From the NCBI GenBank assembly GCA_017307355.1, contig JAFKFG010000013.1, forward strand, positions 1 through 64,000: a stretch of DNA of 64,000 nucleotides. The letters run 5' to 3'. This stretch comes from Alphaproteobacteria bacterium (GTDB lineage: Bacteria; Pseudomonadota; Alphaproteobacteria; Micropepsales; Micropepsaceae). Positions 1 through 64,000 of this stretch are shown here, piece after piece. Positions within the stretch are counted from its first letter, which is position 1. Each line of letters opens with the position of its first letter. The notes below the pieces were generated by a model that worked only from the letters and a program-made list of their open reading frames with translations, ran no database searches and had not been told where the DNA came from. The position numbers and the translations under genes are program-made.

Positions 1-7324: not shown

Positions 7325-7332
7325 AATATATA
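7325..7332. repeat. Right 8-bp target site duplication (AATATATA)
   Basis: Identical to 5010-5017 and directly outside the right inverted repeat. Confidence 0.92.
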
Positions 7333-7374
7333 TGTGGTAGAGATGCTGGCGGACGCCTTTACGCCGCATGGCTG

Positions 7375-7593
7375 CTAAAACAGAAACTCGCGAAGCCTGT
7401 AGAGCATCACCACCGCGCGCCCGCCGGACCAGTAAAGATCATAGTCCACCACGACCAGCGCCAGCCCATAAAGCCATGCCAGCGGGATTTCCTTGGCGCG
7501 TACATTGCGCACGATGCCCTCCGCCAGCGGCCCGGTGACCGGGCCCAGCAGCAGCCAAGGCAAAAGTCCCTTGAGATAGGATTTTGTTGTCAT
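7375..7593 (-). CDS. 72-residue membrane protein, unknown function
   Basis: The ATG at 7593 opens MTTKSYLKGLLPWLLLGPVT, followed by a second hydrophobic stretch IPLAWLYGLALVVVDYDLYW and a basic C-terminus. Two membrane-spanning helices are likely, with a charged segment RNVRAKE between them. A longer frame from 7644 adds residues that do not resemble a protein start. It lies just outside the IS insertion, with its 3' end 43 bases from the duplication. No family named. Confidence 0.55.
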   Translation of the reverse strand: MTTKSYLKGLLPWLLLGPVTGPLAEGIVRNVRAKEIPLAWLYGLALVVVDYDLYWSGGRAVVMLYRLREFLF

Positions 7594-7739
7594 GAGTCCA
7601 CCCGGACGAACGCTAGCGTTCCGGTTGGGACGAATCCACGCCATACCGAGCCGACTTGGCTTTACAGTTAATTAGCTTTGGTTCGAGACGCCCGCCGGCC
7701 CAGCTGATATAGGACGCGGCAGCTCAGGACGGCGCGGCT

Positions 7740-7928
7740 ATGACAAATTCACCGAATAAAACTTCCGAGGCTTCCAAAGCTGGCAATGTAAAGCCAGTGG
7801 ACGCCAATGCGCCGAAAGCGCATCAGGCAAAGCCCAAGCCCGCTCGTGATCTTCCGCTGACCAAGGCCGAGCGCGCCCAGCGCATGCGGATCGACAAGAC
7901 CGTCATCAAACGGATGCGTAAGCGCTGA
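7740..7928 (+). CDS. 62-residue basic protein, unknown function
   Basis: The ATG at 7740 opens a Lys/Ala/Pro-rich sequence that is low complexity in the first 35 residues. It ends in a strongly basic helix, TKAERAQRMRIDKTVIKRMRKR. Such tails can bind nucleic acid or ribosomes, but no family is recognised. It converges on the methyltransferase gene. Coding status rests on start, length and the ordered C-terminus only. Confidence 0.45.
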   Translation: MTNSPNKTSEASKAGNVKPVDANAPKAHQAKPKPARDLPLTKAERAQRMRIDKTVIKRMRKR

Positions 7929-7996
7929 AATGCACCGTTTCCTCATTCTTGCTGGCTTGGCCGCATTCGCCGTCGCTAAGCTTATTTCGCACTTGC

Positions 7997-8743
7997 CTAG
8001 GGCTGATTGGGTTTCCCAGCGCTGATCGCCCACATCCGTCCGGCCATGCGGTTCACGTCGATCGCGAAGCCCAGCATTTCCAGCTGATGGACAACATCGT
8101 CCGACGACACGCGCAGCTTGCGATAACTGCTCTTGCGCATGGCCCAGCCGTCTTTGCTGCGCGAATGGATCAGGTCGTGTACCAGCACGGTCTGGGGTTC
8201 ATATTCCAGGAAACAGACCATCACCCGGTCCGCGTCGCTTTGGACCGGAATAAAGCGTTCCAGGCCGGTCAGCGCCTCGGACATGTCGCGGAATGTGAGG
8301 ATCAACCGGCCGCCGGGCGCCAGCGCCGTGAAGGCGTCGGCCAGGATTCCGGAAAGGTCTTTATGAGATTCCAGATGGGTCAGGGCGTCGCCCATGCAGA
8401 CAATGGCATCGACGCTGCCGGGCGCGACATGATCGGCGAAGCGGCACATATCGGCGAATAAAGGCTCGATCGGACGCGCGCCTTTCTGCGCCGCCAATTC
8501 ATCCAGCAACGCGCGGCTGGTGTCGATGGCGATCACGCGGCCATAGCCCAGATCGGCCAGCGCCGCGGACTGATAGCCGGGGCCCGCACCCAGGTCGATG
8601 GCGGTTCCGCCCTCGCCGTTTTCGATGCCCAACTCCGTCAACAGCGCTTTTTGCTCGGCGGCTTTCTGTTCGAACGGAACGCCGACCATCCAGCTGTAAT
8701 GCTCGGCCAGCAATTCGTCGTAATGGCGGATCGCGTCATTCAT
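7997..8743 (-). CDS. Class I SAM-dependent methyltransferase
   Basis: 248 residues with a Rossmann-type methyltransferase core. Motif I is AIDLGAGPGYQS (about 49-60), an acidic residue ends beta-2 in VIAIDTS, and motif IV lies around DAIVCMGDALTHL. The post-core strand LILTFRD and a C-terminal DVNRMAGRMWAISA complete the fold. The GDALTHLE segment resembles small-molecule or protein methyltransferases of the UbiE/COQ5-like group, but the substrate cannot be told. It starts 22 bases from the end of the 63-residue gene to its right and may be co-transcribed with it. Confidence 0.8.
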   Translation of the reverse strand: MNDAIRHYDELLAEHYSWMVGVPFEQKAAEQKALLTELGIENGEGGTAIDLGAGPGYQSAALADLGYGRVIAIDTSRALLDELAAQKGARPIEPLFADMCRFADHVAPGSVDAIVCMGDALTHLESHKDLSGILADAFTALAPGGRLILTFRDMSEALTGLERFIPVQSDADRVMVCFLEYEPQTVLVHDLIHSRSKDGWAMRKSSYRKLRVSSDDVVHQLEMLGFAIDVNRMAGRMWAISAGKPNQP

Positions 8744-8764
8744 GATGGGTGTTTTCCAGGATGA

Positions 8765-8956
8765 TCAGGCGCGCTTCTTTGCGATCAGGGTCCGAATTCG
8801 GTCCCAGATCTCGGCGCATTTGGTGTCTTCGGCGGCGAATTTCTCCGAATCCATGCCGTGCATATGCATGGCCGATGAGGCCCGCTCCGCGGCAAGGCTC
8901 AACGCCTCGTAAAGGTGGATCAGTTCCTTGGATTCGTCGAGGTTGAGGATCGTCAT
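8765..8956 (-). CDS. 63-residue helical protein, unknown function
   Basis: MTILNLDESKELIHLYEALS opens an all-helical acidic peptide with a Met/His-rich AMHMHGMDSEK turn. It ends in a basic helix IRTLIAKKRA. It lies between the methyltransferase and the TPR genes, all leftward. The frame has good codon use for this genome and a sensible start. No family recognised. Confidence 0.5.
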   Translation of the reverse strand: MTILNLDESKELIHLYEALSLAAERASSAMHMHGMDSEKFAAEDTKCAEIWDRIRTLIAKKRA

Positions 8957-8982
8957 GCCGGGACTATAGCAGGAACCGGCGT

Positions 8983-9567
8983 TCAGTGCGCCCCCTCCTG
9001 CCCGGCCGGCACGCGCACGCGCGTCACCACGAAATTCTTGAGCTGCTCGCTGGCCGGCGTGAATTCTGGCGCGATCTCGGACGCCTTCTTGAAATCGTAA
9101 TAAGCCGGGGTGGTCCGGCCCAGGAAAAATTCCGCGACCCCACGATTGTAATAGCCGACATGCTCATAGGTTTGGCCCAGGCCGATGCCTTTGTTGATGT
9201 CGACGATGGCTTGGTCATAGCGCTTGAGCATGATCAGTGCCGCTCCCCGATCGACATAGCCGTCGCCCAGATCGGGATCGAGCAACAGCCCGGAATTATA
9301 ATCCTCCATTGCACCGTCGATCTGGCCCAGTGCGACTTTCATCACCGCGCGGTTGATATAGGTGCCGGCACGCGCACGCGTGCCCAGTGTTTCTTCCGCC
9401 AGCGCCGTGCTGCAAATGGCGATCCCGCCGCGCGGATCGGTTCCAGCCTTGGCGGCGATGAAGCAGTCATGCGCCATGCCGGCGCCCACCACCGATATCA
9501 GGGCATGGGCGGGCGCCGTCAGGAGCATGAGGCTGGCGCAGCCGATGACTGCGCCGCGCCAAATCAT
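8983..9567 (-). CDS. Secreted TPR-repeat protein (second of a tandem pair)
   Basis: 194 residues with a signal peptide (hydrophobic CASLMLLTAPAHA, cleavage near residue 23). TPR-like helix pairs follow: TYINRAVMKVALGQIDGAMEDYNSG, GYVDRGAALIMLKRYDQAIVDINKG and GYYNRGVAEFFLGRTTPAYYDF. The ATG overlaps the TGA of the upstream paralogue (ATGA), so the two are translationally coupled. A periplasmic scaffold or protein-interaction role is inferred. The C-terminal tail is unrelated to the paralogue. Confidence 0.75.
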   Translation of the reverse strand: MIWRGAVIGCASLMLLTAPAHALISVVGAGMAHDCFIAAKAGTDPRGGIAICSTALAEETLGTRARAGTYINRAVMKVALGQIDGAMEDYNSGLLLDPDLGDGYVDRGAALIMLKRYDQAIVDINKGIGLGQTYEHVGYYNRGVAEFFLGRTTPAYYDFKKASEIAPEFTPASEQLKNFVVTRVRVPAGQEGAH

Positions 9568-10172
9568 TGCGTCGCGGTTCCTTTGGGCACCACTTTGAAG
9601 CGCTCCAGCTGGCGCTGGGCCGGGCCGTAATCCGGCTTGATCTTCAGGGCCTGGCGATAATCGCGATAGGCCTGGGCATAATGGCCGGCATCGTCCGCGA
9701 TCATGGCGCGGCTGTAATAGGCCACTTGCAGATTGGTGGCGCCAAGCGCAATGCCTTGATTGATCGCCGCCATCGCTTCGGCCGGCCGCTTCTCGGCCAC
9801 CAGTACCAATGCCTGGTTGAGATAGGCATCGCCCAACGCCGGATTATATTCGAGCGCGTTGTTGAAGTCGTTCAGCGCGCCGCTATGGTCGCCCAAGTCG
9901 TAGCGGATGATGCCGCGATTGACGAAGGTCTCGGCACGATAATTCATCATGGGATCGAGCACGGCGGTGTTGCAATGCTCCAATCCGTATTTGAGATCGG
10001 CGCCCGCGCGCGCGGTGTTGTAGCACTGCAGCGCCGGATCGGTGCTGTAGATCATGGTCAGATTGTCCATCGGCTTATCGGGCATGCTTCCGCCCAATTG
10101 CGGCGCGGCGATTGCCGAAGGCGCGGTCATGGCGGAAACGAGCAATGCACCGAGTAGAGCAAGACGCTTCAT
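9564..10172 (-). CDS. Secreted TPR-repeat protein (first of a tandem pair)
   Basis: 202 residues with signal peptide MKRLALLGALLVSAMTAPSA and three or four TPR-like units, for example TFVNRGIIRYDLGDHSGALNDFNNA and AYLNQALVLVAEKRPAEAMAAINQ. The ATG at 10172 has AGGAGG nine bases upstream, which rules out the longer frame reaching 10454. It is clearly paralogous to the following gene: both have a conserved Cys in a CYNTA or CFIAA segment and a second Cys in HCNTAVL or ICSTAL, which may form a disulfide. Confidence 0.78.
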   Translation of the reverse strand: MKRLALLGALLVSAMTAPSAIAAPQLGGSMPDKPMDNLTMIYSTDPALQCYNTARAGADLKYGLEHCNTAVLDPMMNYRAETFVNRGIIRYDLGDHSGALNDFNNALEYNPALGDAYLNQALVLVAEKRPAEAMAAINQGIALGATNLQVAYYSRAMIADDAGHYAQAYRDYRQALKIKPDYGPAQRQLERFKVVPKGTATQ

Positions 10173-10243
10173 CACAAACCTCCCTGATACCGGGTTCAAT
10201 ACAACCCGGAATATAGCATGGGTCCGTGTAATGGGCGTAAACT

Positions 10244-11074
10244 TTATTGCGCCGGGAGGGTCAACCGCATCCCGTCGAAAGCCGGCTCCACCCCGGCCGG
10301 AAGCTCCCGGCGCAGGGTCTCGTAATCCATGTCCAGGTGCATGTTGGTCAGGACCGCCCGCTTGGGCCGCACCCGCGCGATCCATTCCAGGCTTTTGGCC
10401 AGGTGGGCGTGGCTGGGGTGCGGGGTTCGCCGCAGTGCATCCACGATCCAGCATTCCACGCCTTGCAATGCGGCAAAGGCCGCCTCATCCAGCCCGTCCA
10501 CATCGCTGGAATAAGCCAAGGGGCCGAAGCGGAAGCCCAAACTGCGAATCTGGCCATGCCCCTGCCCGAACGCCAGGATCGGCAGCGAACCGCCGGGGCC
10601 CGCGATCACGAACGGCTTGAACGGCTCGTGAAACTCATGGGCGTTGAGGATGGGTGGATAGTCGCTTCCCGGCGGCTGGGTGAAGCAATAGCCGAACTTG
10701 GTCATCAGGCTTTTCCAGCCCTGCCGGTCGCTCCAGACATCGATGCGGCTTCCGTTGATCAAGGCGATGGCGCGAAGATCGTCCATGCCATGAGTCTGGT
10801 CGGCATGGTCGTGGGTGATCAAAACCCCATCCAGGCGCGCGACGCGCGCATCCAGAAGCTGCTCGCGCAGATCCGGCGAGGTATCCACCAGGACGCGGGT
10901 TTCGCCCGCGTCGGACTTGCGGCGCACCAGGATGGAACAGCGGCGGCGGCGATTCTTGGGATTGGCAGGATCGCAGTCTCCCCAGTTTCCGGCATCGCCG
11001 GGGCCGCCCAGACGCGGCACTCCGCCGGATGAACCGCAGCCCAGAATATCGACCTCGATCGTCTCGGCGCTCAT
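10244..11074 (-). CDS. PhnP-like metallo-beta-lactamase-fold phosphodiesterase
   Basis: 276 residues. The N-terminal LGCGSSGGVPRLG is the hallmark of the PhnP/RNase Z-related branch. The metal site HxHxDH is seen as THDHADQTHG (about 87-96), with further ligands in SSDVDG and the C-terminal TNMHLDMD. A predicted zinc- or manganese-dependent cyclic phosphodiesterase of the cytoplasm. It is the last gene of the tmk-holB-tatD operon and overlaps tatD by ATGA. No phn genes are nearby, so a role in phosphonate use is unlikely. Confidence 0.85.
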   Translation of the reverse strand: MSAETIEVDILGCGSSGGVPRLGGPGDAGNWGDCDPANPKNRRRRCSILVRRKSDAGETRVLVDTSPDLREQLLDARVARLDGVLITHDHADQTHGMDDLRAIALINGSRIDVWSDRQGWKSLMTKFGYCFTQPPGSDYPPILNAHEFHEPFKPFVIAGPGGSLPILAFGQGHGQIRSLGFRFGPLAYSSDVDGLDEAAFAALQGVECWIVDALRRTPHPSHAHLAKSLEWIARVRPKRAVLTNMHLDMDYETLRRELPAGVEPAFDGMRLTLPAQ

Positions 11075-11859
11075 CCCGGACGCTTCACTTTGCGGAACAG
11101 GCGGAAGAAATTATCCGTTGTGGCGGCCGCCAGTTCGAGGTCGCTGACGCCCTTGAGCTCCGCGAGCATCTTGGCGGTATGCACCACAAAAGCCGGCTCG
11201 TTGGTCCTGCCTCGATGCGGCACCGGCGCCAGGAATGGCGCATCGGTTTCGACCAGCAGCCGGTCCAGCGGCACGGTCTTGATGACGTCGCGCAGATTGC
11301 CCGAATTCTTGAAGGTGGCGATCCCGGAAACCGAGATCATCAGGCCCAGGGCCAGCGAAGCATCCGCCAAACGCTGCGTGCCGGTGAAGCAATGGATCAG
11401 GCCGGTGAAAGTGCCCTTTGCCATTTCTTCTTCCAGCACGGCGATGGTGTCATCATCGGCATCGCGGGTATGGACAATCAAAGGCAATCCGGACTCGCGC
11501 GCGGCCGCGATATGGGCGCGGAAATTGGCGATCTGGGGCGCCCGGGGCGAATGCTCGTAATAATAATCGAGCCCGGTTTCGCCGATCCCCACCACTTTGG
11601 GGTGAGCAGTTTCGGCCAAGAGCGGCCCCGCATCCGTCAGCAATTCCTTGTCCGCTTCGTGCGGATGGACACCCACACTGCACCAGACATCGGGGAATTT
11701 CTCGGCCACCGCCCGCACGCCGGGAAAGCGCTTGAGCTCGGTGCCGATGCTGAGGCATGTCCCCACTCCGGCGGCGCGGGCGCGCATCACCACGCCGTCC
11801 ACGTCGCCCGCATAGTCGGGAAAATCCAGATGGCAATGGCTATCGACCAGCATCGTCAT
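11071..11859 (-). CDS. tatD: TatD-family deoxyribonuclease
   Basis: 262 residues forming a TIM-barrel metal-dependent DNase. The metal-binding VDSHCHLDF lies at residues 5-13, with GETGLDYYYE, VHTRDAD, IHCFTG and ETDAPFL marking the remaining ligand strands. TatD/YcfH proteins act in DNA repair and nucleic-acid turnover. The ATG at 11859 overlaps the holB stop (ATGA), which sets the start. metG, usually present between holB and tatD in this class, is not here. Confidence 0.92.
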   Translation of the reverse strand: MTMLVDSHCHLDFPDYAGDVDGVVMRARAAGVGTCLSIGTELKRFPGVRAVAEKFPDVWCSVGVHPHEADKELLTDAGPLLAETAHPKVVGIGETGLDYYYEHSPRAPQIANFRAHIAAARESGLPLIVHTRDADDDTIAVLEEEMAKGTFTGLIHCFTGTQRLADASLALGLMISVSGIATFKNSGNLRDVIKTVPLDRLLVETDAPFLAPVPHRGRTNEPAFVVHTAKMLAELKGVSDLELAAATTDNFFRLFRKVKRPG

Positions 11860-12914
11860 AGAGGCTCCGCCCGTCTTGCCGTGGCGGCCATGTCGCGTGC
11901 CGCGCTGAGAATGGTCTGGCGCGGCTCGAGATTGAGCCCACGCGTGCGCGCGAAATTGTCTTCCAGGCGCGCCAGCAGCGCGGCCCAGCGTTCGAGATGG
12001 ACACCGGGCGCGCGGGCCTTGGCGCGAATGCGCGCCGCCAGCGCTTCGATCAGAAAATCGCCAAAACGCGCCACGCCGTCCTTCATCCGCCAAAGCCGGT
12101 CGCCCAGCGCCAAAAGCGCAATCGTGTCGGGGCTTGCCGCATTCTCGATCAACCGGTCTGCCTCCGCTGCCAGCTCTCCGCCCTCGCCGCCGGCCAGGGT
12201 GAGCGCGGCGCCGATGCTGCCGCCGGCGAGGCGTGCCAGCGAATTGCGTTCATTCGCGTCCGCTTCGGGAAGAAAAGCCTTCAATGCATCCGCCACCGTT
12301 GCGTCGTCCAATGGCCGCAGATCCAGTCGCTGGCAGCGCGAACGGATCGTCGGTAGCAATTGTCCGGGCCGATTGGCCAGAAGGATCAGCATGGCGCGGC
12401 CGGGCGGCTCTTCCAGCAGTTTCAGCAGCGCATTGGCGGCATTGGTGTTCATGTCGTCCGCCGTGTCGACAACCGCCACTCGCCAGCCGCCGGCGCCCGA
12501 GGTCATGCCGAAAAATCCGGCCAGCTTGCGCACTTCGCTGACCGACAATTCGGTCATCAGCTTGCCGGTCTTCTCGTTGATGCCACGCTTGAGGACCATC
12601 AGGCCTGGGTGCGAGCCGGCCGTCACCTGCAGAGCATTGGGATCATTGGCGGGAACCGACAGATCTTCGGCGCCGGTATCGCGGGCGCCATAGGCCAGAA
12701 GATAGCGGGCGATGCGATAGGCAAAGGTCGCCTTGCCGATACCCGGCGGGCCGGAGATCAGCCAACCCTGGGGCGGCTTGCCGCCGCGAATGGCGCGAGC
12801 AGCGCGGGCGAGCGCCACCTCCTGCCCGATCAGTCGGGACGCTTCGCGCGGATGCGCAAATCCCTCGAGGCGGTCGCTTTCATCCGGTTCGCTGATGCGG
12901 GCGCGCTTGGCCAT
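11856..12914 (-). CDS. holB: DNA polymerase III subunit delta-prime
   Basis: 352 residues, the clamp-loader delta-prime subunit. Walker A ISGPPGIGKATFAY lies at about 53-66. VAVVDTADDMNTNAANALLKLLEEPP is the Walker B and sensor-like helix, and IRSRCQRLDLRPL contains the SRC motif of AAA+ clamp loaders. The N-terminus (FAHPREASRLIGQ) is typical of alphaproteobacterial HolB. Six bases separate it from tmk upstream, and it overlaps tatD downstream. Confidence 0.93.
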   Translation of the reverse strand: MAKRARISEPDESDRLEGFAHPREASRLIGQEVALARAARAIRGGKPPQGWLISGPPGIGKATFAYRIARYLLAYGARDTGAEDLSVPANDPNALQVTAGSHPGLMVLKRGINEKTGKLMTELSVSEVRKLAGFFGMTSGAGGWRVAVVDTADDMNTNAANALLKLLEEPPGRAMLILLANRPGQLLPTIRSRCQRLDLRPLDDATVADALKAFLPEADANERNSLARLAGGSIGAALTLAGGEGGELAAEADRLIENAASPDTIALLALGDRLWRMKDGVARFGDFLIEALAARIRAKARAPGVHLERWAALLARLEDNFARTRGLNLEPRQTILSAARDMAATARRAEPL

Positions 12915-12920
12915 GGCGGA

Positions 12921-13547
12921 CTATAGCCCAAAACGGCGCGCCACCGCCGCCCAGATCGCGGATGCGACCGTGTCTTCATCCGCGGCGGCATCGATGATGG
13001 TGCAGCGATCAGGATTGCGCCGGGCGATGTCGAGGAACGCCTGGCGCAATCTTTCGTGAAAATCGCGGTCGAAATTCTCGAACCGGGATTCGGTATTGCC
13101 GCGCGCCCCTGCCCGCTTCAATCCGGCATCGACATCGATGTCCAGCATCAGGGTGAAATCCGGCTTGAAATCATCCAGCACCACCGAGTCGATGCGCCGG
13201 ATGGTTTCCCGCGCCAGGCCGCGGCCCGCGCCCTGATAGGCATAGGTGGAATCCGTGAAGCGGTCGCAGACCACCCATTTTTTCGCCAGCAATGCCGGAC
13301 CGATGGTGCGTCCCACATGATCGGCACGGGCGGCATAAACCAGAAGCGTTTCGGTCAGCGCATCCCAGCGTCCCGGCGCGCCGTTCACCAGCAGCCCCCG
13401 GATTTCTTCCGCGCCGGGCGAGCCGCCCGGTTCGCGCGTGGTGACGACGTCGATATTCCGGGCCTGCAATGCGGCAGCCAGGCGCCTGGCCTGGGTGGAC
13501 TTGCCGCTGCCCTCGCCGCCTTCCAGGGTGATGAAGCGCCCTGTCAT
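12921..13547 (-). CDS. tmk: Thymidylate kinase
   Basis: 208 residues. P-loop LEGGEGSGKSTQ (8-19), the DRX motif CDRFTDSTYAYQGAGRGL and the TREPGGSPGAEEIR loop mark dTMP kinase, which makes dTDP for DNA synthesis. The Arg after Asp in DRF and the TTREPGG arginine match type II enzymes. It sits between the carboxypeptidase gene (8 bases away) and holB. Confidence 0.95.
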   Translation of the reverse strand: MTGRFITLEGGEGSGKSTQARRLAAALQARNIDVVTTREPGGSPGAEEIRGLLVNGAPGRWDALTETLLVYAARADHVGRTIGPALLAKKWVVCDRFTDSTYAYQGAGRGLARETIRRIDSVVLDDFKPDFTLMLDIDVDAGLKRAGARGNTESRFENFDRDFHERLRQAFLDIARRNPDRCTIIDAAADEDTVASAIWAAVARRFGL

Positions 13548-13555
13548 GAGCTTTG

Positions 13556-14701
13556 TCAGTGCTTTCCGAAATAGCGGTTCCAGAGACGCACGAAGATATT
13601 GGCGCGCTCGACAGGCTCCGCGGCATAGACCGGCACGGTCATGGCCGGGAATTCGGGCGCCGTGACGGTCATGGTGCCGATCCGCTGGCCCTGCGCCACC
13701 GGCGCGGTCAGATTGGGATCGGTCTTGATCGCGGTTTTGAGCTTGGTCTGAGATTCCATCAGCATCGTCGCCACCACCGCGTTCTTGGGCGTCACCGCCA
13801 CGGTCGGTGCTTTGCCCTCCTTCACGGCGGCTTGGCCCACCACTTTGCCGGCGGCGGCGATGGTGACGGGACGGTATTCCCGGAACGCCAGATCCATCAG
13901 CCGGCCGGCTTCTTCGGCGCGCTTGATGTTCGGGAAATAGTCATTGTTGTATTGAGGATAGCGCAATCCGTTGAGAACCAGAATGAAGCGCGTATCGCCC
14001 CGCTTGGCGGAGATGGTGATGCCGTATCCCGAGGCATCGATATGGCCCGTCTTGAGGCCGTCCGCTCCCGGCAAGGAGCCCAGCACCAGGTCCCGGTTCG
14101 GCTGGGTGATGTTGTGCCAGGTGAACTCCTTCTCGCTGAAATAGTGGTAATAATCGGCATAGTCGCGGATCAGGTGGCGGGCCAGCTTGGCCAGGTCCAT
14201 CGCGCTCATCATCTGGCCGGGAGGGTCGGGCAATCCGTCCGGATTGACGAAATGGGATTGGTCGAGCCCGATCTCCTTCGCCCGCTTGTTCATCATGTCC
14301 GCAAAGCCTTCGACCGTGCCGCCCAGGCCTTCGGCCACCACCACGCAGGCGTCATTGCCGGAATCGATGATGATGCCCCGGATCAGGGCTTCGACCGGGA
14401 TGCGCGAATTCAACTCCACGAACATCTTGGAACCCTGGGTGCGCCAGGCGCGCTCGGACACCGGCAAAGTGTCGGTGAGCTTGATCCGGCCGTCTTTCAG
14501 GCGCTGAAACAGAAGCTCCAGGGTCATCAGCTTGGACATCGATGCGGGCGGCATCGGCGTCATGCCTTCCTTCTGCCACAGCACCTGCCCGGTGCCCGCG
14601 TCCATCAGCAAGGCATGTTCCGCATTGGTGTCCAGGGCCGCCTGAGCCGGCAGGGCCGCCAGGGCCAACAGGGACAGGGAAGTCAGGAAAAGGCGGCGCA
14701 T
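13556..14701 (-). CDS. dacC: D-alanyl-D-alanine carboxypeptidase (PBP5/6 type)
   Basis: 381 residues with signal peptide MRRLFLTSLSLLALAALPAQ. The three active-site motifs are all present: SMSK (S54-K57), SGN (114-116) and KTG (217-219). A C-terminal beta-rich PBP5 domain follows. The tail (IFVRLWNRYFGKH) is a plausible amphipathic membrane anchor. It removes the terminal D-Ala of peptidoglycan pentapeptides in the periplasm and lies between rlpA and tmk, its usual place in alphaproteobacteria. The symbol follows the common naming for this locus; dacA/dacF would be equally acceptable. Confidence 0.92.
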   Translation of the reverse strand: MRRLFLTSLSLLALAALPAQAALDTNAEHALLMDAGTGQVLWQKEGMTPMPPASMSKLMTLELLFQRLKDGRIKLTDTLPVSERAWRTQGSKMFVELNSRIPVEALIRGIIIDSGNDACVVVAEGLGGTVEGFADMMNKRAKEIGLDQSHFVNPDGLPDPPGQMMSAMDLAKLARHLIRDYADYYHYFSEKEFTWHNITQPNRDLVLGSLPGADGLKTGHIDASGYGITISAKRGDTRFILVLNGLRYPQYNNDYFPNIKRAEEAGRLMDLAFREYRPVTIAAAGKVVGQAAVKEGKAPTVAVTPKNAVVATMLMESQTKLKTAIKTDPNLTAPVAQGQRIGTMTVTAPEFPAMTVPVYAAEPVERANIFVRLWNRYFGKH

Positions 14702-14723
14702 AGGCGTTTACTCCGATGACGTT

Positions 14724-15665
14724 TCATTGATCGACCACGATGTGAGCATCGTTGCTGCCTGCTCCGGTGATCCGGGACAAGGCCGCGTCGGCATCCTCGA
14801 TCGAATTGAGCGGGCCGGTCCGCACTCTATAGAGAGTCTGGCCGTTCCGCTTCAGCGTGGAAATCCGAAGATCCCCGCCAAGCTTGGACAGCAGCGTCCT
14901 GGCATTCTCGAGCTTGGAGAAAGCCCCGACCTGCACATAGAGATGGGTGGCGGCGGATACCGGCTCCTGCACCACCTGCTCGCTGGGCTGGTTGGCGGCG
15001 ACCTGGACGGGCGGCGGCGCCACCGGCGTCGGCATCACGCTCTGCTTGACGGGCGGGGCCACCGGCGCGCCGGGCACAGTGCCCAGTGGGGAGGTGTCGA
15101 TTTTGCCGGCCGGCACGGCGGGCAAGGCCGAGGCGATTTCAGGCGGCGTTATCGCGGGCGGCGGGCCGCCCCCTTCCATGTCGGCGCGGCCCAGATACGT
15201 CACGCGCACCTTGGCGGTGCCGGTCTGCACCACGTCCAGAAGTTCCGCCGCGCGACGCGACAGATCGATGATGCGCCCGCGCGCATAAGGGCCGCGGTCG
15301 TTCACCCGCACGATGATGGATTTGCCGTTATCCAGATTGGTGACGCGGACATTGACCGGCATCGGCAAGGTGCGATGCGCGGCGGTCAGGGCATTGCCGT
15401 CATAGGTTTCCCCGTTGGCGGTCGATTTGCCGTAGAAGGTGGGACCATACCAGGACGCGATGCCGGTTTCGTCGTAATCGGGCTGTTCGTGCGGGTAATA
15501 CCAGACATTGTCGATCTGGTAGGGATTGCCGACCTTATAGACCCCGGCGCTGCGCGGAACCGTGACCGTGTTGTTCTGCGGAGGCGGCGCGACCCGCGTG
15601 GTGCCGCAACCCGCTGCCGCCAGGGCCAGGCCGGAAATTGCAAGGAATCGCAGCGCGCGCATCAA
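14724..15665 (-). CDS. rlpA: RlpA-family septal ring lytic transglycosylase lipoprotein
   Basis: 313 residues. A lipoprotein signal ends AAAGC with Cys20 as the lipid-attachment residue. The double-psi beta-barrel runs from ETGIASWYGPTFYGKSTANG to VRVNDRGPYARGRIIDLSRRAA, including the catalytic Asp in NDRGPY. A Pro-rich linker leads to a C-terminal SPOR domain (LYVQVGAFSKLENARTLLSKL onward) that targets denuded septal glycan. It is first gene of the leftward cell-wall/replication operon. Confidence 0.93.
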   Translation of the reverse strand: MMRALRFLAISGLALAAAGCGTTRVAPPPQNNTVTVPRSAGVYKVGNPYQIDNVWYYPHEQPDYDETGIASWYGPTFYGKSTANGETYDGNALTAAHRTLPMPVNVRVTNLDNGKSIIVRVNDRGPYARGRIIDLSRRAAELLDVVQTGTAKVRVTYLGRADMEGGGPPPAITPPEIASALPAVPAGKIDTSPLGTVPGAPVAPPVKQSVMPTPVAPPPVQVAANQPSEQVVQEPVSAATHLYVQVGAFSKLENARTLLSKLGGDLRISTLKRNGQTLYRVRTGPLNSIEDADAALSRITGAGSNDAHIVVDQ

Positions 15666-15922
15666 GCCGAATCAACCATGGGGACTTGGGGACGCTAAAG
15701 GATGCTTTCCGCCGGTGCAAAGTCCGGACTGTCATTTGCCTCCATTGTTGCAAGGGCTTAACCGTGGTTCGCGGTGCCGCTTTCAGTTGTCCCGAAGTGT
15801 GCCGGCCAGCTTTCCCGCCGCCTTTCGGCCTTTTTCGGCGCGCCAAATTCCGGGCGTTGCGTTGAGCCAGAATCCGGCCTGTGCGTTCACGTTTCGAAGA
15901 CTATTTGGAAAGGACGACATTC

Positions 15923-16303
15923 ATGAACAAGCGCCTGATGGGAGTGTTTCTGGCGGCGGTGATCGCAACGCCGCTTTCGATGCCGGCACCGGCATTGGCG
16001 CAGCGCGGACACGATTATCGCTGGAACGGCGATCGCAACGGCGATTGGGACCCGTCGCGGCACTATCACGCCGGGCGCTATAAGGAGCGGCGTCTGGGCC
16101 GCGACGACCGCATCTATCGCGGCGGCGATGGCCGCTATTATTGCCGGCGCAACGATGGCACCACGGGCCTGGTCATCGGCGCGATCGCCGGCGGCTTACT
16201 CGGCAACGCCATCGGCGGCGACACGTTGGGAACATTGCTGGGCGCGGGCGGCGGCGCTTTGCTGGGCCAGTCGATCGACCGCGGCAATGTCCGCTGCCGT
16301 TGA
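15923..16303 (+). CDS. Glycine-zipper secreted protein
   Basis: 126 residues. A signal peptide ends near PAPALA, followed by an Arg/Tyr/His-rich stretch (RWNGDRNGDWDPSRHYHAGR) and then a Gly-rich segment GLVIGAIAGGLLGNAIGGDT with G-x3-G spacing, typical of glycine-zipper 2TM proteins. The ATG at 15923 has GGAAAGGA upstream. Location is likely the outer membrane or periplasm. Related zipper proteins occur in this window at 25973, 55007 and 55705. Function unknown. Confidence 0.7.
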   Translation: MNKRLMGVFLAAVIATPLSMPAPALAQRGHDYRWNGDRNGDWDPSRHYHAGRYKERRLGRDDRIYRGGDGRYYCRRNDGTTGLVIGAIAGGLLGNAIGGDTLGTLLGAGGGALLGQSIDRGNVRCR

Positions 16304-16308
16304 TTGAG

Positions 16309-16398
16309 TGGCGGATGGGGTGAGATTCGAACTCACGGTGACGTTTCCGCCACGCCGGTTTTCAAGACCGGAGCCTTAAACCGCTCGGCCACCCATCC
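16309..16398 (-). tRNA. tRNA-Ser (anticodon TGA)
   Basis: 90 bases including an encoded CCA. The acceptor stem GGATGGG pairs with CCCATCC. The anticodon loop CTTGAAA gives anticodon TGA, read from the stem CCGGT/ACCGG. A long variable arm (GTGGCGGAAACGTCAC) marks a class II tRNA, and TTCGAATC is the T loop. It lies six bases beyond the stop of the convergent zipper gene. Confidence 0.96.
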
Positions 16399-16431
16399 CG
16401 CCTGTCAGACCCATTACTGACGCCTGCCCGC

Positions 16432-18243
16432 TTATGCAAGACGATGCGCAGCGATGGCGCGGAGGAACAGCGGGCCGAAATCCCGCAGCTTGGCGGCGCC
16501 CACGCCGTTAACCTCGGCAAAGCCGTCCAGGTCGCGGGGGCGGCGCTGGGCCATGTCCGCCAGTGTCCGGTCGGAGAAAATCACATAGGCCGGCACCTGG
16601 CGTTCCTTGGCCAAGCGCAGCCGCAGGCTTTTGAGCGCATCGAGCAATTGCGGATCGGCACTCTCCCCGTTCTCAGGCGCGATGATGCGTCCTTTGCCGC
16701 GGGGGCGCTCCACGCGATACTGAAAGTCGATCTCGCCCAGCGCCAGTTGATCGCCTTTCGCCGCAATGGAAAGGCCACCATGACCGGCCAGGTCCAGGGT
16801 GAGAAACCCGCCCGCCACCAGCTGGCGGACCAGCGATTGCCATTCTTCCTTTTTGCGGGCCTTGCCGGTTCCGAAACTGGCGAGCCGGTCGTGCCCCTTG
16901 TCGACGATCTTCTGCGTTCTCTGCCCCCGCAGAATGTCGACAATGTGCGCCGGGCCGAAACGCTCGCCGGATTGCCGGATCGCCGCGAAAATGATCTTCG
17001 CCTCCGCCGTCCCGTCCGCGCGCGGCGCCTGATCCAGGCAATTGTCGCAATTGCCGCAAGGCTGCGCGTCTTCGCCGAAATAATTCAGCAGGATCTGGCG
17101 CCGGCATCCCGCGGTTTCGCAATAACCGATCAGGGTGCCAAGCCGGCCATGGGCGCGCCGCTTGTGCTCCGCCGACGAGTCTTCGTCTTCGATGAACATC
17201 CGGCGCATGCGGATGTCGGCCAGGCCGAACAGCATATGGGCTTCGGCGGTGCGCCCATCGCGGCCCGCGCGCCCGATCTCCTGGTAATAGGCCTCCAGAT
17301 TGCCGGGCAGATCGGTGTGAAAGACGTAAGAGACATCCGGCTTGTCGATCCCCATGCCGAAGGCGATGGTCGCCACCATCACCAACCCCGCCTCGGTCAT
17401 GAAGCTGTTCTGGTTGGCATCGCGCGCCTCCTTGGTCATGCCCGCGTGATAGGGTAAGGCCCGGATGCCGTTCTCGGCCAGGAAGGATGCGGTCTCCTCG
17501 GTCTTCTTGCGCGACAGGCAATAGACGATGCCGCTCTTGCCCGCATGGCGTTTCACGAAATCCAACAGCTGCCGCTTGCCGTCATGGCGCGCCGCCACGC
17601 TGAGCTTGATGTTGGGACGGTCGAACCCCAGCACCAGCGTCTCGACCTTTCCGGCGAATATCTGACGGGCGATATCCGTGCGGGTGGATTCATCCGCCGT
17701 CGCGGTCAAGGCGATGATCGGTACCGAAGGAAACAGGTCGCGCAGCCGCGCCAGCCCTTCATATTCCGGGCGGAAAGCCGGCCCCCATTGCGATATGCAA
17801 TGGGCCTCGTCGATGGCGATCAGCCGGATGTCGAGGCGCCCGAGCGCATCCAGCATCCGCTGCGTCATCAGCCGCTCGGGCGCAAGATAGAGCAGACGGG
17901 TTTCGCCAGTCGCAACCCGGCGCCAGGTCGCGACATTGGCGGCCCGGTCGAACGAGGAATTGATGGTATCGGCCGCCACGCCGGCCAGCCTGAGCGCCGC
18001 CACCTGGTCCTGCATCAGGGCGACCAGGGGCGAAACCACCAGCGTAAGCCCGCCCATCACCAGCGCGGGAACCTGATAGCAGAGCGATTTGCCGGCCCCG
18101 GTGGGCATCACGCTCAAGACATGGCGGCCGCCCAGCACGGCCTCGATGGCGGCCGTCTGACCGGGCCTGAAATCGTCGAAGCCGAATATGTCCTTGAGGA
18201 TGCGGCGCTTGGGATCGCCCAGCGTGACGGCAGGCATTTGCAT
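16432..18243 (-). CDS. recQ: ATP-dependent DNA helicase RecQ
   Basis: About 603 residues. The SF2 helicase core has Walker A MPTGAGKSLCYQ (about 46-57), the DEAH box IDEAHCISQWG and QEIGRAGRDG motif VI. The zinc-binding RQC region is CRRQILLNYFGEDAQPCGNCDNC, and an HRDC domain closes the protein (LAKERQVPAYVIFSDRTL). It unwinds recombination and replication intermediates. The start at 18243 is the better guess; ATG 18285 adds 14 unlikely residues and ATG 18237 is also possible. Confidence 0.93.
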   Translation of the reverse strand: MQMPAVTLGDPKRRILKDIFGFDDFRPGQTAAIEAVLGGRHVLSVMPTGAGKSLCYQVPALVMGGLTLVVSPLVALMQDQVAALRLAGVAADTINSSFDRAANVATWRRVATGETRLLYLAPERLMTQRMLDALGRLDIRLIAIDEAHCISQWGPAFRPEYEGLARLRDLFPSVPIIALTATADESTRTDIARQIFAGKVETLVLGFDRPNIKLSVAARHDGKRQLLDFVKRHAGKSGIVYCLSRKKTEETASFLAENGIRALPYHAGMTKEARDANQNSFMTEAGLVMVATIAFGMGIDKPDVSYVFHTDLPGNLEAYYQEIGRAGRDGRTAEAHMLFGLADIRMRRMFIEDEDSSAEHKRRAHGRLGTLIGYCETAGCRRQILLNYFGEDAQPCGNCDNCLDQAPRADGTAEAKIIFAAIRQSGERFGPAHIVDILRGQRTQKIVDKGHDRLASFGTGKARKKEEWQSLVRQLVAGGFLTLDLAGHGGLSIAAKGDQLALGEIDFQYRVERPRGKGRIIAPENGESADPQLLDALKSLRLRLAKERQVPAYVIFSDRTLADMAQRRPRDLDGFAEVNGVGAAKLRDFGPLFLRAIAAHRLA

Positions 18244-18303
18244 GAAAGACGGTATCCGGCGTCGCGCGATTCGGGTCGGCCCCATCCTGCACCCGATTGG
18301 GGA

Positions 18304-19206
18304 TCAGAACGAATAGACCAATGTCAGCCGCGTCAGCGTGTCGGTCTTGTCCAGGGCCAGGGGCGGATTGGTTTCATATTGCACATGATACGAGGCCCGC
18401 GCCGACAAGGCGCCGATCAGGTTCGCGGTCAGGCCCGTGTCCGAGGTCAAGGTGCTGTCATGGCTCTGGCCGTAATAGGAGACGACCTCGGTGAACACCA
18501 GATTGGGAAATATCTTCCAGAGATAGTTCGCCGATGCGCGGCCCGCGAATTCATTTTCCGATCGGCCCAGAATGTAATCGGTCTGACGCAGCGCAGGGCC
18601 CGCTTCCACCGAGAATGTGACGCGCGGGCCTTTCAGGATCGCATACCCCAGACCGACGGATTCGCTCATGCGGCTGTCGAAACCGGAAAAGCGGTCGGAT
18701 TCCCAGCTGAGCAGGCCCAAGGCATAAGCCCGGTCACTGTATTTGTAATGCCCGCTATAGCTGGCGAAGTAGCGACCCTTGCTCTCGGAGCCATTATCGC
18801 GCTGGTAATCCGCCGTCGCGTTGAAGGCGTGATCCCAGTGCAATCCATTTCGCGAAAAATTCAGACCCAGCGCCAGGGTGGTGCTGCGCGTATTGCCGCT
18901 GGAATTGGACGCGCCGACTTCCCCCTGCCCGGTCCAGCCTTCGAAGAAGCGCCGCCGCAGCAATTCGGCCCGGTGCCGCGCGTCGGCCGCGGCCTGCAAC
19001 TGCGCCGCCAGCGCGTCGATTTCCTTCACCGAACGGGGATTGGCTTTTTTGGCGAATTTGATCGTGGCGGCCAGTTCGGCGGGATTGCCGTCATTGGCGG
19101 CGGCGCGAATGATGTCCGCCACCCGTTCGGGCACCGGATCGGCATGGGCCGCGGCGGAAAACAGCATCAAAAATGCCGCCAGGGCCGGAAGCGATCTGTC
19201 GCGCAT
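18304..19206 (-). CDS. DUF481-family outer-membrane beta-barrel protein
   Basis: 300 residues. A signal peptide ends AAAHA, then comes a helical stretch rich in Ala/Arg (ALAAQLQAAADARHRAELLRRR). The C-terminal two thirds is a run of alternating beta strands (GQGEVGASNSSGNTRSTTLA, DHAFNATADYQRDNGSESKG) ending LTRLTLVYSF, with the aromatic last residue typical of porin-like barrels. This is the YdiY/DUF481 pattern, function unknown. The start at 19206 is fixed by GGAGGATC upstream. Confidence 0.78.
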   Translation of the reverse strand: MRDRSLPALAAFLMLFSAAAHADPVPERVADIIRAAANDGNPAELAATIKFAKKANPRSVKEIDALAAQLQAAADARHRAELLRRRFFEGWTGQGEVGASNSSGNTRSTTLALGLNFSRNGLHWDHAFNATADYQRDNGSESKGRYFASYSGHYKYSDRAYALGLLSWESDRFSGFDSRMSESVGLGYAILKGPRVTFSVEAGPALRQTDYILGRSENEFAGRASANYLWKIFPNLVFTEVVSYYGQSHDSTLTSDTGLTANLIGALSARASYHVQYETNPPLALDKTDTLTRLTLVYSF

Positions 19207-19387
19207 CGGATCCTCCGTGAGTGTGGGGGCTACTTCGGAGATTCTTGCCCGGTTTGCAAACGGAAGAGTCGAAGTTCCATCGGGTTCGGGCTGACTGCGG
19301 CAACATCTCCCGTCGCATATCGCATGCTTCATGTTGAGAGCGGCAGGATTTCCGATAATTTCCCGTCATATTCGTAAGGGGATTGTG

Positions 19388-19870
19388 ATGGGTGCTCTGT
19401 CGATACGCGAGGCGGTTCCCGCCGATGCGGAGTTGATGCTGGACTATATCCGCGAGCTGGCTGCGTTCGAACGCCTCAGCGCCGAATGCGTCGCCGACGC
19501 GGCAACGCTGCGCCGCTATGTGTTCGAGCATAAGCGCGCCCATGCGATGATGGCCGAATGGGACGGCGCCCCGGCCGGCTTCGCGCTCTATTTTTATAAT
19601 TTCTCCACCTTCCTGGGCCGGCCCGGCCTTTATCTGGAAGATCTGTTCGTTCGTCCCGCCTTTCGCCGCAATGGCATCGCCCGCGGATTGTTCCGGGCGC
19701 TGGCGCGCAAGGCGGTTGCGGAGGGTTGCGGCCGGTTCGAATGGTCGGTCCTGGATTGGAACGAAAACGCCATCCGCTTTTATCGCGGGCTGGGCGCCCT
19801 TCCCCTCGACGAATGGACGGGTCAGCGCCTCACCGGTGAAGCGCTGCATCGCCTGGCGGATGAAACCTAG
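19388..19870 (+). CDS. GNAT-family N-acetyltransferase (diamine acetyltransferase-like)
   Basis: 160 residues with the GNAT fold. AGFALYFYNFSTFLGRPGLYLEDLFVRPAFR spans beta-4/5, and the acetyl-CoA loop is RRNGIARGLFRALA (Q/RxxGxG/A type). WNENAIRFYRGLGA is the classic motif B. The arrangement resembles spermidine/spermine N1-acetyltransferases, but the acceptor is unknown. GGGGATT precedes the ATG at 19388. It converges with the amidohydrolase, the two stops overlapping by four bases. Confidence 0.85.
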   Translation: MGALSIREAVPADAELMLDYIRELAAFERLSAECVADAATLRRYVFEHKRAHAMMAEWDGAPAGFALYFYNFSTFLGRPGLYLEDLFVRPAFRRNGIARGLFRALARKAVAEGCGRFEWSVLDWNENAIRFYRGLGALPLDEWTGQRLTGEALHRLADET

Positions 19871-21573
19871 CCCCGATAGACCGTCTTGCCGCCGGTGACG
19901 GTGCGGACGATCTTGATGTCCTTGATCTTCTCCGGATCGATGGTGTGCAGGTCTTCGGCCAGAACCACATAGTCGGCCAGCTTGCCTGCGGTGATCGAGC
20001 CTTTGATATTCTCTTCGTGGCTGTTGTAGGCGCCGTTGATGGTGTTGACGCGCAAGGCCTCGTCCACCGTGATCTTCTGGTTCGCCCCCCAGGTTTCCCC
20101 GTTCCAGCCATGGCGCGTCACCATGCCTTGAATGCCCATCAGCGGATCGAAGGGGCCGGGGCTGAAATCCGAGCCCGCCGCCGCGCGCACGCCGGCATCC
20201 AGCAGGCTGCGATAGGCCATCATGTTCTTCATCATGTCTTCGCCGTAGAAGTGGAACTTGTCGGCATTGTAATAGGCGTAAGTGGTGAACAGCGCAGGCA
20301 CTGCGTTCAACGCCTTGATGCGGGCCAGAAGGCTCGGATTGATCAAGCTGCAATGGGTGATCTTGGGCCGGGCGTCGGCCCGGGGGAACGCTTTCAGCGC
20401 CTTTTCATAGGCCGTCAGCACATGGTCGATGGCGACATCGCCATTGGCATGGCAGTTCAGCTGGATGCCGGCACGGTTGACCCGGTCCGCCCAGGCATCG
20501 AGATCTTCCTGCTTTTCGGTGAGGTTGCCCTGATAGGCCGGCGTGATGCCGATATAGGGCCGGCTGATCGCCATGGTGCGCTCGGAAAAGGAGCCGTCCA
20601 CCGTATGTTCGGAAGTGGCGCCGAAGCGGATCCATTCATCGCCGAATCCGGTCTGGATGCCGGTGTTGATCATCGCGTCCAGCATCTTGTCCTGGCACTC
20701 ATAGCTGACCCGGTGCAGAAGGTCTCCGCGCGCGCGCACCTGCTGCAACGCCATCAGGTCGCCGCCTTCATGATGCACGCTGGTGAGGCCGTATTTGACG
20801 AACTGCTTGGAGATGAAGGCCAGGCCCTCACGGTCGCGCTGCAGCTCTTCCGCCGGGCTATAAGTCACCCGCTTGCCCACTTTGGCGAAGACGCCGCGGG
20901 CGCGGTCGGTGACGCGGCCGTTCAGCTCGCCCTTGGCGTCCTTGTCATAGGTGCCGCCGAATGCATTGGGCGTGTTCTTGGTGATGCCCGCCATCTGCAG
21001 GGCTTTGCTGTTGTAATAGGAGGTATGCCCGCCCCGGTGATGCACGCACACCGGATGGTCGGTGGAGACTTTGTCGAGGTCATGGACATCGATCTCGCGC
21101 TTGTCCTTGACCTTGGTGTCGTCGAAGAAATAGCCATCGACCCAGGTGCCGGGCGGCGTCTTGGCGGCACGCGCCTTGAGCTTGTCGATGATGCTCTGGA
21201 TGCTGACGAATTCCACCACATAAGGATTGCCCACCACCGCCTCGAACATCAGCACATTGCCGGGTGCGTGGTTGTGGCAGTCGATGAAGCCGGGCACCAC
21301 GGTCATGCCTTTGGCGTCGAAACGCTCGGTGCCCTTCCCGGCCAGCCCGCTGATCTCGTCGTTCTTGCCGACCGCCACGAATTTGCCGTCCCGGATCGCG
21401 AAAGCTTCCGCGCGCGGCATGGCATTGTCGACCGTATAGACCTTGGCGTTGGTGACGATCAGATCCGGCGTTTCCGCCGCCCAGGCGCGCGTCCAGGCCG
21501 ATGCCCCCAAAAGTCCGGCCGCGCTGGCGCCGGTCAGGTTGAGAAAGCCTCTGCGGCTGTGCAGGTTCGACAT
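19867..21573 (-). CDS. Tat-exported amidohydrolase (YtcJ-like, amidohydrolase 3)
   Basis: 568 residues. The N-terminus carries a Tat-type SRRGFLNL box followed by a hydrophobic region ending AWAAE. The metal site is PGFIDCHNHAPGN, with later ligands around VHHEGGDL, LNCHANGDVAID and KITHCSLI, and the final Asp in AAGSDFSPGPFDP. This is the YtcJ-like branch of metal-dependent amidohydrolases; substrate unknown. It shares strand and theme with the penicillin acylase gene upstream (137 bases apart). The long insertion between HNH and HH is normal for the subfamily. Confidence 0.85.
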   Translation of the reverse strand: MSNLHSRRGFLNLTGASAAGLLGASAWTRAWAAETPDLIVTNAKVYTVDNAMPRAEAFAIRDGKFVAVGKNDEISGLAGKGTERFDAKGMTVVPGFIDCHNHAPGNVLMFEAVVGNPYVVEFVSIQSIIDKLKARAAKTPPGTWVDGYFFDDTKVKDKREIDVHDLDKVSTDHPVCVHHRGGHTSYYNSKALQMAGITKNTPNAFGGTYDKDAKGELNGRVTDRARGVFAKVGKRVTYSPAEELQRDREGLAFISKQFVKYGLTSVHHEGGDLMALQQVRARGDLLHRVSYECQDKMLDAMINTGIQTGFGDEWIRFGATSEHTVDGSFSERTMAISRPYIGITPAYQGNLTEKQEDLDAWADRVNRAGIQLNCHANGDVAIDHVLTAYEKALKAFPRADARPKITHCSLINPSLLARIKALNAVPALFTTYAYYNADKFHFYGEDMMKNMMAYRSLLDAGVRAAAGSDFSPGPFDPLMGIQGMVTRHGWNGETWGANQKITVDEALRVNTINGAYNSHEENIKGSITAGKLADYVVLAEDLHTIDPEKIKDIKIVRTVTGGKTVYRG

Positions 21574-21710
21574 GATGGGCCCCTATGGTGTGCGCAGGAA
21601 ATATCGCGGCGGCCCGGATTTGGCCTCCGGATTCGGATAGGCGTCAAGTATGGCCGCTGCCGGAAAAATATCCGGCAACGGCCAAAACTTGTGCAGATTT
21701 ACTCGCCTGC

Positions 21711-23903
21711 TTATTCGCCCGGGCGATAGACCCGTTCGGTGTGGGCCTTGAGGTCTTCGGGATAGAAGAAGACCGGCAGGAGATCGCCGGTGATATAGGC
21801 GTGAACCTGGTCCTTGAAATGCGGCGACTTGGGATCGCCGCTTTCCCCGCCCACCGTGGCCGCCCAGGCCTTGACCTTGGGCCCGAACTCCACCGACGCG
21901 ATGATGCTGTTGCCGCTGACGCCGTACCATTTCTTGGTCTTGTCATGCACCGTCGCATAAGACGCGATGGAACCCCATTGCGCCGTATCGAAGGGAACCG
22001 GCTCGCTGGGCGCATTGTCGTCGAACCCGGCATTGATCTCGCCGGAAATGCGCTGGTAGCGATTGATATTGCCCCAGGGCGTTTTCCAGGTGCCGAAATC
22101 GGCCGTCAGCTTGTCCAAGGCTTCCGACAGGGCTTGCAGCCGGTCTTCCGAGGTCGCTTTGTGGGCCAGATAGTCGACATAATCCTCGCGAATGCCGGCG
22201 GCCCGCATGGGACGGATCTTGCGGTTGTACAGGGCATCGCCCCAGAAGATGGCGATCGAGTTCGCCACCGACTCCGTGCCCCATTTGTAATCCCAGCTTT
22301 TGAGCACGCCGACCGGCTCGGCCAGCTTGGCTTTCAGCGGGCTGGATGTGGGAAGCGCGTCAAAGTCCTTCACCAGCACCGGCACCATTTCCGCGAAGGC
22401 CGGCTGATAAGGATCGAACGCCGCCTTGATCAGGCTTTGCGGCGTCATGTCCTTGGTCCCGGTCAGAACCTTCACCATATGCACGCCGCGCGGATTTTCG
22501 CCCGACGCGTCCATGTATTTGGGGAATTTCGACATATCGACGGTGTTGGGTCCCGCCGCGTTCTGGGGCGTGTTGTTGCTGTTGAACACCCAGCCGGACC
22601 CCGGATTGACCACATGGGGAATGTCATTGAGCGGCGTCATTCCCTTCCAGTCGGTGGCGGGATCGGAGCCGTCCACCGGCTTGGTATAGTCGAAGCGATT
22701 GTCGCGCAGCGGCACGAATTGCGGCAGCAGCAACGCGTAATTGCCCTTGTCGTCGGCATAAAGCGTGTCGTTGGACGAGTTGGCCTTGTGGTCCGCGACC
22801 TTCATATATTCGGCCATGGTCTTGGCCTTGGTGCGGCCGAAAGACTGTTCCAGCGCGTCGATCGGCTTGTTCATGATCGACATGGAAATCCACTTACCGT
22901 CGGCTTCGCGGATGATGGGGCCGTGGTGGGTGAAATAGGCGGAGTAGGTCTTCTTCGCCATGCTCCCATTGGCGGCCTTATATTCGATGGTGATGTTCTT
23001 CACCGTCACCGGCCGCTGTTCGTTGCCGTATTTGTAGAAATATTTTCCGTCCTTCTGGGTGACGGTTTCGGCGAATTCATCGGTGGTATCCGCCGAGCTG
23101 GTCGTATGCATCCAGCCCAGATGCTCGTTGAAGCCCTGATAGAGGAAAGGCTGCCCCCAGGTGGCCGCGCCATAGGCGTTCAGCCCCTCGTCGCTGGTCA
23201 TCTGCACCACCGACCGGAAATAGAAAGAGGTGTGCGGGTTGATCCAGAGCAGCGCGTGCCCGTCCTTGGTGACCTTGGGTCCGATCGCGATGCCGTTCGA
23301 GCCCACGGGCTCGACATAGACATAACCCTTCTCCAGGTCTGTCAGCGCCACGGTGCGCTTTTCATAGAAAGCCTGAAGCTGGCTCAGCCGCGCCTTCTCC
23401 ACATCGCCGCCGATGCTGCCTTCGGTGAAGGACAGCGCCATCCACGGTTCGTAATGGGTGATGTATTTGGGCTTCACATTCGGATGCGAAGCCAGGAAGA
23501 AATTCAGGCCGTCGGCCCAACCGATCATGATCTTCTTCAGATATTCGGGGCTCTTGGCATAATCGGCCTTGAGGACTTCCGGGTCGATAAAGAGGCGCTG
23601 GCGCAGATCGCTCCAGATCGCCTTCTCGCCGTCATTCTTGGCCGTGACGCCCAGATTGGTGGCGTAATTGGTTTCGACGCGGTTGAAATCGTCTTCCGCC
23701 TGGGCATAGACCATGCCGAACACCGCATCGGCGTCGGTATGACCTTTGACATGCGCGATGCCGTAGCTGTCGCGCGTAATCTGGATTTTGCCGGCAATGG
23801 CTTTGAGCCGTGCATCGTCCGCGCCGGCCGCGTGGGCCGGCAAAAAAGCCAAACTTGTGAGAAGCGCCGCCGTTCCGAGCAGGCGCACTGACAGATGACC
23901 CAT
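21711..23903 (-). CDS. Penicillin acylase-family Ntn-hydrolase
   Basis: 730 residues. A signal peptide (MGHLSVRLLGTAALLTSLAF) precedes the A chain, which includes ITRDSYGIAHVKGHTDADAVFG and YAQAEDDFNR. The predicted autoproteolytic nucleophile is the Ser after Gly in VEPVGSNGIAIGPKVT (about residue 196), so the precursor would split there into alpha and beta chains. The beta chain has HTSFYFRSVVQM and WNHxxSS-like WMHTTSSADTTDEF. It is closest in layout to acylases for lipid amides and cyclic lipopeptides; the substrate (acyl-homoserine lactone, peptide or beta-lactam) cannot be told. Acts in the periplasm. Confidence 0.85.
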   Translation of the reverse strand: MGHLSVRLLGTAALLTSLAFLPAHAAGADDARLKAIAGKIQITRDSYGIAHVKGHTDADAVFGMVYAQAEDDFNRVETNYATNLGVTAKNDGEKAIWSDLRQRLFIDPEVLKADYAKSPEYLKKIMIGWADGLNFFLASHPNVKPKYITHYEPWMALSFTEGSIGGDVEKARLSQLQAFYEKRTVALTDLEKGYVYVEPVGSNGIAIGPKVTKDGHALLWINPHTSFYFRSVVQMTSDEGLNAYGAATWGQPFLYQGFNEHLGWMHTTSSADTTDEFAETVTQKDGKYFYKYGNEQRPVTVKNITIEYKAANGSMAKKTYSAYFTHHGPIIREADGKWISMSIMNKPIDALEQSFGRTKAKTMAEYMKVADHKANSSNDTLYADDKGNYALLLPQFVPLRDNRFDYTKPVDGSDPATDWKGMTPLNDIPHVVNPGSGWVFNSNNTPQNAAGPNTVDMSKFPKYMDASGENPRGVHMVKVLTGTKDMTPQSLIKAAFDPYQPAFAEMVPVLVKDFDALPTSSPLKAKLAEPVGVLKSWDYKWGTESVANSIAIFWGDALYNRKIRPMRAAGIREDYVDYLAHKATSEDRLQALSEALDKLTADFGTWKTPWGNINRYQRISGEINAGFDDNAPSEPVPFDTAQWGSIASYATVHDKTKKWYGVSGNSIIASVEFGPKVKAWAATVGGESGDPKSPHFKDQVHAYITGDLLPVFFYPEDLKAHTERVYRPGE

Positions 23904-24074
23904 GAAAGTCTCTCCCCTTTTTTGTAATTATTGCGGGACGATGCTCCTTTGGTATGAGTCTTTCAATCCCTCGGTTGGCCCCGAGGCAGGTGTCCCGATC
24001 CGAGATGCTTCCATCTCTTTGGGATGCTTCGGGAAATTGACCGTGCCGATATTTATTTGCGTTAGACTGACCAC

Positions 24075-24695
24075 ATGATCACGGCCTTGATTTCCGCTCT
24101 CGTAACCCTGTTCGTGGTGATCGATCCGATTGGATTGGGGCCGATTTTCCTCGGCCTGACCGCGGGCATGCCCGCCAAGCTGAAACGCAAGATCGGGCTG
24201 GAAGCGAGCGTCATCGCGTTCTTCGTTCTGGCGGGCTCGGCCCTGTTCGGCGACTGGTTGCTGGGCAAGCTGGGCATCTCGCTGGCCGCCTTCCGAATCG
24301 CGGGCGGGCTTCTGCTCTTCGCCATCGCCTTCGAAATGGTGTTCGAACGCCGCACGGAACGCAAAGCCGAAAAGTCCGGCACCGCGACCGGCTCTCATAT
24401 CGCGGCCTTTCCGCTTGCCATTCCCCTGATGGCGGGACCAGGGGCGATCACCGCCATGGTGTTGCTGGCGGGGCGGGTGAATGGCGATCCGGTCGGTTTC
24501 ATCCTGCTGATCGCCAGCATGGCGGCGATGCTGCTGCTGGCTTATGTGGTGCTCGTTAGTTCTTCCTATCTGGAACGGTTCCTGGGCGCCCAGGGCTTGG
24601 CGGTGTTCGGCCGGCTTCTGGGCGTGCTGCTGGCGGCTTTGTCGGTGCAATATGTCGCCGACGGCATCTTGGCCCTGAGCAAGAGCGCGGTCTGA
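24075..24695 (+). CDS. MarC-family integral membrane protein
   Basis: 206 residues with six predicted membrane helices. The family markers are the N-terminal TLFVVIDPIGLGPIF and the second half AFPLAIPLMAGPGAITAM, the two pseudo-repeats of MarC/UPF0056 proteins. Despite the name, MarC is not shown to give multiple drug resistance. It diverges from the penicillin acylase gene across a 171-base gap that must hold both promoters. Confidence 0.9.
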   Translation: MITALISALVTLFVVIDPIGLGPIFLGLTAGMPAKLKRKIGLEASVIAFFVLAGSALFGDWLLGKLGISLAAFRIAGGLLLFAIAFEMVFERRTERKAEKSGTATGSHIAAFPLAIPLMAGPGAITAMVLLAGRVNGDPVGFILLIASMAAMLLLAYVVLVSSSYLERFLGAQGLAVFGRLLGVLLAALSVQYVADGILALSKSAV

Positions 24696-24761
24696 TCCAC
24701 GCAACAATGCTTTGGCGGGGGAGCGCAAATCGCCTAGCATCGGCGCGGGGATGGAAGGGGA

Positions 24762-25961
24762 TTGGAAAATGGAACCGCGGCCCTGGCGCTGGCGCCGGGT
24801 CTGGCCCGGGCGGCGACCGATTCCCTCGCCCTGCACAAAAAGCTGATCTGCATCGATTCCCATCTGGACATGCCGGCCAATCTGGCGCGGCCGGGCTGGA
24901 ACGTGATGGAACGCCATCATGTCGATGAGGATTTCACCCAGGCCGACTATCCGCGCATGCTGGAAGGCGGGCTGGATGGCGGCTTCTTCGCGATCTACAC
25001 GCCGCAGGCGCCGGTCACGCCCGAAGGCATGAGCGCGATGCGGGACGCTGCTTTCCTGCGCGCCGCCGAAATCCGCGAAATGGTGGCCGCCCATCCGCAG
25101 CAATTCGAGTTGGCCTTTCTGGAGGAAGATGCCAAGCGCATCGCCGCCAAGGGCAAGATCATGGTCTATCAGTCGATCGAGAATTCCGGAATTCTCGGCA
25201 ACGACCCCACGCTGCTGCGCAGTTTCTACAAGCTCGGCGTGCGGCTGGCCGGCCCGGTGCATTTCCTCAACAACCAGTTCGGCGATTCCGCCACCGACAA
25301 GCCGAAATGGAATGGCCTCTCGCCTCTGGGCAAGGAGTTCGTGAAGGAAGCCAACGATCTGGGCGTGGTGCTGGACGCGAGCCATTCCGCCGACAGCGTT
25401 TTCGACCAGATGCTGGAAATGTCGCGCGCGCCGATCATCTGTTCGCATTCCAGCTGCCGGGCACTCAACAACCATCCCCGCAATCTGGACGATGCCAGGA
25501 TCAAGAAGCTGGCCGCCAAGGGCGGCACCATCCAGATGAATTCCGTCTATCTGATCACCACGCCGCGCAATCCCGAGCGTTCAAAGGCGGAAGCGGCGAT
25601 TTCGGACAAGCTGGAAAATCTCAGCGGCAAGACGCCCGCCGAAGCCACCGCCATCGTGCGCCAGGCCGCCATCGATACCAAAGCGCTGGACAAGAAATAT
25701 CCTACGCAACGCGCCACCTTCGAGGATTACATGAAGCACATTCTTCATGCCCTCGACCTGGTGGGGCCGGATCATGTCGGCATCGGCGCGGACTGGGACG
25801 GCGGCGGCGGTGTCGCCGGCCTAGAGGACATCACGTCCCTGCCCAAGATCACGGACCGCCTGCTGAAGGCGGGCTATACCGAAGCGCAGCTATCCAATTT
25901 CTGGGGCGGCAATGTGCTCCGCGTGCTGGGCAAAGCACATGCCGCGCGCAAGCAAGGCTGA
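24762..25961 (+). CDS. Membrane dipeptidase (peptidase M19)
   Basis: About 399 residues. The zinc site is CIDSHLDMPANL (HxD, about 32-43), with further ligands in YQSIENSG, the LDASHSADSVFDQ strand and ICSHSSCRAL. HVGIGADWDGGGG is the C-terminal Asp loop. It hydrolyses dipeptides, including D-amino-acid forms, in the periplasm. The N-terminus is odd: GTAALALAPGLARAA is the hydrophobic and cleavage part of a signal peptide, but the only start giving it is TTG at 24762, with GGAAGGGG right against it, and the basic RR-type head is missing in this frame. Confidence 0.85.
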   Translation: MENGTAALALAPGLARAATDSLALHKKLICIDSHLDMPANLARPGWNVMERHHVDEDFTQADYPRMLEGGLDGGFFAIYTPQAPVTPEGMSAMRDAAFLRAAEIREMVAAHPQQFELAFLEEDAKRIAAKGKIMVYQSIENSGILGNDPTLLRSFYKLGVRLAGPVHFLNNQFGDSATDKPKWNGLSPLGKEFVKEANDLGVVLDASHSADSVFDQMLEMSRAPIICSHSSCRALNNHPRNLDDARIKKLAAKGGTIQMNSVYLITTPRNPERSKAEAAISDKLENLSGKTPAEATAIVRQAAIDTKALDKKYPTQRATFEDYMKHILHALDLVGPDHVGIGADWDGGGGVAGLEDITSLPKITDRLLKAGYTEAQLSNFWGGNVLRVLGKAHAARKQG

Positions 25962-25972
25962 CCGCCCATAAC

Positions 25973-26287
25973 TTAACGGTCGTAATAGTGGCGATGGCCG
26001 TGGCGGTCGACGTAATAGTCGCGGTCGCGATGGCGGTAATGCGATGTGCGGCGGTTACAGTCTTCGCTGCGGGCAATCGCGTTGCCGGCAAAGCCGCCGG
26101 CCACGCCGCCTACCACCGCGCCAGCAACGCTATGCGAGGCAAGCCCGCCGATCAGCGCGCCGCCGCCCGCGCCCAGCGCCGTGCCGGTGTCATGCGAGCG
26201 GCCGCTGCAGGCATCGGCCGCGGCGCCGACTGTGCTGGCGGTCAAGGCGATGGCACAGGCCGCGGCGAATTTGGCGAAGTGTTTCAT
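25973..26287 (-). CDS. Glycine-zipper secreted protein
   Basis: 104 residues. Signal peptide to about VGAAA, then a single Cys in DACSGRSHDTG, a Gly-zipper GTALGAGGGALIGGLASHSV and AVVGGVAGGFAGNAIARSEDC. The tail is rich in His/Tyr/Arg/Asp (SHYRHRDRDYYVDRHGHRHY), possibly metal-binding. AAGGAGGAG precedes ATG 26287. The DxCSGR...SH...GNAIAR pattern matches the protein at 55705 closely, so the two are paralogues. Function unknown. Confidence 0.72.
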   Translation of the reverse strand: MKHFAKFAAACAIALTASTVGAAADACSGRSHDTGTALGAGGGALIGGLASHSVAGAVVGGVAGGFAGNAIARSEDCNRRTSHYRHRDRDYYVDRHGHRHYYDR

Positions 26288-26376
26288 ATCTCCTCCTTGG
26301 CCTTTCAAGCCGGATCAGGAAGAAACAACGAGTAGCGCAGCCAAATTGTTCCGTCGCTGTTCAATCGTGGCGAAAG

Positions 26377-27444
26377 TCAGGCGGGCTGCGCCACCCGCGC
26401 CGGATAGTCCGTGTAGCCTGATGCACCACTGGAATAGAATGTGGCATTGTTCCATTCATTGAGCGGTGCGCCATCGGCAAAACGCTGCGGCAGATCGGGA
26501 TTGGCGATGGCAAGCTTGCCGAACGCCACCGCATCGGCCACGCCATCGGCCAGTGCCTTGCTGGCGCTGTCGAAGGTGAAGCCTTCATTGGCGATATAGA
26601 TGCCGCCGAATGCTTCCTTGATCGCGGGGCCGATGGAATCGGGTTGCTGCTTCTCGCGCGCGCAGAGGAAAGCAAGCCCGCGCTGGCTCAGCTCCCGGCC
26701 CACATAGGTGAAGGTCGCGCGCCCATCGCTGTCGCCCATGTCGTGGCTGTCCATCCGTGGTGCCAGATGCATGCCGACCCGGTCCGCCCCCCACACGTCA
26801 ATACAGGCGTCGGCCACTTCCAGCATCAGGCGTGCCCGTTTCTCGCGGCTGCCGCCATAGGCGTCGCTGCGGTGATTGGTGCTGTCCTGCAGGAACTGGT
26901 CGAGCAGATAGCCATTGGCGCCATGAATCTCGACGCCATCGAAGCCGGCTCGCTTGGCGTTTTCCGCGCCGCGCTTATAGGCGGCGATGATGGCGGGTAT
27001 TTCGGCGGCTTCCAGCGCGCGGGGCGTGACATAGGGCCGTTCCGGCCGGACCAGACTGACATGACCCTTGGGCTGTATCGCGCTGGGCGCTTCCGGCAAG
27101 GCGCCATTGAGGAAGATGGGATCGGAGATTCGTCCCACATGCCAGAGCTGCAGCAGCATCCGGCCGCCCTTTTCGTGCACGGCGCGGGTGATCCTGCTCC
27201 AGCCTTCGGTCTGCTCGTCCGACCAGATGCCGGGTGTGGCCGCATAGCCCACACCCATCGGCGTCACGCTGGTGGCTTCCGAGATGATCAGGCCAAATCC
27301 AGCGCGCTGGGTGTAATATTCCAACGCCAAGTCGCCGGGCACGCGGGTATCGGGATGGGCGCGCGAGCGGGTCAAAGGCGCCATCACGATGCGATTGGGC
27401 AAGGTCAGGGCGCCCATTTTCAACGGGTCGAACAGGGTCGGCAT
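26377..27444 (-). CDS. Alkene reductase of the old yellow enzyme family
   Basis: 355 residues forming an FMN-dependent TIM barrel. MAPLTRSRAHPDTRVPGDLALEYY at the N-terminus, QLWHVGR, the substrate-binding HGANGYLLDQFLQDSTN and RTD-type YGGSREKRARLMLEV are all characteristic of NemA/OYE. It would reduce activated C=C bonds or nitro groups with NADPH. The start at 27444 (MPTLFDPLKMG) is the family start; the longer frame from 27537 runs through a stem-loop region and is rejected. Confidence 0.9.
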   Translation of the reverse strand: MPTLFDPLKMGALTLPNRIVMAPLTRSRAHPDTRVPGDLALEYYTQRAGFGLIISEATSVTPMGVGYAATPGIWSDEQTEGWSRITRAVHEKGGRMLLQLWHVGRISDPIFLNGALPEAPSAIQPKGHVSLVRPERPYVTPRALEAAEIPAIIAAYKRGAENAKRAGFDGVEIHGANGYLLDQFLQDSTNHRSDAYGGSREKRARLMLEVADACIDVWGADRVGMHLAPRMDSHDMGDSDGRATFTYVGRELSQRGLAFLCAREKQQPDSIGPAIKEAFGGIYIANEGFTFDSASKALADGVADAVAFGKLAIANPDLPQRFADGAPLNEWNNATFYSSGASGYTDYPARVAQPA

Positions 27445-27539
27445 CGGGGTCTCCGGCAATAGCGAAGCCCAAGAATTAGGAGCCGCCCTGCCCGGCTGCA
27501 ACTGCGTGGGGGGGTAGGTTTTTTGTTTTTCCCCCATCT

Positions 27540-27607
27540 GTCTGCCACGCGGGCAAGCCCGCTAGCAGACATCTTCCCCCGTTATGGGCTTCGCCCAACG
27601 GGGGAAG
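27540..27607. other. Two back-to-back nested stem-loops downstream of valS
   Basis: 27540-27570: outer arms GTCTGC/GCAGAC enclose GCGGGC-AA-GCCCGC. 27573-27607: outer arms CTTCCCCCGTT/AACGGGGGAAG enclose GGGC-TTC-GCCC. Two bases separate them. They lie 26 bases beyond the valS stop and before the alkene reductase, so they probably end or protect the valS transcript. Neither is followed directly by a T run on the minus strand, so a simple intrinsic terminator is not certain. Confidence 0.7.
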
Positions 27608-27632
27608 AAAGCTGGAGCCAAGGCGACCTGTC

Positions 27633-30266
27633 TCAGGCCAGGCGCTTGATCGCGTCGGCCAGGCGCGCGGCCAGAATCGCGGCCTCGGCGCGCTTCTCGC
27701 GCTGTTCGGCCAGAACGTCTTCCGGCGCGCGAGAGACGAATTGCTCGTTCGACAGCTTGGCATCGAACCGGGCGATTTCGTCCTCGGCCTTTTTCAAGTC
27801 CTTCTCCAGCCGCGCACGTTCCTTGGCGAAGTCGATCACATCGCCCAGGGGCAAGGCCACGGTGGCTTCCTCCAGAACGAACTGGGCCGAGCCGCCGGGA
27901 ATGGCGTCGGCAACCTCGGCCGATGTCAGCCGGGCCAGGGACAGGATCACGTCGCGGTTGCGGGCCAATCTTTCGCCGGCAACGGCGTTGGCGCCGGTGA
28001 GCAGCATCTGGATCTTGGCGCCGGCCGGCACATTCATTTCCGCGCGCACCGAGCGAATGCCTTTGATCATCTCGATCACCCAAAACATTTCCGCCGTTGC
28101 TGCATCGGCATACTCGACCTGCAGCGGCTTCGGCCATTCGGCTAAGATAAGCAGGCTTTCGCGGGGCGTTTCGCTGGTGCGGGCCCAAAGCTCTTCGGTG
28201 ATGAAGGGCATGAAGGGATGCAGCAGCTTGAGGATCTGGTCGCGCGCCCAGGCCGTGGTGGCGCGGGTTTCCGCCTTCGCCGCATCACTGCCGGTCTGGA
28301 AGATCGGCTTGGTGATCTCGACATACCAGTCGCAGAAAATGTCATAGACGAAATGATAGGCGGTGCTTGCCGCGTCATTGAAGCGCTGGGCTTCGATCAT
28401 GGAGGTGACGTCGCGGATGGCATTGGCCGTTTCCGACACGATCCAGCGATTGACGGTCTGCTGCACGCTTGCCGGATCGAAGCCCGGCACCGGGACGCAG
28501 CCATTCATTTCGCAGAAGCGCGAGGTGTTCCACAATTTGGTGGCAAAGTTGCGCCCCGATTCCACCCGCGCCGGGCCGATGCGCATGTCGCGATTCTGTC
28601 CCGCCGTCAGCGCCAGGGTGATGCGCAAGGCATCGGCGCCGAATTCGTCGATCAGGGTGAGCGGGTCCACCACATTGCCCTTGGTCTTGGACATTTTGGC
28701 GCCCTGCTCGTCCAGCACGCGATTGTGGATCAGCACGGTCTTGAACGGCACATCGCCCATGAAATGCGTGCCCATCATCATCATCCGGGCGACCCAGAAG
28801 AAGATGATGTCGAACCCCGTCACCAGCACGCTGGTGGGATAGAAGCGCGCCAGTTCCGGCGTCTTGTCCGGCCAGCCCAAGGTCGAGAACGGCCAAAGCG
28901 CCGAGGAGAACCAGGTGTCCAGCACATCGGTATCGCGGGTGAGCGGTTTACCGCCGGCCTGTGCGACCGCTTCGGCTTCGGTTTCGGCGCAATAGATCTT
29001 GCCGTCCGCATCGTACCAGATGGGAATCTGATGCCCCCACCAGATCTGGCGGCTGATGCACCAGGGCCGGATGTTGCGCATCCAGCCGAAAAACACATTG
29101 CTCCAATTTTCCGGAACGAATTTGGTCTTGCCGCTTTCCACCGACGCGATGGCCTTGGCCGCCAGCGGCTCGACATTCAGGTACCATTGCTCGGTGAGCA
29201 TGGGCTCCAGCACGACGGTCTTGGTTTTTTCGTCATGCGGCACCGAATGGGTGATGGATTGGGTGTCGGCCAGAAGGCCCGCCGACTCCAAGTCGGCGAC
29301 GATCTTCTTGCGCGCGGCTTCGCGCGAAAGGCCGCGATACGGCGCGGGCACCTGGTCGTTCAAGGTACCGTCCTTGTTGAGGATGCTGATCATCGCCAGG
29401 CCGTGACGCTTGCCGATCTCGAAATCGTTGAAGTCATGCGCGGGCGTGATCTTGACCGCGCCGGTGCCTTTTTCCGGATCGGAATGTTCGTCGGCAATGA
29501 TCGGCACCAGCCGCCCAGTCAGCGGCAGCACCGCCTTGCGGCCCACCAGCGCCTTGTAGCGCTCGTCATCAGGATGCACCGCCACGGCGGTGTCGCCCAG
29601 CATGGTTTCGGGACGGGTGGTGGCGATGGTGATGAAGGTGCCCGGCATGTCCTCGATGGGATAGCGGATGTGCCAGAGATGGCCCTTGATCTCGATATTC
29701 TCGACTTCCAGGTCGCTGACCGCCGTTTCCAGGCGGGGATCCCAGTTCACCAACCGCTTGTCCTTGTAGATCAGGCCCTGGCGATAGAGTTCGACGAACA
29801 CCTTGGCGACGGCGCGCGACAGGCCCTCGTCCATGGTGAAACGCTCGCGGCTCCAATCGGCACTGGCGCCCAGCCGGTGCAGCTGCTCGATGATGGCGCC
29901 GCCGGATTCGGCTTTCCATTTCCAGATCTCGGCCAGGAATTTCTCGCGCCCCAGTCCCACTCGGCTCATCTGGCGCTCCGCCAGCTGGCGCTCCACGATC
30001 ATCTGGGTGGCGATGCCGGCATGATCGGTGCCCGGCTGCCAGAGCACATCCTTGCCCCGCATCCGCTCGAAGCGGGCCAGGATATCCTGCAGCGTGTTGT
30101 TGAGGGCGTGGCCGATATGAAGTCGCCCGGTGATGTTGGGCGGCGGGATCATGATCGCGAACGGCTCGGCATCCGGGCGCATGCCCGCGCGGAAGGCACC
30201 CGCCTCCCGCCATTGGGCATAGATGCGCCCTTCCACGTCCTTGGGAGAAAATGTCTTGTCGAGCAT
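27633..30266 (-). CDS. valS: Valyl-tRNA synthetase
   Basis: 877 residues, class I synthetase. The HIGH motif is RLHIGHALN (about 48-56) and the KMSKS motif is KMSKTKGNV. The CP1 editing domain includes TTRPETMLGDTAVAV and DEHSDPEKGTGAVKITPAHD. A C-terminal coiled coil follows (DFAKERARLEKDLKKAEDEI). It charges tRNA-Val and clears threonine. Adjacent to popZ, as in Caulobacter. Confidence 0.97.
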   Translation of the reverse strand: MLDKTFSPKDVEGRIYAQWREAGAFRAGMRPDAEPFAIMIPPPNITGRLHIGHALNNTLQDILARFERMRGKDVLWQPGTDHAGIATQMIVERQLAERQMSRVGLGREKFLAEIWKWKAESGGAIIEQLHRLGASADWSRERFTMDEGLSRAVAKVFVELYRQGLIYKDKRLVNWDPRLETAVSDLEVENIEIKGHLWHIRYPIEDMPGTFITIATTRPETMLGDTAVAVHPDDERYKALVGRKAVLPLTGRLVPIIADEHSDPEKGTGAVKITPAHDFNDFEIGKRHGLAMISILNKDGTLNDQVPAPYRGLSREAARKKIVADLESAGLLADTQSITHSVPHDEKTKTVVLEPMLTEQWYLNVEPLAAKAIASVESGKTKFVPENWSNVFFGWMRNIRPWCISRQIWWGHQIPIWYDADGKIYCAETEAEAVAQAGGKPLTRDTDVLDTWFSSALWPFSTLGWPDKTPELARFYPTSVLVTGFDIIFFWVARMMMMGTHFMGDVPFKTVLIHNRVLDEQGAKMSKTKGNVVDPLTLIDEFGADALRITLALTAGQNRDMRIGPARVESGRNFATKLWNTSRFCEMNGCVPVPGFDPASVQQTVNRWIVSETANAIRDVTSMIEAQRFNDAASTAYHFVYDIFCDWYVEITKPIFQTGSDAAKAETRATTAWARDQILKLLHPFMPFITEELWARTSETPRESLLILAEWPKPLQVEYADAATAEMFWVIEMIKGIRSVRAEMNVPAGAKIQMLLTGANAVAGERLARNRDVILSLARLTSAEVADAIPGGSAQFVLEEATVALPLGDVIDFAKERARLEKDLKKAEDEIARFDAKLSNEQFVSRAPEDVLAEQREKRAEAAILAARLADAIKRLA

Positions 30267-30331
30267 GCCGGATCTAAGCCTTTTTGCAGGCTTTCCGGTT
30301 TTTTCAGCGTCGGGTCAAGCCTGAACGGGTA

Positions 30332-30961
30332 CTAGCGTTTACCGCGGGCTTTGACCACCCGCTCGATTTCCGTGCGTACCGCACCTTCCAGCAGGGCCGG
30401 GAAATGTTCGTCCATCCATTCGCGGATCAGGGGCTTCATGCCTTCGATCACGGCGCCGGAATTGTCCGCCAGATATTTCGCCATCACCGGCTCGAAGCTG
30501 TCGCGCACGGCGCGCTCGAACACATTTTCCACCGTCGAGCCACTGATCGGCGCCAGAGGCGCCGGGGCGGGACGGGGCTGCGGCGCGGGCTCGGCCGGCT
30601 CGTCCGCAATGGAGGCAAAGGTGTCGTCCAGGGCCTGGCGGGTCTGGTCGGAGAAGATGCCGTCATCATGACTGGGCGAAGGCGCCGGGGCGCTGGGCGG
30701 GGCCTCGAACACCACATCGTCGGCAACGGCTTTGACCGGTTCGGGGATCGGGGCCGGTTCGGGCGCCGCTTCATGGACTTCCTGGGTGAGTTCCAGAACC
30801 TCGGCTTCCGGGGCTTCCGCCACTTCTGGCGTGGCCGGGATGTCCTGGTTGGCGGCGGGCGCGGCCTCGGCCGGCACGGCTTCGGGCGTGTCTTCGGAGA
30901 TGATCTTGCGGATGGAGGCGAGGATTTCCTCCATGGTGGGTTCGTGCTGGGGACTGGACAT
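30332..30961 (-). CDS. popZ: Polar organising protein PopZ (DUF2497)
   Basis: 209 residues in three parts typical of PopZ. An N-terminal client-binding helix (PTMEEILASIRKIISED, about 9-25) is followed by a long acidic Pro/Ala/Glu-rich disordered linker (about 26-140). The C-terminal oligomerisation helices include STVENVFERAVRDSFEPVMA and MKPLIREWMDEHFPALLEG. PopZ condenses at cell poles and anchors the chromosome origin through ParB. The valS-popZ neighbourhood supports the call. GGGAG lies upstream of the start. Confidence 0.94.
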   Translation of the reverse strand: MSSPQHEPTMEEILASIRKIISEDTPEAVPAEAAPAANQDIPATPEVAEAPEAEVLELTQEVHEAAPEPAPIPEPVKAVADDVVFEAPPSAPAPSPSHDDGIFSDQTRQALDDTFASIADEPAEPAPQPRPAPAPLAPISGSTVENVFERAVRDSFEPVMAKYLADNSGAVIEGMKPLIREWMDEHFPALLEGAVRTEIERVVKARGKR

Positions 30962-31093
30962 CGATGAACTCCCGACCGGCCGTTGTGCTGAGGCTTAAAA
31001 CCCTAGGACAGTGAAGCTGCGAAGGCAAAGACCAAGTTAACGCCGTTCTATCCGCGGCTTCGCAAACCCTTTTACGGACGTTCGTTGAGGCGC

Positions 31094-31735
31094 TTAGAAG
31101 ACGAAGCCGAGATGTTTCTTAAAGCCCGCCAGCAGCGGAACCGTGGCGTCGAAATCCTCGCGATGGCCGACCTGGCCCTCCTCTTTCAGATAGAGGGTCG
31201 CTCGTCCCTGAGGGCCCTTCTGCACGAAGGCGATCAGCCGGCCGCCTTCCGCCAGCTGGGACAGAAGCGTGTCGGGATGGGTCTCGATCGCGCCATTGAC
31301 GAAGATGACGTCGTATGGCCCGCCATCCTTGAACCCTTCGATCAGGGCCCCCTGGGTGATCTGGACATTGGGCTGACCTTCCAGAAGCCCGGCGGCGACG
31401 CGCACCAGATCGGCATCCTGCTCCAACGCGATCACGGTGCGGGCAAGGCGCCCCAGGACCGCCGACGAATAGCCGGTGCCGCAGCCCACATCCAAAACCT
31501 TGTCCTCGGCGGTGATGCGGGCCAACTGCAGGGCTTTGGCAAAGCTGCGAGGGTCGAGCAGATAGCGGCCCGGCGCGATTTCCACCGGCACATCGGCATA
31601 GGCCAGGGCCTGCTTGGCGGTGGGCACGAAGCGCTCGCGCATCACCGCGTCCAGGGCGGCATGGATGCGCACGTCGGTGACATTGTTGGTGCGGATCTGC
31701 GCTTCGATCATGTTGAAGCGGGCGGATGCGGACAT
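31094..31735 (-). CDS. pcm: Protein-L-isoaspartate O-methyltransferase family protein
   Basis: 213 residues. Methyltransferase motif I is KVLDVGCGTGYSSAVLG (about 83-99), and the acidic loop follows in VIALEQDADLV. The N-terminal MIEAQIRTNNVTDVRIHAALD and RERFVP are PCMT hallmarks. It may repair isoaspartyl residues; alphaproteobacterial members at this locus diverge from the E. coli enzyme, so catalytic specificity is not assured. In many relatives tolC lies between popZ and pcm; here it is missing. Confidence 0.85.
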   Translation of the reverse strand: MSASARFNMIEAQIRTNNVTDVRIHAALDAVMRERFVPTAKQALAYADVPVEIAPGRYLLDPRSFAKALQLARITAEDKVLDVGCGTGYSSAVLGRLARTVIALEQDADLVRVAAGLLEGQPNVQITQGALIEGFKDGGPYDVIFVNGAIETHPDTLLSQLAEGGRLIAFVQKGPQGRATLYLKEEGQVGHREDFDATVPLLAGFKKHLGFVF

Positions 31736-31820
31736 GGGAAAGCCTCTGGACAGCGTCGTTCGGGCTTATAGGCCGCCCGCCCGCCCCCGACAACGCAAGC
31801 TTTTTGCAGGCGAAGCGCTG

Positions 31821-31849
31821 TTGTCCTGGCGGCGGGCGGTCTGCTATAG
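31821..31849 (+). promoter_or_regulatory. Candidate promoter of tRNA-Cys
   Basis: TTGTCC (31821-31826) and CTATAG (31844-31849) are separated by 17 bases and lie about 43 bases before the mature tRNA-Cys 5' end. A reasonable sigma-70-type match, judged by eye. Confidence 0.4.
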
Positions 31850-31891
31850 CCGCCACCCGCTCGCCGGACCGCTGGTCCGGACGTTTCGTGA

Positions 31892-31965
31892 GGCCACGTG
31901 GCGGAATGGTTACGCAGAGGACTGCAAATCCTTGCATCCCGGTTCGATTCCGGGCGTGGCCTCCA
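31892..31965 (+). tRNA. tRNA-Cys (anticodon GCA)
   Basis: 74 bases with encoded CCA. Acceptor GGCCACG pairs with CGTGGCC. The anticodon stem AGGAC surrounds loop TGCAAAT, giving anticodon GCA. The T arm CCCGG-TTCGATT-CCGGG is perfect. The D loop contains the expected GG-like AATGGTTA. Confidence 0.97.
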
Positions 31966-32278
31966 CGCTTTTTCGCGATTTGAGTTGCCGTTGTTTGGGG
32001 CCACGATCAGCCCGTCGCGCGGACCGGCATAAAAATCGCTCTTGCGACCTATTTTCGAAATTTTGCCCGCGAATCAGCCTGGTTAAGTCTTTGTTAACCC
32101 TGGATCGGCATCATGCGGGGGTCTTCCTTGAAGACACCCCACCATTACCCAACGCCTTGGGGCCGGGCTTACCCCCGGCCTCATTTTTTTGTGCCCGGCG
32201 CGGCGCAAAATGCCGCGAATGCCTGGAAAAATTTGTGCTGGTCTTGGGCAAGGGGACGCGCTAGACACCCCGCCTCGT
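31966..32278. other. Intergenic stretch between tRNA-Cys and tRNA-Asn with two stem-loops
   Basis: No convincing protein gene is seen in these 313 bases. The first half is featureless, with an A/T-rich patch around 32030-32100. The second half has a hairpin at 32117-32140 (GTCTTC-CTT-GAAGAC inside GGGG/CCCC with one bulge). A 20-base pyrimidine/A-rich linker (ACCATTACCCAACGCC) follows, then a terminator hairpin at 32161-32190. That order is what a short Hfq-binding small RNA would look like. Confidence 0.5.
32161..32190 (+). terminator. Rho-independent terminator of an unidentified rightward transcript
   Basis: GGCCGGG (32161-32167) pairs with CCCGGCC (32174-32180), followed by TCA and a run of seven T (32184-32190). 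It lies over 190 bases beyond tRNA-Cys, so it may end a small RNA and not the tRNA. Confidence 0.65.
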
Positions 32279-32353
32279 TCCTCGGTAGCTCAGTGGTAGA
32301 GCAACCGGCTGTTAACCGGTTGGTCGCTGGTTCGATCCCGGCCCGGGGAGCCA
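32279..32353 (+). tRNA. tRNA-Asn (anticodon GTT)
   Basis: 75 bases with encoded CCA. Acceptor TCCTCGG pairs with CCGGGGA (one T-G pair). The anticodon loop CTGTTAA between CCGG arms gives GTT. D arm GCTCAGTGGTAGAGC and T loop TTCGATC are canonical. It marks the left edge of the accessory region. Confidence 0.97.
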
Positions 32354-32380
32354 TTTATTTACAACGGCTTATGCCTTTAG

Positions 32381-32412
32381 TGCCCCAGTTCCAGCTGGGG
32401 CATTTTGTTTTT
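32381..32412 (+). terminator. Rho-independent terminator after tRNA-Asn
   Basis: TGCCCCAG (32381-32388) pairs with CTGGGGCA across a six-base loop TTCCAG, followed by TTTTGTTTTT. A strong intrinsic terminator 27 bases beyond the tRNA. Confidence 0.85.
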
Positions 32413-32446
32413 GGGCAACGCTTGGGGCAACAGCGAGCATATTTCG

Positions 32447-33031
32447 ATGAATGAGATAGTTAGCGCCCTGATCGAGCACGGCGCCGAGTTTGCGATTCTC
32501 GATCCGGCATTGAGAGCGGCTGGCAAAGCTGGACTGGAGATCGCGAAGGACATCATCGGTCCCCAGCGCCTGGACGAGATAACGGGCACATTCGAACGAG
32601 CCCGGGAAAAGCTGAGGCGCAGAAAAGTTGAGCCCAGGCAACCGCCCCTAACGGTGCTGATCCCCCTTTTGGAAGCTGCTCAAGACGAGAATCGAGACGA
32701 GCTGAGAGAAATCTGGGCATCCCTTCTGGCCGCCGCCGCGGACCCCACCCGCACATCACACTTTCGGCGTGAATTCATCGATATCGCAAAACAGCTGGAT
32801 CCGATCGACGCGCTGGTATTGAAAGCTCTCGCTCCGCTCCAAGGATCATATAAGCCGAGCCGGCTTATGCACATCATCGCCGGCCTCGAAATTTCGCGGG
32901 ACGATGTCATGGTTAGCTTCGGCAGGTTAGCGACATTGAGATTGGCGACGGAGTTCAACAATAGTGGAGTTGAGCACAATCCTGAGCTGGATACGCTCGG
33001 CCGACTTTTTATGAAAGCGATCGCTGACTAA
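32447..33031 (+). CDS. DUF4393/Abi-alpha-like protein (candidate phage-defence protein)
   Basis: 194 residues, starting at ATG 32447 (MNEIVSALIEHG). An N-terminal helical part with AGKAGLEIAKDIIGPQRL precedes a basic linker. The conserved-looking core PLLEAAQDENRDELREIWASLLAAAADP then SHFRREFIDIAKQLDPIDALVLKAL (about 80-145) closely resembles the Abi-alpha (DUF4393) pattern, in which Abi stands for abortive infection. The biochemical role of the family is not settled. It is the first gene after tRNA-Asn and its terminator, reading away from the tRNA. Assignment is by recalled pattern only. Confidence 0.6.
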   Translation: MNEIVSALIEHGAEFAILDPALRAAGKAGLEIAKDIIGPQRLDEITGTFERAREKLRRRKVEPRQPPLTVLIPLLEAAQDENRDELREIWASLLAAAADPTRTSHFRREFIDIAKQLDPIDALVLKALAPLQGSYKPSRLMHIIAGLEISRDDVMVSFGRLATLRLATEFNNSGVEHNPELDTLGRLFMKAIAD

Positions 33032-33101
33032 TGGTGCCTGGGCGCTACCGTCACGGTATCGGTTGGCAAGCGCCAGAATTTCACATCGAAAGGAATTCAA
33101 A

Positions 33102-33326
33102 ATGAAGCATTTGAAGGCTGATGAGCTAGTTCGGATCGTAGCGGCGGGCGGCGGGATGAAAATAGATTCCCGGCTACACTCTCCTGACGACCTTACAAGA
33201 ATTGCGGCTGCGGCTTCTGGCAAAAAAGCCCATATCCATTTTTCGAATTGCGTGTGGTTGACTGTGGACCAACTGACCCGCATCGCGGCTGCCGGACAGG
33301 GCGCCGTCTTCTTTTCTGCGGATTGA
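33102..33326 (+). CDS. 74-residue protein with three internal repeats
   Basis: ATG 33102 is preceded by AAAGGA. The sequence is built from three units of about 25 residues: DELVRIVAAGGGMKIDSR, DDLTRIAAAASGKKAHIHFS and DQLTRIAAAGQGAVFFSAD. Each pairs an L-x-R-I-A/V-A-A helix with a short beta strand after a Gly turn. This is a small alpha/beta solenoid resembling leucine-rich repeats. No family is named. It sits between the Abi-alpha-like gene and the broken SRAP gene and has its own ribosome-binding site. Confidence 0.65.
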   Translation: MKHLKADELVRIVAAGGGMKIDSRLHSPDDLTRIAAAASGKKAHIHFSNCVWLTVDQLTRIAAAGQGAVFFSAD

Positions 33327-33337
33327 CGCAATAGGGC

Positions 33338-33730
33338 TTGCTCTTCGCCAGCACCCGAGCCTACGGTTCTGACCGAGGAGTTATTTCCCATCTGCGATCG
33401 GGAGATTGGCTCGCCCATAAAAAGACGACAATCGCTCACATCTGGCGAAAATTCGAGATCGAGGGTGCTCCGACGCCATTCTATGCGTGCGTGATGGTCC
33501 CCGTGCCAGCGAACAAATTGATCGCCACCCTTCCCGCCGACCGGATGCCGGCCGTACTAGATCCCTCAGATTGGGCGAAATGGATTGGCGAGGAACCGGA
33601 CTCGGTCGACGAGCTCAAGGCGATGTTGAAAACGGTAGAAGGTGTTAATTGGCACATGCGCAGGGAAGAAAGGTCAGCTAAAGCACCGCGCGGAAAACCA
33701 ACCACTTCAAATCCCGGCGACCTTTCGTGA
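33338..33730 (+). pseudogene. C-terminal remnant of a SRAP (YedK/HMCES-like) protein
   Basis: SRAP proteins bind abasic sites in single-stranded DNA through an N-terminal Cys2 and use a catalytic His near the end. Here only the C-terminal third is recognisable: ACVMVPVPANKLIATLPADRMPAVLDPSDWAKWIGE aligns with the TTxANxLxxxIHxRMPxIL...WL core. The N-terminal half, including MCxR, is absent; the frame begins at a TTG in unrelated sequence. The His of HxRMP is replaced (ADRMP). It is therefore very probably non-functional as a SRAP enzyme. The basic tail RREERSAKAPRGKP is common in this family. Confidence 0.6.
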
Positions 33731-33732
33731 CA

Positions 33733-34500
33733 ATGGACAAGCCCGACACTATCGACCGCCGCGTAAATAAAGTTGCGGCCTATGCTACCGCTTTGGCGGC
33801 AAAATATCTTACTGCGCGTCGAAAGCTTGCAACGGTCACCCCGATGATGGAGCGCGACCTCGCGTCAATTTTCGACAACTCCTATGGCGCTCACATCTTC
33901 ATCGATCTTCGGCTAACGCTGACAATCGACTTGGTTCGGGACTTATGGGCGTTCATTTTCGACGGAGATCCGCGGGCTCCGAGCCTCAAGAATGTTTGGG
34001 GAATGATACAGAATCCTGAACTCTTGGGCGCTCTTCGGGAGCGTCACGGCGCGCCGATTAGCGGAACGGATTCATTGGATGAAGGAGATTGGACGCAAGA
34101 AGAGATTGAGATCTGGAGGGATCTATGGGCCGAAAGCGACAGGTCCCGCCAAGGCGCTGCTTTTGATGACGCATACCGTCGAATTTCGGAGGCGCTACCG
34201 AATTTACTCTCCTCAGATCGTGCGGAGCGGTTGAAGCGAGCACGCAGCAAGGCTATTGCGCATTACGAGATGAAAGCCACAAAAACTGGCGCGGAGCTTC
34301 ATAATTTGTCCGACGTCGGGCTAAAAATGCATGATGCACGCCTTTTCATGGAAGAGATCGACCCCATCATATGGGACGTCGTCCTGCTGGCTACCTGGGG
34401 CAGCTATGACGTCAGCGGGTTTGAAAATCGAGACAAGCTCTATGTCGCGGATTTTTGGTCGCGCCTTCAAGGCAAGGGCCCGATCAAAGAAATCGAGTAA
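33733..34500 (+). CDS. HEPN/AbiU2-like protein (candidate abortive-infection effector)
   Basis: 255 residues, mostly helical. Core features: HIFIDLRLTLTIDLVRDLWAF in the N-terminal half, then ERLKRARSKAIAHYEMKATK (about 170-190) and LHNLSDVGLKMHDARLFMEE. RSKAIAH is an R-x5-H arrangement at a helix end, as in HEPN ribonuclease domains of the AbiU2 type (R...AHYE/AHFD). I chose ATG 33733 over the GTG two codons upstream. It lies directly behind the SRAP remnant. The HEPN call rests on the motif and helix layout; activity is not shown. Confidence 0.55.
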   Translation: MDKPDTIDRRVNKVAAYATALAAKYLTARRKLATVTPMMERDLASIFDNSYGAHIFIDLRLTLTIDLVRDLWAFIFDGDPRAPSLKNVWGMIQNPELLGALRERHGAPISGTDSLDEGDWTQEEIEIWRDLWAESDRSRQGAAFDDAYRRISEALPNLLSSDRAERLKRARSKAIAHYEMKATKTGAELHNLSDVGLKMHDARLFMEEIDPIIWDVVLLATWGSYDVSGFENRDKLYVADFWSRLQGKGPIKEIE

Positions 34501-34518
34501 GAACGGTGTTCAATAGCC

Positions 34519-34758
34519 CTATCCTGGAATTGACCACCACCCGCGATCGTTAATTGCCGGTGTGATGCCATGCTTCTTGAAATGGGCCTCCAGGAGCGGT
34601 TTGCCCGGAACGATCCCGTCCCAATTTGACGATCTGCATGTTTCGCAGATCGGCGCATTAGCCCATTGTGGCACCGGCTGAATGGGATAGCGACCACCAC
34701 CGACTTCCTTAGTCGCGTATGTGTGTCCGCAGACGAGGCATTGATAGCCTTCGCTCAT
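34519..34758 (-). CDS. Small zinc-ribbon protein
   Basis: 79 residues. Two Cys pairs, CLVCG (about 7-11) and CETC (about 38-41), can hold one zinc. The first is rubredoxin-like (YQCLVCGHTY) but the second is not. The rest is Pro/Gly-rich with no known domain. Its ATG overlaps the stop of the upstream membrane-protein gene (ATGA), so the two are a coupled pair. Confidence 0.6.
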   Translation of the reverse strand: MSEGYQCLVCGHTYATKEVGGGRYPIQPVPQWANAPICETCRSSNWDGIVPGKPLLEAHFKKHGITPAINDRGWWSIPG

Positions 34759-35039
34759 TTGTCCCTTTGCATGATCGTCATCATTTCCATCATGCGGCGC
34801 TCGATCTTGCCGAAGAGGCTGATGACGAAGCCGATACCGATTAAGCCCGTCCCCAATGATGAAAAGAACGACGAAACTCCGATCGCTGACAGGCCGCCTC
34901 CAGCAGCGGCGATCATGCCGATCGCCAGGGCGACGGCCCCCAAAGCGTAAAAAAATCCCGCGCCGCCAATCCTTTGCGGTTCGATCTTTATCGGCTTTGG
35001 CTGGATTGATGCGGTGCCGCTATTGCTTGTCTCTTCCAT
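34755..35039 (-). CDS. 94-residue membrane protein coupled to a zinc-ribbon protein
   Basis: ATG 35039 has GGGGAA upstream. A polar N-terminus (about 30 residues) leads to two hydrophobic helices, FFYALGAVALAIGMIAAAGG and SLGTGLIGIGFVISLFG. The short cytoplasmic-type tail KIERRMMEMMTIMQRDK follows. No family is recognised. The pair reads leftward, divergent from the membrane-anchored gene at 35154; the 114 bases between hold both promoters. A zinc-ribbon partner suggests a sensor or regulatory role, which is only a guess. Confidence 0.6.
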   Translation of the reverse strand: MEETSNSGTASIQPKPIKIEPQRIGGAGFFYALGAVALAIGMIAAAGGGLSAIGVSSFFSSLGTGLIGIGFVISLFGKIERRMMEMMTIMQRDK

Positions 35040-35153
35040 GAGTTTCCCCAAATTCCCAAGAACGGTATATGCCAAATTCACGCTATTGAAAATTGGGTTG
35101 CGGGCTTACAACCTGGAGCATTGCTGGGCTATCGAAGCTAGGCCGGAGGGGGA

Positions 35154-36032
35154 ATGCTGCCGACTGATATCGGACGCCACATTCGGAAGATGCGTGACCG
35201 CCATACAGGTGAGTCCTTTTGGAATTTTAAGGCATCGCATGTAGCGGAGGTGATGATCGCGCTGGCATTGCTCGGCGTCACCGTGGGCCAACTTTGGGTA
35301 TCCAGCAACCAGGCTTCGATAATGGAGACCCAGAACAAGATCGTGGCCCGCCAGCTCGATGCGACCCGTGCGGTTGAAAGAGCATCGGTCAGCGTCACCG
35401 ATTTGAAGATCACTCCGGAAGCGATAGGACGGGACCAAAACGCCTCATTCGCGATCATGGCAACCGCAAAGAACAGCGGTCATACGGCAACCAGAGACAT
35501 GACTTCGCGCTACATGATGTCGAGGTACATGAGAAATCAGGTCTCTGCGCCATTCTATGGGATGGATTCAGGTCTAGATCCCGCGACTTACAACCTGATT
35601 CCCGTCAAATCGCGGCTCGGCGCAAACGAGGCAATTCCTATCGGCACAAACGGAAAGGCCAATGGCACGATCAATGGCGACCTCAATCTGGTGAATGGCG
35701 AAGTCGAATGGATGGCCGATAATATTCAGCAGGTTTTTTACGCCGGCGTCATTCACTATCGGGACGTTTTTGAAGGTACCCCAGAGCACCTGACCAAATT
35801 TTGTTTTGTTATTGGTGCGAGGCGGCCGGTCAAGGGCGCCCCCGCCGTGCCTTACAATGCGGGTTCCTGCCCCCACTGGAATTGCGCTGATGAAGAATGC
35901 AAATCCGATGAAATCGATTTTTATGAAGAGCTGAAGTCGGCTTATGAGCGGTCGAAAGTGCCGGTCCCTTCCGCGCTATTGCAGAAGATTCAACAGCTAT
36001 CGCGGTCTCGGACGGTCAACCCTGCGAAATAA
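35154..36032 (+). CDS. Membrane-anchored protein of unknown function
   Basis: 292 residues. A short basic N-terminus, then one membrane helix VAEVMIALALLGVTVGQLWV (about 30-49), a coiled segment ASIMETQNKIVARQLDATRA and a soluble beta-rich domain containing NSGHTATRDM. CPHWNCADEEC near the end (about 241-251) could bind metal. The layout, a signal anchor followed by a domain with an N-S-G-x-T/TPA-like strand, resembles small extracytoplasmic proteins found scattered in proteobacterial accessory regions. It is the last gene before core metabolism resumes at 36068. Confidence 0.6.
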   Translation: MLPTDIGRHIRKMRDRHTGESFWNFKASHVAEVMIALALLGVTVGQLWVSSNQASIMETQNKIVARQLDATRAVERASVSVTDLKITPEAIGRDQNASFAIMATAKNSGHTATRDMTSRYMMSRYMRNQVSAPFYGMDSGLDPATYNLIPVKSRLGANEAIPIGTNGKANGTINGDLNLVNGEVEWMADNIQQVFYAGVIHYRDVFEGTPEHLTKFCFVIGARRPVKGAPAVPYNAGSCPHWNCADEECKSDEIDFYEELKSAYERSKVPVPSALLQKIQQLSRSRTVNPAK

Positions 36033-36067
36033 AATCCTCTTCGAACGCCTTTCGGGCCTTAGAGCCG

Positions 36068-37171
36068 TCAGGCCGACTTGCGCGATGCCGTTTTGACCTG
36101 GCTGTCGGCGAACGCGGCGCGCTCCGAATCCGTCAATGGGATTGCGCGCGAGGTGCCGCCGGTCGCGGACTCGATGGCCGCTTCCAGCACTGCCATCACC
36201 GCCAGCGCCTGGATCGGCGGCACCGGATTGGGCGCGGCGCCCTGCAGCGCATCGCGGATGCCGGCATAATAACGGCGATGATCGCCGGCGGGCGTGGGCA
36301 TGCCCCGGCACTCGCCGGCAGCATTCCAGATCTGCATCCGGTCCAGGTCCACGCCCCAGCCCTGATTGCCCGGCAACATGCCACTCAAGAGCTGCGCTTC
36401 CTGCTGGTCGATGCCGTGTTTCACCAGGCTGCCCTTGTCGCCATGCACCAGAAAACGGGGGCTGCCGCCAGCGGCGATCATGCTGGCATGCAGGATCACG
36501 CGGTGATGCGGATAGCTCAGCACCGCATGCGCCCAATCCACCGCCTGCGCACCGGGCCGCTGCAAGAGGAAATTTGCTTGGACGGCATCGGGCAAACCGA
36601 ACAGGCACAATGTCTGGTCGATCAAATGCGGTGCCAGATCGTACCAGACGCCGGCGCCGGGACCGGAGCGTTCGCGCCAGCGATCGCGGACTTCGGGACG
36701 GAAGCGGTCGATGTGGGATTCGAAATGAGTCACGCGGCCCAAGACGCCGCTCTCGACCCCGAATTTGGCGGCCAGGAAATCGCTGTCCCAGCGCCGGTTG
36801 TGGAACACGCTGAGAAGCCGGGCCTGCCGCTCGGCCAACGCGATCAGCTCGCGCGCCTCGGCCATGTCGAGCGTGAAAGGCTTGTCGATCACCACATCCC
36901 TGCCCGCCTCCAGCGCCAGGCGGGCCAGCGGCGCATGGCTGTCATTGGGGGTGGCGATCACCACCAGATCGATGCCGTCAGCTTCGATCATCTGCCTGGG
37001 ATCGGCGAAGACGGTCGCGCCGGGAAAATCCTTTTTGACCTTGGCGGCGTCGCTGGAAGCGACGGCCCGGAGCGCCAGCCCCTCGACCGCGCGAATCAAA
37101 GGCGCGTGGAAGGTCTTGCCCGCGAAGCCATATCCAATCAGGCCCACGCCGAGTGTCTTGCTGCTGTTCAT
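36068..37171 (-). CDS. Gfo/Idh/MocA-family oxidoreductase
   Basis: 367 residues. The N-terminal Rossmann fold begins VGLIGYGFAGKTFHAPLI, with VIATPNDSHAPLA and the family Lys in VVIDKPFTLDMAEA (EKP-type, here DKP). The C-terminal alpha/beta domain holds GVWYDLAPHLIDQ, which supplies the catalytic His. It would oxidise a sugar or inositol with NAD(P). ATG 37171 is favoured because GGGGA lies seven bases upstream; ATG 37177 is in frame. It faces the same way as the sugar transporter upstream, suggesting uptake and oxidation of the same sugar. Confidence 0.88.
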   Translation of the reverse strand: MNSSKTLGVGLIGYGFAGKTFHAPLIRAVEGLALRAVASSDAAKVKKDFPGATVFADPRQMIEADGIDLVVIATPNDSHAPLARLALEAGRDVVIDKPFTLDMAEARELIALAERQARLLSVFHNRRWDSDFLAAKFGVESGVLGRVTHFESHIDRFRPEVRDRWRERSGPGAGVWYDLAPHLIDQTLCLFGLPDAVQANFLLQRPGAQAVDWAHAVLSYPHHRVILHASMIAAGGSPRFLVHGDKGSLVKHGIDQQEAQLLSGMLPGNQGWGVDLDRMQIWNAAGECRGMPTPAGDHRRYYAGIRDALQGAAPNPVPPIQALAVMAVLEAAIESATGGTSRAIPLTDSERAAFADSQVKTASRKSA

Positions 37172-37252
37172 CGCCATTCCCCAACCAGGGACCGGGATAC
37201 AGCAAATCCGGCGGCGGGACGAGCGGGTAGCGGTTTGCTCCCAGGCAAATTT

Positions 37253-38560
37253 TCAGGCGCGGACGATGGCCGAAATGTCTTCCAACCGCGCGCGCTTGGT
37301 TTCGGGGAAAAGGAACAGGACCACGAAGAACTGAAGCAGCACCATGGCGGCGAAAAAGACGAAAGGCGCGCCCTTGGACCAGGCCGCCACCACCGGAAAC
37401 AAGGTGGCGATGATGGCATTCATCAGCCAATGGGTCGAAGAACCGATGCTCTGGCCCCGCGCCCGCACCTCGGTGGGAAATATCTCGCTGATATAGACCC
37501 AGATCACGGCGCCCTGGGAGAAGGCGAAGGCGGCGATGAAACCGATCAGCATCCAGATCAAAAGTTCCCGGTGCTGCCCGCTGGACAGGATCAGCGCCGT
37601 TCCGATCAGGGCCGCAAACAATCCCACCGATCCGATCAGGAGCAGGCTTTTGCGGCCGATCCTGTCGATCAGGTAAAGCGCCGGAAGCGTGAACAGAAGA
37701 TTGGTGGCGCCGATCAAGATCGATTGCTGATCCGCCGACACTTTGCTGAAACCGGCGGCGGCGAAAATATCGTTGATATAATAAAGGATCGCGTTGATGC
37801 CCGCGAGCTGGTTGAAGGCGGCGATGGCAAAGGCCAGAAGAATGGGCTTGCGGTAAAGCCGCCAGTTCAGCTTTCCGCCTTGCGCCTGCGGCTTGGCCAG
37901 GATGGCGCGTTCTTCGGCCTCTCCCATATCGGGCGCGATCCGATGCAGAACATCCCTGGCCTCGGCCTGCCGGCCCCGGAACGCCAGCCAGCGGGGGCTT
38001 TGGGGAATGGTGAAAAGCAGCGCGAACAGGATGAGCCCCGGCACGGCAGCGATGCCGAATTTCCACCGCCACTCCTCCGTGCCCAGCATCATGGTGCCGA
38101 TCAGGTAATTGCTGAGATAGGCGACCAGAATGCCCAGCACGATATTGAACTGGAACATGCCCACCATGGCGCCGCGCCAGGCCGGCGGCGCGATCTCGGT
38201 GACATAGACGGGCGCCAGCACGGTCGATGCGCCGATCGCCAGGCCCGCCATCACGCGAAAGAACAGCAGCGACGGCCAATCCCAGGCCCATGCGCATCCC
38301 AGCGACGAGGCCAGGTAGAAAATGGCGATCACTTTCAGGCATTGGCGCGCGCCGAAACGGTCGCCCGGCGCGCCGGCCAGCAACGCGCCCGCCAGGGTGC
38401 CCCAGAGCGCGCTCGATACGGTGAGCCCCAGGCCGCCCGCGCTGAGGTGATAGACGGCGCGCAGGTCGGCGGTCACGCCGGAAATCACGGCCGTGTCGAA
38501 GCCGAACAGAAGGCCCGCCAGCGCGCCCACCAGGACGCCGCGAATGACAATCGCATTCAT
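37253..38560 (-). CDS. Sugar porter-family MFS transporter
   Basis: 435 residues with 12 predicted helices. Sugar-porter signatures: the N-terminal GLLFGFDTAVISGV, the loop RFGARQ, PVYVTEIAPPAWRGAMVGMFQ, the IPQSPRWLAFRGR motif after helix 6, QLAGINAILYYINDIF in helix 7, DRIGRKSLLLIG, and the C-terminal LFLFPETKRARLEDI. It imports a hexose, pentose or inositol by proton symport. The start at 38560 is set by the GGGGGC upstream and the family N-terminus. Confidence 0.9.
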   Translation of the reverse strand: MNAIVIRGVLVGALAGLLFGFDTAVISGVTADLRAVYHLSAGGLGLTVSSALWGTLAGALLAGAPGDRFGARQCLKVIAIFYLASSLGCAWAWDWPSLLFFRVMAGLAIGASTVLAPVYVTEIAPPAWRGAMVGMFQFNIVLGILVAYLSNYLIGTMMLGTEEWRWKFGIAAVPGLILFALLFTIPQSPRWLAFRGRQAEARDVLHRIAPDMGEAEERAILAKPQAQGGKLNWRLYRKPILLAFAIAAFNQLAGINAILYYINDIFAAAGFSKVSADQQSILIGATNLLFTLPALYLIDRIGRKSLLLIGSVGLFAALIGTALILSSGQHRELLIWMLIGFIAAFAFSQGAVIWVYISEIFPTEVRARGQSIGSSTHWLMNAIIATLFPVVAAWSKGAPFVFFAAMVLLQFFVVLFLFPETKRARLEDISAIVRA

Positions 38561-38628
38561 GATGCTGCCCCCGCCTGCCCCGTTCGACTGGCAGGATGAC
38601 AGCAAACGGCTACTTTGTCAGCGCAGCG

Positions 38629-39024
38629 CTAGCGCACCATGTCGTTGATGATGCGCAAGGGATTGAGCGGTCCGATGGGAATGTAATCGAAGCCCATCAA
38701 TCCGGCCTGGCCCAGCGGGAATTTCTCCAGAATGGCCTTGGCTTCTTCAGTGGTGGAGGCATTGACGATGAAGACCACGCCCTTGCCGCTGGTCTGGAAA
38801 TACCATTGGTCAATCTTGCCATCGAGATAGGCGTTCACCGTGTCATGCACTTCATGCGGCATGATCTTGGCCCGCTGTTCCGGCGTCATCGGCGCGCCCA
38901 TCGGATGGGAGATCGCCAGGATCTTGGTGGTGGGAACCGAGGGCGCGGCAGTCTGCGCCGAGGCGGGCGCCGCAAAGACGGCAGCAAGCAAAGCGGCGAC
39001 GGGAAGAACGGCGGTGATGCGCAT
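38629..39024 (-). CDS. Secreted YCII/muconolactone isomerase-like protein
   Basis: 131 residues. Signal peptide MRITAVLPVAALLAAVFAAP ends near ASAQ. The mature part has GKGVVFIVNASTTEEAKAILEKFPLGQAGLMGFDYIPIGPL, a ferredoxin-like alpha/beta pattern seen in YCII and muconolactone-isomerase-like domains. AAGGAGA precedes the start. It lies 25 bases downstream of the marR-type regulator, same strand, and may be part of its regulon. Function unknown. Confidence 0.65.
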   Translation of the reverse strand: MRITAVLPVAALLAAVFAAPASAQTAAPSVPTTKILAISHPMGAPMTPEQRAKIMPHEVHDTVNAYLDGKIDQWYFQTSGKGVVFIVNASTTEEAKAILEKFPLGQAGLMGFDYIPIGPLNPLRIINDMVR

Positions 39025-39048
39025 GGCGTCTCCTTGAAGGGCCGAGGA

Positions 39049-39477
39049 TTAACGAGGTTCGAATTCAAGCGTCTTGAGCGTGTCGCGCAGCGCCGCCGCC
39101 TTTTCCGGGCCGTTGGCGGCCTCGAAGCGGCTTTGCGCCTGACGCCAGAGCGGCACCGCCACTTTCAAGGCGGCGTGACCGGCCTTGGTCACCCGGATGG
39201 CGCGCTGGCGGCCGTCATGCTTTGCGGCGGTGACTTCCACGAAACCGGATTGTTCCAGAGGACGCAGATTTTTTCCGGCGGTGGTGCGGTCCAGGCCCAG
39301 CCGTTCGGCGATGGCGTTGACCGAGACCTCTTCCATCTCGTTGACCAAGGCCAGAATGGCGAACTGAGTGGCACGCAGGCCGCTGGGCGCCAGCTGGCCG
39401 TCATAAAAGCTGGTCAGGCGCCGCGCCGCCTTGCGCAGGCTGGCGCAATTGCAGTCGCGGATGCCGAATTTTTCCAT
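39049..39477 (-). CDS. MarR-family transcriptional regulator
   Basis: 142 residues. Winged helix: FAILALVNEMEEVSVNAIAE, recognition helix RLGLDRTTAGKNLRPLEQSG, wing VEVTAAKHDGRQRAIRVT. The N-terminus has CNCASLRKAARRL with two Cys that could sense oxidants. GGAGA precedes the ATG at 39477. An A/T-rich dyad element directly upstream is its likely autoregulatory operator. The likely target is its own operon with the secreted YCII-like gene. Confidence 0.85.
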   Translation of the reverse strand: MEKFGIRDCNCASLRKAARRLTSFYDGQLAPSGLRATQFAILALVNEMEEVSVNAIAERLGLDRTTAGKNLRPLEQSGFVEVTAAKHDGRQRAIRVTKAGHAALKVAVPLWRQAQSRFEAANGPEKAAALRDTLKTLEFEPR

Positions 39478-39490
39478 ATTCGTCTCCAAC

Positions 39491-39527
39491 ACGAGTATTC
39501 GCCCTCAATATGAGAGTATATGCTCGT
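39491..39527. promoter_or_regulatory. Candidate MarR operator upstream of the marR gene
   Basis: An imperfect 37-base dyad: ACGAGTAT at the left end and ATATGCTCGT at the right end, with a smaller CTCA-ATA-TGAG dyad in the centre and GAG-TATATG-CTC overlapping the right arm. It begins 13 bases before the marR start codon. The size and A/T-rich centre suit MarR dimers. Confidence 0.45.
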
Positions 39528-39662
39528 AACTGGCGGCATGCAAGAGCGGGTGCAAAATTTCCGGTATCGGGCGGGATCAGCCGCGGCCGCGATAAGGGGC
39601 GACGCCTGGATCGGGCAGCCGCCAAGCTTTTCTTAAGAGCGAAGCGAATTAGAAAAGCTGGC

Positions 39663-39682
39663 GTCCCCGCGAAGGCGGGGAC
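39663..39682 (-). terminator. Hairpin terminator of queD-queF
   Basis: GTCCCCGC-GAAG-GCGGGGAC, a perfect eight-base stem six bases beyond the queF stop. It is followed on the minus strand by GCCAGCTTTTC. The hairpin sequence is also a common dispersed repeat type in alphaproteobacteria. Confidence 0.6.
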
Positions 39683-39688
39683 CCACCG

Positions 39689-40147
39689 TCAACCACGTCC
39701 CCTATATGGCGAAACGCCTGTATCAGGCAGCCACACGCCTGCCGGCACCTTCCCCGTCTGCCAGAAGACATCGATGGGAATGCCGCCGCGCGGATACCAA
39801 TAGCCGGCGATACGCAGATAGCTGGGCTTGATGGCCTGAACGATGCGCTTGGCGATGGCGATGGTGGTGGCTTCGTGAAACCCTGCCGCGTTGCGGAAGC
39901 TGTTGAGATAGAGCTTGAGCGACTTGGATTCCACGATGGCCCGCCCGGGGACATAATCGATCACGAAATGGGCGAAATCCGGCTGGCCGGTGATGGGGCA
40001 CAGCGTGGTGAATTCCGGGGCCGTGAACCGCACCACATAATTCGTTCCCGGATGGGGATTGGGCACGCTTTCCAGGATCGCCTTGTCCGGCGATGCCGGC
40101 TGGGCAACGGCGCGGCCCAATTGGGTGAGTTTTTTCGCCATCGTCAT
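39689..40147 (-). CDS. queF: NADPH-dependent 7-cyano-7-deazaguanine reductase QueF
   Basis: 152 residues of the short, unimodular QueF type. The nucleophile is C50 in [14 protein letters not shown] with the proton-donor D57. The NADPH-binding [13 protein letters not shown] and FHE (residues around 95) complete the site. It reduces preQ0 to preQ1 for queuosine. ATG 40147 overlaps the queD stop (TGATG); ATG 40141 is an alternative. Confidence 0.93.
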
Positions 40148-40503
40148 CAAGCCCCTTCGAAGGTGCAGCTCTGGCCATAGGATGGCCGCTCGATCTTCAC
40201 CCGGACGACTTCGGGCAGCGCCGCCTTCGCCCTGATATGGATGAAGCGGGCGATATTCTCCAGGGTGGGATTGGCCAGTCCTTCGACTTCATTCAGGAGC
40301 CGGTGGTCCAACAGATCGCGGATCTGCCTCAGGGTCGCGTCGATCTCCCCGAAATCCCGCAGGAATCCCGTCTTGGAATCCGGCTCGCCCCGCAAGGTGA
40401 CTTCCACATAAAAAGAATGGCCGTGCAGGCGGCGATTCTCGCTGGCGCCCGCGTCCAGATGGTGCGCGGCGTCGAAGCTGAAACGCTGGGATAGTTCGAT
40501 CAT
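40147..40503 (-). CDS. queD: QueD-like 6-carboxytetrahydropterin synthase without the catalytic Cys
   Basis: 118 residues of the 6-pyruvoyltetrahydropterin synthase fold. Zinc ligands: His in FSFDAAHHL (14/15) and H27/H29 in [20 protein letters not shown] and [11 protein letters not shown] match the family, as does the final [13 protein letters not shown] with its Glu. The QueD cysteine four residues before HGH (CxxxHGH) is Asn here (SENRRLHGH), with Glu next to it. It overlaps queF, so a role in queuosine synthesis remains likely, but the chemistry may differ. The start at 40503 fits the family; longer frames are spurious. Confidence 0.85.
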
Positions 40504-40765
40504 CGAAATCTCAAGGGTTCCGCCGCCAACCGGATGCGGCACGCCGGGCATATCGCGTCTCGCCCCGCTCCGGTCAAGGCGCCCGTCCGCCGCGACAGTC
40601 TGGCCAAAGCGCGAATATTGCGTAGGCGTAAGGCGCATGCTAACTGGCACGCGCGCCGCCGGGGTGACTCGCGGCCACTCATTTTTATGTTGAATAATCA
40701 AACGGTTAAGTCGGGCGATCGGCGGCAGATGGAAGCATCCGCGCAGCCGCCCGTATGAGGTGAAG

Positions 40766-41320
40766 GTGGCGACCGAAAAGGCTCACGAAACCGGACTGGC
40801 GGGCCGCTATGCCAATGCGGTGTTCGAACTGGCCCAGGAACAGGGCGTGGTGGATGCGGTTGCGGCCGATTTCGCGACCCTGAAAACCGCCATGGCGGCC
40901 AGCACCGACTTCAAGCGGCTGATCAAATCGCCCCTGTTCGGGCATGAGGATCAGGCCCGCGCCTTGAAGCCCATCCTGGAGCAGATGCGGGTCCATCCCC
41001 TCACCATGAAATTCCTGCTCACCATGACGGGCAAGCGCCGGCTGTTCGCGCTGGACGCGGTGATCGCGGCCTATGACCGGCTGGTGGCGCGCCTCAAGGG
41101 CGAAGTCCAGGCCCAGGTGATTTCCGCCCATGCCCTCAGCGCCGCCCAGACCGCGGAACTGAAATCCGTTCTGAAAGCCAAGCTCGGCCGCGAGCCGCGC
41201 CTGGACACCAGCGTCGATCCCACCCTGCTTGGCGGCCTGGTCGTCAAGGTGGGCTCGCGCATGATCGATTCGTCAATTCGCACCAAGCTGGCCGGTATCC
41301 GCGCCGCCATGAGAGGGTGA
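40766..41320 (+). CDS. atpH: ATP synthase F1 delta subunit
   Basis: 184 residues. The N-terminal helical domain (GLAGRYANAVFELAQEQG) binds alpha-subunit tips. The C-terminal VDPTLLGGLVVKVGSRMIDSSIRTKL is the conserved delta/OSCP end. I chose GTG 40766 (giving VATEKAHE, as in relatives) with GAGG five bases upstream; GTG 40760 is in frame. First gene of the F1 operon; the F0 genes are not in this window, as is usual for alphaproteobacteria. Confidence 0.94.
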   Translation: MATEKAHETGLAGRYANAVFELAQEQGVVDAVAADFATLKTAMAASTDFKRLIKSPLFGHEDQARALKPILEQMRVHPLTMKFLLTMTGKRRLFALDAVIAAYDRLVARLKGEVQAQVISAHALSAAQTAELKSVLKAKLGREPRLDTSVDPTLLGGLVVKVGSRMIDSSIRTKLAGIRAAMRG

Positions 41321-41326
41321 GGAACG

Positions 41327-41432
41327 GTCGGCGAAGCCGACGAAATGGTCCAGTGGACCATTTCGAGTGACAAACGCCCGAGCATAAGCGAGGGCAGGAA
41401 TTAAATAAGCCTCCTCACCAGGTCTGGTGAGG
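41327..41432 (+). other. Cluster of three stem-loops between atpH and atpA
   Basis: Three near-perfect hairpins lie in 106 bases. 41327-41341: GTCGGC-GAA-GCCGAC. 41341-41365: CGAAATGGTCC-AGT-GGACCATTTCG, an 11-base perfect stem. 41413-41432: CCTCACCA-GGTC-TGGTGAGG. Between the second and third is a looser GCCC/GGGC pairing. None is followed by a T run. They end 29 bases before the atpA start. Likely roles are mRNA processing or differential expression of alpha over delta. Confidence 0.75.
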
Positions 41433-41461
41433 CAACTGAATACGAATGAAGGAACCGAAGC

Positions 41462-42997
<1,536 letters not shown>

Positions 42998-43009
42998 AGG
43001 ATCCCGGTA

Positions 43010-43870
43010 ATGGCTTCCGTCAAGGAAATGCGCACACGGATCGGAAGCGTGAAGTCCACGCAGAAGATCACCAAGGCGCTGCAAATGGTGGCGGCGGCCA
43101 AGCTCCGCCGCGCCCAGCAGGCCGCCGAAGCCGCGCGCCCTTACGCCCAGGGCATGGCCAATGTCATCGCCAATCTGGCGGCGGGCGTTTCTGGCCCCTC
43201 CGCGCCGCTGCTTCTGGCGGGCACGGGCTCGGACAAGCGGCATCTGATCATCGTCGCGACCTCGGATCGCGGCCTGGCCGGCGGATTCAGTTCGGGCATC
43301 ATCCGCGCCGCGCGCGAGAAGATCTCGACCCTGGTCGCCGAAGGCAAGGACGTGAAGATCATCGCCATCGGCCGCAAGGCCCGCGATGGCCTGCGTCGCG
43401 CCTGGGGCAACCGGATGATCGAGACGTTCGAGGTCGGACTGAAGTCGCCCAACTTCGCCCTGGTCAAGCCGATCGCGCAACACGTTCTGGACGCCTATAC
43501 GAACGGCGAGTTCGATGTGGTCACGTTGGTCTATTCCTCCTTCAAGTCGGTGGTGACGCAGACCCCGACCGTGCGCCAGCTGATCCCGGCGGTGGTGGAA
43601 AAGAATGCCGGCACCGCGTTCTACGATTACGAGCCGGACGAAGACACGATCCTGGCGGCGCTTCTGCCCCAGAACATCTCCGTCCAGCTTCTGTCCGCCA
43701 TGCTGGACAATCAGGCCGGCTTCTTCGCCTCGCAGATGACGGCGATGGACAACGCCACCCGCAATGCGGGCGATCTGATCAACGCCCTTACCATTCAAAT
43801 GAACCGTACCCGCCAGGCGCAAATCACCAAGGAGCTGATCGAAATCATCTCCGGCGCCGCCGCCGTCTAA
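43010..43870 (+). CDS. atpG: ATP synthase F1 gamma subunit
   Basis: 286 residues. The two long coiled-coil helices of the central shaft are seen at the N-terminus ([20 protein letters not shown]) and C-terminus ([34 protein letters not shown]). The Rossmann-like middle includes [20 protein letters not shown] lies upstream. It sits 12 bases after atpA. Confidence 0.97.
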
Positions 43871-45349
<1,479 letters not shown>

Positions 45350-45355
45350 AGCAAC

Positions 45356-45751
45356 ATGGCTGACAAGATCCTCTTCGAACTGGTCTCGCCGGAGAAGCTT
45401 TTGCTCTCCAAGGCGGTGGACATGGTCACGGTGCCGGGCACCGAAGGCTATATGGGCGTGATGGCGGGCCATTCGCCTCTCGTTTCCACCTTGCGCGCCG
45501 GCATGATCGACATGAAGGACGAAGGCGTGGACACGCGCTTCTTCATCCGCGGCGGCTTTGCCGAGATCAATCCGAACAAAGTCACGGTGCTGGCGGAAGA
45601 AGCCATCCCAATGAGCGAAATGGATCTGGCCATTCTGGACCAGCGCATCGCCGACGCCCAGGAAGACGAGATCGCCGCCAAGACCGATGCCGATCGCGCT
45701 CGCGCGGCACAGATGATCGACGACCTGAAGCTTGTGAGAGCCGCGTTCTAA
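45356..45751 (+). CDS. atpC: ATP synthase F1 epsilon subunit
   Basis: 131 residues. The N-terminal beta sandwich (LVSPEKLLLSKAVDMVTVPGTEGYMGVMAGHSPLVSTL) is typical. The C-terminal helices (DQRIADAQEDEIAAKTDADRARAAQMIDDLK) regulate rotation. It starts six bases after atpD and closes the operon. Confidence 0.96.
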   Translation: MADKILFELVSPEKLLLSKAVDMVTVPGTEGYMGVMAGHSPLVSTLRAGMIDMKDEGVDTRFFIRGGFAEINPNKVTVLAEEAIPMSEMDLAILDQRIADAQEDEIAAKTDADRARAAQMIDDLKLVRAAF

Positions 45752-45856
45752 GCGTATAAGCCAACCGCCTATAACGCTGTAAACATTTGGCCCGGCTTAT
45801 GGCAGGGCAGCCAAACTTGCTATAAGCCGTTCCACCTGTTGGGGAATGAAGAAGCC

Positions 45857-46708
45857 ATGACGGCGCAGCCCGTCTATCACCAAGGCTGGAAGCTCGAAGA
45901 CGTCCGCTGGGACGCATTCGATCCGGCCGCCGTTGACCCGACTCTGCTGGCGGCGATCAAGGCGGCCGCCTTGGTGGAGTATAATGCTCCGGATTATGTC
46001 ACCTATTTGAAGCGGGTGTTTCGCGACGCCGGTTCCCGTACCCTTGGCGATATCGAGCGTTGGGGCGCGGAAGAGAGCCAGCACGGCCGCGCGCTGGGCC
46101 GCTGGGCTGAGACCGCGGATCCCCAATTCAGCCTGGAGGACGCCTTCGCCCGTTTCCGCAAGGGCTACAGCCCCGCCCATTTCAACGACCTGGACGCCGA
46201 AGGCTCGGTTCGCGGTTCCCGCCGGGCCGAGATGGTGGCCCGTTGCGTGGTCGAAAGCGGCACCTCGTCCTATTACTCGGCCATCCGGGATGCCACGGAC
46301 GAACCCGTCCTGAAGGAAATTGCCGGCCGCATCGCCGCCGACGAATACAGGCATTACAAACTCTTCTACGACACCCTTCACAGACAGGATGAGCCGGAAA
46401 TGTCCTTCTGGCGCAAGCTGTGGGTGGCGGTGACCCGCGTGCGCGAAAGCGACGATGACGAGCTGGCCTATGCCTATTACTGCGCCAATGTCCCGGCGGA
46501 CCAGGAAGCCGCCAGGCCCTATGACCGGGCCACCTATTCCCGCCTCGCCGCCCGCACCGGCATGACCATCTATCGCCGCCAGCACATCCAGCGGCTGGTG
46601 CAAATGGTGGCCAAGGTGGTGGGCGCCAATCCGCATGGCCTCCTGGCCAATTGGGGTGGCGCGCTGTTGTGGCGGGTGATGCAGCGCAAGGCCGCTTCCG
46701 CAGCTTAA
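45857..46708 (+). CDS. Ferritin-like diiron-domain protein
   Basis: 283 residues from ATG 45857. Two E-x-x-H type pairs on long helices, GAEESQHGR (about 72) and AADEYRHYKLF (about 165), plus acidic residues in ALVEYNAPDY and CVVESGTSSYYS, give the four-helix diiron pattern of ferritin-like/rubrerythrin-like oxygenases. A basic C-terminal region (RRQHIQRLVQMVAKVVG) may touch membrane. Possible activity is an acyl-desaturase-like or iron-oxidising reaction. It follows the ATP synthase operon by 105 bases. Exact function unknown. Confidence 0.75.
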   Translation: MTAQPVYHQGWKLEDVRWDAFDPAAVDPTLLAAIKAAALVEYNAPDYVTYLKRVFRDAGSRTLGDIERWGAEESQHGRALGRWAETADPQFSLEDAFARFRKGYSPAHFNDLDAEGSVRGSRRAEMVARCVVESGTSSYYSAIRDATDEPVLKEIAGRIAADEYRHYKLFYDTLHRQDEPEMSFWRKLWVAVTRVRESDDDELAYAYYCANVPADQEAARPYDRATYSRLAARTGMTIYRRQHIQRLVQMVAKVVGANPHGLLANWGGALLWRVMQRKAASAA

Positions 46709-46836
46709 CAGTCTTTTTTGTCTATTCGCACTCAGCTTGAGCGCGAGGAATTTTTGACACTGAGCAGGAGCACGCGCGGAGCGGGCGAATGCCCGTGAAC
46801 ACGCGCGACGAACTCAGGGACAAAAAGACCCGCACG

Positions 46837-47631
46837 TCACGTTTTACGTTTCACCATCATCTGCTTGATCTCGCCGATCGCCTGGGCGGGATTGAGACCC
46901 TTCGGGCAGGTCTGGGTGCAATTCATGATGGTGTGGCAGCGATAGAGACGGAACGGATCTTCCAAGCCGTCCAGCCGCTCGCCCGTTTCCTCGTCCCGGC
47001 TATCCACCAGCCAGCGGTAGGATTGCAGCAGGGCTGCCGGGCCCAGATAGCGCTCGGAATTCCACCAATAGCTGGGGCACGCGGTCGAGCAGCAGGCGCA
47101 GAGGATGCATTCATAAAGCCCGTCCAGCTTGGCGCGGTCTTCGGGCGACTGCTTCCATTCCTTTTCCGGCTCGGCCGTCTTGGTCTTCAGGAACGGCTCG
47201 ATCGAGGAATATTGGGCATAGAAATTGGTGAGGTCGGGCACCAGATCCTTGACCACCGGCATGTGCGGCAAAGGATAGATCGCGACCGCTCCGGAGCAAT
47301 CGCTGATCGCCTTGGTGCAGGCCAGCGTGTTTCCGCCCTGGATGTTCATGGCGCAGGATCCGCATACCCCTTCGCGGCAGGAGCGGCGGAAGGACAGAGT
47401 GGGATCGATCTCGTTCTTGATCTTGATCAGCGCGTCCAGGACCATCGGGCCGCAGCTGTCCAAGTCGACCGTATAGGTGTCCACCACCGGATTGGCGCCA
47501 GTGTCTGGATCGTAGCGGTAGACTTTGAACTCCTTGGAGCGCTTCGGCTTCTTGCCGTTGGCGGCGGTCTCTGCCGGCCAGACCTTGCCCTTCTTGACCG
47601 TCGAGTTTTTGGGCAATGTCAACTGAACCAT
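46837..47631 (-). CDS. sdhB: Succinate dehydrogenase iron-sulfur subunit
   Basis: 264 residues. The 2Fe-2S ligands C85, C90, C93 and C105 lie in [10 protein letters not shown] and LACTK. The 4Fe-4S/3Fe-4S cluster motifs are [17 protein letters not shown] and [16 protein letters not shown] 47631 has AGGAG upstream, which excludes longer frames. Complex II subunit of the inner membrane. In most alphaproteobacteria sdhB follows sdhA; here it is alone, on the opposite strand and 4 kb from sdhC. Confidence 0.97.
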
Positions 47632-47809
47632 AAAACGCTCCTGAGACACGTGATTTGCCCATTTTGCACGGCTATATTGCGCCGCGCAATTCCTATCCCG
47701 AACACGGGCTTTCCTCCCCCCGCATGGCGACGCCATTGGCGGGGGAGTTCGGTAGCGACAGCGTACCGAACGTCTCTGAGCGCTTGCGCGAAAGAGCCAG
47801 ATGGGGGCA

Positions 47810-49513
47810 TCAAACAACTATCTGCTCGAACACCCAGGCAGTCTCGACCGGGGTGTCGCGCACCTGCCCTGTGACCACCAGCTGCTCGGTCCGCCGCACC
47901 GTGTCGCCGCCCAGATAGACGCTTTCCTCGACCGTCAACTCCCCGCCCCCGGCGCGAAAGCGCCAGCCTTCCCCGTTGGAGAGCTTGAGCAGGATGCCGC
48001 CGCCTTCCAGCTGCGAGATCCGCACATCCGGATGGATATGAAAGCGCAGGGCGAAGATCAGCGCGCTGCCCCGGGTGGTCACCGGCAGGATGCGGTCGGC
48101 GCCGGTCACCATTTGGCCCTGGGGCGACAGGGTGACCTTGCGCTCATGCCGGAGGCCCAGCTCCGGCACATAGGCGTCATGGCTGGCTTCCACGGTCCAG
48201 CCCAGCGCGGTTTCGCTCCGCCGGGTCAAAGGCCGCTGGGGGCCGCCCGTCAGCCGGGGGCCCAGGAGATCGCGCGCCAGCCCCGGCGGCAGGATCTGGG
48301 CGCTGGATTTGTCCGCCAAGGTCAAGGTGGAATGGGCCGCCGTGACCCGCAGCGCCGCGTCCCAGCCGCGCTGGTTCTTGCCACTGTCGCCGCAATTGAC
48401 CACCAGCCGGTGCGTTCCCGAACTCATTTCCAATCCCAGGAAGCCGGCATGCGACCGGTTCGCAAAAACGCCTTCGGGCACGCGGCCGCAATCGATCAGG
48501 ATCTGGTTGCGCCCCGCTGCCAGGCGCTGATAACCGGAATGACGCGCGTGACCGAAAGGCTGGCCGCGCACCTCGTCGCGGGACAGGAGGTTCGCGATCA
48601 TGCGCGGATTGCCTTCCTGGCCGCCCTGAAACAGCGCCAGGGCGCCATCGCCGTGACGGAAGAAGCGCAGCATCGGAGCCATGCGGTCGCGCGCATTGCG
48701 CAAGCCATGGGGCGGCTCCAGATCGGCCGCCATCAACGCATCCATCACCATGGTGAGGAGGTGATAGGCCTGCAGCAGGTCTTCGGGCGAGCGGCCGGCA
48801 TGGCCGCCGTCGGGCAGGATTTGCCGTTCGATCTCGATTTCAAGCCGCTCCAAGCCCGATGCCAGACGCGCAGGACTGTCGTCCATGCAGATGCCGGACA
48901 AGGCCAGCGCCGCCGCCGCGTCCAGCCGGGGCATGCCGTCGGGCGCTTCGGCGCAGATCCGTTCCAGCATCCGGGCCTGTTCGCGCAAGCTGACGAAAAG
49001 CCGGGAACGCCACATCATGTCGGAATTGGAGATCACCGGACGGCTGTGGCAGAAGATCGTGATCAGGCGCCGTCCCATCACATGCGGCGACCAGGCCGGT
49101 TCCGAATAGCGCCCGTGCCGCTTGATCCATTGCTCGATCAGATCGACGGCAAGCCGGCGTGCCGCCTCGCCGCCCGCCGACGACAAGGATGCCAGCCAGG
49201 AAAAATCGTGCAGCGCTTCCGCCCATGCCAGTGACGGCGCCGGCATGTCGAACACCGAGCGGCCATCCGGCACCTCGACGCTATCGCCCGCGAAACGAAA
49301 CCGCCCGCGCAACAAGGCATCCGCGTCTTCCAGGCGGCGCGGCTGAAAATCCTGCGGATGAAATGCGATGTGATCGGCCAAAGGCCCGCGCAGCAAGCGG
49401 CGGTAAAACCAGTTGCGCCGCATCCAGACCCGGAGCGGCGCCAAGACCTGCCAGCCCAGGGCCTTGATCATCTCCGGCAGCAGGTTCAGGGGAACCGCCG
49501 CGCGCATCGTCAT
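47810..49513 (-). CDS. Heparinase II/III-family protein
   Basis: 567 residues. An N-terminal (alpha/alpha) toroid-like helical region includes [24 protein letters not shown]-terminal beta-sandwich domain begins about residue 320 with [34 protein letters not shown] and [14 protein letters not shown], the family signature region. Polysaccharide lyase relatives act on heparin or alginate, but alphaproteobacterial members next to rpe have no proven substrate. No signal peptide is evident. Its ATG overlaps the rpe stop (ATGA). Confidence 0.85.
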
Positions 49514-50169
49514 GTCCTGAGGGCGGCGATATTGGCGGCATAGCGCGACGGTCCGCCTTGGAACACGGCGGTGCCGGCCACCAGCGTGTCGGCGCCCGCG
49601 GCGACAGCGCGCCGCGCCGTTTCGGGGGTGATCCCGCCATCCACTTCCAGCGCGATGTTCCGGCCGGTCGCGTCGATGCGTTTGCGCGCCGCCTCGATTT
49701 TGCCGATCTGGCTTTCGATGAAGCTCTGGCCGCCGAATCCGGGATTGACCGTCATGATCAGGATCAGGTCCACCAGATCCATCAGATTGTCGATGGCTTC
49801 GATGGGCGTGCCGGGATTGAGCACCACGCCGGCCTTTTTGCCCAGCTTGCGGATATGCTGAAGGGTGCGGTGAATATGAGGCCCCGCTTCCGGATGCACG
49901 GTGAGCCCGTCGGCGCCCGCTTCCGCGAAGGCATCGAGATAAGGATCGACCGGCGAAATCATCAGATGAACATCGAACGGCTTCTTGGCATGGGGCCGCA
50001 GTGCCTTCACCACCATGGGACCGATGGTGATGTTGGGCACGAAATGTCCATCCATCACATCGATGTGGATGAGGTCCGCCCCAGCCGCTTCGATGGCCTC
50101 GATTTCGGCGCCCAGCCGCGAGAAATCCGCCGACAGGATCGATGGCGCAATCTTGATCTGACGGGGCAT
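49510..50169 (-). CDS. rpe: Ribulose-phosphate 3-epimerase
   Basis: 219 residues, a TIM barrel. IAPSILSADFSRLG, HIDVMDGHFVPNITIGP, VHLMISPVDPYLDAF, TVNPGFGGQSFIE and LEVDGGITPETA hold the metal-binding His/Asp and phosphate-binding loops. It interconverts ribulose-5-P and xylulose-5-P. The start at 50169 (MPRQIKIAPS) is the family start. It is coupled to the heparinase-like gene. Confidence 0.96.
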   Translation of the reverse strand: MPRQIKIAPSILSADFSRLGAEIEAIEAAGADLIHIDVMDGHFVPNITIGPMVVKALRPHAKKPFDVHLMISPVDPYLDAFAEAGADGLTVHPEAGPHIHRTLQHIRKLGKKAGVVLNPGTPIEAIDNLMDLVDLILIMTVNPGFGGQSFIESQIGKIEAARKRIDATGRNIALEVDGGITPETARRAVAAGADTLVAGTAVFQGGPSRYAANIAALRT

Positions 50170-50191
50170 GGCAAGGCCTTTCTGCAAAGGC

Positions 50192-51526
50192 CTAAGTGCC
50201 GGATTCCTCATGGGGCCGCAAGACGCCGGGATTTCGCATGCGCGCCAGTATCAGGACCAGCCCCGGCAGCCAGATCACCCGCGATTGATACCGGTCATGG
50301 GGATTGGAAAAGGTTCCGCAAATGATGGCATTGCCGATCAGCGCGGTCAGCACCAGCCCCGGCAAGGCGGCCTCGCTCCAATCCCGGCGAATCAGCGCGC
50401 GTTGCAGCAGCAGCAACAGGCCCAGGAGCGAGAACATCCCCACCGTGACATGGATCATGTTGAGGGCGGCAAACCGCAATCGGCCCTGTTGCTGGCGGGC
50501 CGCCAGATATTCGGGAAGCTGTTCGGGGGCCATTTTTTCGAAATCCGGCTTCAGCACCCATTCCTGCGACTCGATGCCGTCGCCGGTCTTGAAGGCGAAG
50601 AATTGCCGGGCCGAGGCGCGCACCGCGGCCCTCACCTGCAAAAACGGATAGCGGCGGATGCTGTCGGCGATGATGCGGTTTTCCTCGGTATGGTCGCCGC
50701 GAAAACCGCCTCGGGTCCGGAACAGGCTGTCCGGCGCCCACAGCCAGGCATCGGCGCGGGTCTTGAGGCGATGCCTGAAGGCGCAAAGCCGGTAGCCGGA
50801 TTGCGGACATGTCTCGTCCAGAAGCCGCTTGACGATACCGTCCTGCATCAGCCGCGCGAACACGAACACCGAACCGGAACGGGTGAGAAACACTTGCCGG
50901 GTGAGGACGTAATTGCTGGTGAAAATCAGGCTTAAGGCGAAAAGAAGCGCGCCGCCTGCCGGCAGAATTTTACGCACCAGAGACGGACGCACGAACCGCA
51001 AACCGATGCCGACCACCAGCAATCCGCTCATCAATCCCAGATGCGAGGGATGGCAGGCGACCGCCAGCCCGGTGACGATGGCGATGAAGAACATGCGCCG
51101 GCGTCCCAGGACGGCGGTCCGGAACAGCAGAAGATAGGCGCCCAGCACCACCAGGGCGGTCATGCAGTCGGGCTCGACCTGGCCGGTATACCAGCCGATG
51201 CCGGTCATCAGCATCAGCACCAGCCCGATGCCGACCAGCCCTTTCAGCGACAATCCGGGCACTTCGATGCGGGCGGTCTCGGCGATCAGCCAGGCGGTCA
51301 AGCCCGCCTGCAGAATCACCACCGGCCAGAGGCTGTAGGCAGCGCCGGTGACAAGCAGCAGGAGCGAATAGACGGGCGAGCGCTCGGCCAGGAAGACGCC
51401 CTCCAGGCCTTCCGCCAGGTAGCCGCCGGTGTCGTAGAAGACCAGCGGGAAGCCATTCCACAGGGCGATGGCGAGAAACAGGCCGGTCAGAATGGCCACG
51501 CCCAGCGCAAACCGTGCCCCGCGCAT
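50192..51526 (-). CDS. Polytopic membrane protein, unknown function
   Basis: 444 residues with about ten membrane helices, for example LGVAILTGLFLAIALWNG and LVGIGLVLMLMTGIGWY. A large soluble loop holds CPQSGYRLCAFRHRL and WAPDSLFRTRGG. The topology and the acidic DTGGYLAEGLEG loop after the first helix resemble GT-C glycosyltransferases, which use lipid-linked sugar donors, but no definite family is recognised. The 22-base gap to rpe suggests one operon: membrane protein, rpe, heparinase. Confidence 0.65.
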   Translation of the reverse strand: MRGARFALGVAILTGLFLAIALWNGFPLVFYDTGGYLAEGLEGVFLAERSPVYSLLLLVTGAAYSLWPVVILQAGLTAWLIAETARIEVPGLSLKGLVGIGLVLMLMTGIGWYTGQVEPDCMTALVVLGAYLLLFRTAVLGRRRMFFIAIVTGLAVACHPSHLGLMSGLLVVGIGLRFVRPSLVRKILPAGGALLFALSLIFTSNYVLTRQVFLTRSGSVFVFARLMQDGIVKRLLDETCPQSGYRLCAFRHRLKTRADAWLWAPDSLFRTRGGFRGDHTEENRIIADSIRRYPFLQVRAAVRASARQFFAFKTGDGIESQEWVLKPDFEKMAPEQLPEYLAARQQQGRLRFAALNMIHVTVGMFSLLGLLLLLQRALIRRDWSEAALPGLVLTALIGNAIICGTFSNPHDRYQSRVIWLPGLVLILARMRNPGVLRPHEESGT

Positions 51527-51708
51527 CGGTTTGCGCCTGTCGCCTGCCCCGACGGATCCGGTCTGCCCCACGGGGCGCGACAATGCCGCAAAGCGCCCGC
51601 CCGTGCGACAGCAAAAACCGGTGAAAATTGGGCATTCTGTGCGGTTGACTAACGGGGCTTCGCCCCTAAACTCCGCCCGGTTCGCAAAGCAGCATTTTCG
51701 AGGGTTTG

Positions 51709-52128
51709 ATGGCGGATCATCCGCAAAGACCGGGCCATGAACGCCCCCTCTCCCCCCATTTGAGCATCTATCGCTGGCAAGTGACCATGCTGGCCTCGAT
51801 CACCCACCGGGCGACCGGCATCGCGTTGGCGGTCGGCACATTGGTGCTGGCCTGGTGGCTGGTCTCTGTCTCCAACGGGCCGGAAGGGTATGAGAGCTTC
51901 ATGTCGGTGGCGACCACGCCGATCGGCTTGGTCACTCTGTTCGGTTTTGCCTGGTCGCTGTCCTTCCACATGCTGAACGGCATCCGCCATCTGGCCTGGG
52001 ACATGGGCTATGGCTTCAACAAGGTGACGGCCACCCAGACCGGATCGCTGGTCTATGTCCTGTCGCTGGTGTTCGCGGTGGGCGTTTTCGCGTTCGTCTG
52101 GACCGGGCATGCGGGGTATCTGCAATGA
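51709..52128 (+). CDS. sdhC: Succinate dehydrogenase cytochrome b556 subunit
   Basis: 139 residues. RPLSPHLSIYRWQVTMLASITHRATGIAL is the signature of SdhC, with the quinone-site Ser/Arg. Three membrane helices follow. The haem-ligand His is in SLSFHMLNGIRHL. ATG 51709 follows an in-frame TTG. A small hairpin, GGGGC-TTC-GCCCC (51654-51666), lies in its leader. Confidence 0.95.
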   Translation: MADHPQRPGHERPLSPHLSIYRWQVTMLASITHRATGIALAVGTLVLAWWLVSVSNGPEGYESFMSVATTPIGLVTLFGFAWSLSFHMLNGIRHLAWDMGYGFNKVTATQTGSLVYVLSLVFAVGVFAFVWTGHAGYLQ

Positions 52129-52508
52129 GTTCTCTGCAAACCCCCTTGCGCAAAGTCGAAGGACTGGGCGTGTCGCATTCGGGCACCGGGCATTTCTGGC
52201 GTCAGCGCATCACCGCGGTGGCGCTGGTGCCGCTGGGCTTGTGGTTCACCTATGCGATCCTGGGCCTGGTCGGCACCAACGAAGTGGCGATCCTGAGTTT
52301 TCTGGCGCATCCCTGGAATGCGCTGCTGATGGCCGCTTTTGCCGCGACCATGCTGTATCACATGTCCTTGGGGCTGCAGACGGTGGTGGACGACTATATT
52401 CACGGCACCGGCATGAAGATCTTTTGCCTGCTGCTGATCCGCTTCGTGATGATCGCCACCACGGTCACTTGCATTTTTGCCCTGATCCGCATCGCCGCTT
52501 CGACCTGA
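52125..52508 (+). CDS. sdhD: Succinate dehydrogenase membrane anchor subunit
   Basis: 127 residues with three helices. SGTGHFWRQRITAVALVPLGLWF at the N-terminus and the haem/quinone region YHMSLGLQTVVDDYIHG identify SdhD. The start overlaps the sdhC stop by ATGA. It anchors the dehydrogenase to the inner membrane. Confidence 0.95.
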   Translation: MSSLQTPLRKVEGLGVSHSGTGHFWRQRITAVALVPLGLWFTYAILGLVGTNEVAILSFLAHPWNALLMAAFAATMLYHMSLGLQTVVDDYIHGTGMKIFCLLLIRFVMIATTVTCIFALIRIAAST

Positions 52509-52547
52509 TCGCCGTTTTGAATTCCATTTCCAAAATCAGAGACGTCC

Positions 52548-54335
52548 ATGCCCGCTTATGAAATCGTCGACCACACTTTTGACGTCGTTGTCGTGGGCGC
52601 CGGCGGCGCGGGGTTGCGCGCCACCCTGGAATGCGCCACCCAGGGCCTGAAGACTGCTTGCATCACCAAAGTGTTTCCCACCCGCAGCCACACGGTCGCG
52701 GCGCAGGGCGGTGTGGCCGCTTCGCTGGGCAATATGGGTCAGGACGATTGGCGCTGGCACATGTACGACACCGTCAAGGGATCGGACTGGCTGGGCGATC
52801 AGGATTCCATCGAATATCTGTGCCGCAATGCGCCCGAGGCGGTCTACGAATTGGAGCATTTCGGCATGCCCTTTTCGCGCACAGAAGACGGCAAGATCTA
52901 CCAGCGCGCCTTTGGCGGCATGACCAGCAATTACGGCCAGGGCATCGCACAGCGCACCTGCGCGGCGGCGGACCGCACCGGCCACGCCATGCTGCACACG
53001 CTGTACGGCCAATGCGTGAAGCAGGAAGTCAATTTCTTCATCGAATATTTTGCGCTCGACCTGATCATGGATGACGGCGCGATCCGGGGCGTGATGGCCT
53101 GGAATCTGGACGACGGCACCATTCACCGCTTCCGCGCCCATCGCGTGATCCTGGCGACCGGCGGCTATGGCCGCGCCTATTCGACCTGCACCGGCGCCCA
53201 TACCCAGACCGGCGACGGCAATGCGATGGTGCTGCGCGCGGGCCTGCCCCTGCAGGACATGGAATTCGTGCAATTCCATCCCACCGGCATTTTCGGCGCC
53301 GGCGTTCTGATCACCGAAGGCGTGCGCGGCGAAGGCGGCTATCTCACCAATTCGGAAGGCGAGCGTTTCATGGAACGCTATGCGCCCAACGCCAAGGATC
53401 TTGCCTCGCGCGACGTGGTCAGCCGCGCCATGACCATCGAAATCCGCGAAGGCCGCGGCGTGGGCCCGAACAAGGACCATATCCACCTGCACCTGTCGCA
53501 TCTGGACCCCAAGATCATTCACGAACGCCTGCCCGGCATTTCGGAATCGGCGCGCATCTTCGCGGGCGTGGACGTGACCAAGGAGCCGATCCCGGTGCTG
53601 CCGACGGTGCATTACAATATGGGGGGCATTCCTTGCGCCTATACCGGCGACGCCCTCACCCTGGCCAACGGCAATCCCGACACGGTGGTGCACGGCCTGA
53701 TGGCGGTGGGCGAAGCGGCTTGCGTTTCGGTGCATGGCGCCAACCGGCTGGGCTCCAATTCGCTGATCGATCTTGTGGTGTTCGGCAAGGCGGCGGGTTT
53801 GCAGGCGGCGAAGGAATTGCGCGGCAATGGCGGCCAGCCCGACCTGCCCCGGAATGCCGGCGACGCGGCCCTGGCCCGCTTCGATCACTTCCGTCACGCC
53901 AAGGGCAAAACACCCACCGCGATGCTGCGCAAGGCGATGCAGAAAGCGATGCAGGAAGATGCCGCCGTGTTCCGCACCGGCGAAAGCCTGGAACAGGGCA
54001 AGCGCCGCATCCAGGAGATTTATGCCCAGCGGAGCGATATCGGTGTCACCGACCGTTCGATGATCTGGAACACCGATCTGGTGGAGACGCTGGAATTCGA
54101 CAATCTGATTCAGCAAGCGGTCGTCACCATCGAAGGCGCCGCCAACCGCCAGGAAAGCCGTGGCGCGCATGCGCGAGAAGATTTCTCCCAGCGCGACGAC
54201 CAGAACTGGATGAAGCACACCTTGGCATGGCTCGATCCGGAGACGGGAAAGACCCGCATCGATTACCGGCCGGTGCACACCTACACCTTGACGCAGGACG
54301 TTCAGTATATCGCGCCCAAGGCGCGGATTTACTGA
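52548..54335 (+). CDS. sdhA: Succinate dehydrogenase flavoprotein subunit
   Basis: 595 residues. FAD-binding [17 protein letters not shown] (about 14-30), the flavinylated His in [17 protein letters not shown], substrate-binding QFHPTGIFG and [18 protein letters not shown], and the C-terminal four-helix region [18 protein letters not shown]. It oxidises succinate to fumarate. The operon ends here; sdhB does not follow. Confidence 0.98.
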
Positions 54336-54415
54336 TCTCTGCGGAGCAGCCGCCCGGGCGGGAACTTTTGTTTCTGCCGCCCGTTTGCACTTCCGGTATC
54401 GAATCCGGATGACCG

Positions 54416-54832
54416 ATGGCGTGGTTGGTGATCGCTTTTTCCTTGTTGATCTCGGCGCCCGCATTGGCTGGCGCCGCGCCGGTTACGTCCATGACCATGT
54501 CGCCGGACGATCGCGCCAAGCAATGGATGACGCTGATCGACGATCAGAATTATGCCGACGCCTATCAGCAGATGGGTGCGGCCGCGCGCGGAAAGATCGC
54601 TTCCGATGCCTGGACGCAGAAGATGCATGGCGCGCGCGATCCTCTGGGCGCGGTCTCCTCGCGCACGCTCAAGGACGTGAAGATGACCAAGACGCTTCCC
54701 GGCCTGCGCGATGGCCAATATGCGACTGTCCGCTACGACTCGGCATTCGCCCATAAGGCGGCCGGCGTGGAGACGGTCAATCTGGTTTTGGAAAACGGCG
54801 CCTGGTCGGTGATCGGCTATTTCATCAATTAG
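54416..54832 (+). CDS. DUF4019-family secreted protein
   Basis: 138 residues. Signal peptide MAWLVIAFSLLISAPALAGA, then a compact domain with AKQWMTLIDDQNYADAYQQM, KMHGARDPLGAVSSRTLKDV, and GQYATVRYDSAFAHKAAGVETV ending in a beta strand GAWSVIGYFIN. This is the DUF4019 pattern: a small cystatin/NTF2-like fold of unknown function in the periplasm. It starts 80 bases after sdhA, same strand, probably from its own promoter. Confidence 0.78.
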   Translation: MAWLVIAFSLLISAPALAGAAPVTSMTMSPDDRAKQWMTLIDDQNYADAYQQMGAAARGKIASDAWTQKMHGARDPLGAVSSRTLKDVKMTKTLPGLRDGQYATVRYDSAFAHKAAGVETVNLVLENGAWSVIGYFIN

Positions 54833-55006
54833 TTTTCATTCCACTTTTTCGACACCGGAACAACCCACCCCGCCCGGCTGTTATCCTTGTCAAGGATTCG
54901 GTGGGGCGCCGTATTCCCGCCTCAATCCGTTCAGACAAGGTTCAGCGAATTCTGCAAAAGCTGGAGCCATTGTGAAGCAGAGCGGAATATCCAGGGAGAA
55001 GTGATT

Positions 55007-55675
55007 ATGCTCATGAAGCGCATCTTGATGACCGCCGCGGCGGTTCTGGCGATCGGCACGGTCGTCGCGCAAGCGCAGCCGATACCGCGCGGCAACGATC
55101 CTTATGGCTATTACAGCCGCTATGACCAGAACGGCTATTACGATCGCAACGGACGCTATCGCCGCATTCGCGGCGCCGATCGCGACTTCGGCGGCCCGCC
55201 GCCCCCGCCTCCTCCGCCCGCTTACGGTCCTCCGCCTCCGGCCTCGGGCGTTTATTACGAACAAGGACGCTATGAAGCCGAATGCCGCCGCGGCAACGCC
55301 GCCGCCGGCACGATCTTCGGCGCCCTGGCCGGCGGCTTGATCGGCGGTGCGGCCAGCCATGGCAATGGCGGCGCGGTGGTCGGCGGTGCCATCCTGGGCG
55401 GCCTTCTGGGCAACACCGTATCGCGCGATATCGATTGCGACGCCCAACCGGTGGCATTCCGCGTCTATGCCGATGGCCTGAACGGCAATCTGGGCCAGCG
55501 CTATGATTGGCGCCATGACCGGTCGCACGGCTATTTCACGCCCACGCGGGAATTCCGCCGGGGCGGCATGGTGTGCCGCGAATTCACCGAAACGTCTTAC
55601 CGGCCCGACGGCAGCAGCAGCACCCGCAGCGGTTCGGCCTGCCGCGAGACCGGCGGCAACTGGCGCTTCGATTGA
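55007..55675 (+). CDS. Glycine-zipper protein with C-terminal surface-antigen-like domain
   Basis: 222 residues from ATG 55007 (GGGAGAA upstream; another ATG at 55013). Signal peptide to about AQAQP. A Tyr/Arg/Asp-rich repeat-like stretch, a Pro run (PPPPPPPPAYGPPPP), a zipper AAGTIFGALAGGLIGGAAS, and a C-terminal part with GMVCREFTETSYRPDGSSST and ACRETGGNWRF, which is like the 17-kDa surface-antigen family. Two Cys pairs may form disulfides. A tandem paralogue follows at 55705. Confidence 0.75.
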   Translation: MLMKRILMTAAAVLAIGTVVAQAQPIPRGNDPYGYYSRYDQNGYYDRNGRYRRIRGADRDFGGPPPPPPPPAYGPPPPASGVYYEQGRYEAECRRGNAAAGTIFGALAGGLIGGAASHGNGGAVVGGAILGGLLGNTVSRDIDCDAQPVAFRVYADGLNGNLGQRYDWRHDRSHGYFTPTREFRRGGMVCREFTETSYRPDGSSSTRSGSACRETGGNWRFD

Positions 55676-55704
55676 TCCCAAAGTCATTTGAACAGGAGAC
55701 AGAG

Positions 55705-56175
55705 ATGTTGAAGACGAAAAGCATGATGATCGCCGCCGCGGCCTTGATGCTGGGGATCAGCGGCACCGGCGCGTTTGCCGATGAGTGCAGCGGCCGCGAC
55801 CACACCAACGGCACGGTGCTGGGCGCGCTCGGCGGCGGCATTCTCGGCGGCTTCGCCAGCCATGGCAATGGCCTCGGCATTGTCGGCGGCGCGCTTCTGG
55901 GCGGACTGGCCGGCAACGCCATCGCGCGAGACATGGACTGCGACGACCGTCCGGCCGCGGCCCGCTCCTATCGCGACAGCTTCCGCGGTCCGGTGGGCCG
56001 CCGCTATGACTGGAACCGCGGACCAAATCGCGGCTATGTGGTGACCGATCGCGAATATTATCGCGGCCGGATGCAGTGCCGGGACTTCACCCAGGTGGTC
56101 TATCGCCATGGCCGCGAATTCGATCGCCACGGCACGGCCTGCCGCCGGCGCGGCGGCGAGTGGGAATTCATGTAA
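55705..56175 (+). CDS. Glycine-zipper protein, tandem paralogue
   Basis: 156 residues from ATG 55705 (AGGAG upstream). Signal peptide ending GAFAD, then ECSGRDHTNGTVLGALGGGI with G-x3-G spacing. RRYDWNRGPNRGYVVTDREYYRGRMQCRDFTQ follows, and a final CRRRGGEWEF matches the preceding gene's CRETGGNWRF. Only 29 bases separate the pair. Probable outer-membrane or periplasmic structural protein; function unknown. Confidence 0.75.
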   Translation: MLKTKSMMIAAAALMLGISGTGAFADECSGRDHTNGTVLGALGGGILGGFASHGNGLGIVGGALLGGLAGNAIARDMDCDDRPAAARSYRDSFRGPVGRRYDWNRGPNRGYVVTDREYYRGRMQCRDFTQVVYRHGREFDRHGTACRRRGGEWEFM

Positions 56176-56308
56176 AGGCCGACCGCATTGATGGACGACA
56201 TGGCCGGGCAGGCTCTGCCCGGCCATGTTGCTTTTGGAACAAGCGCGGCGATTGTCCTTCCGGCATAGCCCGCCTAATCTTCCGCGCGAATCCGACTGAA
56301 GACAGCCC

Positions 56309-56866
56309 ATGTCCGTGACTTGGACCATCAGCGTCGGCGGCCGTTCCTACGGCCCCTATTCCCTGGAACAGATGAAACTGTTCCAAGGCGAAGGGCGGCT
56401 TGCGCCCCATTCCCTGGTGCTGCGCGAGGGCGAGGAGCAAATGCATTACGCCAGCGAAGACAATGAGCTGGCGGCGTTGTTTCCGGCGCCACGTGAACCG
56501 CAAGCGCCGGCCAAGGCCGGACCCGTCGATCCCACCCCCAAATTCGGACGCGACAGTCGGCCTGCCGGGGAACGCAGCCGCTACTTCATCGTCGCCGAAA
56601 TGAAATCCGGATCGATCGCGGCTCTGGAAGAGGAAATTTCCAGGTTCGGCGCCTCTTTCCAGTTCATGCCGCAGACCTGGATCCTCGTCAGCGAAGTTTC
56701 CATCAACACGATTCGCAGCGAACTCATCCAGAAACTGGGCAAGCTTGACGCGCTGATCGTGATCGACACCACGCACGACAAGGCGGCCTGGTTCAATTTC
56801 GGGCCGGAAGCCGACACCAAGATGCGGCGCCTCTGGCAGCGCGAGATCGCCGCCGCCGGGACTTGA
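56309..56866 (+). CDS. GYF_2-domain protein
   Basis: 185 residues. The N-terminal WTISVGGRSYGPYSLEQMKLFQGEGRL (about 5-31) is a GYF_2 peptide-binding module (Y-G-P-Y/F-S-x-x-Q-M pattern). After a Pro/Ala linker, the C-terminal half (YFIVAEMKSGSIAALEEEIS, TWILVSEVSINTIRSELIQKLGKLDALIVIDTTHDKAAWFNFG) is an alpha/beta domain I do not recognise. No signal peptide, so probably cytoplasmic. Confidence 0.72.
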   Translation: MSVTWTISVGGRSYGPYSLEQMKLFQGEGRLAPHSLVLREGEEQMHYASEDNELAALFPAPREPQAPAKAGPVDPTPKFGRDSRPAGERSRYFIVAEMKSGSIAALEEEISRFGASFQFMPQTWILVSEVSINTIRSELIQKLGKLDALIVIDTTHDKAAWFNFGPEADTKMRRLWQREIAAAGT

Positions 56867-57116
56867 AGTCTTAAAACGGCCCGGCTTCGCGGAAACCTTC
56901 GCAAAAGCTTGATGCAGGGGCCCGCGCATTTATCCCCGACTTTGCGTGAAAAACGATACGCTGAATGCAAGCGTCGTGATTCGCTTAAGGGGCCGGAGTG
57001 CAGCATCGCACTATGGATCTTGGCATTGGAGACAATGCCCATAATCAGGGGCCGATTGGCCGCCGTCCCCGTCTTGCACGCTTTTTTGCATACCTTCATC
57101 ACCACATGGAGCAGGC

Positions 57117-57859
<743 letters not shown>

Positions 57860-57863
<4 letters not shown>

Positions 57864-58171
57864 ATGGCGAGGGCGACAGTGAGAACGAAAAGCCCCATGA
57901 TGAAGCACCAATAGCCCACCAGCGCGATGGCAAAGCCATAGGCAGGCGCCGAGCAATCTTTCTTGCGATAGGTGCGTGTCGCATTTTCCAGCAGCACGCT
58001 TGCGCCGGCGATCACCATGACCCCCCAGTAGAGAATGGTTTCGGCATTGCCCTGGGGTTTGCGGGCGAAGACGCGATAGAGATTGGCGGTGATGCCGGAC
58101 AGGGTGAGACCGGCCGTCAGCGCGAACATGAAGACCGTGATGTCCCGCAACAGGTGGCTTTCCGGCGGCAT
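57860..58171 (-). CDS. 103-residue membrane protein, unknown function
   Basis: ATG 58171 opens MPPESHLLRDITVFMFALTA, followed by two further hydrophobic stretches, ETILYWGVMVIAGASVLLEN and AYGFAIALVGYWCFIMGLFVLTVAL: three membrane helices with RVFARKPQ and RTYRKKD loops. The longer frame back to 58573 is a shadow of the divergent gene. Conserved-looking but unnamed. Confidence 0.6.
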
Positions 58172-58372
58172 CACGAAAGTTCCCCGACCTGGCCGCAATC
58201 CGCCGCGGCGATGATCCGGACCGTCTTTCCCAGCAGCTGTCCCAACCGATACATGTGCCAAACTGACGCGAATTGATGTTTCCCAGACACGCATCGCAAG
58301 AATTGGGCGAGGACGGGCCAACCGGCCGATGCCGACGAGCCCGGAAATGCTAGGGTCCAGCCTGGCGCGCGG

Positions 58373-59080
58373 GTGGGGCTTGTGAGCAGAGACGGCGAAA
58401 TTCACCAGCATTCCGGCTGGCTGGTCCCGCTGGGCCTTTTTGGCGTCATCGTGGCCCTGAGCGGCTTTTTCCTGCTCTATTACCTGCGCCCGCCGCCCGC
58501 ACCGTTTCGGGACAATCGCCCCACGGCGGCGGCCACCATGGTCGATCTCAGGGTCCGGGGGATCGACTTGCACATCCCTGCCCGCTTCATCGAAGCGCGC
58601 GCCAGCCGGGCCGGCGGGGACCGCGATGCGGTGTCCCTGTTTGCGGCATTGCCGGACATGCGGGGCTATACGGAAGCCGAAGACGGACTCTTCCTCGCGA
58701 ACGCGCCGGATTCACCGGTGGTCCATGTCCTGATCCGCGCCGACACCAACGGCATGGACGCCGAGACCAGGCTGTCGCGCATCTACATGCCTTACATCGC
58801 CGAGCCCAAAGGCGAGCCGGCACCGTTCGATCTCACCCGTTATATCTTTCGCGCCGATTCCGGCTATGGCCGCAGCGATCTTTATGTGAGCAAGAATGAC
58901 GGCCCGCTGCTGCTCTGCGAACAACCGGCGCAAGACCTGCCAAGCCCCAATTGCCTCGCCATCGACCGGCCCATCGCCCCTGGTGTCAGCCTGTCCTACC
59001 GCTTCAAGCGCGCGCATCTTGCCCGCTGGCGGGAGGTGGCCGCGGGCGTCCATCGTCTGGTTTCGGATTTCAGGAAATGA
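58373..59080 (+). CDS. Membrane-anchored protein, unknown function
   Basis: 235 residues starting at GTG 58373 (GTG 58382 also possible). One N-terminal membrane helix LVPLGLFGVIVALSGFFLLY, then an extracytoplasmic domain. VDLRVRGIDLHIPARFIEARASR, DMRGYTEAEDGLF and GRSDLYVSKNDGPLLLCEQPA suggest a mostly beta fold. Similar single-pass proteins occur near cysE in relatives as far as I recall. No known domain. Confidence 0.65.
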   Translation: MGLVSRDGEIHQHSGWLVPLGLFGVIVALSGFFLLYYLRPPPAPFRDNRPTAAATMVDLRVRGIDLHIPARFIEARASRAGGDRDAVSLFAALPDMRGYTEAEDGLFLANAPDSPVVHVLIRADTNGMDAETRLSRIYMPYIAEPKGEPAPFDLTRYIFRADSGYGRSDLYVSKNDGPLLLCEQPAQDLPSPNCLAIDRPIAPGVSLSYRFKRAHLARWREVAAGVHRLVSDFRK

Positions 59081-59107
59081 CGCCGCCGAAAATCACGGAA
59101 TAGGGCG

Positions 59108-59338
59108 TCAGCTGCGGCTGGCGGGCGGTTCCGGCAGATCCATTTCCAGGATCGCCATGTTGAAGGCATAGGAAATCTCGCCGTCTTCCTCGTCCTTGAA
59201 CAGCACGCCGACGAATTCGCCGTTGATATGGACTTCGACGGAGTCCTGCTGCTTGGGCCGCTCGACCACGGTGATGGTATCGAGGCGGAACAGGTTGCGC
59301 AGGTATTTTTCCAGACGCCAGAGCTCGCCGCGGGTCAT
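59108..59338 (-). CDS. DUF3126-family protein
   Basis: 76 residues from ATG 59338 (GAGGA upstream). RGELWRLEKYLRNLFRLDTITV, DSVEVHINGEFVGVLFKDEEDGEISYAFNMAIL is the complete DUF3126 fold, a small protein nearly confined to alphaproteobacteria and usually beside cysE, as here. Role unknown; the pairing hints at control of cysteine synthesis. Confidence 0.88.
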   Translation of the reverse strand: MTRGELWRLEKYLRNLFRLDTITVVERPKQQDSVEVHINGEFVGVLFKDEEDGEISYAFNMAILEMDLPEPPASRS

Positions 59339-59404
59339 GCCAATCCTCATGCAAATCCGGGGTTTGACGTCGCACGGCCGCCCCGGTGGGTCAAGACGCG
59401 TGCG

Positions 59405-60217
59405 TCAACCGGTATCGTCGTCGAAGAAGTGATTCATTTCCTGCGAAGGCCGTTCGGGGCCCATGCAATTGACCAGCTTGGCCGGAATGCCCACGGCCGT
59501 GCATCCGGCCGGGACCGATTTCAGCACCACCGAACCCGCGCCCACGCGGCTGTATTCGCCGATCTCGATATTGCCGAGAATCTTGGCGCCCATGGACAGA
59601 AGAACACCGCGGCGGATTTTGGGATGCCGGTCGCCCGAGCCTTTTCCGGTGCCGCCCAGGGTCACGCCATGCAGCATCGAAACATCGTCTTCCACCACCG
59701 CGGTTTCGCCGATCACTACGCCGGTGGCGTGATCGATCATGATCCCGCGCCCCAGCCTGGCGGCCGGATGGATGTCCACCGCGAACAATTCGGAAATGCG
59801 GCTCTGGAAGAACAGGGCCAGCGCATGCCGGCCCCTGCCCCAGAGCCAATGGCCGATGCGATAGCATTCCAGCGCATGGAAGCCCTTATAGTAGAGGAAG
59901 GCTTCGACATAAGAATGGCAGGCCGGATCGCGCTCGAAAACCGCCGACAGGTCCGCGCGAATGGATTCTCCGATCCCCGCATCGCCGGAAAGCGCTTCCT
60001 CGAAGGTTTCGCGGGCGAGCAAGGGATCGATGTCGCCGCCGCCCAGCTTGCGGGCAAGCAGATAAGAGAGCGCACTTTCCAGCCGGTCATGCTTGAGAAT
60101 GGTGCCGTGAATGAACCCGGCCAGGGCCGGTTCTTCGATCGCCATGGTCTCGGCTTCGGCGCGCAACTGCGCCCAGACGGGATCGACGCTGACAAGCTTT
60201 TCGCGGGTAATGGCCAT
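59405..60217 (-). CDS. cysE: Serine O-acetyltransferase
   Basis: 270 residues. An N-terminal helical domain (DPVWAQLRAEAETMAIEEPAL) precedes the left-handed beta-helix of hexapeptide repeats with catalytic HPAARLGRGIMIDHATGVVIG, HGVTLGGTGKGSGDRHPKI and GAKILGNIEIGEYSRVGAGS. It makes O-acetylserine, the first step of cysteine synthesis. The C-terminal tail (MNHFFDDDTG) is the type that can dock CysK, although it lacks a final Ile. Confidence 0.96.
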   Translation of the reverse strand: MAITREKLVSVDPVWAQLRAEAETMAIEEPALAGFIHGTILKHDRLESALSYLLARKLGGGDIDPLLARETFEEALSGDAGIGESIRADLSAVFERDPACHSYVEAFLYYKGFHALECYRIGHWLWGRGRHALALFFQSRISELFAVDIHPAARLGRGIMIDHATGVVIGETAVVEDDVSMLHGVTLGGTGKGSGDRHPKIRRGVLLSMGAKILGNIEIGEYSRVGAGSVVLKSVPAGCTAVGIPAKLVNCMGPERPSQEMNHFFDDDTG

Positions 60218-60322
60218 GGCGGCTTTTAGCACAGGAAGATGGGCATTTTCAAAACACGGCATGGTGCATGGTTTTCGCCGCCATCCTTGCCTATATGGAT
60301 GCGCGCGTTTTCAGAGCGGATC

Positions 60323-60910
60323 ATGACCCACAAACCGTCCTTCAATCTGCCCGCCCCCCATACGCTGGACCTGCTGCTGAGCCGCCGCTCCGGCTCTGCC
60401 AAGGCGATGGGCGAGCCTGGACCGTCCAAGTTCCAGCTTGCCGAGATCCTGCAATCGGGCGCCCGCGCGCCCGATCACGGAAAGCTCTTTCCCTGGCGGT
60501 TCATTATTTTCGAAGGCAAGGGCCGCGAGCGTTTCGGCGATGTCCTGGCCGAAGTTCTGGAAGCCGAAGGCGAACGGCCCAAGCAGATCGAAGAAGAACG
60601 CGCCCGCTTTCTGCGCGCCCCGGTGGTGGTGGGCGTGGTGTCGTCCGCGCGCGAGCAGATAAAGGTGCCGGTATGGGAACAGGAATTGTCGGCGGGCGCC
60701 GTCTGCCAGAACATCCTGATCGCGACGCATGCCATGGGATTTGTCGGCAACTGGCTGACCGAATGGTACGCCTATCATCCCAAGGTAAAGGAAAAGATCG
60801 GGCTGAAGCCGGGCGAACGCATCGCCGGTTTCATCTATATCGGCACGTCAACCGTCGATCTGGAGGAACGTCCGCGGCCCGAGATGGATAAGATCGTCCA
60901 ATATTTCTGA
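60323..60910 (+). CDS. Nitroreductase-family flavoprotein (YdjA-like)
   Basis: 195 residues from ATG 60323. LLLSRRSGSAKAMGEPGP is the FMN-phosphate N-terminal motif, followed by LQSGARAPDHGKLFPWRFI, GAVCQNILIATHAMGFVGNW and GERIAGFIYIGTS. The short length and APDHG pattern fit the YdjA-type minimal nitroreductases. NAD(P)H-dependent reduction of nitro or quinone compounds; physiological substrate unknown. Confidence 0.87.
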   Translation: MTHKPSFNLPAPHTLDLLLSRRSGSAKAMGEPGPSKFQLAEILQSGARAPDHGKLFPWRFIIFEGKGRERFGDVLAEVLEAEGERPKQIEEERARFLRAPVVVGVVSSAREQIKVPVWEQELSAGAVCQNILIATHAMGFVGNWLTEWYAYHPKVKEKIGLKPGERIAGFIYIGTSTVDLEERPRPEMDKIVQYF

Positions 60911-60923
60911 CGGGCCTTGGCGA

Positions 60924-61007
60924 TCACGCATAGGCGATGAAAAGACTGTAACCGATAACGGCCACCGCCACCGAGGCGGGCACCAGCGAAACATACCAGG
61001 AATCCAT
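60924..61007 (-). CDS. 27-residue hydrophobic microprotein
   Basis: ATG 61007 is preceded by AGAGGG at a good distance. The frame reads MDSWYVSLVPASVAVAVIGY and then SLFIAYA before TGA, a single membrane helix with an aromatic N-terminal cap. It lies alone between the convergent nitroreductase and queE, in a spacer otherwise empty. Such single-helix proteins often attach to respiratory or transport complexes. The evidence is start, ribosome-binding site and hydrophobicity only. Confidence 0.4.
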   Translation of the reverse strand: MDSWYVSLVPASVAVAVIGYSLFIAYA

Positions 61008-61119
61008 TACGCAACCCTCTGAAACAGGGCCGAGAAATAAGGATGGCGGCGCGTTTCGGCAGAGGTGCCGAAGTTGGGGGTGTCATGCCCCCGGCGCATG
61101 GCTCAAGCCCCTGATCCGG

Positions 61120-61755
61120 TCAGGGGATTCCCAGCAATTTGTGGGTTTGCAAGGAAAGCCGCCATTGCGGATGGCTGAGGCAATAAGCCGTCGCAGCTTC
61201 GGTATTGGCGGCGCGCGACGCATTGTCCATCGGCTGCAGGAAGAAATGCGCGAAATCCTGATCCGCGAACCGCTCGGGCAAAGCCTTCTCCTGCGGATAG
61301 ACCAGCTTCAATTCGTCGCCGCGTTTCAGTTTTTGTTCGGCATCGGCTTTGGGACTGACGCAGATCCAATCGATGCCGGGCGGCGGCAACAGGGTGCCGT
61401 TGGTTTCAATGCCGATCTCGAAGCCCTGCTCCTTGAAAGCCGCAATCGCGGCGCTGTCCAACTGCAGCAGCGGCTCGCCGCCGGTGCAGACCACATAGGG
61501 CTTCCCCCGGACATGCGCGGGCCATTGTGCCCGCACCGCCCGCGCCAGGGACGCGGCATCGGAAAATTTCCCGCCATTCGGACCGTCGGTGCCGACAAAG
61601 TCGGTGTCGCAGAATTGGCAGGTCGCCTGATCGCGATCCTTTTGCAGCCCGCTCCACAGATTGCAGCCCGCGAAACGCAGGAACACCGCGGCGCGGCCCG
61701 TCTGCGCGCCCTCGCCTTGCAAGGTGTAATAGATTTCCTTGACGCTGTAAGTCAT
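61120..61755 (-). CDS. queE: 7-carboxy-7-deazaguanine synthase QueE
   Basis: 211 residues. Radical-SAM cluster cysteines C31, C46 and C49 form C-x14-C-x2-C, the expanded spacing typical of many proteobacterial Que[22 protein letters not shown] precedes it, and [13 protein letters not shown] and [10 protein letters not shown] bind SAM. It turns carboxytetrahydropterin into CDG in the queuosine route. The ATG overlaps the queC stop (ATGA). Confidence 0.94.
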
Positions 61756-62459
61756 GACTGGGCTGCGGTCCGATACGCCTGGAAGCCCTTCGCGCGCAGA
61801 TCGCAAGCCGGGCAGACGCCGCAGCCATAGCCCCAATCATGACGACGCGAGCGGTCGCCTTCGTAACACGTGACGCTCTCTTCCACGATGAGATCCACCA
61901 GCGCGGAACCTCCCAGTTCCTGCGCCAACGCCCAGGTCGCGGCCTTGTCGATATACATCAGGGGCGTATGAATTCGCACGCTGCGCGCCAGCCCCAACGA
62001 CAAAGCGCTTGCCATCGCCTGGACGGTATCGTTGCGGCAATCCGGATAGCCGGAGAAATCCGTCTCGCACATGCCGCCGACCAGATCGGCGATGCCGCGC
62101 CGGTAACCCAGCGCCGCCGCGGCCGTCAGAAACATCAAGTTCCGCCCCGGTACGAATGTATTGGGCAAGCCATCCCGGCCCATCTCGATCGCCATGCCAT
62201 CGGTGAGGGCGCTCCCGCCGATGGCGCGCGGCGCGCTAAGGGGGATGAGATGATCTTGGCCCAGCCTGGCCGCCCACTGCGGAAAGCCCGCTTTGATCGC
62301 AGAAAGCAGGCGCGGCCGCGCCGCCAGCTCGGCGGCATGGCGCTGGCCATAGTCAAATCCGATGGTCTCGACATGATCGAAGCGCGCCAGGGCCCAGGCC
62401 AGGCATACGGTGGAGTCCTGGCCTCCGGAAAACAGCACAAGCGCCTGAGTTTTTGTCAT
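61752..62459 (-). CDS. queC: 7-cyano-7-deazaguanine synthase QueC
   Basis: 235 residues. PP-loop [13 protein letters not shown] (9-21), FDYGQRH, and the zinc ligands [12 protein letters not shown] upstream and [10 protein letters not shown] at the C-terminus. It converts CDG to preQ0 with ATP and ammonia. ATG 62459 is the family start. queC-queE form a coupled pair; queD-queF are 21 kb away. Confidence 0.95.
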
Positions 62460-62572
62460 GGCGCGCTCTGTAAAGCATTTCGGGAAAAAACACACGGGAC
62501 CCAAGCAATTGTCGGTTTTCGCGCAATGTGAGAGATTGCCTGCCCTGCCCCAAAACCATCCCTGAAAGCCGC

Positions 62573-63358
62573 ATGCTGTTCGCCCTCCACCCGCTCTATG
62601 TCCTGTCGGGCTTCGCCGTGGGCTTCCTGATCGGCATGACCGGGGTGGGCGGCGGTTCGCTGATGACGCCGCTTCTCATCCTGTTGTTCCACGTCCATCC
62701 CACCACGGCGGTGGGAACCGACCTGCTGTATGCCAGCATCACCAAGACCGGCGGCTCGATGGTGCATGCCTTCAATCGCACCATCGACTGGCGCGTTGTG
62801 ACCCGCCTGGCGCTGGGTTCGATCCCGGCATCGCTTCTGACCATGGCGGTGTTTCACATACTCAAGCTGGACCAGGCCGCTTCCGCCGCCCTGATCACCC
62901 GGGTGCTTGGCGTCGCCTTGCTGGCGACGGCCGCGGCGTTGCTTTTCCGCCAGCGATTGCTCGCCACCTATGCCCGCCGGGTCGGGGTTTTGAGCGAACG
63001 CCAGACCATTCGCTTCACCGTCATCACGGGCGTGGCTTTGGGCGTGCTGGTGACGATGTCCTCGGTGGGCGCGGGCGCGCTCGGCGTCACCGCGTTGATC
63101 CTGCTCTATCCGGAGCTGCCCATCGTGCGGATCGCCGGCTCCGACATCGCCCATGCCGTGCCGCTGACCCTGGTGGCGGGATTGGGGCACCTGATGAATG
63201 GTGGGCTCGACGTCACCGTGCTGGAATCCCTTCTGGTGGGGTCGCTGCCGGGCGTTCTTCTGGCCAGCCTTTTCGCCCCCCGCCTGCCCGATCTCGCCCT
63301 GCGCCTGATCCTCGCCGCCACCCTGGTGGTGAGCGGCTTTCGCCTGCTGGTCGCCTGA
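62573..63358 (+). CDS. TauE/SafE-family sulfite exporter-like permease
   Basis: 261 residues with seven or eight predicted helices. The two TauE/SafE repeats are [40 protein letters not shown] and [39 protein letters not shown]. Family members export sulfite, sulfoacetate or other organic anions; the substrate here is unknown. ATG 62573 is preferred to the start at 62528, which adds a Cys-rich unlikely leader. Confidence 0.88.
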
Positions 63359-63951
63359 TGCCCGCCAAAGCCCGCCCCCGCGCCTGGCAGCGCATGCTGA
63401 GCGGCCGCCGCCTCGACCTCCTGGAGCCCAGTCCCCTGGATATCGAAATCGAGGACATTGCCCATGGCCTGGCCCGGGTGGCGCGCTGGAACGGCCAGAC
63501 CAAGGGCCTCCATGCCTTCTCAGTGGCCCAGCACAGCGTCCTGGTGGAGCGGCTGGTGGCCGATCTCAGCCCCCGGTTGAGCCGGGAAGCCCGCCTGATG
63601 GCTTTGCTGCATGATGCACCGGAATATGTTGTCGGTGACCTCATAAGCCCTTTCAAGACGGCAATCGGCGTCAATTACAAAGACTTGGAATTGAAACTTC
63701 AGTCCGCAATTCATCTGCGATTCGGCCTGCCGGCTTTGGTGCCCAAGCCCCTGGCGGTCCTGTTCAAGAAGGCCGACCACCTGTCGGCTTATTATGAAGC
63801 CACCCAGCTGGCCGGGTTCGAAGAGGACATCGCCCGCAAGCTTTTCGGAGCGCCGCCGAGCGGCCTGAAAGCGGTCCGGCTGACCCCGCTCCCCACGGCC
63901 GATGCCCAAGCGCTTTTCCTGGAGCGGTTCGCCAGGCTCACCCCGCGTTAA
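63358..63951 (+). CDS. HD-domain phosphohydrolase (YfbR-like)
   Basis: 197 residues. The metal-binding pattern is AQHSVLVERL (first His), ALLHDAPEYVVGD (HD) and KKADHLSAYYEATQL (final Asp), as in YfbR-type 5'-deoxynucleotidases. The ATG overlaps the TGA of the permease. A cytoplasmic nucleotidase activity is inferred from the fold. Confidence 0.82.
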   Translation: MPAKARPRAWQRMLSGRRLDLLEPSPLDIEIEDIAHGLARVARWNGQTKGLHAFSVAQHSVLVERLVADLSPRLSREARLMALLHDAPEYVVGDLISPFKTAIGVNYKDLELKLQSAIHLRFGLPALVPKPLAVLFKKADHLSAYYEATQLAGFEEDIARKLFGAPPSGLKAVRLTPLPTADAQALFLERFARLTPR

Positions 63952-63977
63952 AGCCGTAAAGTGCTATCCTGAGCGCC

Positions 63978-64000
63978 ATGCCCCGTCTCCTGGTTTGCCC
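63978..64000 (+). CDS. Start of a further gene, cut by the window edge
   Basis: ATG 63978 begins MPRLLVC and runs off the right end. The opening is like that of small tyrosine-phosphatase-type proteins that often follow the HD hydrolase in alphaproteobacteria, but eight codons cannot prove this. Confidence 0.35.

Follow-up and report, generated by a model that had tools for sequence, protein, structure and literature searches.

A predicted three-repeat alpha/beta mini-solenoid of phage protein cluster PHROG 27431 with self-matching helices, encoded in an acquired islet and among mobile elements of diverse bacteria

The islet and its genes

The window analysed for the current report is a stretch of 64,000 nucleotides from an alphaproteobacterial contig, in which an acquired islet of ~3.7 kb and lower G+C content (32361..36066) follows a tRNA-Asn (GTT) gene that was identified with ARAGORN (32279..32353, + strand) and is the site of insertion. 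The site is empty in the relative G064, which has 59 bp where the window has 3706 bp and in which an oxidoreductase gene lies directly after the same tRNA-Asn; the G+C content of the window after the tRNA-Asn gene is 0.54-0.56, as compared to 0.64 on both flanks. The window was also searched for a repeat of the tRNA end that might mark an att site, and none was found. The interval between tRNA-Cys and tRNA-Asn (31892-32353) seems to vary in length within the genus, with the matches lying ~5 kb apart in the genome G047 and ~2.6 kb apart in G068, and the tRNA pair therefore looks like a hot spot for insertion.

The Abi_alpha, repeat, SRAP and HEPN_AbiU2 genes of the islet are all carried on the + strand. 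The earlier note on this DNA had placed a small repeat gene beside Abi-like genes, and these neighbours proved to be real: an Abi_alpha (DUF4393) abortive-infection protein is encoded upstream (32447..33031; PF14337, E 2.7e-19; PADLOC PDC-S47, E 5.2e-9) and a HEPN_AbiU2-type protein downstream (33727..34500; PF18734, E 2e-11). The Abi_alpha gene ends ~70 bp before the repeat gene (33102..33326), and between the latter and the HEPN_AbiU2 gene lies a C-terminal remnant of a truncated SRAP (YedK-type) gene (33338..33730), which matches PF02586 (E 5e-8) at profile positions 129-203 of 214 only. An Abi_alpha of Enterococcus, a DUF4393 prophage protein, is reported to bring about premature lysis of infected cells (PMC6356687). 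The remainder of the islet (34519-36032) contains a zinc-ribbon-like ORF of 79 aa, a membrane ORF of 108 aa with a weak DUF4282 match (E 0.012) and an ORF of 292 aa without matches. Inspection by eye of the gap between the Abi_alpha and repeat genes (33032-33101) detects short inverted repeats, TACCG-TCA-CGGTA inside GGCGCT...AGCGCC, that are not followed by a T run.

The repeat gene and its predicted product

The repeat gene is present in a single copy in its own genome and in 1 of the 69 genomes searched of its genus. Its ATG start codon (33102) is preceded by a sequence resembling a ribosome-binding site (AAAGGA), its stop codon is at 33324-33326 and its product is 74 aa long. The three repeat units have the helix segments LKADELVRIVAA (residues 4-15; 33111..33146), followed by GGG and a strand at residues 19-22; HSPDDLTRIAAA (residues 26-37; 33177..33212), followed by a longer loop and a strand at residues 45-48; and LTVDQLTRIAAA (residues 53-64; 33258..33293), followed by GQG and a strand at residues 69-71. 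The best ungapped triple of 12-residue segments in the protein scores 116, a value that was reached in 0 of 300 shuffles of its residues (mean 20.1, maximum 47). The three L-x-R-I-A-A-A repeats that had been read from the sequence are exact in two units, whereas repeat 1 has LVRIVAA, with V in place of one A.

An AlphaFold2 model built from an alignment of 15 sequences is confident (mean pLDDT 94.5, pTM 0.83) and predicts helices at residues 6-14, 28-41 and 55-65 and strands at 19-22, 45-48 and 69-71. This order, H-E-H-E-H-E, bears out the helix-turn-strand units and the compact repeat protein that the earlier note had proposed. The model of a distant relative from Lachnospiraceae, L029 (14 sequences), has the same H-E order (pLDDT 91.3, pTM 0.77). 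A disordered structure without homologues that keep the repeats had been named as the outcome that would speak against a mini-solenoid; what we find is a confident predicted fold and relatives that retain three units. An artefactual ORF can be ruled out, since the ORF is kept as a repeat protein by homologues in four phyla.

Comparisons of the predicted fold with known structures yielded likenesses in outline. Foldseek searches against the PDB and viral structures returned nothing at E <= 0.001, and the best E values of sequence searches against the PDB, 0.071 for the window protein and 1.8 for the family profile, are both taken as chance. For both models the best match by VIA-align was the de novo designed protein T11 (8kc8), at Z 6.5 (rmsd 2.3, 69 residues aligned) and Z 5.7 (rmsd 2.6, 68 aligned), but this protein is artificial, has 227 residues and matches at Z values below 8, which may reflect a common arrangement alone. 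The predicted strand-helix units of ~25 residues are reminiscent of alpha/beta leucine-rich repeats (LRR), and the LRR chain of LegL7 (3goz) matched the two models at Z 3.8 (rmsd 2.7, 71 aligned) and Z 4.2 (rmsd 2.5, 67 aligned); LRR chains as a group, however, score at Z 3.6-4.2 and are tied with many unrelated alpha/beta enzymes. The family differs from LRR proteins in its motif, L-x-x-I-A-x-A-G, and in having three units only, and no curated LRR sequence profile was matched by the window protein or occurred among the 23 families weakly matched by 20 members. On the strength of the models, the protein would be LRR-like in outline and is not classed as an LRR protein.

A family within PHROG 27431 and its distribution

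No curated family fits the window protein in searches with Pfam, NCBIfam and PADLOC profiles, and Pfam searches over 20 members gave 23 scattered, weakly matching families, of which the best (Rho_N, E 2.6e-4) was matched by 3 of the 20. The suggestion that the protein belongs to no described family thus stands for the curated collections, but an uncharacterised phage cluster already holds it: residues 5-71 match positions 6-74 of the 75 positions of the phrog_27431 profile (E 1e-19), a full-length match to a profile of the same size, and the profile matches 20/20 aligned members. PHROG 27431 is a computed cluster of phage proteins without an assigned function, and it already contains the family; new here are the distribution of the family over plasmids, integrons and defence islets and the self-matching of its helices. 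Literature searches by sequence motifs and by the PHROG number did not find the family, and none of the wider listings on integron cassettes, pKPN7, KwaA/KwaB and solenoids in defence names it.

We collected 23 members (L014 and L016 counted once) from Pseudomonadota (Alpha-, Beta- and Gammaproteobacteria), Myxococcota, Planctomycetota and Bacillota, the sources including one myxobacterium, metagenome-assembled genomes (MAGs) of a planctomycete and a member of the Lachnospiraceae, and viral contigs. Excluded as chance or unusable matches were L003, L004 and L005 (weak matches within frames of 350-797 aa), L020 (a partial match with a stop) and L035 (a permease). The gene is rare and patchy across bacteria: solid matches were found in 3 of 398 whole genomes sampled across the phylum, with its own genome included and one partial match with a stop left out, and in 3 of 390 whole genomes of one order, with a permease left out. 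No match was obtained for the window protein and L021 among 50,697 phage records, for the DNA of the Klebsiella module among E. coli genomes, or for the member of genome G377 (see below) and its KwaB among plasmids; further scans of the viral contigs with other sub-alignments returned the same loci or nothing.

The settings of the members comprise small plasmids, the vicinity of phage terminase genes, arrays of integron cassettes and defence islands. In Klebsiella and Enterobacter, small ColRNAI plasmids carry the repeat module as the C-terminal part of a larger DnaD_N/HTH_36 protein; the fusion gene (L006:2238-2915) is divergent from mazEF, and the protein of pKPN7 (module, DnaD_N and HTH_36 together) has 225 residues. 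In Shinella (L011:5464-6210) and on the viral contig L015 (7377-8231) the repeat gene is adjacent and divergent to the gene for a terminase small subunit. An attC site next to the gene, the mark of integron cassette cargo, was found in two relatives: the planctomycete member (L025) has the attC-like sequence GCCTAAC-58-GTTAGGC just downstream, and the Rheinheimera member (L031) belongs to an array of attC-like sites, with a z of -3.98 for the DNA hairpin. A strict attC pattern found no site at the window gene, and the same pattern also missed the Rheinheimera array. The Rheinheimera protein (L031:5983-6123) is only 46 residues long and has two units, which in sequence seem to correspond to repeats 1 and 3, the middle repeat having dropped out.

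Defence genes of several kinds occur near these members. In G377 (L019 / L041:10279-11709) the repeat gene lies directly upstream of the genes for KwaA (E 3.5e-76) and KwaB (E 1.2e-107), in an island that also has PDC-M21A/B; the planctomycete locus has a PDC-S06 neighbour (E 2.8e-268), and the viral contig L017 encodes an MTase_II and an SspD-like protein nearby. Weaker matches were recorded near L024 (6.7e-11) and L028 (6.4e-7). Counting strong matches only, a defence-type neighbour was present at 4 of the 17 loci for which chosen neighbours were scanned (those of the window, G377, L025 and L017), a figure that applies to chosen neighbours and stands without a background rate, so that the association of the family with defence is suggestive only. 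Despite its position directly upstream of kwaAB in G377, the gene does not have KwaA/KwaB as a constant partner: kwaAB lies beside 1 of the 17 loci with PADLOC-tested neighbours, and no Kiwa gene was detected among the seven scanned proteins of the window islet or the tested neighbours of the other loci. When 1036 ORFs located up to 6 kb from 22 loci were clustered, no widely recurring partner emerged; the neighbours that did recur were an unrelated LysR pair and MazF, the latter at two loci (that of the Klebsiella plasmid and that of P. sabiae). Neither Abi_alpha nor the HEPN-like neighbour, whose synteny with the repeat gene the earlier note had thought worth following, recurs among these 22 loci.

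Helices that match within each protein

The helix segments were compared in 19 proteins as 12-mers that run from -5 to +6 relative to the helix Leu (position 0). Left out of these statistics were the members from Chromobacterium (start of repeat 1 disrupted), Rheinheimera (two repeats) and P. hiiakae (truncated), as well as the near-duplicates Enterobacter and L016. The helices of one protein are 78.5% identical to each other, as compared to 49.9% when repeats are dealt randomly among the proteins (0/2000 shuffles reach the observed value) and 48.2% for the same repeat in different proteins. The effect persists in a thinned set of nine proteins that are <55% identical (0.682 vs 0.407, 0/2000 shuffles) and in the seven of these nine that do not have VRIAAA (0.651 vs 0.368, 0/2000 shuffles). 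The window protein, with a helix identity of 0.58, is among the least self-similar members. The most homogenised positions are -2 (0.667 within proteins vs 0.173), -1 (0.877 vs 0.362), +1 (0.789 vs 0.207) and +2 (0.825 vs 0.461); the residues at 0 and +3, which are common to the whole family, exhibit little additional likeness within proteins, and +4 exhibits none.

The strands (+10 to +13) show the reverse of the helix pattern. Those of repeats 1 and 3 are 5.3% identical within a protein, which is at the level of chance (0.053 vs 0.038 when shuffled, with 1467 of 5000 shuffles reaching 0.053), while strands of the same repeat are 36.2% identical between proteins. It follows that the identities of the three repeats predate the split of the lineages. 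Independent triplication in each lineage is ruled out because the strands hold their repeat-specific identity across lineages. It is only the helix segment that is kept in step within a protein, whereas the strands keep a repeat-specific sequence.

At the codon level, 204 of 490 pairs of the same residue use identical codons, as compared to 182.3 expected from local codon usage (Endozoicomonas was left out of this test, the flanks of its locus being masked). Most lineages are thus close to saturation, and, since the pooled value is little above chance, recent gene conversion does not explain most of them. Two lineages depart from this pattern, L017 (23/34 identical codons vs 12.9 expected) and L026 (24/36 vs 12.3 expected), and there recombination may contribute to the homogenisation.

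Possible function of the self-matching helices

The reading that we prefer, and regard as plausible, is that the protein works on its own as a trivalent module for binding proteins and travels with mobile elements as accessory cargo; we assign it a probability of roughly 0.45. A binding module was also one of the two roles that the earlier note had suggested. Within-protein likeness of the helices in lineages that bear no mark of recent gene conversion leads us to infer selection for three matching outward faces. Judged from helix geometry, the family-common residues at 0, +3 and +4 (L, I and A) would form the core and the homogenised positions would lie on the outer face of each helix. Three similar binding faces would then stand side by side, where they could engage a partner that is repetitive or oligomeric, or serve self-association, and each lineage would retune all three together as its partner changes. 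Given the mobile settings and the defence neighbours, the module most likely acts in phage-host conflict, and its partner might then be a phage structure, an oligomer from a defence system or a further copy of the module.

The same likeness of the helices might instead serve the protein internally. Helices packed side by side might have to match for folding, for example with D, E or Q at -1 paired with an R at +2 in the neighbouring helix, and any ligand would then be bound by the variable face of the sheet. Positions -1 and +2 are indeed among the most homogenised, and the G377 protein, alone among the members in having D at +2, carries R at +5 of all three repeats, which looks like a coordinated change of charge; but -2 and +1 are homogenised just as strongly and are not obviously needed by such a packing ladder, and we consider this explanation somewhat unlikely. 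That gene conversion or unequal exchange copies helix segments within the gene, with no functional need for identical faces, is more doubtful still. The excess of identical codons in L017 and L026 and the apparent loss of repeat 2 in Rheinheimera are consistent with such exchanges, but pooled codon identity is near expectation, the strands of repeats 1 and 3 are no more alike within proteins than by chance, and conversion tracts would need to end at the strands in every lineage.

An antidote module had been suggested in the earlier note, and another possibility is that the protein is an antidote to, or regulator of, the adjacent Abi_alpha or HEPN_AbiU2 protein. Its small size, its position close behind Abi_alpha on the same strand and the presence of MazEF near the members of the Klebsiella plasmid and P. 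sabiae would suit that role. The comparison of loci does not support it, however, for MazF at two of the 22 is the only toxin that recurs, no toxin family is found at more than two, and neither Abi_alpha nor HEPN neighbours recur; moreover, Abi-alpha of Enterococcus is reported to give its phenotype as a single gene (PMC6356687). We regard an antidote as improbable.

If the binding-module reading is followed further, the fusion to DnaD_N/HTH_36 in one plasmid family would fit a portable part for sensing or assembly. A bolder and unlikely extension is that the family represents an undescribed class of mobile recognition protein, in which one short helix code is repeated in three units and changes in step as a whole, such that the protein would either target repetitive assemblies of phage or defence origin or self-assemble by code, and in which plasmids would convert recognition into regulation by fusing the module to DNA-binding domains. 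The family is in any case a natural, single-domain repeat protein of 70 residues with a readable rule, one helix code per protein and different codes in different proteins, and it provides a clean natural case of repeats within one gene whose protein sequences remain similar as their codons diverge. Should the rule reflect binding, code swaps could reveal the target, and the family would be a new small player in loci of phage-host conflict.
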